Source: Synergistaceae bacterium (GTDB taxonomy: Bacteria; Synergistota; Synergistia; Synergistales; Aminobacteriaceae). Taken from it: 37,335 bases of DNA. The notes beneath the pieces were generated by a model. It was not told where the DNA came from. It saw only the letters and a program-made list of their open reading frames with translations, and ran no database searches. The position numbers and the translations under genes were made by a program. Positions 1 to 37,335 of the stretch are shown here, one piece after another. The DNA is taken from positions 1 through 37,335 of the forward strand of contig JAFSKV010000081.1 in the NCBI GenBank assembly GCA_017448795.1. Direction: 5' to 3'. Positions within the stretch are counted from its first letter, which is position 1. Every line of letters begins with the position of its first letter.

Positions 1-51
1 CTCATCAAGCTGATGACGGTTGTAGCGTTGGTGCTTGCTCCGTTGTTCTAG
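1..51 (+). CDS. hppA: C-terminal end of a membrane-bound proton/sodium pyrophosphatase (partial)
   Basis: Only the last 16 codons and a TAG stop (49-51) are inside the window. The frame reads LIKLMTVVALVLAPLF. The LIKLM start and the following hydrophobic stretch resemble the C-terminal transmembrane helix of H+/Na+-translocating pyrophosphatases, which typically end with an N-I-L-I-K-L-M helix. In that family the enzyme couples PPi hydrolysis to ion pumping across the inner membrane. A Rho-independent terminator follows about 20 bp after the stop, which supports a real gene end here. The call rests on a very short stretch, so another polytopic membrane protein is possible. Confidence 0.55.
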   Translation, partial: LIKLMTVVALVLAPLF

Positions 52-68
52 GGATTAGCTGAAAGTTT

Positions 69-104
69 GACGGGAGGAGTCGGTGATGGCTTCTCCCGTT
101 TTTT
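69..104 (+). terminator. Rho-independent terminator of the upstream plus-strand gene
   Basis: A stem ACGGGAG (70-76) pairs with CTCCCGT (93-99) and is followed by a T-run through 104. It sits 18 bp after the stop of the partial gene. There is no T-run on the minus side, so it serves plus-strand transcripts. Confidence 0.75.
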
Positions 105-117
105 GCTGGCTAGAGTC

Positions 118-1353
118 TCACTTCTCACGTATCCTGATTCTTCCCCGGCGCAGGTAAATCACCGCAGTAGACGCAAGAACAAACCCCATGCTGAGTCCCG
201 CAAGCGAGATGAGGCAGTTCACCCCGTTCAGCTCAACCCATTCACGCGCACCCAGATATATCCCCGTTATCGCGAAATAGAACAGGTCGCCCGGTATCAG
301 CGGTATGATTGACGGGTAGACGAAATACGTCGACGGCTGCTTGCGCCTTATTGCGAGGAACTCAGCGTACAGCGCCGCCGCGGAAGCCGAGAGTGTCATG
401 TACCCGAAACGCCCCGCAATAATACCCGGAAGGTACACCACGCATACACGCGACAATGCCCCCCCAAGCCCCGCAAGCCACAAGTCCTTCACCGGTATCC
501 TGAAGACCACGCCGAACCCGACAGAGGCCGTGAAAGACAGCGCGACAAGCACAGCCGGGTTAGTCGGGGCGGAAATCGCCGGGCTTATCATCCCCTCAAC
601 ACCGAACATCAGGAACGCACCGTATATCCCAAGCGCAAGTGCCATAGTCTCAACAGAAATCTTCAGCATCTGCAATATACCGTTGCTCTCGTTGCCGCAG
701 AGAAGGTTGCGCATAGCGTTGACCAGAGGGATGCCGGGTATCACGAGCATTGAGACCGTTATCATGATGACCGCGAAATTCCCGTTGAAGCCGGAATATA
801 TGAACGCAAGAGCCACAGAAGCCGCCGCCCCCATAGTCAGCGAGTTCACAAGCATCCTGTCCAGCCCTGAGCGCTCAAGCCACCCCATCAGGAAGTGAAT
901 CAGGGCAGTAACGCACACAATCGGAACAGCGTCCCACAAAGTCGCCCCGAACATCACCCCAAGGCACAGCATCGCGCAGATTTTCCCGCCCAGCACAACA
1001 AGCTCCGGGTAATCGCCGACGTTCATGGCACGGTCAAGCATCTGGGACAAAGTTTTCGGGGCAGGCCTGATTTCCGCGACCTTGTAGGATAACTGATTGA
1101 GCGAGCGCAAACGGTCAAGGTGAATCCCGGATGAGTGTATCGAGATCTGCCGGGAGGAATAATTCCCCTCAGAGTCATACGCGCTAACTGACATGTGGGA
1201 GCTGAGGAGGTACACGCTGACTTCATGGAGGCCGTAAGCCCGGCAGACAGTCATAACCGCCGTGTGAATGCGCTCAAGGTTCGCCCCGCTCATAATCATG
1301 CTGCGGCTGAGGCTCACGCAGAACTCAAGAATGTAATCAATATCACGCGTCAT
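118..1353 (-). CDS. Threonine/serine exporter-like membrane protein (fused ThrE/YjjP-YjjB type)
   Basis: This 411-residue protein has a soluble N-terminal half (about residues 1-115, with SGANLERI and an SYNS-like segment) and then about ten hydrophobic helices. That is the layout of ThrE-family exporters, where the YjjP (DUF1212) and YjjB (DUF3815) parts are fused. Family members export L-threonine and L-serine, and some paired YjjP/YjjB proteins move dicarboxylates, so the substrate is not certain. The ATG (1351-1353) overlaps the folD stop by 4 bp (ATGA), so it is translationally coupled as the last gene of the fhs-fchA-folD operon. The context (C1-folate genes fed by serine and glycine) fits hydroxy-amino-acid balance. 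Confidence 0.8.
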   Translation of the reverse strand: MTRDIDYILEFCVSLSRSMIMSGANLERIHTAVMTVCRAYGLHEVSVYLLSSHMSVSAYDSEGNYSSRQISIHSSGIHLDRLRSLNQLSYKVAEIRPAPKTLSQMLDRAMNVGDYPELVVLGGKICAMLCLGVMFGATLWDAVPIVCVTALIHFLMGWLERSGLDRMLVNSLTMGAAASVALAFIYSGFNGNFAVIMITVSMLVIPGIPLVNAMRNLLCGNESNGILQMLKISVETMALALGIYGAFLMFGVEGMISPAISAPTNPAVLVALSFTASVGFGVVFRIPVKDLWLAGLGGALSRVCVVYLPGIIAGRFGYMTLSASAAALYAEFLAIRRKQPSTYFVYPSIIPLIPGDLFYFAITGIYLGAREWVELNGVNCLISLAGLSMGFVLASTAVIYLRRGRIRIREK

Positions 1354-2201
1354 AGTGCGAATCTTTCTGCTGACTCGATAACGTGCTTGGCGAGGACTGC
1401 TGTTGTTGCCGCTCCGACTCCGCCCGGCACTGGGGTGATTGCCCTCACAATCGGCGCAACTGACTCATAGTCCACATCACCGCACAATTTCCCCTCATCG
1501 TCGAGATTAATTCCCACGTCAACGACAACCTGCCCTTCTGACACGTACGAGGCATCAACGAACCTTGCCCGGCCTATCGCGGCAATGAGTATGTCGGCTC
1601 TGCGGGTGATTTCGGGGAGGCTCTGCGTGTGGGAGTGGCAGACTGTCACGGTTGCGTTCCGGGACATGAGGAGCATTGAGACCGGGCGGCCAATGACGAG
1701 GCTTCGGCCAATGACTGCTAAATTCTTGCCGTCCACGCTGACCCCGTAATAGTCGAGAAGCTCAACGCAGGCCTGGGCGGTGCAGGGAGGGAAGCCGGCC
1801 CCTGACCCGGTGAAGACTCCGGCGAGGGATGCGTCGGTCATGCAGTCGACATCTTTTGACGGGTCAAGAAGCTCACACGCGGCTCGTTCGGCGGCTTTGT
1901 CGGTCAATGGCCGGAACATCAGGCAGCCGTGAACGGACTCGTCGGCGTTAATCTCGCGGATATGCCCGGTGATTTCGCCAGCAGGAGCATCTGAAGGCAG
2001 GATGATTTTGCGGACGGCAATACCGATTTTCTCACAGCGTTTCACTGCCCCTGTCTCGTAGGCAATATCGCCCGGATTCTCCCCGACCCTGAGAGTCGCA
2101 AGCATCGGGACAATCCCAAGAGCCTTTAGCCTCTCACATCGTGCGGTGAGTTCATCAGTGAGTCCGGCGGCAACTGGTACGCCCTTCAACACATCGGCCA
2201 T
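1350..2201 (-). CDS. folD: Methylenetetrahydrofolate dehydrogenase (FolD family), cyclohydrolase site altered
   Basis: The 283-residue protein has the FolD fold. The N-terminal catalytic domain contains the VGENP segment and Tyr48. The Rossmann domain has VIGRSLVIGRPVSMLL, and the C-terminal folate-site motif is ITPVPGGVG. FolD oxidises 5,10-methylene-THF to 5,10-methenyl-THF with NAD(P)+ and then hydrolyses it to 10-formyl-THF. An ungapped alignment by eye to E. coli FolD around VG-x-NP places Ala52 at the essential cyclohydrolase lysine (E. coli Lys54, human Lys56). It also places Phe96 at the conserved glutamine of the VQLPLP motif. The aspartate of KDVD (Asp119) is kept. This predicts a dehydrogenase with weak or no cyclohydrolase activity. 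It lies 1 bp downstream of fchA, which can provide the missing step. Confidence 0.88.
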   Translation of the reverse strand: MADVLKGVPVAAGLTDELTARCERLKALGIVPMLATLRVGENPGDIAYETGAVKRCEKIGIAVRKIILPSDAPAGEITGHIREINADESVHGCLMFRPLTDKAAERAACELLDPSKDVDCMTDASLAGVFTGSGAGFPPCTAQACVELLDYYGVSVDGKNLAVIGRSLVIGRPVSMLLMSRNATVTVCHSHTQSLPEITRRADILIAAIGRARFVDASYVSEGQVVVDVGINLDDEGKLCGDVDYESVAPIVRAITPVPGGVGAATTAVLAKHVIESAERFAL

Positions 2202-2202
2202 G

Positions 2203-2835
2203 TTATACCCTCCTGACTATGAGAGTAACTTTCCCTGAAATGTCATCGGCTTTCTGCAAGTAATCGGCAAGCAATGTGTCAACTTCTGACTCTAAGGCCT
2301 GTGCTTCCGGGTTGTCCCTGAGACCGCTCGTGTTGATGTAAATGTTCATGGCGGCGGCGTTCATTGCGGCCTCGCACAGCAATACCCCGCATCCAACGTC
2401 AGAGATGAGCATGATATTTCCCTTCTCCATGACGATTTCAAGCATGTCCATAGCCTCACAGCAGCATCTCACCATCTCGATTGGGGCTTTGCAGGCTTTG
2501 ACGGCGGCGGCCTCGTAGATAGCTTTGCGGTTGGGGTAATCTTTGGGGAGCTTCCATGCGGCGGAAAGTTCAGGGAATGCCTTTGCGTCCTCGTCAGCAA
2601 GCTCAAGCATCCTGACCCGGAGCTTTTCTGCGCGCTTCACGATGTCCTTCATCTCGTCCTCAACCTCTGTGTATCTTCTGTTGCCGACGGTGAAATTCGC
2701 GGCCATCTCGCACAGTGCCGCACCCAATGCCCCGACAAGAGCAGACGCTGCCCCGCCTCCCGGCATGGTTACTTTTGAGCCAAGCAGCTTGGAGAAGTCA
2801 GCGCAAGATTCCTTCATCAAGAGTTTATCGGCCAT
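2203..2835 (-). CDS. fchA: Methenyltetrahydrofolate cyclohydrolase (FTCD_C / FchA family)
   Basis: A 210-residue all-helical protein of the cyclodeaminase/cyclohydrolase family, with the signature PGGGAASALVGALGAAL at residues 25-41. Family members are either the cyclodeaminase half of histidine-degrading formiminotransferase-cyclodeaminase or stand-alone methenyl-THF cyclohydrolases (FchA of purine- and amino-acid-fermenting clostridia). Its position between fhs (2 bp upstream) and folD (1 bp downstream) favours the cyclohydrolase role, 5,10-methenyl-THF to 10-formyl-THF. No formiminotransferase or hut gene is present in the window. A cyclodeaminase role cannot be excluded. Confidence 0.88.
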   Translation of the reverse strand: MADKLLMKESCADFSKLLGSKVTMPGGGAASALVGALGAALCEMAANFTVGNRRYTEVEDEMKDIVKRAEKLRVRMLELADEDAKAFPELSAAWKLPKDYPNRKAIYEAAAVKACKAPIEMVRCCCEAMDMLEIVMEKGNIMLISDVGCGVLLCEAAMNAAAMNIYINTSGLRDNPEAQALESEVDTLLADYLQKADDISGKVTLIVRRV

Positions 2836-2837
2836 GA

Positions 2838-4511
2838 CTAGAACAGCCCCCTTATCTTCCCGTCAGCATCAATATCAATGTTGAGGGCGGCGGGTTTCTT
2901 GGGAAGACCGGGCATCGTCATAATCTCACCAGTAACAGCAACGAGGAATCCTGCTCCTGCTGACAGCCTGACTTCGCGCACGGTGATTCTGAATCCTGAA
3001 GGCCGTCCGATTTTCGCCGGGTCATCCGAGAGCGAGTACTGAGTCTTCGCCATGCACACAAGGAGGTCATCTTTCCCCAGCCCGTGAATCTGCGCTAAAT
3101 CTTTTTCCGCCTGCGCTGTGAAGTCGACACCGTCAGCCCCGTAAATCTCCCGGGCGATTGCGTTCATCTTCTCTTTGGGGGACATGGCCGCGTCATAGAT
3201 GAACCTGAAACTTGACGGCTTCTCGCAGGCTTCCACGACTTTGCGGGCTAACTCTGTTCCTCCCTCGCCGCCTTTTGCCCACACCTCAGACAGAGCGAAT
3301 GACGCTCCGAGTTCCTCACACTTTTTCGCGACAAGAGCAAGCTCCGCCTCCGTGTCATTGGGGAAACGGTTAATCGCGACGACAACAGGCAGGCCGTACT
3401 TCTGGACGTTCTCGATGTGCTTGATGAGGTTGGGGATTCCTGCCTCAAGGGCGGGCAAGTCCTCAGTGTTAAGCTCGGTCTTCTTGCGGCCTCCGTGCAT
3501 CTTCAACGCCCTCACAGTAGCGACAACAACAACGGCATCCGGTTTCAGGCCTGCGACCCGGCATTTTATGTCGAGGAACTTCTCCGCCCCCAAGTCCGCG
3601 CCGAAGCCTGCCTCAGTAACGAGATAATCCGCGCACTTCAGTCCGAGCCTTGTTGCCTGCACAGAGTTACAACCGTGAGCAATGTTAGCGAACGGCCCGC
3701 CGTGAATGAACACCGGGCTTCCTTCGAGGGTCTGGACGAGATTCGGCTTGATTGCGTCCTTCAGCAGCACCGCCATTGACCCGGCCGCGCCTATATCGTG
3801 GGCTGTTACGGGCTTCCCGTCATAAGTGTACGCAAGAACAATCCTGCCGAGCCGTGCCTTCAGATCCATCAAGTCAGACGCAAGACACAGAATCGCCATG
3901 ACCTCAGACGCAACCGTGATGTCGAAGCCTGACTCGCGTGGCACACCGTTAGCTTTTCCGCCGAGACCGATAACGATGTTGCGTAGTGCGCGCTCGTTGA
4001 GATCCATCACCCTGCGGAATACGACTCTTCTTGGGTCAATGTTGAGCTCGTTTCCCTGCTGGATGTGGTTGTCGAGCATGGCCGCGCAGAGGTTGTGGGC
4101 TGTGGTGATTGCGTGAAGGTCGCCGGTGAAGTGAAGGTTGATGTCCTCCATCGGGATGACTTGCGCATAGCCCCCGCCAGCTGCTCCGCCTTTGAGTCCG
4201 AAGCTGGGGCCTAATGACGGTTCACGGAGGGCGGCCATCGCGTTTTTGCCGATTTTGCGGAGGCCGTCTGTGAGTCCGACTGTTGTTGTGGTCTTGCCTT
4301 CACCTGCGGGCGTGGGGGTGATGGCGGTAACGAGGATCAATTTTCCGTCGGGCTTGCCTGCGAGTCTTTTTGCTACGGAAGGTGAGAGCTTGGCTTTGTA
4401 CCTGCCGTAAAGCTCCAGCTCGTCCTCGGATATTCCGATTTTGTCGGCAACCTTGATGATAGGTTCGGGGGTTACTGACTGCGCAATCTCTATGTCGCTT
4501 GGAAATGGCAT
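2838..4511 (-). CDS. fhs: Formate--tetrahydrofolate ligase
   Basis: The 557 residues match the usual family length of about 556. The ATP-binding loop [12 protein letters not shown] is at residues 65-76, and the family blocks [10 protein letters not shown] and [12 protein letters not shown] follow. The enzyme interconverts formate, THF and ATP with 10-formyl-THF. In amino-acid fermenters the reverse direction can yield ATP. The ATG at 4509-4511 is preceded by AGGAGA at a normal distance. It is the first gene of a tight four-gene minus-strand operon with fchA, folD and the exporter-like gene, driven by an extended -10 promoter at 4550-4558. Confidence 0.97.
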
Positions 4512-4549
4512 TGCTATTTCTCCTTTTGTTCGTGGAAATTTATTCGTGG

Positions 4550-4558
4550 ATTATAGCA
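4550..4558 (-). promoter_or_regulatory. Extended -10 promoter for the fhs operon
   Basis: The minus strand reads TGC-TATAAT (extended -10), about 40 bp before the fhs ATG. It is back to back with the divergent flavodoxin -10 at 4572-4577. A TTGACA on the minus strand (4580-4575) lies 21 bp upstream, longer than ideal. The two divergent promoters therefore overlap and may compete. Confidence 0.6.
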
Positions 4559-4571
4559 GAGGAGCAAAGTG

Positions 4572-4577
4572 TATAAT
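4572..4577 (+). promoter_or_regulatory. -10 element for the flavodoxin gene
   Basis: A perfect TATAAT lies 28 bp before the ATG at 4606. No good -35 is visible. A similar arrangement (GTGTATAAT then an A-rich stretch and CGG) precedes the DUF362 gene at 7823-7828, suggesting a shared promoter type. Confidence 0.55.
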
Positions 4578-4605
4578 GTCAAAGCAAAAACGGAGTGAGC
4601 CATTC

Positions 4606-5064
4606 ATGAGCAAGACACTTGTAGTATATTTCAGCAAGAGCGGACGCACCAAGACCATCGCCGAGACGATAGCCCGCGAGATTTCCGCCCCCCTCCACGA
4701 GATAATCACCCTCAAGAAATACCCGCGCACCTACCTCATGACCATACTTGAGTCGCGCAAGGAGTTCAAGCGCAACGAGAAGCCCGAACTCGCCAGCCCC
4801 AAGGTTGAGGATTTCGCCTCATATGACCGCATAATTCTGGGCTTCCCCGTGTGGTTCTGGACATGCCCGATGGCTGTTGTGTCGTGGCTCGAACAGTACG
4901 ACTTCAGCGGCAAGGAGATTTTCCCCTTCTGCACCAGCGGAAGCAGCTCATGCGCAAAGGCAACAGCAAAAATCCGCGGGCTATGCCCCGGCGCGAACGT
5001 CCACGACGGCATCAAGGCAAACACGATTGACGGCTCGAAAATCCGGGAGTGGCTCAAAGACTGA
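4606..5064 (+). CDS. Flavodoxin family protein
   Basis: The 152-residue protein begins with the beta-strand TLVVYFSKSGRTKTIAETIA. This is the flavodoxin phosphate-binding loop (S/T-x-[ST]-G-x-T type) that binds FMN phosphate. It continues with YDRIILGFPVWFWTCP and FPFCTSGSSS, which match the two FMN isoalloxazine loops of long-chain bacterial flavodoxin-like proteins. It probably serves as a cytoplasmic electron carrier or flavin-dependent reductase. The ATG at 4606 is chosen over upstream in-frame starts because GGAGTGAG (4592-4599) lies at a proper distance and because homology starts there. It converges with the SGNH gene, with only 5 bp between stops. Confidence 0.88.
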   Translation: MSKTLVVYFSKSGRTKTIAETIAREISAPLHEIITLKKYPRTYLMTILESRKEFKRNEKPELASPKVEDFASYDRIILGFPVWFWTCPMAVVSWLEQYDFSGKEIFPFCTSGSSSCAKATAKIRGLCPGANVHDGIKANTIDGSKIREWLKD

Positions 5065-5069
5065 CGGTC

Positions 5070-5630
5070 TCACCTGCACAGTGCCTCAGAGTACAGGTAC
5101 AAACCCCGTTTCGAGTTCGGGTGAATGTGGTCGTTGAGGTAACAGCCTGCTGTTGACGCGAGAATTTCAGCGGAGATTATTCCGTTCACGTCAAAATATT
5201 CATGGCCTTCATGAGCGCAATAATCCCTGAGAGCCTGAGAGTAAGACTCATTCTTGGCGAGCTTCTCGGAGTAAGTCAGCGGGGTAAACGGGTCTCCGTC
5301 ATCTGACCACCACGGGGCAATGTACGCGAACTTCGCGCCGGGATTCTTGTCCCTGATGAGGGCTTCGAGGGATTGCAGGCGTGAGACGTATTCGCCCGGA
5401 GTCATGGCGCAGGTACTAGGGTTGCAGTAGCGAACATCGTTTGTGCCGACCGCGACAACGTACAGCCCCGCTCCTGTTGAGGCGATTTCGTCAGCGTGGT
5501 CGATGAGAGTCTTGACCGTTCCGCCCCCGAATGAGACGTTGTGAATCTCAGCGGTGATTTGCCCTTCAAGCGGCTCATAGTAGGGATACCCGCCGTTCCT
5601 CGAACCCTGAGTAACCGAGTCGCCCGACAA
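5070..5630 (-). CDS. SGNH/GDSL hydrolase domain, probably the displaced C-terminal half of the CapA gene
   Basis: This 186-residue frame contains the SGNH blocks: GDSVTQG (nucleophile Ser), FGGGT (Gly), VVAVGTNDVR (GxND) and NDHIHPN (catalytic Asp and His). Such hydrolases deacetylate glycans or cleave esters on surface polysaccharides. The only local start is a TTG inside the motif itself (5628-5630). The beta-strand that normally precedes GDS (S-V-C-F-V-G) is encoded in the overlapping CapA frame. Removing one G from the GGG at 5623-5625 would join both frames into one CapA-SGNH protein. Whether this product is made alone is doubtful. Confidence 0.7.
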   Translation of the reverse strand: MSGDSVTQGSRNGGYPYYEPLEGQITAEIHNVSFGGGTVKTLIDHADEIASTGAGLYVVAVGTNDVRYCNPSTCAMTPGEYVSRLQSLEALIRDKNPGAKFAYIAPWWSDDGDPFTPLTYSEKLAKNESYSQALRDYCAHEGHEYFDVNGIISAEILASTAGCYLNDHIHPNSKRGLYLYSEALCR

Positions 5631-7080
5631 AGCACACTGACCCCTCCGAGTTCACCAGCCTCATGAAGCGCGAGTCCCTCACGTCAGCGGCAAGCGGTGA
5701 AACTTTCTCGCGGACATAGCCCCGTTCGTCAAAGTGCCAGCGTTCACGGACCATGTCGAAATTGAAGGCGTGCCCGAAGACTGTCGACGATATTACCCGG
5801 CAGACTTCCTCAGCGCGGGCAAGGTCATACGTCGTGAGGCGCGGGGATAATTCCCCGTCAGCAATCACACTCAGCGGTACAGGCCTGTAGTTGCCGTTCA
5901 TGTGCGCGCATGTCCACATGGGGATGATGCTTCCGCCGATGACTTCGCGCTTGTTACGGTCAATGTAGACTTCAACGAGGATGCTTGCGTCGCCGTTATA
6001 CTCGCGGTAAATGTTGGCGTAATTTCCCGGACACCACGCCGTGAAGACTCTTCTGCCGTTTACGGTTGAGATTTCTGCGGGCTGTACTGAGTGGGTGTGG
6101 TCGGCAAGGATTATGTCAGCCCCAAATTCCCGGAAGATTTCCCCCCAGGCTCGCTGGTAGTCGTCGGGCTTAGTGAGGAACTGCTCGCCCATGTGAGGCA
6201 GGACAACAATGAAATCCGGCTCTAACTCTTTTGCGCGGTCAAAGTCTCTCCTTACGCTTTCTTTGACGGCCTCGAAATTCTTGCTTGACGGTGAGACGAT
6301 AAGCGAAGTCAGGAAGCTCAAGTCCTTCGAGCGCAGAAGGTCATCCTCAGTGCAGCCGTTGCTCCCGTAAGTGTAGGACAAGACGGCGAACTTCAGCCCG
6401 GATTTCTCGATGAGCCTCACGCTGTGTGTGTCCTTGTCGTCCTGAGACCTGTAAGAGCCTGTGTGAGGGAGTCCGATTCTGTCGAGAACGTCGAGAGTCC
6501 TCAATGCTCCGTCCCTGCCCTTGTCGAGCAAATGATTGTTGGCGGTCGTAACCAAGTCAAAGCCCGCTCGCTTCACAGCCTCCCCGAAAGTGTCCGGGTA
6601 ATTCAGCGCAAGTGTCTTGCCGTCCCCGTAATTGCTCGTGGAATACCCGGCCTCACTGCCAGCCATGGGACCCTCGAACACTCCGATTGCTAGGTCTGCT
6701 GACTGTATGTATTCCCGCGTGAACTCGAACATGTCATCATAGCTCCCGTTTCCGCGCTTCACTTGGTCTTCAAGAAGTATCAAGTCCCCGCAGAATAGTA
6801 TCCTGAAAGCGTCCTGAAACTCGCGGCGTTGTGTTCCGGCCATGACTGGAGGAATGAAGAAATTCCCGGCCTCGCTGCCGCTGCGGATTCTCTTGGCTAT
6901 TTTCCATGCCCGGCGAAGAATATACTCCAAGAACTGGACGGCCTTGTTGTTGTTGTGGGACTGAAGCCAGCGTATGACGGCGGATTTTATTGCTGACTTG
7001 TTGATGCTTACGGTGATGAATCCGGCGTATACAGACCAGACTCCGGACATGACGATGACGGCAAGCAAAACTTTCTTCAT
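5575..7080 (-). CDS. CapA-like (PGA_cap) metallophosphatase-fold protein, frameshifted near its 3' end
   Basis: Of 501 residues, the N-terminus has a membrane anchor or signal (MKKVLLAVIVMSGVWSVYAGF). From about residue 90 the poly-gamma-glutamate CapA domain follows: FCGDLILLED, the central TANNHLLDKG (N-N-H), LPHMGEQF and ILADHTHSVQP. CapA-domain proteins are calcineurin-like metal-binding enzymes tied to capsule or polymer export. The final 20 or so residues (RLGYSGFEERRVSLL) have no family character. They are read after the point where the downstream SGNH frame takes over, so the natural product is probably longer. The start overlaps the stop of the acetyltransferase gene by 4 bp (ATGA). 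Confidence 0.82.
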   Translation of the reverse strand: MKKVLLAVIVMSGVWSVYAGFITVSINKSAIKSAVIRWLQSHNNNKAVQFLEYILRRAWKIAKRIRSGSEAGNFFIPPVMAGTQRREFQDAFRILFCGDLILLEDQVKRGNGSYDDMFEFTREYIQSADLAIGVFEGPMAGSEAGYSTSNYGDGKTLALNYPDTFGEAVKRAGFDLVTTANNHLLDKGRDGALRTLDVLDRIGLPHTGSYRSQDDKDTHSVRLIEKSGLKFAVLSYTYGSNGCTEDDLLRSKDLSFLTSLIVSPSSKNFEAVKESVRRDFDRAKELEPDFIVVLPHMGEQFLTKPDDYQRAWGEIFREFGADIILADHTHSVQPAEISTVNGRRVFTAWCPGNYANIYREYNGDASILVEVYIDRNKREVIGGSIIPMWTCAHMNGNYRPVPLSVIADGELSPRLTTYDLARAEEVCRVISSTVFGHAFNFDMVRERWHFDERGYVREKVSPLAADVRDSRFMRLVNSEGSVCFVGRLGYSGFEERRVSLL

Positions 7081-7625
7081 GACACCTGTTCTCCTTTACG
7101 TGAAATATAATCAGCCCAGCCGAAAAATTCCGGGGGGTTGCTCCTGTGATGCTCAAAGATTCTTGGCGCGGGCATAACTACTGTGCAGTTGTCCGGGATG
7201 TCGCACGTTACGACGCAGTTAGCCCCTATGCAGACGTTGTCGCCTATGCGGACTCCTCCGATGATTTTTGCCCCGCACCCTATGAAGACGTTATCCCCGA
7301 TTTTGGGCGCGCCTTGGTTCTTGCTGCCTTCGAGAGTGTTCGAGCCTATTGTTACCTGATGGAAGATTGTGCAGTTCTTGCCGATTTCTGCCCCTGCTGA
7401 GATGAATATTCCTGAGAGGCCGTGAGGAAAGACGGGGCATGAGGCTATGTGTGATTCTACAGGGACTGAGGCGTTGTGTATGATGAGATACCTCTTGTAG
7501 AGGAATGAATACATCAGGCGGGTGAAGCGTCTGCTTTGCGGGATTTTCTGGCGGATTGACCAGAATCTTGCGGGGGAAAAATCTCCTGTGAGGATTACTT
7601 TGATGATGTGAAGAAGCCTCCTCAT
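7077..7625 (-). CDS. Serine acetyltransferase-like hexapeptide-repeat acyltransferase
   Basis: The 182-residue protein has a left-handed beta-helix with hexapeptide repeats (ISAGAEIGKNCTIFHQVTIG, then IGDNVFIGCGAKIIGG and IGDNVCIGANCVV). This is the arrangement in serine O-acetyltransferases and polysaccharide acetyltransferases that use acetyl-CoA. Lying directly upstream of a CapA-SGNH unit, it more likely modifies a surface polymer than makes cysteine, but the sequence alone does not decide. The ATG at 7625 is preferred over an upstream in-frame start at 7652 because AGGAGG (7633-7638) is correctly spaced. A 55-codon leader frame ends on this ATG (ATGA overlap). Confidence 0.8.
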   Translation of the reverse strand: MRRLLHIIKVILTGDFSPARFWSIRQKIPQSRRFTRLMYSFLYKRYLIIHNASVPVESHIASCPVFPHGLSGIFISAGAEIGKNCTIFHQVTIGSNTLEGSKNQGAPKIGDNVFIGCGAKIIGGVRIGDNVCIGANCVVTCDIPDNCTVVMPAPRIFEHHRSNPPEFFGWADYISRKGEQVS

Positions 7626-7656
7626 CGCGGAGCCTCCTGCGTCAGGGCGCAATTAT

Positions 7657-7742
7657 GGCAACGGGCAACGGGCAACGGGCAACGGGCAACGGGCAACGGG
7701 CAACGGGCAACGGGCAACGGGCAACGGGCAACGGGCAACGGG
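7657..7742. repeat. Twelve perfect tandem copies of a 7-bp unit (GGCAACG)
   Basis: Positions 7657-7740 are exactly 12 uninterrupted copies of GGCAACG, plus two more matching bases. The array lies 32 bp upstream of the acetyltransferase ATG and immediately downstream (minus strand) of a consensus promoter. It is thus inside the 5' leader of the acetyltransferase-CapA-SGNH transcript. Perfect short units are prone to slippage. A one-unit change alters length by 7 nt, which changes reading frame and leader structure. Confidence 0.97.
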
Positions 7743-7744
7743 TA

Positions 7745-7773
7745 AGTATAGCGTTGTAATCCGTCAATGTCAA
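7745..7773 (-). promoter_or_regulatory. Consensus sigma-70 promoter reading into the heptanucleotide array
   Basis: On the minus strand TTGACA (7773-7768), a 17-bp spacer and TATACT (7750-7745) form a near-perfect housekeeping promoter. The predicted start is near 7738, inside the first repeat units, so the mRNA would begin with GTTGCCC repeats. Confidence 0.7.
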
Positions 7774-7822
7774 CAGCTCCTTTCATGATGGGATAATTTC
7801 CGTGCAAGATTGTAGCATAGTG

Positions 7823-7828
7823 TATAAT
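7823..7828 (+). promoter_or_regulatory. -10 element for the DUF362 ferredoxin gene
   Basis: TATAAT preceded by GTG lies 25 bp before the ATG at 7854. A divergent TGC-TACAAT on the minus strand (7809-7817) is back to back with it and could be an upstream promoter for the acetyltransferase cluster. Confidence 0.5.
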
Positions 7829-7853
7829 CCGAAATCAAAAACGGGGTAACTTC

Positions 7854-8978
7854 ATGGGCAAAGTATTATTCATCCGTCAGCAGACTTACAATCAGCCAGA
7901 AATAGACTCATCAATCCTCCGGGCGTTCGACCATTTCGGGGGGATAACTCACTTCGTCAGCAGGGGGGAAAAAGTCCTCCTAAAGGTCAACTTGGTATCC
8001 GGCCATGACGTAACACGCCGGGTAACAACAGACCCTTCAATCGTGCGTGCTGTGGCAAAACTCGTTCTTGAGGCGGGCGGGACTCCATTCATCGCCGACA
8101 GCCCGGGCATCGACAGCTTCAAGTCAGCGGCAGAAAAAGCCGGCTTCATGGCCGTAGCTCGTGAATTGAGGATTGAGTGCCGTGAACTCACAGACCCGGT
8201 TGACCTTCCCGCAAGTGAGGGAGCTGACTTCAAGCGTATCCAGGTCAGCAGGCAGGTGATAGAGGCCGACAAGATAATCAGCCTCGCCAAGCTCAAGACA
8301 CACGGCCAGATGTATTTGACGATGGGAGTGAAGAATCTTTTCGGGACAATTCCCGGTCGTCTCAAAGCTGGCTGGCACTACAACGTCGGACTCAACAGGG
8401 AGAGATTCGCGTCTCTTCTTCTGGATATATATCTTGGTGTGAGGCCTGACTTCACGATTCTTGACGGGGTGATAGGGATGCACGGCGACGGCCCGACTTC
8501 AGGAGATCCCTACGAGTTCGGGATAATCGGTGCTTGTGTTGACGCTCTGACGATGGACTTCCACTTCTGCAACATGCTGGGCGGGAAACTTGAGGATTAC
8601 CCCCTCTACATGGCCGCCAAGAAACGCGACATGCCACAGTGTACCCTCAGCCCTTCTGACATTGAGGGCGACATCCCCGCGTCCCACGTGTTCCCCGGCG
8701 TGAAGCTCCCCAAGACCCGGAGCATGAGGCTGTTACCGCACATACCCTTCCTTGACCGTCTCATGACCTCGAAGCCCGTGCATATCCCGGAACGCTGTAT
8801 AGGCTGCGGACGTTGTGCGGCTGTTTGCGCGGCGGGGGCATTGAGGCACGAGAACAAGCGGCTGTATTTCGATTACGGCAAGTGCATTCGCTGCTACTGC
8901 TGTCATGAGATGTGCCCGGTTAAGGCTATTGAGTTCCGTGAAAGCAGGCTCGTGAAATTCGTGAACATGCTGCGCTGA
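7854..8978 (+). CDS. DUF362 domain protein with two [4Fe-4S] ferredoxin clusters
   Basis: Of 374 residues, 1-300 form a DUF362 domain (KVNLVSG near residue 44, ADSPG near 81, SLAKLKTHGQMYLTMGVKNLFG at 143-164). A C-terminal bacterial ferredoxin domain follows, with Cys315/318/321/325 and Cys344/347/350/354, two classic CxxCxxCxxxC sets. DUF362 proteins are widespread in anaerobes and their reaction is not established. The ferredoxin part implies electron transfer in the cytoplasm. Start at ATG 7854. The gene stands alone between divergent minus-strand genes and a tRNA. Confidence 0.88.
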   Translation: MGKVLFIRQQTYNQPEIDSSILRAFDHFGGITHFVSRGEKVLLKVNLVSGHDVTRRVTTDPSIVRAVAKLVLEAGGTPFIADSPGIDSFKSAAEKAGFMAVARELRIECRELTDPVDLPASEGADFKRIQVSRQVIEADKIISLAKLKTHGQMYLTMGVKNLFGTIPGRLKAGWHYNVGLNRERFASLLLDIYLGVRPDFTILDGVIGMHGDGPTSGDPYEFGIIGACVDALTMDFHFCNMLGGKLEDYPLYMAAKKRDMPQCTLSPSDIEGDIPASHVFPGVKLPKTRSMRLLPHIPFLDRLMTSKPVHIPERCIGCGRCAAVCAAGALRHENKRLYFDYGKCIRCYCCHEMCPVKAIEFRESRLVKFVNMLR

Positions 8979-8982
8979 CGGT

Positions 8983-9011
8983 TTGACAAAATCAGCGGTT
9001 GTTGCTATATT
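8983..9011 (+). promoter_or_regulatory. Promoter of tRNA-Arg
   Basis: TTGACA (8983-8988), a 17-bp spacer and TATATT (9006-9011) preceded by TGC form a near-consensus promoter. The predicted start is about 12 nt before the tRNA. Confidence 0.8.
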
Positions 9012-9030
9012 CTTGCGGTTGAAACTTTCA

Positions 9031-9106
9031 GGCCCCGTAGCTCAGTGGATAGAGCGACTGCCTCCTAAGCCGTAGGCCGGGTGTTCGAATCACCCCGGGG
9101 TCGCCA
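9031..9106 (+). tRNA. tRNA-Arg (anticodon CCU)
   Basis: The 76-nt cloverleaf has acceptor GGCCCCG pairing with CGGGGTC, a D-arm GCTC/GAGC, anticodon loop CTCCTAA (anticodon CCT), T-arm GGGTG-TTCGAAT-CACCC, and an encoded CCA at 9104-9106. It decodes AGG. The anticodon stem ACTGC/GCCGT contains one T-C mismatch (positions 29-41). No clear terminator follows, so the transcript may continue into the MATE gene. Confidence 0.95.
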
Positions 9107-9141
9107 TCAAACTTTTCCCCCCATCAAAAGGTGTAAATCAC

Positions 9142-10956
9142 ATGACGAATCAGAAATCATCCGACATAATCCCCGCAATGTTCTTCTCGACAGCCGTAAC
9201 AATGATACTGACGAATCTCACGGAGTATGTCTCTGTTCTTGTTGACGGCATAATCACAAGCAGGTTTCTCGGCCATGAAGCATATTCGGCAATATCCCTC
9301 TTCAACCCCCTCATCGGCCTTCTCCTCCTCGTCAGCAACGCTATCACTACAGGCTCTCAGGTAGAAATCTCGCGTTCACTGGGGGCGGGCGAAAGGGACA
9401 GGGCAAATTCCGCCTTCTCGATAACCCTTCTCATCATGGCGTTTGCGGCGTTCGTCATCGTCATGGCCTGGCTGATGATTCCCGGCTGGCTTCTCAGGAT
9501 AACGGGAGTCTCTGCGGAAAATCATGCTCACCTGTATTCTGACATGGCAGGCTACGTGAACGGCTACATGTTCGGAGTGCCGTTGCTGATGGTTATTCAG
9601 GTGATCGGCCCTGTTGTCGTCATGGACGGAGGAAAGACTCTCTTCACCGCCTCAATGGCCGCTATGGGTGCCTGCGATATTGCGTTTGACCTCGTGAATG
9701 TGTTTGTCTTTCACGGCGGTACATTCGGGATGGGTCTGGCAACGTCATTGTCATACTTGGTACAGCTCGCAATATTGATGCCTCATTTCTTCGGGAGGAC
9801 GTGCGGCTTTGGTTTCACGCTGAAGTCATTTTCACCCGGACAGCTTGCGGATATAGTGAGGGGAGGCTCGCCTACATTCGTCAGGAAAATCGCCAACCTT
9901 CTGCGCGACCTCTTCGTCAACCGCTTCAACCTCTCAATCGCGCTCACAACAGCCGCAGTAGCCGCAAGAGGAATCCAGACTGACATAAACACTGTGCTTT
10001 TCTGCTTGGGACTGGGTATCGGCAAGACACTTATCACGATGACGGGGATATATTACGGCTCAAATGACAGGCTCGGAATAACCCGGCTTTTCTCGTACTC
10101 AATGAGGCTGTCGGTGATTCTTTCTGGGACTGTGGGAGTCGTCATGTTCATTGCCGCGCCGTTCATAGCGGGGGCATTCTCCAGTGAGCGTGAAGTCGTG
10201 GAGCTTGGGACATTCAGCATAAGGTGCATGGCATTCGGGATTGTGCCTGACGTTGTAGTTTCCGCAATGATGGGATACTTGCAGGGCATCAACAACAGCC
10301 GCTTCCTCAACGCCGTTAACATTCTGGACAGGCTGGTTATCCCTGTGGTTTGCGCTCTGGTTCTTGGGACGTTATTCGGCTCGAAGGGCATAATGGCATC
10401 GATAGCGGCCGGGAAAATCCTTCTCATGGTCTTTGTGATGGTGATAATTTTTGCGCGGACTTGGAGGCGGGCAAAGAGATTCCCGGCGAGGCTTGAGGAT
10501 TTCATGTTCCTTCCTGAGAATTTCGGGGGCAGTGAGGGCGATAACATTTACGCGGCGATAAGCACGACGGATGACGCATTGAGTGAGAGCAGGAGGGCCG
10601 GGGAGTTCTGCCTGAGTCATGGTGTGAGCAGGAGGACGGCTGAATTGATGTCGCTGTTCATTGAGGAGATGGCCGTGAATATCGTCAAGCATGGCCGTGT
10701 GAGGATGGGGCGGAAATTTGCGGTCGACTATAGGCTGTCGCTCAACGGCAACACTCTGTGCATGACTCTCCGGGACTGCTGCCAGCACTTTGACCCTGTG
10801 GCGTTCTACAGGACTCACGAGCCGGGTAAGGAGTCCCCTGAAGACATGCTGGGAATAAGCATAGTGATGAAGCTGGCGAAGGATACACGTTACTTCAGCG
10901 CGTTCGGCAGCAATAATATAATCGTGAGCATTGACAGCGGGGAAGCCCGGCCATGA
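9142..10956 (+). CDS. MATE-family transporter fused to a C-terminal GHKL (HATPase) domain
   Basis: Residues 1 to about 450 form a MATE efflux protein. It has twelve predicted membrane helices, an N-terminal SVLVDGIITSRFLG segment and the related LITMTGIYYGSNDR segment in the second half. MATE proteins export cationic drugs or metabolites by Na+ or H+ antiport. Residues from about 465 to 604 form a histidine-kinase-like ATPase domain. The N-box is E508-E509-x3-N513-x3-H517, and DMLGISIVMKLAKD forms the G-box end, as in RsbW/SpoIIAB-type anti-sigma kinases. The two parts are in one uninterrupted frame. AGGTG (9129-9133) precedes the ATG. The ATPase half suggests sensing or regulation of transport, or a tethered regulatory partner. 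Confidence 0.88.
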   Translation: MTNQKSSDIIPAMFFSTAVTMILTNLTEYVSVLVDGIITSRFLGHEAYSAISLFNPLIGLLLLVSNAITTGSQVEISRSLGAGERDRANSAFSITLLIMAFAAFVIVMAWLMIPGWLLRITGVSAENHAHLYSDMAGYVNGYMFGVPLLMVIQVIGPVVVMDGGKTLFTASMAAMGACDIAFDLVNVFVFHGGTFGMGLATSLSYLVQLAILMPHFFGRTCGFGFTLKSFSPGQLADIVRGGSPTFVRKIANLLRDLFVNRFNLSIALTTAAVAARGIQTDINTVLFCLGLGIGKTLITMTGIYYGSNDRLGITRLFSYSMRLSVILSGTVGVVMFIAAPFIAGAFSSEREVVELGTFSIRCMAFGIVPDVVVSAMMGYLQGINNSRFLNAVNILDRLVIPVVCALVLGTLFGSKGIMASIAAGKILLMVFVMVIIFARTWRRAKRFPARLEDFMFLPENFGGSEGDNIYAAISTTDDALSESRRAGEFCLSHGVSRRTAELMSLFIEEMAVNIVKHGRVRMGRKFAVDYRLSLNGNTLCMTLRDCCQHFDPVAFYRTHEPGKESPEDMLGISIVMKLAKDTRYFSAFGSNNIIVSIDSGEARP

Positions 10957-10969
10957 ACGGAGGGGGCTG

Positions 10970-10978
10970 TGCTATAAT
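10970..10978 (+). promoter_or_regulatory. Extended -10 promoter for the fucosyltransferase-like gene
   Basis: TGC-TATAAT lies 28-36 bp before the start of the next gene. No -35 at a usual distance is visible, which is common for extended -10 promoters. Confidence 0.55.
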
Positions 10979-11005
10979 CCCGCGTAAATCCCAACAAGAA
11001 AGGGC

Positions 11006-12019
11006 TTGACCTTACGCGAAATGATTAGATCTGTCCTAAGTGCCTTAAAGTCGTTTCTCAAGAAGCACGCCCGCTTTCACATTCTCATGGCTGTACACCT
11101 CAAAATCTCCGGCATAATCTACCGTCTTCGTTACACAAAGGACAGCGTGAAACATAATCCCCGAAAACGGCAGTATTCCCCAGCCCCTTACATCATCCGC
11201 AGGGCAGCTCACAATGTCGGACTGTTCTCGTACTTCAACACGATATTAGGCGGGATTGCCTATGCTGACAAGCACGGCTATACCCCCGTCGTTGACATGA
11301 AGAATTATCCGAACACGTATCTTTACCCGGAAGAAGTCGGCCGTGTGAACGCGTGGGAATATTATTTTGACCAGCCGGGAGGACTGCCGCTTGATGATGC
11401 GCTGTCTTGCAGGGAGTATGTTCTGGGACGTGATACAGCCCTTCACGGGTGGCCTGATACGGACGGCCTTATGTCTGACGCTGAGGAGCTGGAACACTGG
11501 CGGGGGCTTTGTAGGAAGTATGTGCGTTTCACCCCGGCGGTAACAGAAAGAGCCGAGGCCATGACGCGGAAATATGAGGGCATGAGGATACTTGGAGTCC
11601 TTGTGCGCGGGACGGACTATGTTGCACTGAAACCAAAGAGCCACCCAATCCCGCCGACAGCAGAGCAGGCAATCGCAAAAGCCCGCGAAGCAATGTCAGA
11701 GCAGCGGTTCGACGCGGTGTATCTCGCCACTGAGGACAAGAAGATTGTCGCCGCGTTTCAGGAGGCATTCGGCGAAAAGCTGATACTCCCGGAAGCGGAT
11801 TACCTGGATTACGATTTCAGCAGGCCGGATTTTCTCGCAAATGTCAGATCAGGCAGGAAGAACGACAAATATCTACGCGGCCTAGAATATCTCGTGTCAA
11901 TTCTCTTCCTCAGCAGGTGCGAGGGACTAATCACGTCAGGAAACAACGGAACTGTAGCGGCTATTCTCTTCTCTGACGGCTTCGAATATTTCTACTTGTT
12001 TGACTTGGGAAAGTATTAG
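11006..12019 (+). CDS. Fucosyltransferase-like glycosyltransferase (NodZ/FUT8-type fold)
   Basis: The protein has 337 residues from a TTG at 11006, or 332 from an ATG at 11021. AAGAAAGGG lies just before the TTG, so the start is unsettled. Near residue 195 the motif GVLVRGTDY followed by HPIPPT resembles the GDP-fucose-binding R-x-T-D region of alpha-1,6-fucosyltransferases. The C-terminal ITSGNNGTVAAI resembles the S-x-x-S/N acceptor-nucleotide loop of this superfamily. An N-terminal amphipathic, basic region (SALKSFLKKHARFHI) may associate with the membrane. It probably adds a sugar to a surface glycan. No sugar-nucleotide genes are adjacent. Confidence 0.6.
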   Translation: MTLREMIRSVLSALKSFLKKHARFHILMAVHLKISGIIYRLRYTKDSVKHNPRKRQYSPAPYIIRRAAHNVGLFSYFNTILGGIAYADKHGYTPVVDMKNYPNTYLYPEEVGRVNAWEYYFDQPGGLPLDDALSCREYVLGRDTALHGWPDTDGLMSDAEELEHWRGLCRKYVRFTPAVTERAEAMTRKYEGMRILGVLVRGTDYVALKPKSHPIPPTAEQAIAKAREAMSEQRFDAVYLATEDKKIVAAFQEAFGEKLILPEADYLDYDFSRPDFLANVRSGRKNDKYLRGLEYLVSILFLSRCEGLITSGNNGTVAAILFSDGFEYFYLFDLGKY

Positions 12020-12022
12020 GCG

Positions 12023-12059
12023 AAAAAAAATCCCGCACCCTTTCTTTCAGGCACGGGAT
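12023..12059 (-). terminator. Rho-independent terminator of the M48 protease gene
   Basis: ATCCCG (12030-12035) pairs with CGGGAT (12054-12059). On the minus strand the stem is followed by eight T (12030-12023). It lies just after the protease stop and next to the convergent glycosyltransferase stop. Confidence 0.8.
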
Positions 12060-12066
12060 GTGTTCT

Positions 12067-13122
12067 CTACTTGAAGAATTTTGACGTGGGATATTTCGCC
12101 CTCGCCGAGTTTATGGCTTTCATGAGATTTTTGCGTATGTCATCCGGCTTGGTCATCCCCTCGACATTCCCGGCGACAAAATGATTCCCGATATACAGAG
12201 AACCCCTCTCAACATGAATCTCATACGGTGCTAGCTCAAGCTGCAGGTACTTGTCCAGCTCTGACCGTATCGAGGCAATCACCGCCCTGCTGCCGGGAGT
12301 CTTCTTGCCTGTTACAGCCGCTACACCGTCAACCCTTAGCGTGATGTCATTCGTTCCTTCCCGGATTTCCGTCCTGAGCAAACCAAGCGAGTATTTCCGC
12401 TCAATGGGTATGTGCCTGTCATGGAGGGTCTTCACGGCGGCGGCCAGCCTCTTGGGTGTATCAGGGTGATTCATGTATATTCCGTACTCGACTATAGGCT
12501 GTTTGTACTCCTCGGCCATGAAATGCTCGAACAGCGTTATCATCCCGGTAGGCGAATACCCCGACTCTATCAGCGCATCAAGCCCCAATCTGTCAGCCTC
12601 TGCCTCAAGCTCCATAGTGTAAGAACTCGTGATTGCAACTTGGGCAACCTGTGCGAGTATCATAGGCGCGGCGGCTCCCCCGGAAAGTATCATCACCGCC
12701 AACGCTCCGAGTGTTACCTTGCTGGAATCCGCGGCCATGCGTAGAGAGTGCTTGCGGTCAGCGTGAATCATCTCATGCGCCATCACTGCGGCAAGTTCCG
12801 AGTCAGTCTTCAGAGCGTCAACAATCCCTGTCGTGAAGAATATGAATCCTCCGGGTATGCAGAAAGCGTTTAATGCCTCAGTCTTGACCAGCCTTATCTC
12901 CCAGTTTATACGGCGGGACATTGAAGGCTCTAGTCTCCGTAATATCATCTCAAGTTTGGATATTATCGCGGGGTCTGAAGTCAGCGGCCATTGCTCTTCT
13001 ATTTGCTTTATTGCGCGGCGGCCTATCTCGACTTCCTTCGACAAATCGGGGTCAGGTTCTGCGGCTGTTACTGCTGACGGGAAAAGTATTATTGCGGCTA
13101 GTATGAGTGCTAATTTCTTCAT
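12067..13122 (-). CDS. Secreted M48-family zinc metalloprotease
   Basis: The 351-residue protein has a signal peptide (residues 1-21, ending AVTAA). The zinc site is HEMIH at 116-120 with Glu173 in ELEAEAD as third ligand, as in BepA/Oma1-like M48B peptidases. NAFCIPGGFIFFTTG (85-99) is the typical substrate-strand region. BepA-type proteases act in the periplasm on misassembled outer membrane proteins. The C-terminal 130 residues are not a TPR domain and look like a separate alpha/beta module. The stop of flgN lies 3 bp upstream of the ATG, so the gene may be co-transcribed with the flagellar chaperones. Confidence 0.9.
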   Translation of the reverse strand: MKKLALILAAIILFPSAVTAAEPDPDLSKEVEIGRRAIKQIEEQWPLTSDPAIISKLEMILRRLEPSMSRRINWEIRLVKTEALNAFCIPGGFIFFTTGIVDALKTDSELAAVMAHEMIHADRKHSLRMAADSSKVTLGALAVMILSGGAAAPMILAQVAQVAITSSYTMELEAEADRLGLDALIESGYSPTGMITLFEHFMAEEYKQPIVEYGIYMNHPDTPKRLAAAVKTLHDRHIPIERKYSLGLLRTEIREGTNDITLRVDGVAAVTGKKTPGSRAVIASIRSELDKYLQLELAPYEIHVERGSLYIGNHFVAGNVEGMTKPDDIRKNLMKAINSARAKYPTSKFFK

Positions 13123-13125
13123 GCG

Positions 13126-13614
13126 CTAGTAGAAGTACCCTCCTCCCATTTTCGCATAGCTTGCGGCGGCGTTCTTGGCGGTATTGCGGGCTATCATCTG
13201 AGACCTTAGCCCGGCGGAATGCTTCTCAAGCTCAGATATTGCGTCATCCTCAGCCTTGATTACGCTCCCGGCAATTTCGCGGCTCTCCTCGATCAACGCA
13301 GGAAGCTCCGTGTCGTCCGGGTAAAGTTCCAGCAGCCTCAATCCGAAGCCTTCAGTCCCGGAAATATTCCCGCCAAGCCCGGACTCCTCCAGAACGTCGC
13401 GCCATCCGTCAGCAAGAAGCTGAAGCTGTGATATTATCTCGTCCTTCTGCTCAAGGATTCCTGAAAGCTCGTCCATATCACCATTAAGGACAATGGCCTC
13501 CAGTTCCCTGGAAATCATTGCCCTTAACGTCCGGCAGTACTTTATCTCGCGCTGGATTAGGTCTTTTGCCTGCTCTAGGACTCTATCCTGCGAGCGTGAA
13601 TGTTCCCTTTGCAT
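13126..13614 (-). CDS. flgN: FlgN-like flagellar export chaperone
   Basis: A 163-residue, mostly helical and coiled-coil protein (residues 20-75 and 95-150 rich in E, L, K, I). Its size and pattern fit FlgN, the cytoplasmic chaperone that delivers the hook-filament junction proteins FlgK and FlgL to the flagellar secretion apparatus. It directly follows fliS, which supports the call. A longer frame starts at 13683, but its extra residues are a basic shadow of the fliS C-terminus. The ATG at 13614 gives a 32-bp overlap with fliS, implying coupled translation. Sequence identity to FlgN is weak, so context carries weight. Confidence 0.68.
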   Translation of the reverse strand: MQREHSRSQDRVLEQAKDLIQREIKYCRTLRAMISRELEAIVLNGDMDELSGILEQKDEIISQLQLLADGWRDVLEESGLGGNISGTEGFGLRLLELYPDDTELPALIEESREIAGSVIKAEDDAISELEKHSAGLRSQMIARNTAKNAAASYAKMGGGYFY

Positions 13615-14119
13615 TTTTCGCTGTCGCTGGGGCTGTGTATGACGGCGCGGGCTTCGCTTCCGGCTTTTTCCCCTCAAGCTCATTCATTGCGTTCTGAAGG
13701 TCTTTGTCCTCCGGGTGTTCCTCTTGGTACTTCTGCAGCAGCTGCATAAGTGCGCTCTCCCATGTCTGCTTAAGCTCCTCAAGCATCCCCCTCACTGTGC
13801 GGATGTTGTCGGGTTCCTTCTTCATGTTCGCGTCAACGAGAAGCTGATACATGTACTCGTAAAGCTGCATGAGCTTGTCTGCCATTTCACCGCCGCGTTC
13901 CTTGTTCAGCGTTACCATGAGCTCGCGTATTACTTCCTGCGTGCGGATGATTTCCTTGTTGGCAAGGTCATAATCCGGTGTCTTGGCGGTCATTGCGTTT
14001 TCTGCTGTCCTGCACGCCTTTATGCCTATGTCGTAGGTGATCAGAAGGAGCTGTTCCTTCGTCGCTGTTGAGATTCTTGTTGCCTGGTATGTATACTGCG
14101 CGTTGTTCGCTGCTGGCAT
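13583..14119 (-). CDS. fliS: Flagellin chaperone FliS with a C-terminal extension
   Basis: The first 125 or so of 178 residues match FliS: ATRISTATKEQLLLITYDIGIKACRTAENAM at the start, and IIRTQEVIRELMVTLNKERGGEMADKLMQLYEYMYQLLVDAN in the middle. FliS binds the C-terminus of flagellin in the cytoplasm and prevents early polymerisation before export. The last 50 residues are an acidic then Pro/Ala/Lys-rich tail not found in the typical 125-135-residue protein. AGGGGG precedes the ATG. A candidate sigma-28 promoter lies at 14165-14192. Confidence 0.93.
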   Translation of the reverse strand: MPAANNAQYTYQATRISTATKEQLLLITYDIGIKACRTAENAMTAKTPDYDLANKEIIRTQEVIRELMVTLNKERGGEMADKLMQLYEYMYQLLVDANMKKEPDNIRTVRGMLEELKQTWESALMQLLQKYQEEHPEDKDLQNAMNELEGKKPEAKPAPSYTAPATAKNAKGTFTLAG

Positions 14120-14164
14120 TGTTATTATTCCCCCTGTAACTGTTTTTACCGCTTGCTAGACAGA

Positions 14165-14192
14165 TTATCGGTGAGAATTTGCGGGTTGTTTA
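14165..14192 (-). promoter_or_regulatory. Candidate sigma-28 (FliA/SigD) flagellar promoter for fliS-flgN
   Basis: The minus strand has TAAA (14192-14189), a 16-bp spacer and ACCGATAA (14172-14165). This is close to the flagellar sigma consensus TAAA-N15-GCCGATAA. The predicted start leaves about 38 nt before the fliS ATG. Confidence 0.6.
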
Positions 14193-14204
14193 GCACATTC
14201 CGGC

Positions 14205-16124
14205 CTAAACGTCAAGATTCTTCACCTCGTGTGCGTTGGCTATGATGAACTGCCTGCGCGGCTCTACCTTGTCGCCCATGAGAATATCGAAGTATTCATC
14301 AGCAAGAAGATTGTCATCAAGCTCAACTTTCTTGAGGATTCTGTTTGCCGGGTCCATTGTGGTTTCCCAGAGCTGCTCCGGGTTCATCTCGCCGAGTCCC
14401 TTGTAACGCTGGACGCTGACTCTTGAGGGGTCTGACGCGCTGTCGACTCTCTGGCGTAATTCGCGATCCGTGTAGCAGTAGTGAACATCCTTGCCGTACT
14501 GCACGCGGTACAAAGGGGGCTGTGCAAGGTACAGGTAGCCCTGCGCGAGAAGCTCCGGCATGTGGCGGTAAAAGAACGTCAGCAATAACGTAGATATGTG
14601 CGCTCCGTCAACGTCGGCATCTGTCATGATGATGATCTTGTGGTAGCGCAGTTTCTCCGCGTCGAACTCGTTTCCTATTCCGCATCCGAGAGCGGTTATG
14701 ATGGTCTGGATTTCCCGGTTGGCAAGCATCTTGTCCATGTGAGCCTTCTCGACGTTGAGGATTTTTCCGCGAAGGGGCAAGATAGCCTGAAATTTTCTGT
14801 CCCGTCCTTGTTTTGCCGAGCCGCCTGCTGAGTCTCCTTCGACGATGTACAGCTCTGTGTTCTCGGCTTTCTTTGACGAACAGTCGGCGAGTTTACCCGG
14901 AAGACTCATGCCTGACATTGCGCCTTTGCGGACGAGTTCGCGGGCTTTCTTTGCGGCTTCTCTTGCACGTCTGGCGCGTATGGCTTTCTCTGCTATAGGC
15001 CTGACGATTTCCGGCCTGTCCTCGAATGCTGAAATAAGCCCCTCGTAGATGAACGAGTCAACAGCTCCCCTTACCTCGCTGTTTCCGAGTTTGGTCTTTG
15101 TCTGGCCCTCAAACTGCGGCTCGCTCAGTCTCACGGACAATACACACGTCAAGCCTTCCTTAAGGTCATCGCCTGTCAGGTTCTCTTCTTTGTCGCGGAG
15201 AATCTTTCCTGCCCTCGCAAGCTCATTCAGTGCGCGCGTCATGGCCGACCTGAGTCCGGCAAGGTGAGTCCCGCCCTCGATTGTGTGTATCAGGTTGGCG
15301 TATGTGTAAACGTGTTCCTGATAGCCGTCGTTGTACTCGAAGCCGACATCAATCGCTATGTTGTCCCTAGTCCCGGAAAGCACGACAGGTTCCGGGAACA
15401 ATGGGACTCTGTCGCGGTCAATGTACTTCACGAACGCGCTTATACCGCCCTTGAAGAAGTATTCACGGGACTCGCTTGTGCGCTCGTCGACAACAGAAAT
15501 CTTCAGGCCGGGATTGAGGAACGCCAGTTCCTTGAAGCGGCTCTTGAGTGTGTCTAGTGAGTGGTGAACGTCCTCGAATATTTCACGGTCAGGCATGTAT
15601 GATATTCTCGTGCCCTGCCAGTTTGCCGGGACTCCTTCGCTCAGGTCTGTTACCGGGATTCCCCGCGCAAAACGCTGTGTCTTCTCGATGCCGTCCCGCG
15701 CAATAGTAACAACGAGCCACTCGGATAACGCGTTGACGACAGACACGCCTACTCCGTGCAATCCGCCTGATACTTTGTACGCTCCCTCGCCGAATTTTCC
15801 GCCAGCATGAAGCACAGTCAGCACGACTTCGCTTGTAGGCCTTCCGTTGTAGGGATGCGGGTCAGTGGGTATGCCGCGCCCGTTGTCCTGGACGGTGATG
15901 CTTTCGTCGGGGTGAATTGTGATGTCTATCTTGTCGCAGAACCCGGCCATTGCTTCATCTACTGAGTTGTCGACTACCTCATAGACCAGGTGATGAAGGC
16001 CGCGCGCTGATGTGTCGCCTATGTACATACCGGGACGTTTGCGGACGGCTTCGAGGCCTTCGAGGACTTTTATGCTTTCCGCGCCGTATTCCTGCGTGGG
16101 TGATGCGTTAGTGATTTCGTCCAT
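14205..16124 (-). CDS. gyrB: DNA gyrase subunit B
   Basis: 639 residues, the usual length for GyrB without the proteobacterial insertion. The GHKL ATPase domain has VYEVVDNSVDEA and DNGRGIPTD, with GGLHGVGVSVVNALS as the ATP lid. The TOPRIM domain has EGDSAGGSAKQGRDR, PLRGKILNVEKA and the metal-binding MTDADVDGAHI. The C-terminus RYKGLGEMNPEQLWETTMDP contacts GyrA. With GyrA it introduces negative supercoils using ATP. An AGGAGG (16141-16146) lies 16 bp before the ATG, a long spacing. No gyrA is present in the window. Confidence 0.97.
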   Translation of the reverse strand: MDEITNASPTQEYGAESIKVLEGLEAVRKRPGMYIGDTSARGLHHLVYEVVDNSVDEAMAGFCDKIDITIHPDESITVQDNGRGIPTDPHPYNGRPTSEVVLTVLHAGGKFGEGAYKVSGGLHGVGVSVVNALSEWLVVTIARDGIEKTQRFARGIPVTDLSEGVPANWQGTRISYMPDREIFEDVHHSLDTLKSRFKELAFLNPGLKISVVDERTSESREYFFKGGISAFVKYIDRDRVPLFPEPVVLSGTRDNIAIDVGFEYNDGYQEHVYTYANLIHTIEGGTHLAGLRSAMTRALNELARAGKILRDKEENLTGDDLKEGLTCVLSVRLSEPQFEGQTKTKLGNSEVRGAVDSFIYEGLISAFEDRPEIVRPIAEKAIRARRAREAAKKARELVRKGAMSGMSLPGKLADCSSKKAENTELYIVEGDSAGGSAKQGRDRKFQAILPLRGKILNVEKAHMDKMLANREIQTIITALGCGIGNEFDAEKLRYHKIIIMTDADVDGAHISTLLLTFFYRHMPELLAQGYLYLAQPPLYRVQYGKDVHYCYTDRELRQRVDSASDPSRVSVQRYKGLGEMNPEQLWETTMDPANRILKKVELDDNLLADEYFDILMGDKVEPRRQFIIANAHEVKNLDV

Positions 16125-16164
16125 GTGTGAAAAGTTTTTGCCTCCTGTTGGGATTTCACGGGAG

Positions 16165-16173
16165 ATTATAGCA
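16165..16173 (-). promoter_or_regulatory. Extended -10 promoter of gyrB
   Basis: TGC-TATAAT on the minus strand, about 40 bp before the gyrB ATG. It is the same extended -10 form seen before fhs and the glycosyltransferase gene. Confidence 0.6.
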
Positions 16174-16210
16174 GACTGGGGAGGAGAGGACGGACGGAAA
16201 AGGACACGGG

Positions 16211-16251
16211 CAAAAAAAAATCCCCCTCACCGTAAAAGGCAAAGGGGATTT
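16211..16251 (-). terminator. Rho-independent terminator of the proS-comB-larC operon
   Basis: An A/T-flanked stem, AATCCCC around 16219-16225 with GGGGATT at 16244-16250, is followed on the minus strand by a run of nine T. It lies 6 bp after the larC stop. Confidence 0.8.
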
Positions 16252-16256
16252 AACGC

Positions 16257-17471
16257 CTATATCTCCCGGAGTATCAGGCTTCTTGCCTCCCACATCGGGA
16301 TATTGTGGTGAACAGCAACCGCCTTCACGTCCTCATACTCAGGAATGACCCTCAAAGTTTCGCCGTCAAGCTCCGTAACCTTCACCCTGATTTTCCCCAG
16401 TGAAGTATCAGCCTCTTCAACCTTCCATTTCAGGCGCAAACGGTCATAATCCTTCAGCCTCACGCCCTGTGTTGTTGTGTTTGTGAGGATAATACGGCTC
16501 ATGTTCACGGCCTCGTCAGGTATCGTGAGACAGCAGAATTTCACGCCCGGCCTGCCCTTCTTCATGCTGATATTCTCCGTCCACACATCAAGCGCGCCAG
16601 CCTCGAATAACTTTCCGCAAACTGGCTCGTAATCCTGCGGGTTCATGTCGTCAATGTTGCACTCAATCAGCGTCAGCTTCTCGCGCACAAAGCCCCCCAT
16701 TTCCCCCGCCGTCTCAATCATCATGGCCCGGAGTGCGTTGGGCATGTCGTCTGACTCACGATTCCCGAAACCGAAGCCCGAAGCCGTGATTTTCCCGGAC
16801 GGAATATTTCCGAATCCGTCAGCAAGAATCTTCACCAGCAATGCCCCTGTGGGTGTCGTGCGTTCCATCGGTGAACCAGCCGAGAATACAGGCAGGCCGT
16901 GAAGCAGGTACTCAGCTGCAGGAGCAGGGACAGGAAGAATCCCGTGAGCGCATTTCACCGTTCCTGAACCTGTGTTGACGGTGGAACATATCACACGAGG
17001 CCAATTCAACGCCTCCATGAGTATGAACGCTCCCGTTATGTCTATGATTGAGTCGACTGCTCCGACCTCGTGGAAGTGAATCTTGTCGGGTGTCGTGCCG
17101 TGTACGTGGGCTTCAGCCTCAGCAAGCAACGAGAACGCCCGGAGAGTCTCCCGCTTCACACGCTGTGATAAGCCGCTCCCGGAAATCATGGCCTCGATGT
17201 CCGCAAGATGCCTGTGATGATGATGTTCATGTTCATGGCCGTGATGATGATCGTGTTCGTGATGGCCGTGCGTGTGAACGTCAAAATTTATCCCGGCGAG
17301 TCCGTTTCTTGTCGGCCGCTCAATGACTAGCTCATACTCTGACGGGTCAAGGGCTGTTACCTTCCTGATGCCGTCCCTGAGAATTTCCGGGTCTCTCACG
17401 AGATTCAGCAATGCCCCTATGAACATATCGCCCGATATTCCTGCGAAACAGTCAAGATAAAGTGTCTTCAC
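16257..17471 (-). CDS. larC: Nickel-pincer cofactor biosynthesis protein LarC (nickel insertion)
   Basis: The 404-residue protein starts with DCFAGISGDMFIGALL (7-22), the LarC signature. A histidine-rich stretch (about residues 66-88) is suited to nickel binding. HFHEVGAVDSIIDI and the C-terminal domain with CNIDDMNPQDYEPV and TTTQGVR follow. LarC is a CTP-dependent nickel chelatase that completes the NPN cofactor of lactate racemase and related isomerases. The LarC1 and LarC2 regions are one uninterrupted frame here. In Lactobacillus plantarum they are joined by a programmed frameshift. No larA, larB or larE is in the window. It lies 3 bp after comB. Confidence 0.94.
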   Translation of the reverse strand: MKTLYLDCFAGISGDMFIGALLNLVRDPEILRDGIRKVTALDPSEYELVIERPTRNGLAGINFDVHTHGHHEHDHHHGHEHEHHHHRHLADIEAMISGSGLSQRVKRETLRAFSLLAEAEAHVHGTTPDKIHFHEVGAVDSIIDITGAFILMEALNWPRVICSTVNTGSGTVKCAHGILPVPAPAAEYLLHGLPVFSAGSPMERTTPTGALLVKILADGFGNIPSGKITASGFGFGNRESDDMPNALRAMMIETAGEMGGFVREKLTLIECNIDDMNPQDYEPVCGKLFEAGALDVWTENISMKKGRPGVKFCCLTIPDEAVNMSRIILTNTTTQGVRLKDYDRLRLKWKVEEADTSLGKIRVKVTELDGETLRVIPEYEDVKAVAVHHNIPMWEARSLILREI

Positions 17472-17474
17472 GAG

Positions 17475-18320
17475 TCAAACCTTCTTCCTTGTGTATGCTA
17501 ATAATTCCTCGAAAGGGTCAGGCTTCTTTTCCGGCATTTTTTCCGGGACAGGCTCACGGTGATACGGCCTCGCGCTTCCTGAGACAGCCCGCAATACAGT
17601 ACGGCCTTCAGACTCTGCAAGCATAGGGACGACAGTAGACGCGTCAGTCTCACACGCAAATGATATATCCCCGCTGTAGCCTATCTGCTCAAGGTACTGC
17701 GCATGATTTGATTTCCTTACGGCAGACTCTGTGTCATTGCCCCTGTTCTGCCACAATGTGAGGGCTATTCTTGCGCTGTCTGACATGAAGACTTCACCGC
17801 GCCGTGAAAGCTCCTCAATCACAGCCCCCGCGCAAAGAGTATCTTCCCATGAGGGGCGGTGCTTCCGTCCTGAACACAGAATGCCTATCCTAGTCCCAAG
17901 AGTCAAAGCGTAATCCAGGCAGGCCGAATAGTTGCGCAGACTCACAGCTATAACAGGGCAGCCTGATGACCCGGCTTCAAGCAATGCGCCTGTCCCGTTT
18001 GTTGTCGACATCACGCCGCAGTAATGGCCTCGTATTATGTCGTACGTAAGGGCAAGAGGAGAATTGCCGAAATCGAAGCCTTCAGGGGGAATGCCGTTTA
18101 CCTCGCCCATGAGAAGGGGAAATGATCCACGCGCCTTAAGCTCATTCACGAGTTCCCGCGCAAGGTCAGGGGTTTTCACGGGGTAAAGCTCAGTGCCTCC
18201 AAGCTCAAACCATCGTGTCATGACAGTAGTAGCCCGGAGAACGTCAACCACCATCCACACGTCAGCGGAAGGAAGATAAGAGCCTTCCCCCGCGTTAAAG
18301 ACTAAATCAGCCTCGTACAT
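17475..18320 (-). CDS. comB: 2-phosphosulfolactate phosphatase family protein (ComB-like)
   Basis: Residues 1 to about 240 match the ComB family: WMVVDVLRATTVM, LLMGEVNGIPPEGFDFGNSPLAL, MSTTNGTGAL and LCSGRKHRPSWEDTLCAGAVIEEL. The characterised archaeal enzyme is Mg-dependent and removes phosphate from 2-phosphosulfolactate in coenzyme M synthesis. Bacterial members are common and their substrate is often unproven. The last 35 residues (PVPEKMPEKKPDPFEELLAYTRKKV) are a charged Pro/Lys tail beyond the usual length of about 235. AGGCGG precedes the ATG, 9 bp after the proS stop. It is the middle gene of proS-comB-larC. Confidence 0.85.
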   Translation of the reverse strand: MYEADLVFNAGEGSYLPSADVWMVVDVLRATTVMTRWFELGGTELYPVKTPDLARELVNELKARGSFPLLMGEVNGIPPEGFDFGNSPLALTYDIIRGHYCGVMSTTNGTGALLEAGSSGCPVIAVSLRNYSACLDYALTLGTRIGILCSGRKHRPSWEDTLCAGAVIEELSRRGEVFMSDSARIALTLWQNRGNDTESAVRKSNHAQYLEQIGYSGDISFACETDASTVVPMLAESEGRTVLRAVSGSARPYHREPVPEKMPEKKPDPFEELLAYTRKKV

Positions 18321-18329
18321 GAAGCCGCC

Positions 18330-19766
18330 TCAATATGCCTTCGCGAAAACCGTGAGCCTTGCGCCGTCATTGCCCGTGATTATGCATTTCCCCGTGTCAT
18401 TTCCCGGCAAGATACAGCGCGGTGTAGCTCCTGTTTCCTCGCGTATTCTGGTCTCGTCATCCTTTGTGCCGCCGAAATATGCCCGGACGAATCCGCCCTT
18501 GTCCGCAATAATTTCCTTCAGCTCCTCATAGCTGGAAGCATCGTGCGTGTTCTCGTCGCGGAAATTCTTGGCTCTGCTGAACAAGTTTGCCTGTATGTCA
18601 GCAAGCACTTTCTTCACCGTCGGGATTACCTCATCATTCTTCACGTCCATCTTCGCGCCTGTGTCTCTGCGCACGAGCCTCACAGTCCCGGCAGCAATAT
18701 CCTTCTCGCCAAGCTCAAGCCTCACGGGGACTCCTTTCTGCAGGTGGGCAAAGAATCTATCTCCCGGCCTCATGTGGAAGTCAGTATCAACCTTCGTGAA
18801 CATTCCGCCGAGTTCGTCATCAAGTTTTGCTGACAGCTCTTTTGCTTTCGGGAGAATGTCATTCGCGGCTATGCTCTCATCCTTCGAGATTGGGAGGATC
18901 GCGGCCTTTATGGGTGCGATTCGGGGCGGGATAATCAGCCCGTCATCATCAGAGTGAACCATGATAAGCGCGCCGACTGTTCTTGTTGACAGTCCCCAGC
19001 TTGTAGTCCAGCAGTAAGCAAGCTCGCCTTCCCTGTTCTGGAACTGAATCCCGAACGCCCGCGAGAAATTCTGCCCCAAGAAGTGGCTTGTCGCGGCCTG
19101 CAACGCTCTCTTGTCGCTCATCATGGCCTCGCATGTGTGAGTGTCGACGGCTCCGGGAAATCTCTCACCCGCTGTTTTCTCGCCTGCAAGCACCGGGATA
19201 GCCAGCTCCTCCTCAAGCACCTTCCTGTAAACCTCAAGCATCCTGAGCATCTCTTCACGGGCTTCCTGCTCAGTCTCATGGGCTGTGTGTCCTTCCTGCC
19301 AGAGAAATTCGGACGTTCTGAGGAAGAGGCGGGGGCGTTTCTCCCAGCGCATGACGTTGCACCACTGGTTCATGAGGACGGGCAAATCCCGCCATGATTG
19401 AATCCATTTCGCATACATGTGGCCTATGACTGTCTCGGACGTTGAGCGGACTGCTAGGGGTTCTTCGAGTTCCTCGCCGCCCGCGTGTGTTACCATCGCC
19501 AGCTCAGGGGCGAATCCTTCGACGTGTTCGGCTTCCTTCCTGAAGAATGACTCAGGGATGAGCAGGGGAAAGTATGCGTTGACGTGGCCGGTGCGCTTGA
19601 TTTCAGCGTCAAGTTTGGCCTGTATGTTCTCCCAGATTGCGTAGCCTGTAGGACGGATGACCATACAGCCCCGGACGGGCGCATAGTCCGCCAGTTCTGC
19701 CGCCTTGATTACGTCCAGATACCACTGTGAATAGTTCTCGTTTCTCGGTGTTATGTTGCGTGCCAA
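18330..19766 (-). CDS. proS: Prolyl-tRNA synthetase (type without the bacterial editing insertion)
   Basis: 478 residues, the length of the archaeal/eukaryotic-like ProRS found in some bacteria. The class II motifs are PTGYAIWENIQ (motif 1 region), RWEKRPRLFLRTSEFLWQEGHTAH (motif 2) and GALIMVHSDDDGLIIPPRIAP (leading into the anticodon-binding domain). It charges tRNA-Pro in the cytoplasm. The editing insertion between motifs 2 and 3 found in long bacterial ProRS is absent, so Ala-tRNA-Pro clearance would need a separate factor. It heads an operon with comB and larC, an odd pairing with no evident functional link. Confidence 0.96.
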   Translation of the reverse strand: MARNITPRNENYSQWYLDVIKAAELADYAPVRGCMVIRPTGYAIWENIQAKLDAEIKRTGHVNAYFPLLIPESFFRKEAEHVEGFAPELAMVTHAGGEELEEPLAVRSTSETVIGHMYAKWIQSWRDLPVLMNQWCNVMRWEKRPRLFLRTSEFLWQEGHTAHETEQEAREEMLRMLEVYRKVLEEELAIPVLAGEKTAGERFPGAVDTHTCEAMMSDKRALQAATSHFLGQNFSRAFGIQFQNREGELAYCWTTSWGLSTRTVGALIMVHSDDDGLIIPPRIAPIKAAILPISKDESIAANDILPKAKELSAKLDDELGGMFTKVDTDFHMRPGDRFFAHLQKGVPVRLELGEKDIAAGTVRLVRRDTGAKMDVKNDEVIPTVKKVLADIQANLFSRAKNFRDENTHDASSYEELKEIIADKGGFVRAYFGGTKDDETRIREETGATPRCILPGNDTGKCIITGNDGARLTVFAKAY

Positions 19767-19771
19767 TTGCG

Positions 19772-19927
19772 TTAATCCTCCTTTGTCGTCTGCCAGAATG
19801 TTCGTACTCCGTCATACTTCACGATTTCGCTGTCCTGCGTCAGGAGCGTCAGGCCTTCCTCGACTGCTAAGTTATATCAAATAGCGGCCTCCTGCAATTC
19901 CAGCTTTTTACCCTCACGCAATATCAT
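19772..19927 (-). pseudogene. Remnant of a PIN-domain (VapC-like) toxin, interrupted by an in-frame stop
   Basis: An ATG at 19925-19927 with an upstream GGAGGA opens a frame of 16 codons, then a TGA (19877-19879). The same frame continues to a TAA at 19772-19774. The second part, AVEEGLTLLTQDSE followed by YDGVRTFW, closely resembles the C-terminal beta-strand and helix of VapC-type PIN toxins (typically A-x-x-x-GLTLVT-x-D). The active-site acidic residues of the N-terminal half are missing. It appears to be the deleted scar of a toxin-antitoxin locus in the proS upstream region. Confidence 0.5.
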
Positions 19928-19952
19928 GATTATTCCTCCATTCATACAAAAA

Positions 19953-22049
19953 TCACGGCAGGGGGTAGTGGTCCCATATCGGCACCCCCAGGAAGAACCC
20001 CGTCTTAAGCTCCTCAGAACCGTACATAACCGCAAGTTTCATGTCTATGAGATTGTTCGGGAAATTCACCGCAAGCCCGACTTCCCACGGAGCATCTATC
20101 TTGTGCCAGCCCTTGTCCATAGCATAGCCCCAGCTCGCGAATATTTCCCCGGCAAGCACCCCCATCGCCGTCCTGTTCAGTATCTTCCTCACAGCTAGGT
20201 TTGCCCAGAACATTCTTTCAGCCTCAATAGGATTCGACGCGACCGAGTACAGTTCTTCCGCCGCCCCCAAATACACGGCATGACTCCTCTTGTTCATGTC
20301 GCCCTCAGCGAAGCCAAGACGCAAATACGTCCTCCAAAGGCTCGACACGTCCAAGGGCTTGAAGTAGCTCACCCTGTAATTCACCTCGTCAAAGTCAGGC
20401 CACCAGGCATTAATCTTCCACGCATAGCCCTTTGTCGGGTCTGAAGGCATGTCCAGTGTGTCATACTCCGCGAAAAATGTTATGCCCCCCGCTTCAGTGT
20501 CGTCCTTGGGCGAAATAGACTCACCGTCAACATGCTCATAAGCATAGCCGAGCCCCATGTTCACATCGCCCCACGTGAAGAGCCTTGCCGCTCCTATCGC
20601 GTACCTGTCCCAGTCCCTGAGATGGTCATCTTCCCCCGCCGGCTGCCAGTTCTGCGCGCTCAGGGTCAGCTGCCATCCGTCCATAGGCTGGGGGGCTGTC
20701 TGGTACGTTAGATCTATCCCCCACTGCTCGCCGATTTTCGCAACTCCCACAAGCGAGTCATACTCAGAAAATATGCCGTTCATTTCCCCCTTGAGATAAA
20801 GCCACCTGTTGGGATGAAGGTTAGTCGTGTAGCCGGAAATTCCCACCTTGAGCTCAGGGGATTTCCTCACGTCAATTCTCACCAGAATATCGCCCGACTC
20901 AGTCCGTCCGAGCTGGTAATCCGCCATCTCAATGCCGACTGACTCCGAAAGACGTTCGAGGCCGTCATCAATAGATTTCTGGTCTACAGGCTTGCCAACC
21001 CAGCGCAGGGTTCTCTTTCTCACAAGCTCGGCCATTTTCGGCGGAAGTCCGTGAACCTCGACATCCCCGACAATGTCACTGAGCACCCTTTCTTCCTCCT
21101 GGAGCGTGAACAGCGCGGGGCCTTTCTCTGAGAGTGCCTTTATTTCGTCAATCATGGGCATAGCAGCATCAACACCAAGAGCTATCACCTTCTCAGGGTC
21201 AACGTTGTCCAGCGTCCCAAGCCCTGACACGTCCGGCCTGAGAAGTATATCCGCCGCCTGTCCCTCCTCGTCAGTCGTCTTCCTCATGAGAATCGTCAAT
21301 GACTGGTTCAGGACATCCATGTACGAGTTTACGCCGCTGCCCATAGAGTCAGATATGTCAACCGCCACTATAGGAATGCCGGGAAAAAGCTCCCTCGCCG
21401 TGTAAACAGGAAGGTTTGAGACAATCCCCCCGTCAACAAGAAGGTGATCGTCAATCCTCCAAGGCTCGAACACCATCGGTATTGACATTGACGCTCTCAT
21501 TGCCGCCGCGAGGTTGCCTTCCTTGAGTACTACCTTCTCGCCCGTGTTTATGTCAGTCGCAACAGCCGCGTAAGGTATCGGCAGGTGGTAAAAATCCGTC
21601 TCTGTTACGTGCTTCATGAGCTGTGAAAAGTATGTGTACAGCTTATCCCCTGTCAGAAGACCCTTGGGGCCTGTCTCGTTCCCCTGCTTCTTGTAGGTCA
21701 TGAGGCTTACTGTGCTTGTTTTCGCCCGGCGGTCATTCCCTGTGAACACGAACATAGGCCCGGTGTTCTCGCTGAGAAGGCTGGGAAGGTCTAACTCCTT
21801 CAGTATCCTGTGCATATCCTGAGTAGAGTAGCCGCTCGCCCTCAATGCTCCCATCAATGCCCCCATGCTAGTGCCTACAATGCCGACAATAGGGACTCCG
21901 TTAAGCTCAAGCGTCTCCATTACCCCCAAGTGAGCGAAGCCCTTTATCCCGCCCCCGGAAAGCACAAGGACAACCCCCGCACCTGCCTGAAACGGACTCA
22001 GCGCAAGAACGGCCGCGGCAACCAAGGCATAAATCCACCGTCTGAACAT
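19953..22049 (-). CDS. Patatin-like phospholipase with POTRA and outer-membrane barrel (PlpD-like, type Vd)
   Basis: The 698-residue protein has a signal peptide (1-24) and a patatin domain with oxyanion loop SGGGIKG (31-37), nucleophile Ser61 in GTSMG, and Asp206 in DGG. A POTRA-like segment (about 345-410, VEVHGLPPKMAELVRKRTLRWVGKPVDQKSIDDGLERL) is followed by a C-terminal region of alternating amphipathic strands typical of a 16-strand Omp85-like barrel. This is the layout of PlpD-type autotransporters, which carry a phospholipase A1 to the cell surface. Length is close to PlpD (about 730). The ATG at 22049 is chosen because GGGAGGA precedes it. An earlier in-frame ATG (22091) lacks this and lies within the terminator. 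Confidence 0.88.
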   Translation of the reverse strand: MFRRWIYALVAAAVLALSPFQAGAGVVLVLSGGGIKGFAHLGVMETLELNGVPIVGIVGTSMGALMGALRASGYSTQDMHRILKELDLPSLLSENTGPMFVFTGNDRRAKTSTVSLMTYKKQGNETGPKGLLTGDKLYTYFSQLMKHVTETDFYHLPIPYAAVATDINTGEKVVLKEGNLAAAMRASMSIPMVFEPWRIDDHLLVDGGIVSNLPVYTARELFPGIPIVAVDISDSMGSGVNSYMDVLNQSLTILMRKTTDEEGQAADILLRPDVSGLGTLDNVDPEKVIALGVDAAMPMIDEIKALSEKGPALFTLQEEERVLSDIVGDVEVHGLPPKMAELVRKRTLRWVGKPVDQKSIDDGLERLSESVGIEMADYQLGRTESGDILVRIDVRKSPELKVGISGYTTNLHPNRWLYLKGEMNGIFSEYDSLVGVAKIGEQWGIDLTYQTAPQPMDGWQLTLSAQNWQPAGEDDHLRDWDRYAIGAARLFTWGDVNMGLGYAYEHVDGESISPKDDTEAGGITFFAEYDTLDMPSDPTKGYAWKINAWWPDFDEVNYRVSYFKPLDVSSLWRTYLRLGFAEGDMNKRSHAVYLGAAEELYSVASNPIEAERMFWANLAVRKILNRTAMGVLAGEIFASWGYAMDKGWHKIDAPWEVGLAVNFPNNLIDMKLAVMYGSEELKTGFFLGVPIWDHYPLP

Positions 22050-22072
22050 GTATAATTCCTCCCTGTAATGTG

Positions 22073-22106
22073 AAAAGCGGCTCCGGCCCATTCAGACCAG
22101 AACCGC
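22073..22106 (-). terminator. Rho-independent terminator of cheX
   Basis: A 10-bp stem with G-U pairs forms from GCGGTTCTGG (minus, 22106-22097) and CCGGAGCCGC (22086-22077), followed by TTTT. It separates cheX from the patatin gene. Confidence 0.72.
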
Positions 22107-22144
22107 CCGGTTATTTTCACTGTGATATGCCGGAATGCTACAGG

Positions 22145-22636
22145 CTAGTCAATCTTGAACGACAACACAAGGTAAAGCCCCCCTGAAGGCTGAAGCTCAA
22201 ACGGAAGCGTGAAGCTCCTCATGCCGTTATCCTCTTTCGTTACGTTCCTGATATTTTCCCCGACGATCAGCTGAGGCGGCGTTACGTCAACTGTACCAAG
22301 CGCACTTTGAACCAGCGCACGGCCTCCTATCATGTTAGACAGCTCACCGATTACGCTCATTGATACATCCTCGCCTAGCTGGGGCATTATCATTCCGCCT
22401 GACATGGCCTTAATGATGTTCTCGAAGCCGTCCTTGTCCAGCATGATATTCACCGTACCCCTTGAGCCTACTCCAACGACTCCGATAAGCGCGGTTGTGC
22501 AGATACTGCCGACTTTTATCCCTGGGGAAACTTTTGCTTTATTGAGGGTGATATTAAGCCCTACCTCTCGCCCTACGGAAAGAACAGCCGATGCAAAACT
22601 ATTTACCAGAGCGATTAGTTTATCGTTACCGGCCAT
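22145..22636 (-). CDS. cheX: CheX-like chemotaxis phosphatase
   Basis: The 163-residue protein has the CheC/CheX/FliY-family fold. The signature is SVIGELSNMIGGRA with Glu98 and Asn101, the pair that dephosphorylates CheY-P in this family. It is followed by a GLYLVLSF end strand. A single E-x-x-N motif fits CheX rather than CheC or FliY. It would tune signal termination at the flagellar motor, consistent with fliS and flgN in the window. A GGAGGGAG lies 11 nt before the ATG. It may also be read from a local promoter at 22692-22697. Confidence 0.85.
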   Translation of the reverse strand: MAGNDKLIALVNSFASAVLSVGREVGLNITLNKAKVSPGIKVGSICTTALIGVVGVGSRGTVNIMLDKDGFENIIKAMSGGMIMPQLGEDVSMSVIGELSNMIGGRALVQSALGTVDVTPPQLIVGENIRNVTKEDNGMRSFTLPFELQPSGGLYLVLSFKID

Positions 22637-22691
22637 CTGAATCTAATCTCCCTCCCTGTGTAAGTTATGACTTTGGAATTTGATTGCCCCT

Positions 22692-22697
22692 ATTATA
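22692..22697 (-). promoter_or_regulatory. Possible promoter of cheX
   Basis: TATAAT preceded by AGC on the minus strand, overlapping the stop of the RuvC-like gene and about 56 bp before the cheX ATG. Confidence 0.4.
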
Positions 22698-23226
22698 GCT
22701 TATTCCGCCGTATATCTCTATATTTTTTCAGCCCCCTCAAAGCGACAGCCCACGCCGCCAAATCATCAAGAACTCTTCCCGGCACCCTCATTCCCTCCGG
22801 CAGAAGACACGCCCAAAACCCCGGCCTGTGAAGCCTCCAGTACAGCCCGCGGGCCTCAAGGGTCGTCTTCCTCTCGTCAGCCGTCATAACCTCACATTCC
22901 CAGCCTGATACCCTCTCCCGGACGAAGCCCGCAAATTCCCGGCTTGTTGTCCCGTCGCCGACAAAGACAGCTTTCACATGGCCGCTCAGATTTTCCGGGA
23001 GAAGTTCCGCGCTTCCCTCCGTAATCCAAGAGGATAACCCCCGTTCATGCATCTCAATTTCAGCGAAGAAACTTTCACGCTCACATGACGGAAATATCCC
23101 GGACAAAATCAAGCCTCCCTCAGAATCCACGAAAGCAAAGCCCGTTTTGTCCTTCCCCGGATCGAGTCCAAGCACTAAATATTTTTCCCAAGAGTGTACT
23201 GCCATCTGTCCAGAATCCACAGCCAT
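22693..23226 (-). CDS. RNase H-fold nuclease-like protein (RuvC/YqgF type)
   Basis: The protein has up to 177 residues. The first strand VLGLDPGKDKTGFAFVD carries the Asp that opens RuvC- and YqgF-like active sites. DERKTTLEAR resembles the YqgF segment DER-x-TT-x-EA, and RVLDDLAAWAVAL carries the C-terminal Asp. It could process Holliday junctions or 16S rRNA ends, and family membership does not decide which. It overlaps the end of the acyltransferase gene by 52 bp with the start at 23226, or 31 bp with the ATG at 23205. Neither start has a strong ribosome-binding site, so the true start may be later. Confidence 0.65.
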   Translation of the reverse strand: MAVDSGQMAVHSWEKYLVLGLDPGKDKTGFAFVDSEGGLILSGIFPSCERESFFAEIEMHERGLSSWITEGSAELLPENLSGHVKAVFVGDGTTSREFAGFVRERVSGWECEVMTADERKTTLEARGLYWRLHRPGFWACLLPEGMRVPGRVLDDLAAWAVALRGLKKYRDIRRNKL

Positions 23227-24020
23227 TGCCCCGGCCTCCTCCGTATCAGTCTCTCTATTTGCGAACTACACAGCCTTATGCTCCCTGCCATGTCAGAACC
23301 AAAAGGCCGCCCGTTCATGTCGTTCATGTCGCTCAATATTCCGTGAAATCTCAGGTGATGCCGCGAAGGGTCGTCATCATCCCGCCAGTAGATGCCATGA
23401 ACCACAGGGCAGTGAAACTTTCTGTACAGGTGAATTATCCCCTCATGAGTCCGCGCAGGAAGCCCCAGGAAATCGGAGGGCACTCCCTCTTTCCTCGCGT
23501 CTAAGTCCTGCATGACAACGAGGACTTCACCCGCCCTGAGAACCCGGAATATCTCACGAAGCCCCTTGTTGCTGTCTATCATGGCCATGTGTGAGACATC
23601 TCTTCTTGTCGACATGATTACGGATTCGACGGCTTCATTCCGCTGTGGTGTGTATATAGCGTGAAGGTGAAAGCCCTCGTGAATGACCCTAGCCGCGGCG
23701 TATTCCCAGTTCCCATAATGCTGGCACATGAGGATCGCCCCTTTTCCCCGCGACAATGCAGAACGCAGAACGTTTATGCTTTCTTCCGGGAAGTCCACAA
23801 GCTCACGTATCCGGGATATAACTTTGGGCAGGCGTATGAACTCCGTTACGGACATCCCGAGATTCTCGAAAGAGTCCCGGATTATTTCCCTCGAAATTGT
23901 TACTCCAACTCCGAGCGATTTCACGCACCTTGCCTCACACCTGTCCGTTGTCCTCCAGAGAATGAGGTGCAACAATCTTCCGGCGAATCTCCCGAAGGCA
24001 AGCGCAAATCCATGGGGCAT
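23175..24020 (-). CDS. Lysophospholipid/lipid A acyltransferase (LpxL/HtrB family)
   Basis: The protein has 281 residues from the ATG at 24020. The catalytic H-x4-E motif is HYGNWE (101-106). LVVMQDLDARKEGVPSDFLGLPARTHEG (the VxxDQ/D-x-x-x-x-G-x-F region) and DPSRHHLRFHGIL follow. LpxL-family enzymes add secondary acyl chains to lipid A at the inner membrane, implying an LPS-like outer membrane. An AAGGAGG (24064-24070) is 43 nt before this ATG, whereas an in-frame CTG (24048-24050) or ACG lies 10-13 nt after it. The real start may thus be a non-ATG codon ten residues upstream, which would restore a hydrophobic N-terminal segment. Confidence 0.85.
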   Translation of the reverse strand: MPHGFALAFGRFAGRLLHLILWRTTDRCEARCVKSLGVGVTISREIIRDSFENLGMSVTEFIRLPKVISRIRELVDFPEESINVLRSALSRGKGAILMCQHYGNWEYAAARVIHEGFHLHAIYTPQRNEAVESVIMSTRRDVSHMAMIDSNKGLREIFRVLRAGEVLVVMQDLDARKEGVPSDFLGLPARTHEGIIHLYRKFHCPVVHGIYWRDDDDPSRHHLRFHGILSDMNDMNGRPFGSDMAGSIRLCSSQIERLIRRRPGQWLWILDRWQYTLGKNI

Positions 24021-24136
24021 AAAACGCAGAAGCCCCGCAAAAAATTTCAGCGTGTCCTGTATTCCTCCTTATGAAAATTTTTCCTATCATATCATGTAAA
24101 ATTAGCTCATATAACTTCCAACGGGGAGAGTTTTAC

Positions 24137-24526
24137 ATGTCGCTGAGAGAATGCAAGGTATGCAGGACGCTTTACGATGATGAGACCTACGTAGGCACGA
24201 CGGAAATATGCCACGACTGCCGGATGAGGCTTGAAGGTACTTACGGGCGCATTCACAACCACATACGGGACAGCAAGAGCATAGACCCCCACGACCTTCA
24301 GAGGCTGGCGGACGACACAGGCACGACTCCCGCCGAAATGCAGATAATCTTCGAGCTTGGCTGGCTTGAGCGCGACATACAGACTTACGGCGGGACTGTC
24401 TCAGAACGTCAGAAGCTGGCGGAAGAATTTGCGCGCGAACTCCAGAAAATGATTGACGAACGCAAGGATGTCTACACTTACGGCGGTAAAATCTACAGCA
24501 GGAAGAACAAGCACAGGCACAAATAA
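24137..24526 (+). CDS. YvyF-like flagellar-associated zinc-ribbon protein, copy 1
   Basis: The 129-residue protein has Cys6/Cys9 and Cys25/Cys28 forming a zinc ribbon. A segment follows (YGRIHNHIRDSKSIDPHDLQRLADDTGTTPAEM) like the winged or MerR-type helix of YvyF, a small protein of firmicute flagellar operons. YvyF's role is poorly known. A third part (residues 83-129) is basic and ends with a YGGKIYSRKNKHRHK tail. The ATG at 24137 is chosen because GGGGAGAG lies just before it. The next gene, 15 bp downstream, is a paralogue with the same layout. Confidence 0.7.
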   Translation: MSLRECKVCRTLYDDETYVGTTEICHDCRMRLEGTYGRIHNHIRDSKSIDPHDLQRLADDTGTTPAEMQIIFELGWLERDIQTYGGTVSERQKLAEEFARELQKMIDERKDVYTYGGKIYSRKNKHRHK

Positions 24527-24541
24527 CAGGGAGGTATTCAT

Positions 24542-24955
24542 ATGCTTACGGAATGCAAACTTTGCAGGAGGATCTACAACGGTTTTGACGGGCAGAAGAT
24601 TTGCGGGGACTGCATCAGGAGGCTTGAAAGCATTTACGGCCGCGTCCACGAGTACATGAGGGACAACCAGAACAGGAATTTTGACCTTGACACTCTTGCC
24701 GACGAGATGGACATAAGCCCCGTTGACGTTCAGGCACTTGTTGACCTGGGATATATCGAGAGGGACATGCAGACTTACAGCCGCGACAAGAAGGGAACGC
24801 GCCAGAAGCTCGCCGAGGCAATCAATGTTGAAGTCGAGAAGCTGAAGCGCAACAACATTACCACATACGGCGGAGTGATATATGCCCGCGACTCCCAGCA
24901 CAAGAAGGACGACGACAGCAGGCAGTACGTTTACGACGGACAGAGGCGGAAATGA
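24542..24955 (+). CDS. YvyF-like zinc-ribbon protein, copy 2
   Basis: The 137-residue protein has Cys5/Cys8 and Cys21/Cys24, then YGRVHEYMRDNQNRNFDLDTLADEMDISPVDVQALVDLGYIERDMQTY. It shares with copy 1 the ribbon, the R-R/M-LE-x-x-YGR segment, the ERD-x-QTY motif and a TYGG-x-IY near the end. The C-terminal tails differ, and this copy ends with an acidic/basic KKDDDSRQYVYDGQRRK. GGGAGG precedes the ATG. The stop overlaps the prepilin peptidase start (ATGATG/TGA), so the three genes form one transcript. Confidence 0.7.
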   Translation: MLTECKLCRRIYNGFDGQKICGDCIRRLESIYGRVHEYMRDNQNRNFDLDTLADEMDISPVDVQALVDLGYIERDMQTYSRDKKGTRQKLAEAINVEVEKLKRNNITTYGGVIYARDSQHKKDDDSRQYVYDGQRRK

Positions 24956-25755
24956 TGGCTCACACAGTGATAACGGCGGGAATAATCGGCGCGTGTCTGG
25001 GCTCTTTCCTGAACGTGGCGGCCCACAGGAGCATTCAGGGGCGGAAATGGTGGGGAAATGAGCGGTCAGTATGCGAATCCTGCGGCCATGTTCTGGGAGT
25101 CTTTGAGCTTCTCCCGGTAATATCATGGCTCATACTGCGGGGAAGATGCAGGCACTGCGGGGCGAAAATATCAGTCCGCTATATCCTCGTCGAGATAATA
25201 TGCGCGGCTCTTGCCATGATGATTGTCCTGCGCTGGGGAATTTCCTGGGCGGCCATGTTCGCGGGAATTGGGACTTGCGGGCTTGTGCTTAACTCTCTTA
25301 CTGACTATGAGACAAGCGATGTTTTTGACGCTTTTGCCCTTGCGCCTGGGATTGCGTGCCTTCTTCTGAGGACGGCGGGGGGATTTCCTGCTTTTCTTGA
25401 CGGACTGGCGGGGGCGTTTGCGGGCTGGGGAATCTTCGCGGTGATAATCGTCCTTTCACGCGGCGGAATGGGCTGGGGTGATGCTGTCTTCATGGCCGGG
25501 GCTGGGGCGGTCTTGGGGCTGAAGTTCACTCTTCTTGCCTTCTACTTGGGGATAATGTCGGGCGGTTTCTTCGTGATTGTGATGATGCTTATAGGCCGTC
25601 TTCACTGGGGCAGGGGCGAGAGTGTACCGTTAGTGCCGTTCCTTGCTGCCGGGTGCTTCATGACGATGATAGCAGGCCCTGAAATTTTCGCCTGGCTTGC
25701 CCCAAGAATCTTGTCCCCTGAAATTCTGGCTTCTTCTTGGCCTTTCATCCTTTAA
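24952..25755 (+). CDS. Type IV prepilin peptidase (A24 family)
   Basis: The 267-residue polytopic protein has the GSFLNV N-terminal signature (17-22), the zinc-type cysteines 41/44/66/69, and the two catalytic aspartates of the family. These are Asp118 in TDYETSD and Asp177 in GMGWGDAVF. It cleaves prepilin-like leaders and N-methylates the new N-terminus at the inner membrane. No pilin or pilus assembly gene is nearby. The enzyme probably serves a pilus or type II secretion system encoded elsewhere. Start at 24952, with a second ATG at 24955 equally possible. Confidence 0.93.
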   Translation: MMAHTVITAGIIGACLGSFLNVAAHRSIQGRKWWGNERSVCESCGHVLGVFELLPVISWLILRGRCRHCGAKISVRYILVEIICAALAMMIVLRWGISWAAMFAGIGTCGLVLNSLTDYETSDVFDAFALAPGIACLLLRTAGGFPAFLDGLAGAFAGWGIFAVIIVLSRGGMGWGDAVFMAGAGAVLGLKFTLLAFYLGIMSGGFFVIVMMLIGRLHWGRGESVPLVPFLAAGCFMTMIAGPEIFAWLAPRILSPEILASSWPFIL

Positions 25756-25772
25756 TTCCACGCAAAAGAAAA

Positions 25773-25803
25773 CACCCTGCCGGGATTTTCTCCTGACAGG
25801 GTG
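25773..25803. terminator. Terminator between prepilin peptidase and the giant secreted protein (convergent)
   Basis: CACCCTG (25773-25779) pairs with CAGGGTG (25797-25803). T-rich sequence lies on both sides (TTGTTGTT on plus, GTTTTCTTTT on minus), so it can serve both convergent genes. Confidence 0.68.
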
Positions 25804-25842
25804 CTTGTTGTTACCTTTCTTCGTTTGCTCTTGTGTCTGCCC

Positions 25843-28800
25843 TTACTCTTCAGCCGGAGCTTCCGCCGCTTCCTCAAGAGCCTTCTCTGTTACTGTGTCG
25901 CCTTCCGCCGCATTGTCGAGTGAGTCCTTCGCGTTTCCTGCAACGGGTGCTTTGACCGCTATCACAGGCGCGTAAGTTACATCCTTTTCGAGCCACGGGG
26001 CAGGAACAACGACTCTGCCTTCAGGAACAGCGAACACTTCAGCCCCTGCCTCGTCGTAGAACTCAGCGATAAGGTCATCCTCTGAATCCTCAGCGTTGCG
26101 CGGGAATGCGAACCACACAAGTTCTCCGTCCACAGGAGCCTTCTCATCAAGAGACACAGCTTCAAGGTCATACTGCCCTGAATCGTCCGCCGTAATCTCC
26201 GGGAGTATTGCCGCTATGATGTAGCCGCCCTCAGCGATCTTCCTCAGCTCTGACTGTGTGAGTGCCGAGTCATTGCGCGCATCCCCGTATGTCACTGTGC
26301 CTTCGCCCTGCTTGAGCTCCTCGTCAGCCTCAGCTTCAGCCGCTTCTTCACCGTCAGCCCTCATTTCAGGAAGGTCACTGCCGTCTGACGGTGTTGAGCC
26401 GCTTCCTGCATCATAAGGCGTTATATCAACCGACACCTTCATTGATGCCTGAGCCTTCGTGATGGTGTTTGTGGCTGTTACCGTGAAGTAGGTGTGAAGA
26501 ACCTTGTCCGTCTTGCTGCCGATGTCCTTAGACGATAAGCCCTTGGGCACTGTGATTGTTACAGTCGCGCTCTCGCCGTTCGCGGCGGGCTTGATTGCCG
26601 CTGTGAGCCTCCCTGTAGGCTTCACTCCGATTGCCCACTTAAGCGTGGTGTCTCCTGTCTTGCCCATCTTGCCTTCGCCGTCATCCTTGAGCGTGAACAC
26701 TGCGGGGATAGAAACAGCCTTCTTCTGATCTGATGTCCCTGTTACTGTCGTCGGAGCAGCGTCGAATGACGGAGTTTTGTCCCTGACTATGAGCTTGACA
26801 GCACCTATTACGGTAGTTCCCACGTTGTCAGCCGAGACCTTGAACGACAGACCCTTTGTCGCCTTGTTCATAGCTTCAGGATTGGAGATAAAGCCGAGAT
26901 TCTGGTCGGAGGAATCGGCTACAACCAAGTCTGAGAACGGTGAACCGCTGGGCTTGGTGTTGATCTTCCATCTCACGTAAGCAGCCTTGTATGTCGTCGG
27001 TATGTCTGACCTGAACGCGAGATCATCGCTCTGCGTCGCTCCGATGTTGAGGGTTACAACCTTCGTCGTGATCTTCGGCTTCTTGCCCTTCACGCCAATG
27101 GTTACTACTGTCCCGGCCTTGCCCGCGTCGTTCGAGGCCACAACGAGGACGTAAATCGGCTTGTACTCGTGGGTCGAATCATCTGATGTCGGGAAAAGAG
27201 GCGTGCCCCTCAGCGTCCCGGTCGCCTTGTCGAGAGAAAGCCCCCTTGCTACAAGGTCTTCCACCGATGTAAGCGGTGTGAGCGCCGCCGCGTCTTCTTC
27301 AAGCGTAACGCCCAAATCAGAGGCCGAGTCTGCCGTGTGCCAGGTTATGGGCTTCGTTCCGGTCGCCGCAACTTTCAGGTTGACCGTCTTCGGGAACTCG
27401 ACTTCCTTCACGAGAGCCTTCCCCTTCGTCGTGATTGCAGGGGGCATCATCGCCACGATCGTGACCTTGCGGGTCGTCTTCTGCTTGGTTACAGTGTTGG
27501 TTACGGTGAGCGTGAACGGTGTCTTTGTCTCCTTCTTCTGGGTTGCGCCCGCCTCGTTCGCTATCGTAACGAACCCTGCCGCGTCAGCAGCTGCCGCCGT
27601 AACTGTGGCTTCCATGCCGTCCTTCTTCTTCGGCGATACCGTTATCTCATAAGGCCTGTCACCGCTGACTGTCAGCTTGACATTGACCGTCTTCGTCCCG
27701 GCCGCCGTAATAGGCACGTAAACCGTGAGATCCCTCGACACATTCTCAAATTCGCCCGCAGCGTCTCCGCTTATCCACGCAGGAGCGTTGCCCTCAACGT
27801 TGACCTTGTAGACCTTCACGACATCTTTGCCTGTCCCGTTGTCGAGGCTGATTGTGATAGGAACGCCGGTAAGCGAGAACTTCTTTGTGAAGTCGTTCGT
27901 CAGCTCGATGACGGTGATTTTCTCGTCGTCCTCGTCAAAGTCAACAGTAGCTGTAAACGTGGGCGCGTTGTCTCCTGCCTCTGCCTTCTTCTTGGCGGGA
28001 AGGCTCGTTCCGCCGCCCAGGGTGCTGTTCGTTACCGCGATGTCGATGCTGTCGCCTGTCTTGCTGTCGACAAATCCCATCTTCCTCGCGTCTGCCCTTG
28101 CGATATAGGCCTTCACTGTGATGGGCTGGGTCCCCGTAACCTTTATCTTGTGGTTGAGCTCGTCGTCGCCGTTCCTGAAGTTGTCGATCTTCAGCGTCTT
28201 GAACACGGGAGCGACCCCCTTGACGACAAGCGGCACCTCAGCCTTGGCCATGTCCGCCGTCGCCGATTCGCCCTCGCCGGAAGGCTCTGTTGTGTAGCCC
28301 GCGTTCCTGGCCTTTATCGTAACCTTGAAGGTGTCAGAGCCTGTTGCCGGGAATCTGTCAAAGCTGCCTGAGAGGGTGAGCTTGGTCGCGTCGAATGTCA
28401 GCTTGCCGTACGCTCCGTCAGCGTCAATGAAGAAGTCCTTGCTGGCCCAGTCATCGCCTTCCTTTGTTACCGCGCCCCTTCTCGCCGGAAGCGCGCCGCC
28501 GCCTGCATCGCCTGAGATTACAATATCAACGTCGACCGACTCAGCGTTCTTGACGATGATTTTGGCGTTGTACTTCTTGCCGAGCATGAGGTTGGAGAAG
28601 CTCTTTGTCGTGATGCTGGGAGCCTCGTAAACCGCCACTTCTCCCGACACAAGGTCAGACGAGTCAATTATCTTGTTCGCCGCCGTGATCGTGTACTCGC
28701 CGCGCTTGAAGGCCTTGTCGAACGAGCCGAGAAGGTAAGCCGTCGTGTCAAATGAAACGCTCTTGTCGATTGAGAGCTTGAGTCCCTTGGGGAGATTCTT

Positions 28801-30567
28801 CACCGTCCATGTTATCGGTCCGGGGAAAGCCTCAAGTTTCACTGCACCCTCTGGAGCCTCCTTCTTGTTCGCAGGAAGTGAGGAGGCCTTGAAGGGAAGC
28901 TCCGCCGCCGCGTCTCCCACTTTCTGGAGTACGTTGAACGCGCCGGAAGGAAGAGTGCCTGTTGACTTGATCGCGAAATGCTCCCCGTCCTTAATGCCGA
29001 GCGACATCTGGACAGTCATCTTGTCCTCGCCCACGCTGTTCTTGACGTGAATCGTTATGGGGTGCTTCCTCAGAGCCTTTGCCGCTGTTTCCTGTGCCTT
29101 GAGCTTCAGGCCGTTGCCGTAAACCGCGCTTTCTTCCGCATCATCTGATTCGATGCCGTCAGGGAGATTGTCCGCCCACCATGTGAACGTTCCGGGTCCG
29201 TCAGCATACAGCGTGAGAATATTGTCCTTGCCTTCGCCGTCAATTATGCCGTTCTCTGCCTTGAGACCCAGAACCGACGTGTCCACAGCCTCATCAAGAC
29301 TCAGCTGCTTCGTACTCTTGTCGACGATAGCGGGCTTCACTGCCTTGACCTTCACATTCAGCTTGTACACAGGGTAGTCATCCGGGTCGCTGTCAGCCTT
29401 ATCAAAATCTCCAGCGGGGGATTTGGGCTTGAAGCTGAGCTCTATTGTGATGTCCTTGCTGTTTTCGAACGGTGCCGGCGTGTTCACTTTGTCGGTTGAG
29501 AGCAGAGTCCCGTAGAGCCTTCCTGTCTCAAGGTCGAAAGAGAACCCCGGAAGACCCGCGGCCGCAAGCGTGGTCGAGCTTGTCGTCGTCTGATCCCAGC
29601 TTATGGGGTAGCCGAGAAGTCCGCCTGAAGCGTCAACCTTCGTGCTGTAAGGAGTACCCCAGATAATATCGGGGAGCTTCTTTGTGGTCATCTTGGGCTT
29701 GTCGAAAACTATGAGCGTGTAGGCCTTGCTGGTCTTGGAGCCCGCCGAGTTGGTTACCGTGAGGACTATGCTCTTGAAGATTCCGGCTTCTAACGGGATG
29801 ATTGAGTCCGCTGTCGGATTTCCTACTATTTTGAACTCTATATCCTTTGAAGCACCGTTTTCGTCTTCAGCGTTCCATCCTGATTCTGGATCAGGCACGA
29901 GAGTCAGGCCTTTGGGAAGCCCGGTAACCGTGTACGTTATGGGGGTGGTTGCCTTTGTCCAGAGGCTGTTGACCGGAGTAAGCGCGACACCTTTCTTGCC
30001 GTACGTTACAGTGCCTTCAGGCGTTTCCATAAAGTTGTCTGGGCCTGCGTCGGCGTTTTCACGGTCTTCAGCCGCGGCCGTTCCTGCGTGAATCGGTGTC
30101 GGAGCGTAGGCTGTAACCCTGAGCCTGAGAGTCCTTGCGACTGTGGCGTACCTTGTCTCGGTGGCTTCCGGGTTCTCGTCGGTCGGAGCATCGACTTGGT
30201 ATGTTCCCTGAGCCCTCACTATGAAGTTGTATGTGCCGACTTTCTTGGGCGTTCCTGAGAGCGCACCGGCTGCCGTGATAGTGAAGCCGAAACCCTCATC
30301 ATCGTCTTCACCCGGAGCGTTGCCGTTGAGCGTTACGTCGAAGCTGCCCGGCTCTGACGCTGTCGTTACTGCCGTGCCGAACGTCGGATCAGCGTCAAGC
30401 TCTCCCGTGTAGTCCAGCTCCAGCGTCGCGGTGAACGCATCTCCGCACTTGGCATCATCAAGCGTTGTCGTAACGATGCGGACAGTAGGGGTTGCCGACG
30501 CGCCCCATGCGAACGAAGCTGTGAGAAGCAGGACAACAGCCGCGAGCCATGTGATGTGTTTCTTCAT
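25843..30567 (-). CDS. Giant secreted protein with repeated Ig-like putative (He_PIG/cadherin-like) modules
   Basis: The 1574-residue protein has a signal peptide (MKKHITWLAAVVLLLTASFAWG). Roughly ten modules of 90-150 residues follow, many opening with an I/M-TTK motif (ITTKSF, ITTKGK, ITTKVV, MTTKKL). Several contain GxLxGTP or FDLETGRLYGT turns, the He_PIG signature of bacterial adhesins. Near the end is an acidic linker (EEAAEAEADEELKQGEG). A final domain of about 110 residues (IIAAILPEITADDSGQYDLEAV to DVTYAPVIAVKAPV) precedes an acidic tail. No cell-wall anchor, Synergist-CTERM-like sequence or barrel is visible, so secretion and attachment are unclear. The ATG at 30567 follows AAGGAGG. 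Upstream in-frame residues have no signal peptide and are noncoding-like. Confidence 0.87.
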   Translation of the reverse strand: MKKHITWLAAVVLLLTASFAWGASATPTVRIVTTTLDDAKCGDAFTATLELDYTGELDADPTFGTAVTTASEPGSFDVTLNGNAPGEDDDEGFGFTITAAGALSGTPKKVGTYNFIVRAQGTYQVDAPTDENPEATETRYATVARTLRLRVTAYAPTPIHAGTAAAEDRENADAGPDNFMETPEGTVTYGKKGVALTPVNSLWTKATTPITYTVTGLPKGLTLVPDPESGWNAEDENGASKDIEFKIVGNPTADSIIPLEAGIFKSIVLTVTNSAGSKTSKAYTLIVFDKPKMTTKKLPDIIWGTPYSTKVDASGGLLGYPISWDQTTTSSTTLAAAGLPGFSFDLETGRLYGTLLSTDKVNTPAPFENSKDITIELSFKPKSPAGDFDKADSDPDDYPVYKLNVKVKAVKPAIVDKSTKQLSLDEAVDTSVLGLKAENGIIDGEGKDNILTLYADGPGTFTWWADNLPDGIESDDAEESAVYGNGLKLKAQETAAKALRKHPITIHVKNSVGEDKMTVQMSLGIKDGEHFAIKSTGTLPSGAFNVLQKVGDAAAELPFKASSLPANKKEAPEGAVKLEAFPGPITWTVKNLPKGLKLSIDKSVSFDTTAYLLGSFDKAFKRGEYTITAANKIIDSSDLVSGEVAVYEAPSITTKSFSNLMLGKKYNAKIIVKNAESVDVDIVISGDAGGGALPARRGAVTKEGDDWASKDFFIDADGAYGKLTFDATKLTLSGSFDRFPATGSDTFKVTIKARNAGYTTEPSGEGESATADMAKAEVPLVVKGVAPVFKTLKIDNFRNGDDELNHKIKVTGTQPITVKAYIARADARKMGFVDSKTGDSIDIAVTNSTLGGGTSLPAKKKAEAGDNAPTFTATVDFDEDDEKITVIELTNDFTKKFSLTGVPITISLDNGTGKDVVKVYKVNVEGNAPAWISGDAAGEFENVSRDLTVYVPITAAGTKTVNVKLTVSGDRPYEITVSPKKKDGMEATVTAAAADAAGFVTIANEAGATQKKETKTPFTLTVTNTVTKQKTTRKVTIVAMMPPAITTKGKALVKEVEFPKTVNLKVAATGTKPITWHTADSASDLGVTLEEDAAALTPLTSVEDLVARGLSLDKATGTLRGTPLFPTSDDSTHEYKPIYVLVVASNDAGKAGTVVTIGVKGKKPKITTKVVTLNIGATQSDDLAFRSDIPTTYKAAYVRWKINTKPSGSPFSDLVVADSSDQNLGFISNPEAMNKATKGLSFKVSADNVGTTVIGAVKLIVRDKTPSFDAAPTTVTGTSDQKKAVSIPAVFTLKDDGEGKMGKTGDTTLKWAIGVKPTGRLTAAIKPAANGESATVTITVPKGLSSKDIGSKTDKVLHTYFTVTATNTITKAQASMKVSVDITPYDAGSGSTPSDGSDLPEMRADGEEAAEAEADEELKQGEGTVTYGDARNDSALTQSELRKIAEGGYIIAAILPEITADDSGQYDLEAVSLDEKAPVDGELVWFAFPRNAEDSEDDLIAEFYDEAGAEVFAVPEGRVVVPAPWLEKDVTYAPVIAVKAPVAGNAKDSLDNAAEGDTVTEKALEEAAEAPAEE

Positions 30568-30935
30568 GCTGACTAAACCTCCTTGTTCTTTCTTCCCGCC
30601 GTGGTGTGATCGCAGGACGGGATGAAAATGTGAATGAAATCCTTTCTCCTTTGGGTAACTGGAATGATACCCGGCCTGAGCTGCGCGAATGAGTTTGTGA
30701 TTTTTACCGCCTCCTTGGGGTGAATGATGAATAAATTTGCGCCAACAGCCCGAACCTTGCCGGAAACTCCTTCCTCCTGAAGAAATTTTCTGCCCGTATC
30801 TAAGCCGTATGCTGGCAAATAGAAATTTGGGGATACAAATAGCATTCCATTTTTCACGATACTTTTCGGCAATCATCGGATAACTATTTAACTTGCCTTG
30901 TGTCGCAGAAAAATTTTATCACAGGCGGCTGGCTC

Positions 30936-31037
30936 ATGCCCTAATTTTCAGGATGGAAGCGGCGTACTTGTGTCCGAAATTCCGAGTAGGAAGCGGCGTA
31001 CTTATGCCCTGATTTTCGGGAAGAAAGCTATAATGTT
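30936..31037. repeat. Three imperfect 34-bp tandem repeats
   Basis: Units start at 30936, 30970 and 31004. Units 1 and 2 share an exact GGAAGCGGCGTACTT (30955-30969, 30989-31003). Units 1 and 3 share ATGCCCT-x-ATTTTC. The third unit runs into the GCTATAAT of the cupin promoter. Confidence 0.85.
31029..31034 (+). promoter_or_regulatory. -10 element for the cupin gene
   Basis: AGC-TATAAT lies 35 bp before the cupin ATG and inside the third 34-bp repeat unit. No convincing -35 is seen. Confidence 0.5.
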
Positions 31038-31069
31038 GCCATTCCAATTTTGAGGGGGCAATCAGGAGA

Positions 31070-31438
31070 ATGATTCGCGATGTTACGGGAGTCGAGGTTG
31101 AAGGCCTTGCTGGCGGGAAAGGGAAGGCAATCCGCTATGAGGTTGTGCCGAAAAATGAGCTTAACGGACACGGGAGGCTTTATGCGAGGATAGTTCTTGC
31201 GCCCGGTTCGAGCGTGGGGTGGCATCAGCACATTCACGACACAGAGCCGTACTACATCCTTCGCGGCGAGGGGGATTTCATCGAGGGCAGGGCTGAGGAC
31301 GAGCGGAAGGTTGCGCGTGTACATGCCGGGCAGGTGTGCGTGATTGATGCGGGGCAGTGGCATTCTCTGGAGAACAATTCTGACGGTGAGCTTGAGTTCA
31401 TGGCGCTGATCTACAACGAGCCGGGGTATCTGAGCTGA
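31070..31438 (+). CDS. Single-domain cupin protein
   Basis: 122 residues. Cupin motif 1 is G-S-S-V-G-WHQHIHDTEPYYILRGEG, supplying two or three His and a Glu as metal ligands. Motif 2 is HAGQVCVIDAGQWHSLEN, supplying the last His. Such cupin_2 proteins bind a metal and may be isomerases, dioxygenases or sugar or metabolite binders. No specific reaction can be assigned. A CAATCAGGAGA sequence precedes the ATG. It stands alone between the divergent giant protein gene and the ribosomal operon. Confidence 0.85.
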   Translation: MIRDVTGVEVEGLAGGKGKAIRYEVVPKNELNGHGRLYARIVLAPGSSVGWHQHIHDTEPYYILRGEGDFIEGRAEDERKVARVHAGQVCVIDAGQWHSLENNSDGELEFMALIYNEPGYLS

Positions 31439-31467
31439 TGACATTTACGGCCGTGATGCACAGGGAT

Positions 31468-31497
31468 TTGACATTCAGGGCGGGTATTTGCTAAGAT
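31468..31497 (+). promoter_or_regulatory. Promoter of the str-S10 operon
   Basis: TTGACA (31468-31473), an 18-bp spacer and TAAGAT (31492-31497) preceded by TGC. The predicted start is about 31504, giving a leader of about 100 nt ahead of rpsL. Confidence 0.75.
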
Positions 31498-31530
31498 TAT
31501 CCGGCTGTTATCCCACAGACAATTTATCAG

Positions 31531-31602
31531 GAAGGAGGGGAAATCTGCTGTTGACGGGGCAGAAGTGTTATCCCTGAGAAAGACATTCGACAGCAGAGAC
31601 TT
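31531..31602 (+). promoter_or_regulatory. rpsL leader with a distant Shine-Dalgarno and a spacer stem-loop
   Basis: A very strong GAAGGAGGGG (31531-31540) lies 62 nt before the rpsL GTG. The sequence next to the GTG has only a weak GAG. Between them TCTGCTGTTG (31544-31553) can pair over 10 bp (one G-U) with CGACAGCAGA (31588-31597). Folding leaves 3 + 5 = 8 unpaired nt between the SD and the GTG. The SD also precedes a TTG (31551) that opens an 8-codon frame ending at 31577, an alternative explanation. Confidence 0.55.
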
Positions 31603-31980
31603 GTGCCGACAATTAACCAGTTAGTCCGTTTAGGGCGCGAGGAGAAGAAGAGCAAGAGTAATTCTCCGGCATTGCAGAGGAATCCGGCGCGGAGGGGAGT
31701 TTGCACCAGAGTGTACACGATAACCCCCAAGAAGCCCAACTCGGCGTTGCGCAAGGTTGCGCGTGTGAGGCTCACGAACGGCATAGAAGTAACGTCATAC
31801 ATACCCGGAATCGGCCACAACTTGCAGGAACACTCAGTAGTCCTCGTGAGGGGCGGAAGGGTTAAGGACTTGCCCGGCGTCCGCTACCATATAATAAGAG
31901 GGACTCTTGACTGCGGAGGCGTTGAGAACCGCAAGAGAAGCCGCTCGAAGTATGGCGCGAGAAGGCCCAAGGCCAATTAA
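31603..31980 (+). CDS. rpsL: 30S ribosomal protein S12
   Basis: The 125-residue protein starts PTINQLVR as in all S12 proteins, so the GTG at 31603 must be the start. The decoding-centre loop [11 protein letters not shown] keeps the lysine commonly changed in streptomycin resistance. [20 protein letters not shown] is intact, including the Asp that is often methylthiolated. It is the first gene of rpsL-rpsG-fusA-tuf. The leader hairpin described at 31531-31602 suggests unusual translational control. Confidence 0.98.
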
Positions 31981-31997
31981 CGGGAGGATTCTGAATT

Positions 31998-32468
31998 ATG
32001 CCGAGAAAAGGACACATCAAGAAACGTGAGCCGCAGCCCGATGTGAGGTTCAACAACCCCGCGGCGGGAAGGTTCATAAGCGCGTTGATGGTGGGAGGAA
32101 AGCGCAGTACAGCCGAGAAGATATTTTACGGAGCTTTGGAGGCTGCTGCGGAGAAACTGGGCGTTGAACCCTTTGAGGTCTTCGAGAAGGCTATGGCCAA
32201 CGTTACCCCGAACATCGAGGTAAGACCCCGGAGAGTCGGCGGTGCTACGTATCAGGTGCCTGTTGAGGTTACGCCTGAGAGGGGAGTGCAGCTGTCGATT
32301 CGGTGGATAGTGTCATACGCCAGAGCCAAAAAGGGAATGCCTATGTCAGAGAGACTCATGCGTGAGCTTATGGATGCCTACAAGAACGAAGGAGCTTCAA
32401 TCAAACGCCGTGATGACACTCACAGAATGGCTGACGCTAACCGGGCATTCGCGCATTACCGCTGGTAG
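31998..32468 (+). CDS. rpsG: 30S ribosomal protein S7
   Basis: The 156-residue protein has the S7 core (MVGGKRSTAEKIFYGALE, ENVTPNIEVRPRRVGGATYQVPVEV-like segment and AIRWIVSYAR-like SIRWIVSYARAKKG). It organises the 3' domain of 16S rRNA near the E and P sites. It follows rpsL by 17 bp with GGGAGG before the ATG. In E. coli S7 represses this operon, and any such control here has not been tested. Confidence 0.98.
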   Translation: MPRKGHIKKREPQPDVRFNNPAAGRFISALMVGGKRSTAEKIFYGALEAAAEKLGVEPFEVFEKAMANVTPNIEVRPRRVGGATYQVPVEVTPERGVQLSIRWIVSYARAKKGMPMSERLMRELMDAYKNEGASIKRRDDTHRMADANRAFAHYRW

Positions 32469-32503
32469 TCTCAGGAAAAATCTGAATTTGCAGGTGCGTA
32501 TTT

Positions 32504-34567
32504 TTGCAGGATATTAGCAAGGTAAGAAACATAGGAATAGCGGCCCATATCGATGCCGGAAAGACCACGACCAGCGAACGCATCCTCTATTACACGGGGA
32601 GCAACTACAAGGTCGGAGAAGTCCACGAAGGCAACGCGACTATGGACTGGATGGAGCAGGAGCGCGAGAGGGGAATCACGATAACCTCAGCGGCCACAAC
32701 ATGCGCGTGGAAGGGTCATACCATCAACCTGATTGATACGCCAGGCCACGTGGATTTTACAGCGGAAGTTGAGCGTTCGTTACGGGTTCTTGACGGAGTA
32801 GTCGCGGTATTCTGCGCCGTGGGCGGGGTTGAGCCTCAGTCCGAAACAGTATGGCGGCAGGCGGACAAGTATGACGTTCCGAGGATAGCTTTCGTCAACA
32901 AGATGGACAGAATCGGCGCGGATTTCGCGGCAGTCGTGAAGGCCATGCGTGAGAGGCTCGGAGCAAACGCAATCCCGATTCAGCTCCCGATAGGCGCGGA
33001 GGATGACTTTCAGGGAATCGTTGACCTCATCGAGCAGAAGGCGTATTACTTTCCCGGTGTACTTGGTCAGCCGCCGAAAGAAGGAACAATCCCCCCCGAG
33101 CTTGCGATGCAGGCAAAAGAGGGACGCGACGCGATAGTTGAAGCACTCTCGGACTTCAGCGACGACATCATGACGCTGTATCTTGAGGGCAAGCCAGTGA
33201 GTCCCGAACTCATCCGCAAGACCATGCGCGAGGCAGTAATCGGGCTGAAGGCAGTACCGGTTCTTTGCGGGTCGGCGTTCAAGAACAAGTGCGTTGAGCC
33301 GCTGCTTGATGCGGTTGTGGAGTATCTGCCGAGTCCTGTTGACCTCCCGGCGATTAAGGGATTCTTGCCGACTGACCCGGACACAATCGTTGAGCGTCAT
33401 AGCAATGTTGACGAGCCGTTTTCCGCGCTGGCGTTTAAGGTTGCAGTTGACCCGTTTTTGGGGAAGATATATTTCCTCCGGGTGTATTCGGGCAGGCTGG
33501 ACAAGGGCGGCGCGCTGTACAACCCCACGTCAAGGCAGCGTGAACGTATCGGGCGCATAATGAGGATGCACTCCAACAAGCGCGAGGACATCGACAGCAT
33601 GGAGGCCGGAATGATAGTTGCTGTTCCGTCCCTCAAGGCGACAAGAACGGGCGACACCCTCTGCGATGAGTCGAAGCCCATTGTGCTTGAGAGCCTAGAG
33701 TTCCCGGAGCCTGTAATCTCGTTGGCGGTTGAGCCGGCCACACAGCAGGACAAAGTGAAGCTGTCTAAGGGGCTGAATGCTCTTGCTGACGAAGACCCGA
33801 CATTCCGCGTCCACAACGACGAGGAGAGCGGCCAGACCGTAATATCGGGAATGGGCGAGCTTCATCTTGAGATCATTGTTGACCGCCTGAAGCGTGAGTT
33901 TGGTGTTGACGTGAAAGTCGGCAACCCGCAGGTCTCGTACCGTGAGGCCATCAGGAAGCCAGCGCGCGCGGAAGGAAAGTACATCCGTCAGTCAGGCGGG
34001 CGCGGCCAGTACGGACATGTTGTGTTCGAGATTGAGCCGAGCGAGAGCGGAAAGTTCGAGTTCGAGGACAAGATTGTCGGCGGTGTCATTCCGAAAGAAT
34101 TTATCGCCGCTGTCGAGAAGGGAATCGAAGAAGCCGTGCAGTCAGGCGTTCTCGGAGGCTATCCCGTTATCGGCGTGAAGGTTGCGCTGGTTGACGGAAG
34201 TTATCACGAGGTTGACAGCTCGGAAATGGCGTTCAAGATTGCCGCGTCAATGGGCTTCAAGGAGGCCATGAAGAAGGCTGACCCCGTGCTGATGGAGCCG
34301 GTGATGAAGGTTGAGGTAACAACGCCGGAGGAATATCTTGGGGACGTTATCGGGGACTTGTCATCGAGGCGCGGACGCATTGACGGCATGGAGATGAAGG
34401 CCAACGCGAGGGAAGTGCGGGCATTTGTGCCGCTTGTGGGAATGTTCGGCTACGCAACGGATCTCAGGAGCAAGACATCAGGGCGTGCAACGTACTCAAT
34501 GGAATTTGATCATTACGAGCAGACACCTGCGGAAGTCAGCGAAAAGATTTTGCAGGGAAGAGTTTAA
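32504..34567 (+). CDS. fusA: Translation elongation factor G
   Basis: 687 residues. The G domain has G1 AHIDAGKTT, switch I with [12 protein letters not shown]3 DTPGHVDF and G4 NKMD. Domain IV contains the [11 protein letters not shown] and domain V the [10 protein letters not shown] segments of canonical EF-G. It drives GTP-dependent translocation on the ribosome. Translation begins at TTG 32504 with AGGTG (32492-32496) upstream, and no ATG or GTG fits. It lies 35 bp after rpsG and 23 bp before tuf. Confidence 0.97.
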
Positions 34568-34590
34568 TCACAAACAAGGAGATATGAACA

Positions 34591-35793
34591 ATGGCAAAAG
34601 AAAAGTTTGAGCGCAACAAGCCTCACTTGAATATCGGAACAATCGGGCATATTGACCACGGCAAGACGACACTGACAGCGGCAATCACGAAGTGCCTCGC
34701 CACAGAGAACTTCGCGGAGTTCACGGCCTATGACATGATCGACAAAGCCCCCGAAGAGCGCGAGCGCGGAATCACCATCAACATCGCCCACGTCGAGTAC
34801 CAGACGCAGAAGAGGCACTATGCGCACATCGACTGCCCCGGCCACCCCGACTACATCAATAACATGATCACCGGAGCTGCCCAGATGGACGGTACGATTC
34901 TCGTCGTGTCAGCGGCAGACGGCCCGATGCCCCAGACTCGTGAGCACGTTCTTCTTGCGCGCCAGGTCAACGTTCCCGCAATCGTCGTGTTCATGAACAA
35001 GACAGACCAGGTTGACGACCCCGAGCTTCTTGACCTTGTCGAGATGGAAGTCCGCGAGCTTCTCAACAAGTACGACTTCCCCGGCGACGACACCCCGATA
35101 ATCCGCGGCTCTGCGCTTGAGGTCCTCGAAAAGGGTACGGGCAAGAGGGACGATCCCGTCTGCAAGTGCATCTATGACCTCATGGACGCGTGCGACAGCT
35201 TCATTCCTGAGCCTGTCCGTGAGATCGACAAGCCGTTCCTTATGCCGATTGAGGACGTGTTCACGATTTCAGGGCGCGGCACAGTCGTTACCGGGCGTGT
35301 TGAGCGCGGCAAGATCAACGCGGGCGAGCCTGTCGAGATCGTCGGAATGGTCAGGGACACACAGAAGACAGTCGCGACATCACTCGAAATGTTCAGGAAG
35401 ATTCTTGACAGCGCAGAGGCAGGCGACAACGTGGGCGTACTTCTTCGCGGCATCGACAAGACAGACGTTCAGCGCGGGCAGGTTCTCGCAAAGCCCGGCA
35501 CGGTTACTCCTCACACGAAGTTCAAGAGCGAGGTCTACGTCCTCAAGAAGGAGGAAGGCGGCCGTCATACACCGTTCTTCGCCGGTTACAAGCCTCAGTT
35601 CTACTTCAGGACAACCGACGTTACCGGGAACATCAAGCTCCCTGAGGGTGTCGAAATGGTCATGCCCGGCGACAACGCTACGTTCGAGGTCGAGCTGATT
35701 GTGCCGATAGCGATGGAGGAAGGACTCCGCTTCGCAGTTCGTGAAGGCGGTCATACGGTCGGTGCGGGTGTTGTTACGCAGATAATCGAGTAA
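34591..35793 (+). CDS. tuf: Translation elongation factor Tu
   Basis: 400 residues. G1 is GHIDHGKTT (19-27), followed by switch I with RGITIN, G3 DCPGH (81-85, His85 catalytic), G4 NKTD, and the tRNA-binding domains II and III. It delivers aminoacyl-tRNA to the ribosome. The residue after the catalytic His is Pro (GHPDY) rather than the near-universal Ala (GHADY), and the next positions read INNMITG instead of VKNMITG. AAGGAGATAT precedes the ATG. It is the last gene of the str part and leads into rpsJ with 10 bp spacing. Confidence 0.97.
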
Positions 35794-35803
35794 GGCGGCA
35801 ATC

Positions 35804-36109
35804 ATGGCACGCAAAATCCGCATTCGTCTGAAGTCTTTTGACCATAGGGTGCTAGACATTTCAGCGGCTCAGATAGCAGAGACAGCCCAGTCAACAGGCG
35901 CGAGAGTTTCAGGGCCTATACCGCTTCCGACAGAGGTAGGCAGAATCACGATCCTGAAGTCGCCCCACAAGGACAAGGATGCCCGTGAGCAGTTCGAGAT
36001 GAGGACTCACAAGAGGCTTATAGACATAATCGAACCGACACAGAGGACAATGGATGCCCTGATGCAGCTCAATTTAGCGTCAGGCGTGGACATACAGATA
36101 AAATTCTAG
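35804..36109 (+). CDS. rpsJ: 30S ribosomal protein S10
   Basis: The 101-residue protein has the S10 signature: [53 protein letters not shown], and the C-terminal GVDIQIKF. In E. coli, S10 also serves as the NusE antitermination factor. It starts the S10 operon, here joined directly to str. AAGGCGGC precedes the ATG. Confidence 0.98.
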
Positions 36110-36127
36110 CAAGGAGACACATTCACT

Positions 36128-36754
36128 ATGTCAATTGGGATTCTGGGGAAAAAACTCGGAATGACACAGATATATGACGCGGAAGGGCAGGCCGTAGCAG
36201 TTACGGTCGTCCTTGCCGGGCCGTGCTCTGTGGTCGCGCTGAGAACCCCTGAACAGAACGGATATTCCGCCGTTCTTCTCGGCTTCGGTGCTGTGAAGGC
36301 ACATAAGCTGTCCAAGGCGCAGAGGGTCATGTTCGAGAAGCTGAAACTTGACCCCAAGAAAACACTTCGGGAATTTCGTGTTGATGACGTGAAAGGCTAC
36401 GAGGTCGGCCAGGAGCTTAAAGCGGACATGTTCGAGGCGGGCGAGAAGGTCAACGTCAAGGGCATCTCCAAAGGAAAGGGCTTCGCGGGCGTAATCAAGC
36501 GTCATCACTTCGGAGGCCAGCAGTTCAGTCATGGTACGTCAGTCGAACACAGGCACGGAGGCTCAAGCGGCGCAATCTCCTATCCCGGCCGTGTATTCCC
36601 CGGAAAGAGGATGCCCGGCCACATGGGAAGCGAGAAAGTTACCGTGAAGAACCTTACTGTCATGGCCGTTGACGTTGAGAACAATCTACTTCTCGTTAAA
36701 GGCGCGGTGCCGGGCGCGAAAAACAGCCTGCTTGCCCTCTACAAGAAAGCATAA
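36128..36754 (+). CDS. rplC: 50S ribosomal protein L3
   Basis: 208 residues with GILGKKLGMTQIYDAEG at the start. The central loop is GTSVEHRHGGSSGAISYPGRVFPGKRMPGHMGSEKVTVKNL, which reaches the peptidyl transferase region. L3 nucleates 50S assembly. It has 18-bp spacing from rpsJ, AAGGAG before the ATG, and 18 bp to rplD. Confidence 0.98.
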   Translation: MSIGILGKKLGMTQIYDAEGQAVAVTVVLAGPCSVVALRTPEQNGYSAVLLGFGAVKAHKLSKAQRVMFEKLKLDPKKTLREFRVDDVKGYEVGQELKADMFEAGEKVNVKGISKGKGFAGVIKRHHFGGQQFSHGTSVEHRHGGSSGAISYPGRVFPGKRMPGHMGSEKVTVKNLTVMAVDVENNLLLVKGAVPGAKNSLLALYKKA

Positions 36755-36772
36755 GGAGGGGGAAAAGATACT

Positions 36773-37335
36773 ATGCCTTTCGTAAAAGTATACGAGTTCA
36801 ACGGAGACCGTGCCGGGGAAATGGAGCTTTCATCGGCGGTGTTTGACGTTCCTGTGCATATGCCCGCGATTCATCAGGTAGTTGTCGCTCACCTCGCGAA
36901 CTGCCGTCAGGGTACTCACAGCACCAAGACACGCGGCGATGTCTCAGGCGGCGGCAAAAAGCCTTGGAGGCAGAAGCACACAGGCCGCGCCCGTCAGGGA
37001 AGCACACGCTCGCCCATCTGGGTACACGGCGGTGTTGCTCATGGCCCGCACCCCAGGGACTACCACCAGAAGGTCAACAAGAAGGTCATGCGCCTTGCAC
37101 TGAGAAGCGTATTGTCCGACAAAGTCCGCGAAGAATTGATGGCAGTCGTGAAAGGTTTTGACGCAATCGAGAAGCCGTCAACCAAAGCAATCAAGCAGTT
37201 GTTTGACGCTCTCGGTGTGGGGAAGACCCTCGTCATCTACCACAATAACGGCCTCAACGTAACACGCTCAGTCAGGAATCTTCCCGGCACAAAGTGCATC
37301 AACGTTGCAAGCATTAACGTTTACGACATACTCAA
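36773..37335 (+). CDS. rplD: 50S ribosomal protein L4 (3' end beyond the window)
   Basis: The first 187 codons are present from ATG 36773 (AAGGAGGGGG just upstream). There is no stop before the window end. The L4 hallmark is GGGKKPWRQKHTGRARQGSTRSP, followed by the exit-tunnel loop VHGGVAHGPHPRDY, and the RNA-binding core continues. L4 lines the nascent-chain tunnel. In E. coli it also represses its own operon, which this sequence cannot show. Confidence 0.97.
   Translation, partial: MPFVKVYEFNGDRAGEMELSSAVFDVPVHMPAIHQVVVAHLANCRQGTHSTKTRGDVSGGGKKPWRQKHTGRARQGSTRSPIWVHGGVAHGPHPRDYHQKVNKKVMRLALRSVLSDKVREELMAVVKGFDAIEKPSTKAIKQLFDALGVGKTLVIYHNNGLNVTRSVRNLPGTKCINVASINVYDIL

Follow-up and report, generated by a model that had tools for sequence, protein, structure and literature searches.

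The window, by which we mean the whole stretch of 37,335 nucleotides analysed here, carries on its forward strand one unbroken open reading frame that runs from an ATG at 9142 to a stop codon ending at 10956 and encodes a protein of 604 amino acids. The sequence AAAAGGTG precedes this ATG and is a putative ribosome site of the gene, whose start lies 35 bases past a tRNA gene. The features of the locus are the following, with residue counts taken from an alignment of 75 fusions:

9031..9106, plus strand: tRNA-Arg (CCT), directly 5' of the fusion gene, a neighbour outside the module
9142..10956, plus strand: MATE/GHKL fusion gene, 604 aa (single ORF; Pfam MatE and HATPase_c_2; paralogues and orthologues)
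9142..10461, plus strand: MATE domain, residues 1-440, with hydrophobic peaks that merge to about 12 (Pfam, family profile, hydropathy)
9244..9246, plus strand: Asp35, conserved acid in MATE helix 1 (65/75 fusions, five of the other ten being alignment gaps; 32/32 plain MATEs)
9688..9690, plus strand: Asp183, second conserved MATE acid (68/75 fusions)
10462..10506, plus strand: junction, residues 441-455, with a basic start; the soluble domain after it begins with a conserved LPExFG-like motif (sequence; alignment)
10507..10953, plus strand: GHKL domain, residues 456-604, RsbW/SpoIIAB-like (Pfam, profile, domain model, structural comparison)
10663..10692, plus strand: N-box E508-E509-M-A-V-N513-I-V-K-H517 (E509 75/75, N513 56/75, H517 52/75)
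10771..10791, plus strand: G1 box R544-D545-C-C-Q-H-F550, with the Gly replaced by Cys (alignment)
10852..10854, plus strand: G2 glycine G571 (66/75 fusions)

The in-frame fusion of a MATE protein to a GHKL domain, proposed in an initial annotation made from the sequence, was confirmed by this single reading frame and its two Pfam domains. The 5' neighbour of the fusion is a DUF362-ferredoxin gene, and on the 3' side a sub-threshold fucosyltransferase match was the sole hit. At the locus of a full-length orthologue, 88% identical to the window protein (L009, a near-identical copy of L064), apparently the same DUF362-type gene was recognised by eye upstream, with an [FeFe]-hydrogenase-like gene on the opposite strand downstream. 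From this comparison of neighbours, the window fusion appears to be a single-gene unit. Elsewhere in the window, at 5070-7652 on the minus strand, genes for a hexapeptide-repeat acyltransferase and a PGA_cap protein and a GDSL lipase-like ORF stand in a row.

The MATE half matched MatE (PF01554) at 8.2e-24, with 84.6 bits against a cut-off of 24.9. Its score with TIGR00797, 92.8 bits, lay under that model's own cut-off of 147.4, which fits the divergent MATE branch seen in the tree described below. A hydropathy scan gave 19 overlapping peaks, merged by hand to about 12 before residue 440, in agreement with the 12 helices that had been annotated. With a family profile built from 21 fusions, the final MATE helices matched the BH2163 transporter (4lz6, 5c6o), presumably DinF-BH, at 3e-7. 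Asp35 and Asp183, whose positions we take to be those of the MATE membrane acids for ion coupling, were both kept in 62 of the 75 fusions, and 5 of the 13 others have gaps at Asp35. The best reading of this half is that of a predicted secondary exporter of the MATE family (MOP superfamily); MATE topology places the C-terminal domain in the cytoplasm.

In the soluble half, residues 483-584 matched HATPase_c_2 (PF13581) at 1.6e-6, with 28.6 bits against a cut-off of 27.4, and the NCBIfam RsbA model scored 15.9 bits against a cut-off of 210. The N-box E508-E509-x3-N513-x3-H517 is present exactly as had been described, and both of its glutamates are invariant among the 75 fusions, E509 being the presumed catalytic Glu. 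The G-box-like end noted at the same time stands in part: D545 (the G1 Asp, kept in 71/75) and G571 are there, but the G1 glycine of the DxG motif is absent and C547 takes its place, at a position occupied by Cys in 51/75 fusions and by Gly in 17/75. N513 was lost in 19/75, and E509, N513, D545 and G571 were jointly intact in 53/75, the window protein included. As to a loss of ATP-site residues, which would speak against a nucleotide-binding domain, the main residues are in place and the G1 glycine is the exception. Because of this cysteine ATP binding is not assured, and we call the domain RsbW-like rather than a proven active member of the kinase family.

A model of the soluble domain alone reached a pLDDT of 64. 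Foldseek searches with this model returned SpoIIAB first and RsbW next, with LvrC among the matches and a best E value of 3.5e-5. Structural alignment placed RsbW 6m37 at the top (Z 12.6), followed by 6m36, UsfX 8ih8, SpoIIAB 1l0o and the RsbW domain 3ke6, and the first eleven rows were RsbW, SpoIIAB, their kin and LvrC, with Z between 11.1 and 12.6. An RsbW domain of Rv1364c was among the matches at Z 9.2-12.6, and SiaB (6kko) reached 9.2. As histidine kinases ranked under the RsbW group, a plain histidine kinase was rejected, and the annotated RsbW-like ATPase domain was borne out, being closer to RsbW/SpoIIAB than to histidine kinases (Z 9.2-12.6 versus below 8). At the sequence level, RsbW 6m36 was found by the 21-fusion profile with an E value of 0.0017, and SpoIIAB entries had E values between 0.4 and 0.6; a search of solved structures with the domain sequence by itself gave no RsbW, which was obtained by the profile search alone. 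Full-length structure prediction from three sequences gave a pLDDT of 40, a model too poor to use for the MATE helices or for contacts between the MATE and GHKL halves to be read.

The suspicion that the junction could be an assembly artefact was dismissed, since orthologues and paralogues of equal length exist. The genome to which the window belongs holds five MATE/GHKL matches, one of them cut by a contig end, including paralogues 53% and 46% identical to the window protein. A search for further copies, made with a profile of the MATE C-terminal helices plus the GHKL domain, gave junction-spanning matches in 31 of 185 genomes of the window's phylum, 25 of the 31 within its own genus, and in 23 of 391 genomes sampled from the class of a rumen Oscillibacter MAG, which is itself counted; the genus Oscillibacter is a member of the Clostridia. 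A phylum-wide sample around the same MAG gave matches in 9 of 398 genomes, two of which reach the GHKL part alone. Viral contigs, scanned once with a single peptide pattern, gave no relative. Comparison of the window gene with its orthologue gave dN/dS ratios of 0.17 (MATE half) and 0.18 (GHKL half).

A tree built quickly from 107 MATE domains set all 75 fusions to one side of a branch with an SH-aLRT of 98. Two rows entered as plain MATEs lie on the fusion side, one a fusion cut by a contig end (L073) and the other a fusion split into two ORFs (L196). A single old origin of the fusion is suggested by this topology and not shown by it, the tree being quick and containing long branches. In several same-genus genomes (L105:5594-7395, L106:1375-3196, L107:216-2041, L028/L093), the MATE/GHKL gene is broken into two overlapping ORFs after roughly 90-115 residues, which may reflect a frameshift common to these genomes or a true division of the gene.

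The genes around the fusions were compared with those around plain MATE genes by means of neighbour profiles made from the proteins of the loci, within a range of 5 kb. Eighty fusion loci were entered, near-identical copies (L009, of L064; L028, of L093) having been left out, and 77 remained once three with targets cut at contig ends (L057, L073, L110) were dropped. The 38 control loci were hand-picked: 22 came from the Oscillibacter set (22 of its 23 genomes), and the window's genus supplied the other 16, of which six lie in the window's own genome. The Oscillibacter-set controls were mostly the best-scoring plain MATE of each genome, a few being skipped for odd length, a contig end or a nearby fusion. 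Two controls had no plain target and were dropped (L192, L197), leaving 36. One of these two, L197, is a fusion with STAS and PP2C genes nearby; it stands outside the 77 and is included in the residue counts, the tree and the clustering. The split fusion L196 was kept among the 36 controls, where it adds to the count of separate GHKL genes only.

STAS genes were found at 16/77 fusion loci versus 1/36 controls, PP2C genes at 16/77 versus 0/36, either of the two at 21/77 versus 1/36, and APH-like kinase genes at 12/77 versus 0/36. The loci are partly related, which makes the unclustered p values too small. When they were clustered at 60% identity, with L196 and L073 left out and the plain MATEs inside fusion loci added, STAS was present in 15/44 fusion versus 1/22 plain clusters (p 0.006), PP2C in 13/44 versus 1/22 (p 0.016) and either in 17/44 versus 2/22 (p 0.011); the PP2C-positive plain cluster is the L160/L161 pair, which lies beside fusion cassettes by its coordinates. 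The association stems mainly from the Oscillibacter-type set (STAS 12/29, PP2C 13/29, against 1/36 and 0/36 in controls). In the window's phylum, STAS (4/48, p 0.28) and PP2C (3/48, p 0.18) did not differ significantly from the control, and APH-like kinases, present at 6/48 loci, were weakly significant (p 0.03). The co-occurrence with STAS or PP2C genes that the initial annotation had suggested looking for was seen in the Oscillibacter-type set and was not significant in the window's phylum. Neither gene lay within 5 kb at 56/77 fusion loci, many of them on short contigs. Separate GHKL genes were not enriched (12/77 fusion loci versus 5/36 controls). NRPS-type neighbours were rejected as a general feature, as they were not above the control (8/29 Oscillibacter-type loci versus 5/36, p 0.14).

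At some loci the genes form cassettes. One of these (L150) reads STAS, PP2C, MATE/GHKL and then a single protein with STAS, APH and HATPase_c_2-type GHKL domains. Two others (L079, L082) read STAS-PP2C-MATE/GHKL, and further clear cassettes were seen at L167, L164, L165 and L162. Closer to the window protein, at 44% identity, L010 combines STAS, MATE/GHKL and a STAS-APH protein whose kinase is TIGR02172/APH-like; in the tree, L010 branches off first within the window's clade. In five window-type fusions, 46-57% identical (L058, L065, L067, L069, L076), the APH-like kinase is a separate gene 3' of the fusion, and these are five of the six loci counted above for the phylum. Fusions of STAS to APH were found at L010, L140, L142, L143 and L150, and of STAS to an AMP ligase at L092. 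The motif SSAGLR occurs in 24/24 of the STAS rows listed, two of them from control loci; its second serine is presumably the phosphorylated one, after SpoIIAA and RsbV. The cassette PP2C proteins have long N-terminal regions, in which a domain scan of the L164 protein found HAMP.

The fused domain is not uniformly preserved in these cassettes. Among 22 fusions with STAS or PP2C nearby, four have lost N513 (L162, L165, L167, L091); of all 19 fusions that lack N513, 15 have neither gene nearby. Three of the four cassettes (L162, L165, L167) contain a separate RsbW-like gene; at the fourth the stretch ends early, and a like cassette on contig C1 of the window's own genome has such a gene. Separate GHKL genes, counted by hand, also lie near 9/18 cassette fusions that keep N513.

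At the window locus and that of the 88% orthologue there was no STAS, PP2C or APH neighbour, and none of the genome's STAS, SpoIIE or sigma70 matches falls on the window contig. The annotated lack of adjacent sigma, STAS or phosphatase genes is therefore correct for the window, but it is misleading as a general statement, since relatives have partners next to them and further ones are encoded on other contigs of the window's genome. This genome encodes a STAS-APH protein (contig C39), two free STAS proteins (C1, C18) and three SpoIIE matches. On C1, downstream of the contig-cut MATE/GHKL gene, come genes for STAS, for an LPG_synthase_C protein and, judged by eye, for a probable DMT-type transporter; further on there is a membrane protein whose GHKL end is degenerate, then two PP2C genes, the RsbW-like gene and an AAA/cNMP protein. 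Since the window gene stands alone, a STAS partner of its product, if there is one, acts in trans, and the two free STAS proteins and the STAS-APH protein would be the candidates. On C31 (L062:2543-3814), a further protein ends in a C-terminal STAS domain, which stands behind a part that by eye looks like a methyltransferase.

We favour, at a probability of roughly 0.55, the reading that the window protein belongs to a transporter-tethered, sigma-free partner-switching module, in which an exporter carries an RsbW/SpoIIAB-type domain predicted to be a serine kinase and to bind STAS. The exporter would probably be the output of the switch: a SpoIIE-type PP2C would dephosphorylate the STAS protein, which in its unphosphorylated form would dock on the exporter's GHKL domain and switch the exporter; the GHKL domain itself, or the separate RsbW of a cassette, would then phosphorylate the STAS serine with ATP and cause release. 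STAS binding, phosphorylation, the gating of transport and the direction of the signal are what we infer from the fold, the residues and the neighbouring genes. Phosphorylation-based control, as first annotated, is plausible in that part of the relatives are encoded beside STAS and PP2C genes and the ATP-site residues are largely kept, but the Cys at the G1 glycine qualifies it. Docking may also bring an enzyme to the exporter, since certain STAS proteins carry one in the same chain (an APH-like kinase or an acyl-CoA ligase). A doubtful extension makes this the main purpose, the RsbW-type domain being a phosphorylation-dependent docking port for STAS-tagged enzymes (the APH-like kinase, the acyl-CoA ligase and perhaps the methyltransferase) and SpoIIE-type phosphatases timing the coupling of enzyme and exporter.

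The direction of the signal could be the reverse, with the MATE ligand setting kinase activity and phosphorylated STAS, or a STAS-fused enzyme, as the output. The four main ATP-site residues, intact in most fusions, and the enzymes fused to STAS agree with such a sensor, as do CbrA-like transporter-histidine kinase fusions, which are regarded as sensors. We consider this possible and lean against it: the four cassette fusions that lost N513 are probably not kinases, and the long N-terminal regions of the cassette PP2C proteins could receive the input instead. That three of the four N513-less cassettes carry a separate RsbW-like gene argues for the fused domain as a docking site and for the exporter as output, but the argument is weak, as such genes also lie near half of the cassette fusions that keep N513, and the preference comes from few cases. 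It is unlikely that the GHKL half is a relic or a stabilising tail with no nucleotide-dependent function. The Cys at G1 in 51/75 fusions, the loss of N513 in 19/75 and the solitary position of the window gene would suit a relic, whereas the invariance of E509, D545 in 71/75, the dN/dS of 0.18 over this half and the STAS/PP2C association in part of the family would not.

RsbW and SpoIIAB are anti-sigma factors, and the GHKL fold matches theirs, so a membrane-tethered anti-sigma factor, holding a sigma factor until a STAS antagonist frees it, was the other role to be weighed. Sigma70 genes were searched for in 12 genomes, picked for clear cassettes and completed by the window's own genome and G369. 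None lay within 10 kb of any of their 26 fusions, although some contigs end sooner, and the nearest on the same contig was about 14 kb away. Three sigma70 matches were found in the window's own genome, of which the top one is probably the housekeeping factor, as against five MATE/GHKL and five further HATPase_c_2 matches. On these two grounds we regard the anti-sigma role as very unlikely, and the anti-sigma-type partner first put forward was set aside for want of a sigma gene close by.

The nearest known systems are those of RsbW/SpoIIAB with RsbV/SpoIIAA (STAS) and RsbU/SpoIIE (PP2C), which share the GHKL fold and the sequence family of the fused domain; STAS and PP2C genes also lie beside part of the fusion relatives. 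Unlike RsbW/SpoIIAB, the window GHKL domain is joined to a transporter, and no sigma factor gene was found nearby. SiaB-SiaC of Pseudomonas aeruginosa has an output other than a sigma factor, and to our knowledge neither its kinase nor that of Btr is joined to a transporter. In the portions of the sources available, the Btr switch of type III secretion in Bordetella and the Syp switch of Vibrio fischeri biofilm are sigma-independent partner switches (PMC8256260, PMC10120452), and the domains given for SypE do not join the kinase to a transporter (PMC10120452). Btr and Syp, as far as these portions go, and also SiaB-SiaC share with the module proposed here the logic of kinase, STAS protein and phosphatase, and the target of the switch is something other than a sigma factor. 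SulP/SLC26 transporters bear a C-terminal STAS domain whose role is described, in the accessible part of the source, as not fully explored (PMC8256260). On that description they are likewise secondary transporters with one partner-switch half on the cytoplasmic end, the STAS half in SulP/SLC26 and the kinase half in the MATE/GHKL proteins. The SulP and MATE transporter folds are unrelated.

Two further comparisons come from general knowledge. CbrA-type proteins combine an SLC5 transporter and a histidine kinase and so resemble the fusion in having a transporter and a GHKL-bearing kinase in one chain; they differ in pairing a two-component histidine kinase with SLC5 where the fusion pairs an RsbW-type domain with MATE. 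The mycobacterial MviN/MurJ carries a cytoplasmic pseudokinase domain on a MOP-superfamily carrier, like the fusion a carrier of that superfamily with a kinase-fold regulatory domain, although a Hanks-type pseudokinase instead of GHKL. Among the titles and abstract openings covered, with few subscription papers, there was no description of a MATE protein joined to an RsbW-type domain, and a search by term of PMC12088040 gave nothing relevant to the fusion. The architecture may well be listed already in domain databases.

Partner switching is known mostly for sigma-factor control, with few other outputs; widespread transporters bearing the kinase half would make transport a likely output of such switches, and the MATE/GHKL family would mirror the SulP transporters that carry the STAS half. 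The cassette of about four genes at L150 offers a testable system. In one clade of the tree (L109, L155-L158, L163, L164, L166), a large AMP-ligase protein adjoins the fusion in all eight loci, and an exporter beside NRPS or NRPS-like genes could bear on the release of peptide products. The NRPS protein at L155:7869-14000, the clade member examined domain by domain, reads A-T-C-A-T-reductase, which we take to be the layout of peptide-aldehyde synthetases.

Several other arrangements were seen around the relatives. The proteins at L150:7952-9541, L143:9702-11309 and L140:7139-8701 unite STAS, APH-like kinase and RsbW-type domains, that is, both switch halves around a small-molecule-kinase fold (for L150 also by Pfam). 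Three loci (L150:3732-4316, L148:6250-6864, L167:2411-2995) hold a companion protein, about 195-205 residues long and containing an EEL motif, that is possibly a degenerate GHKL protein; scans of the L150 and L167 copies gave no Pfam match. At L110:5379-6579, three GHKL copies stand in tandem, the first ending a contig-cut MATE, and are followed by a STAS gene. Finally, a Bmp/PnrA-like protein with an extra N-terminal part directly adjoins the fusion at L140:1831-3681 and L145:8661-10553.
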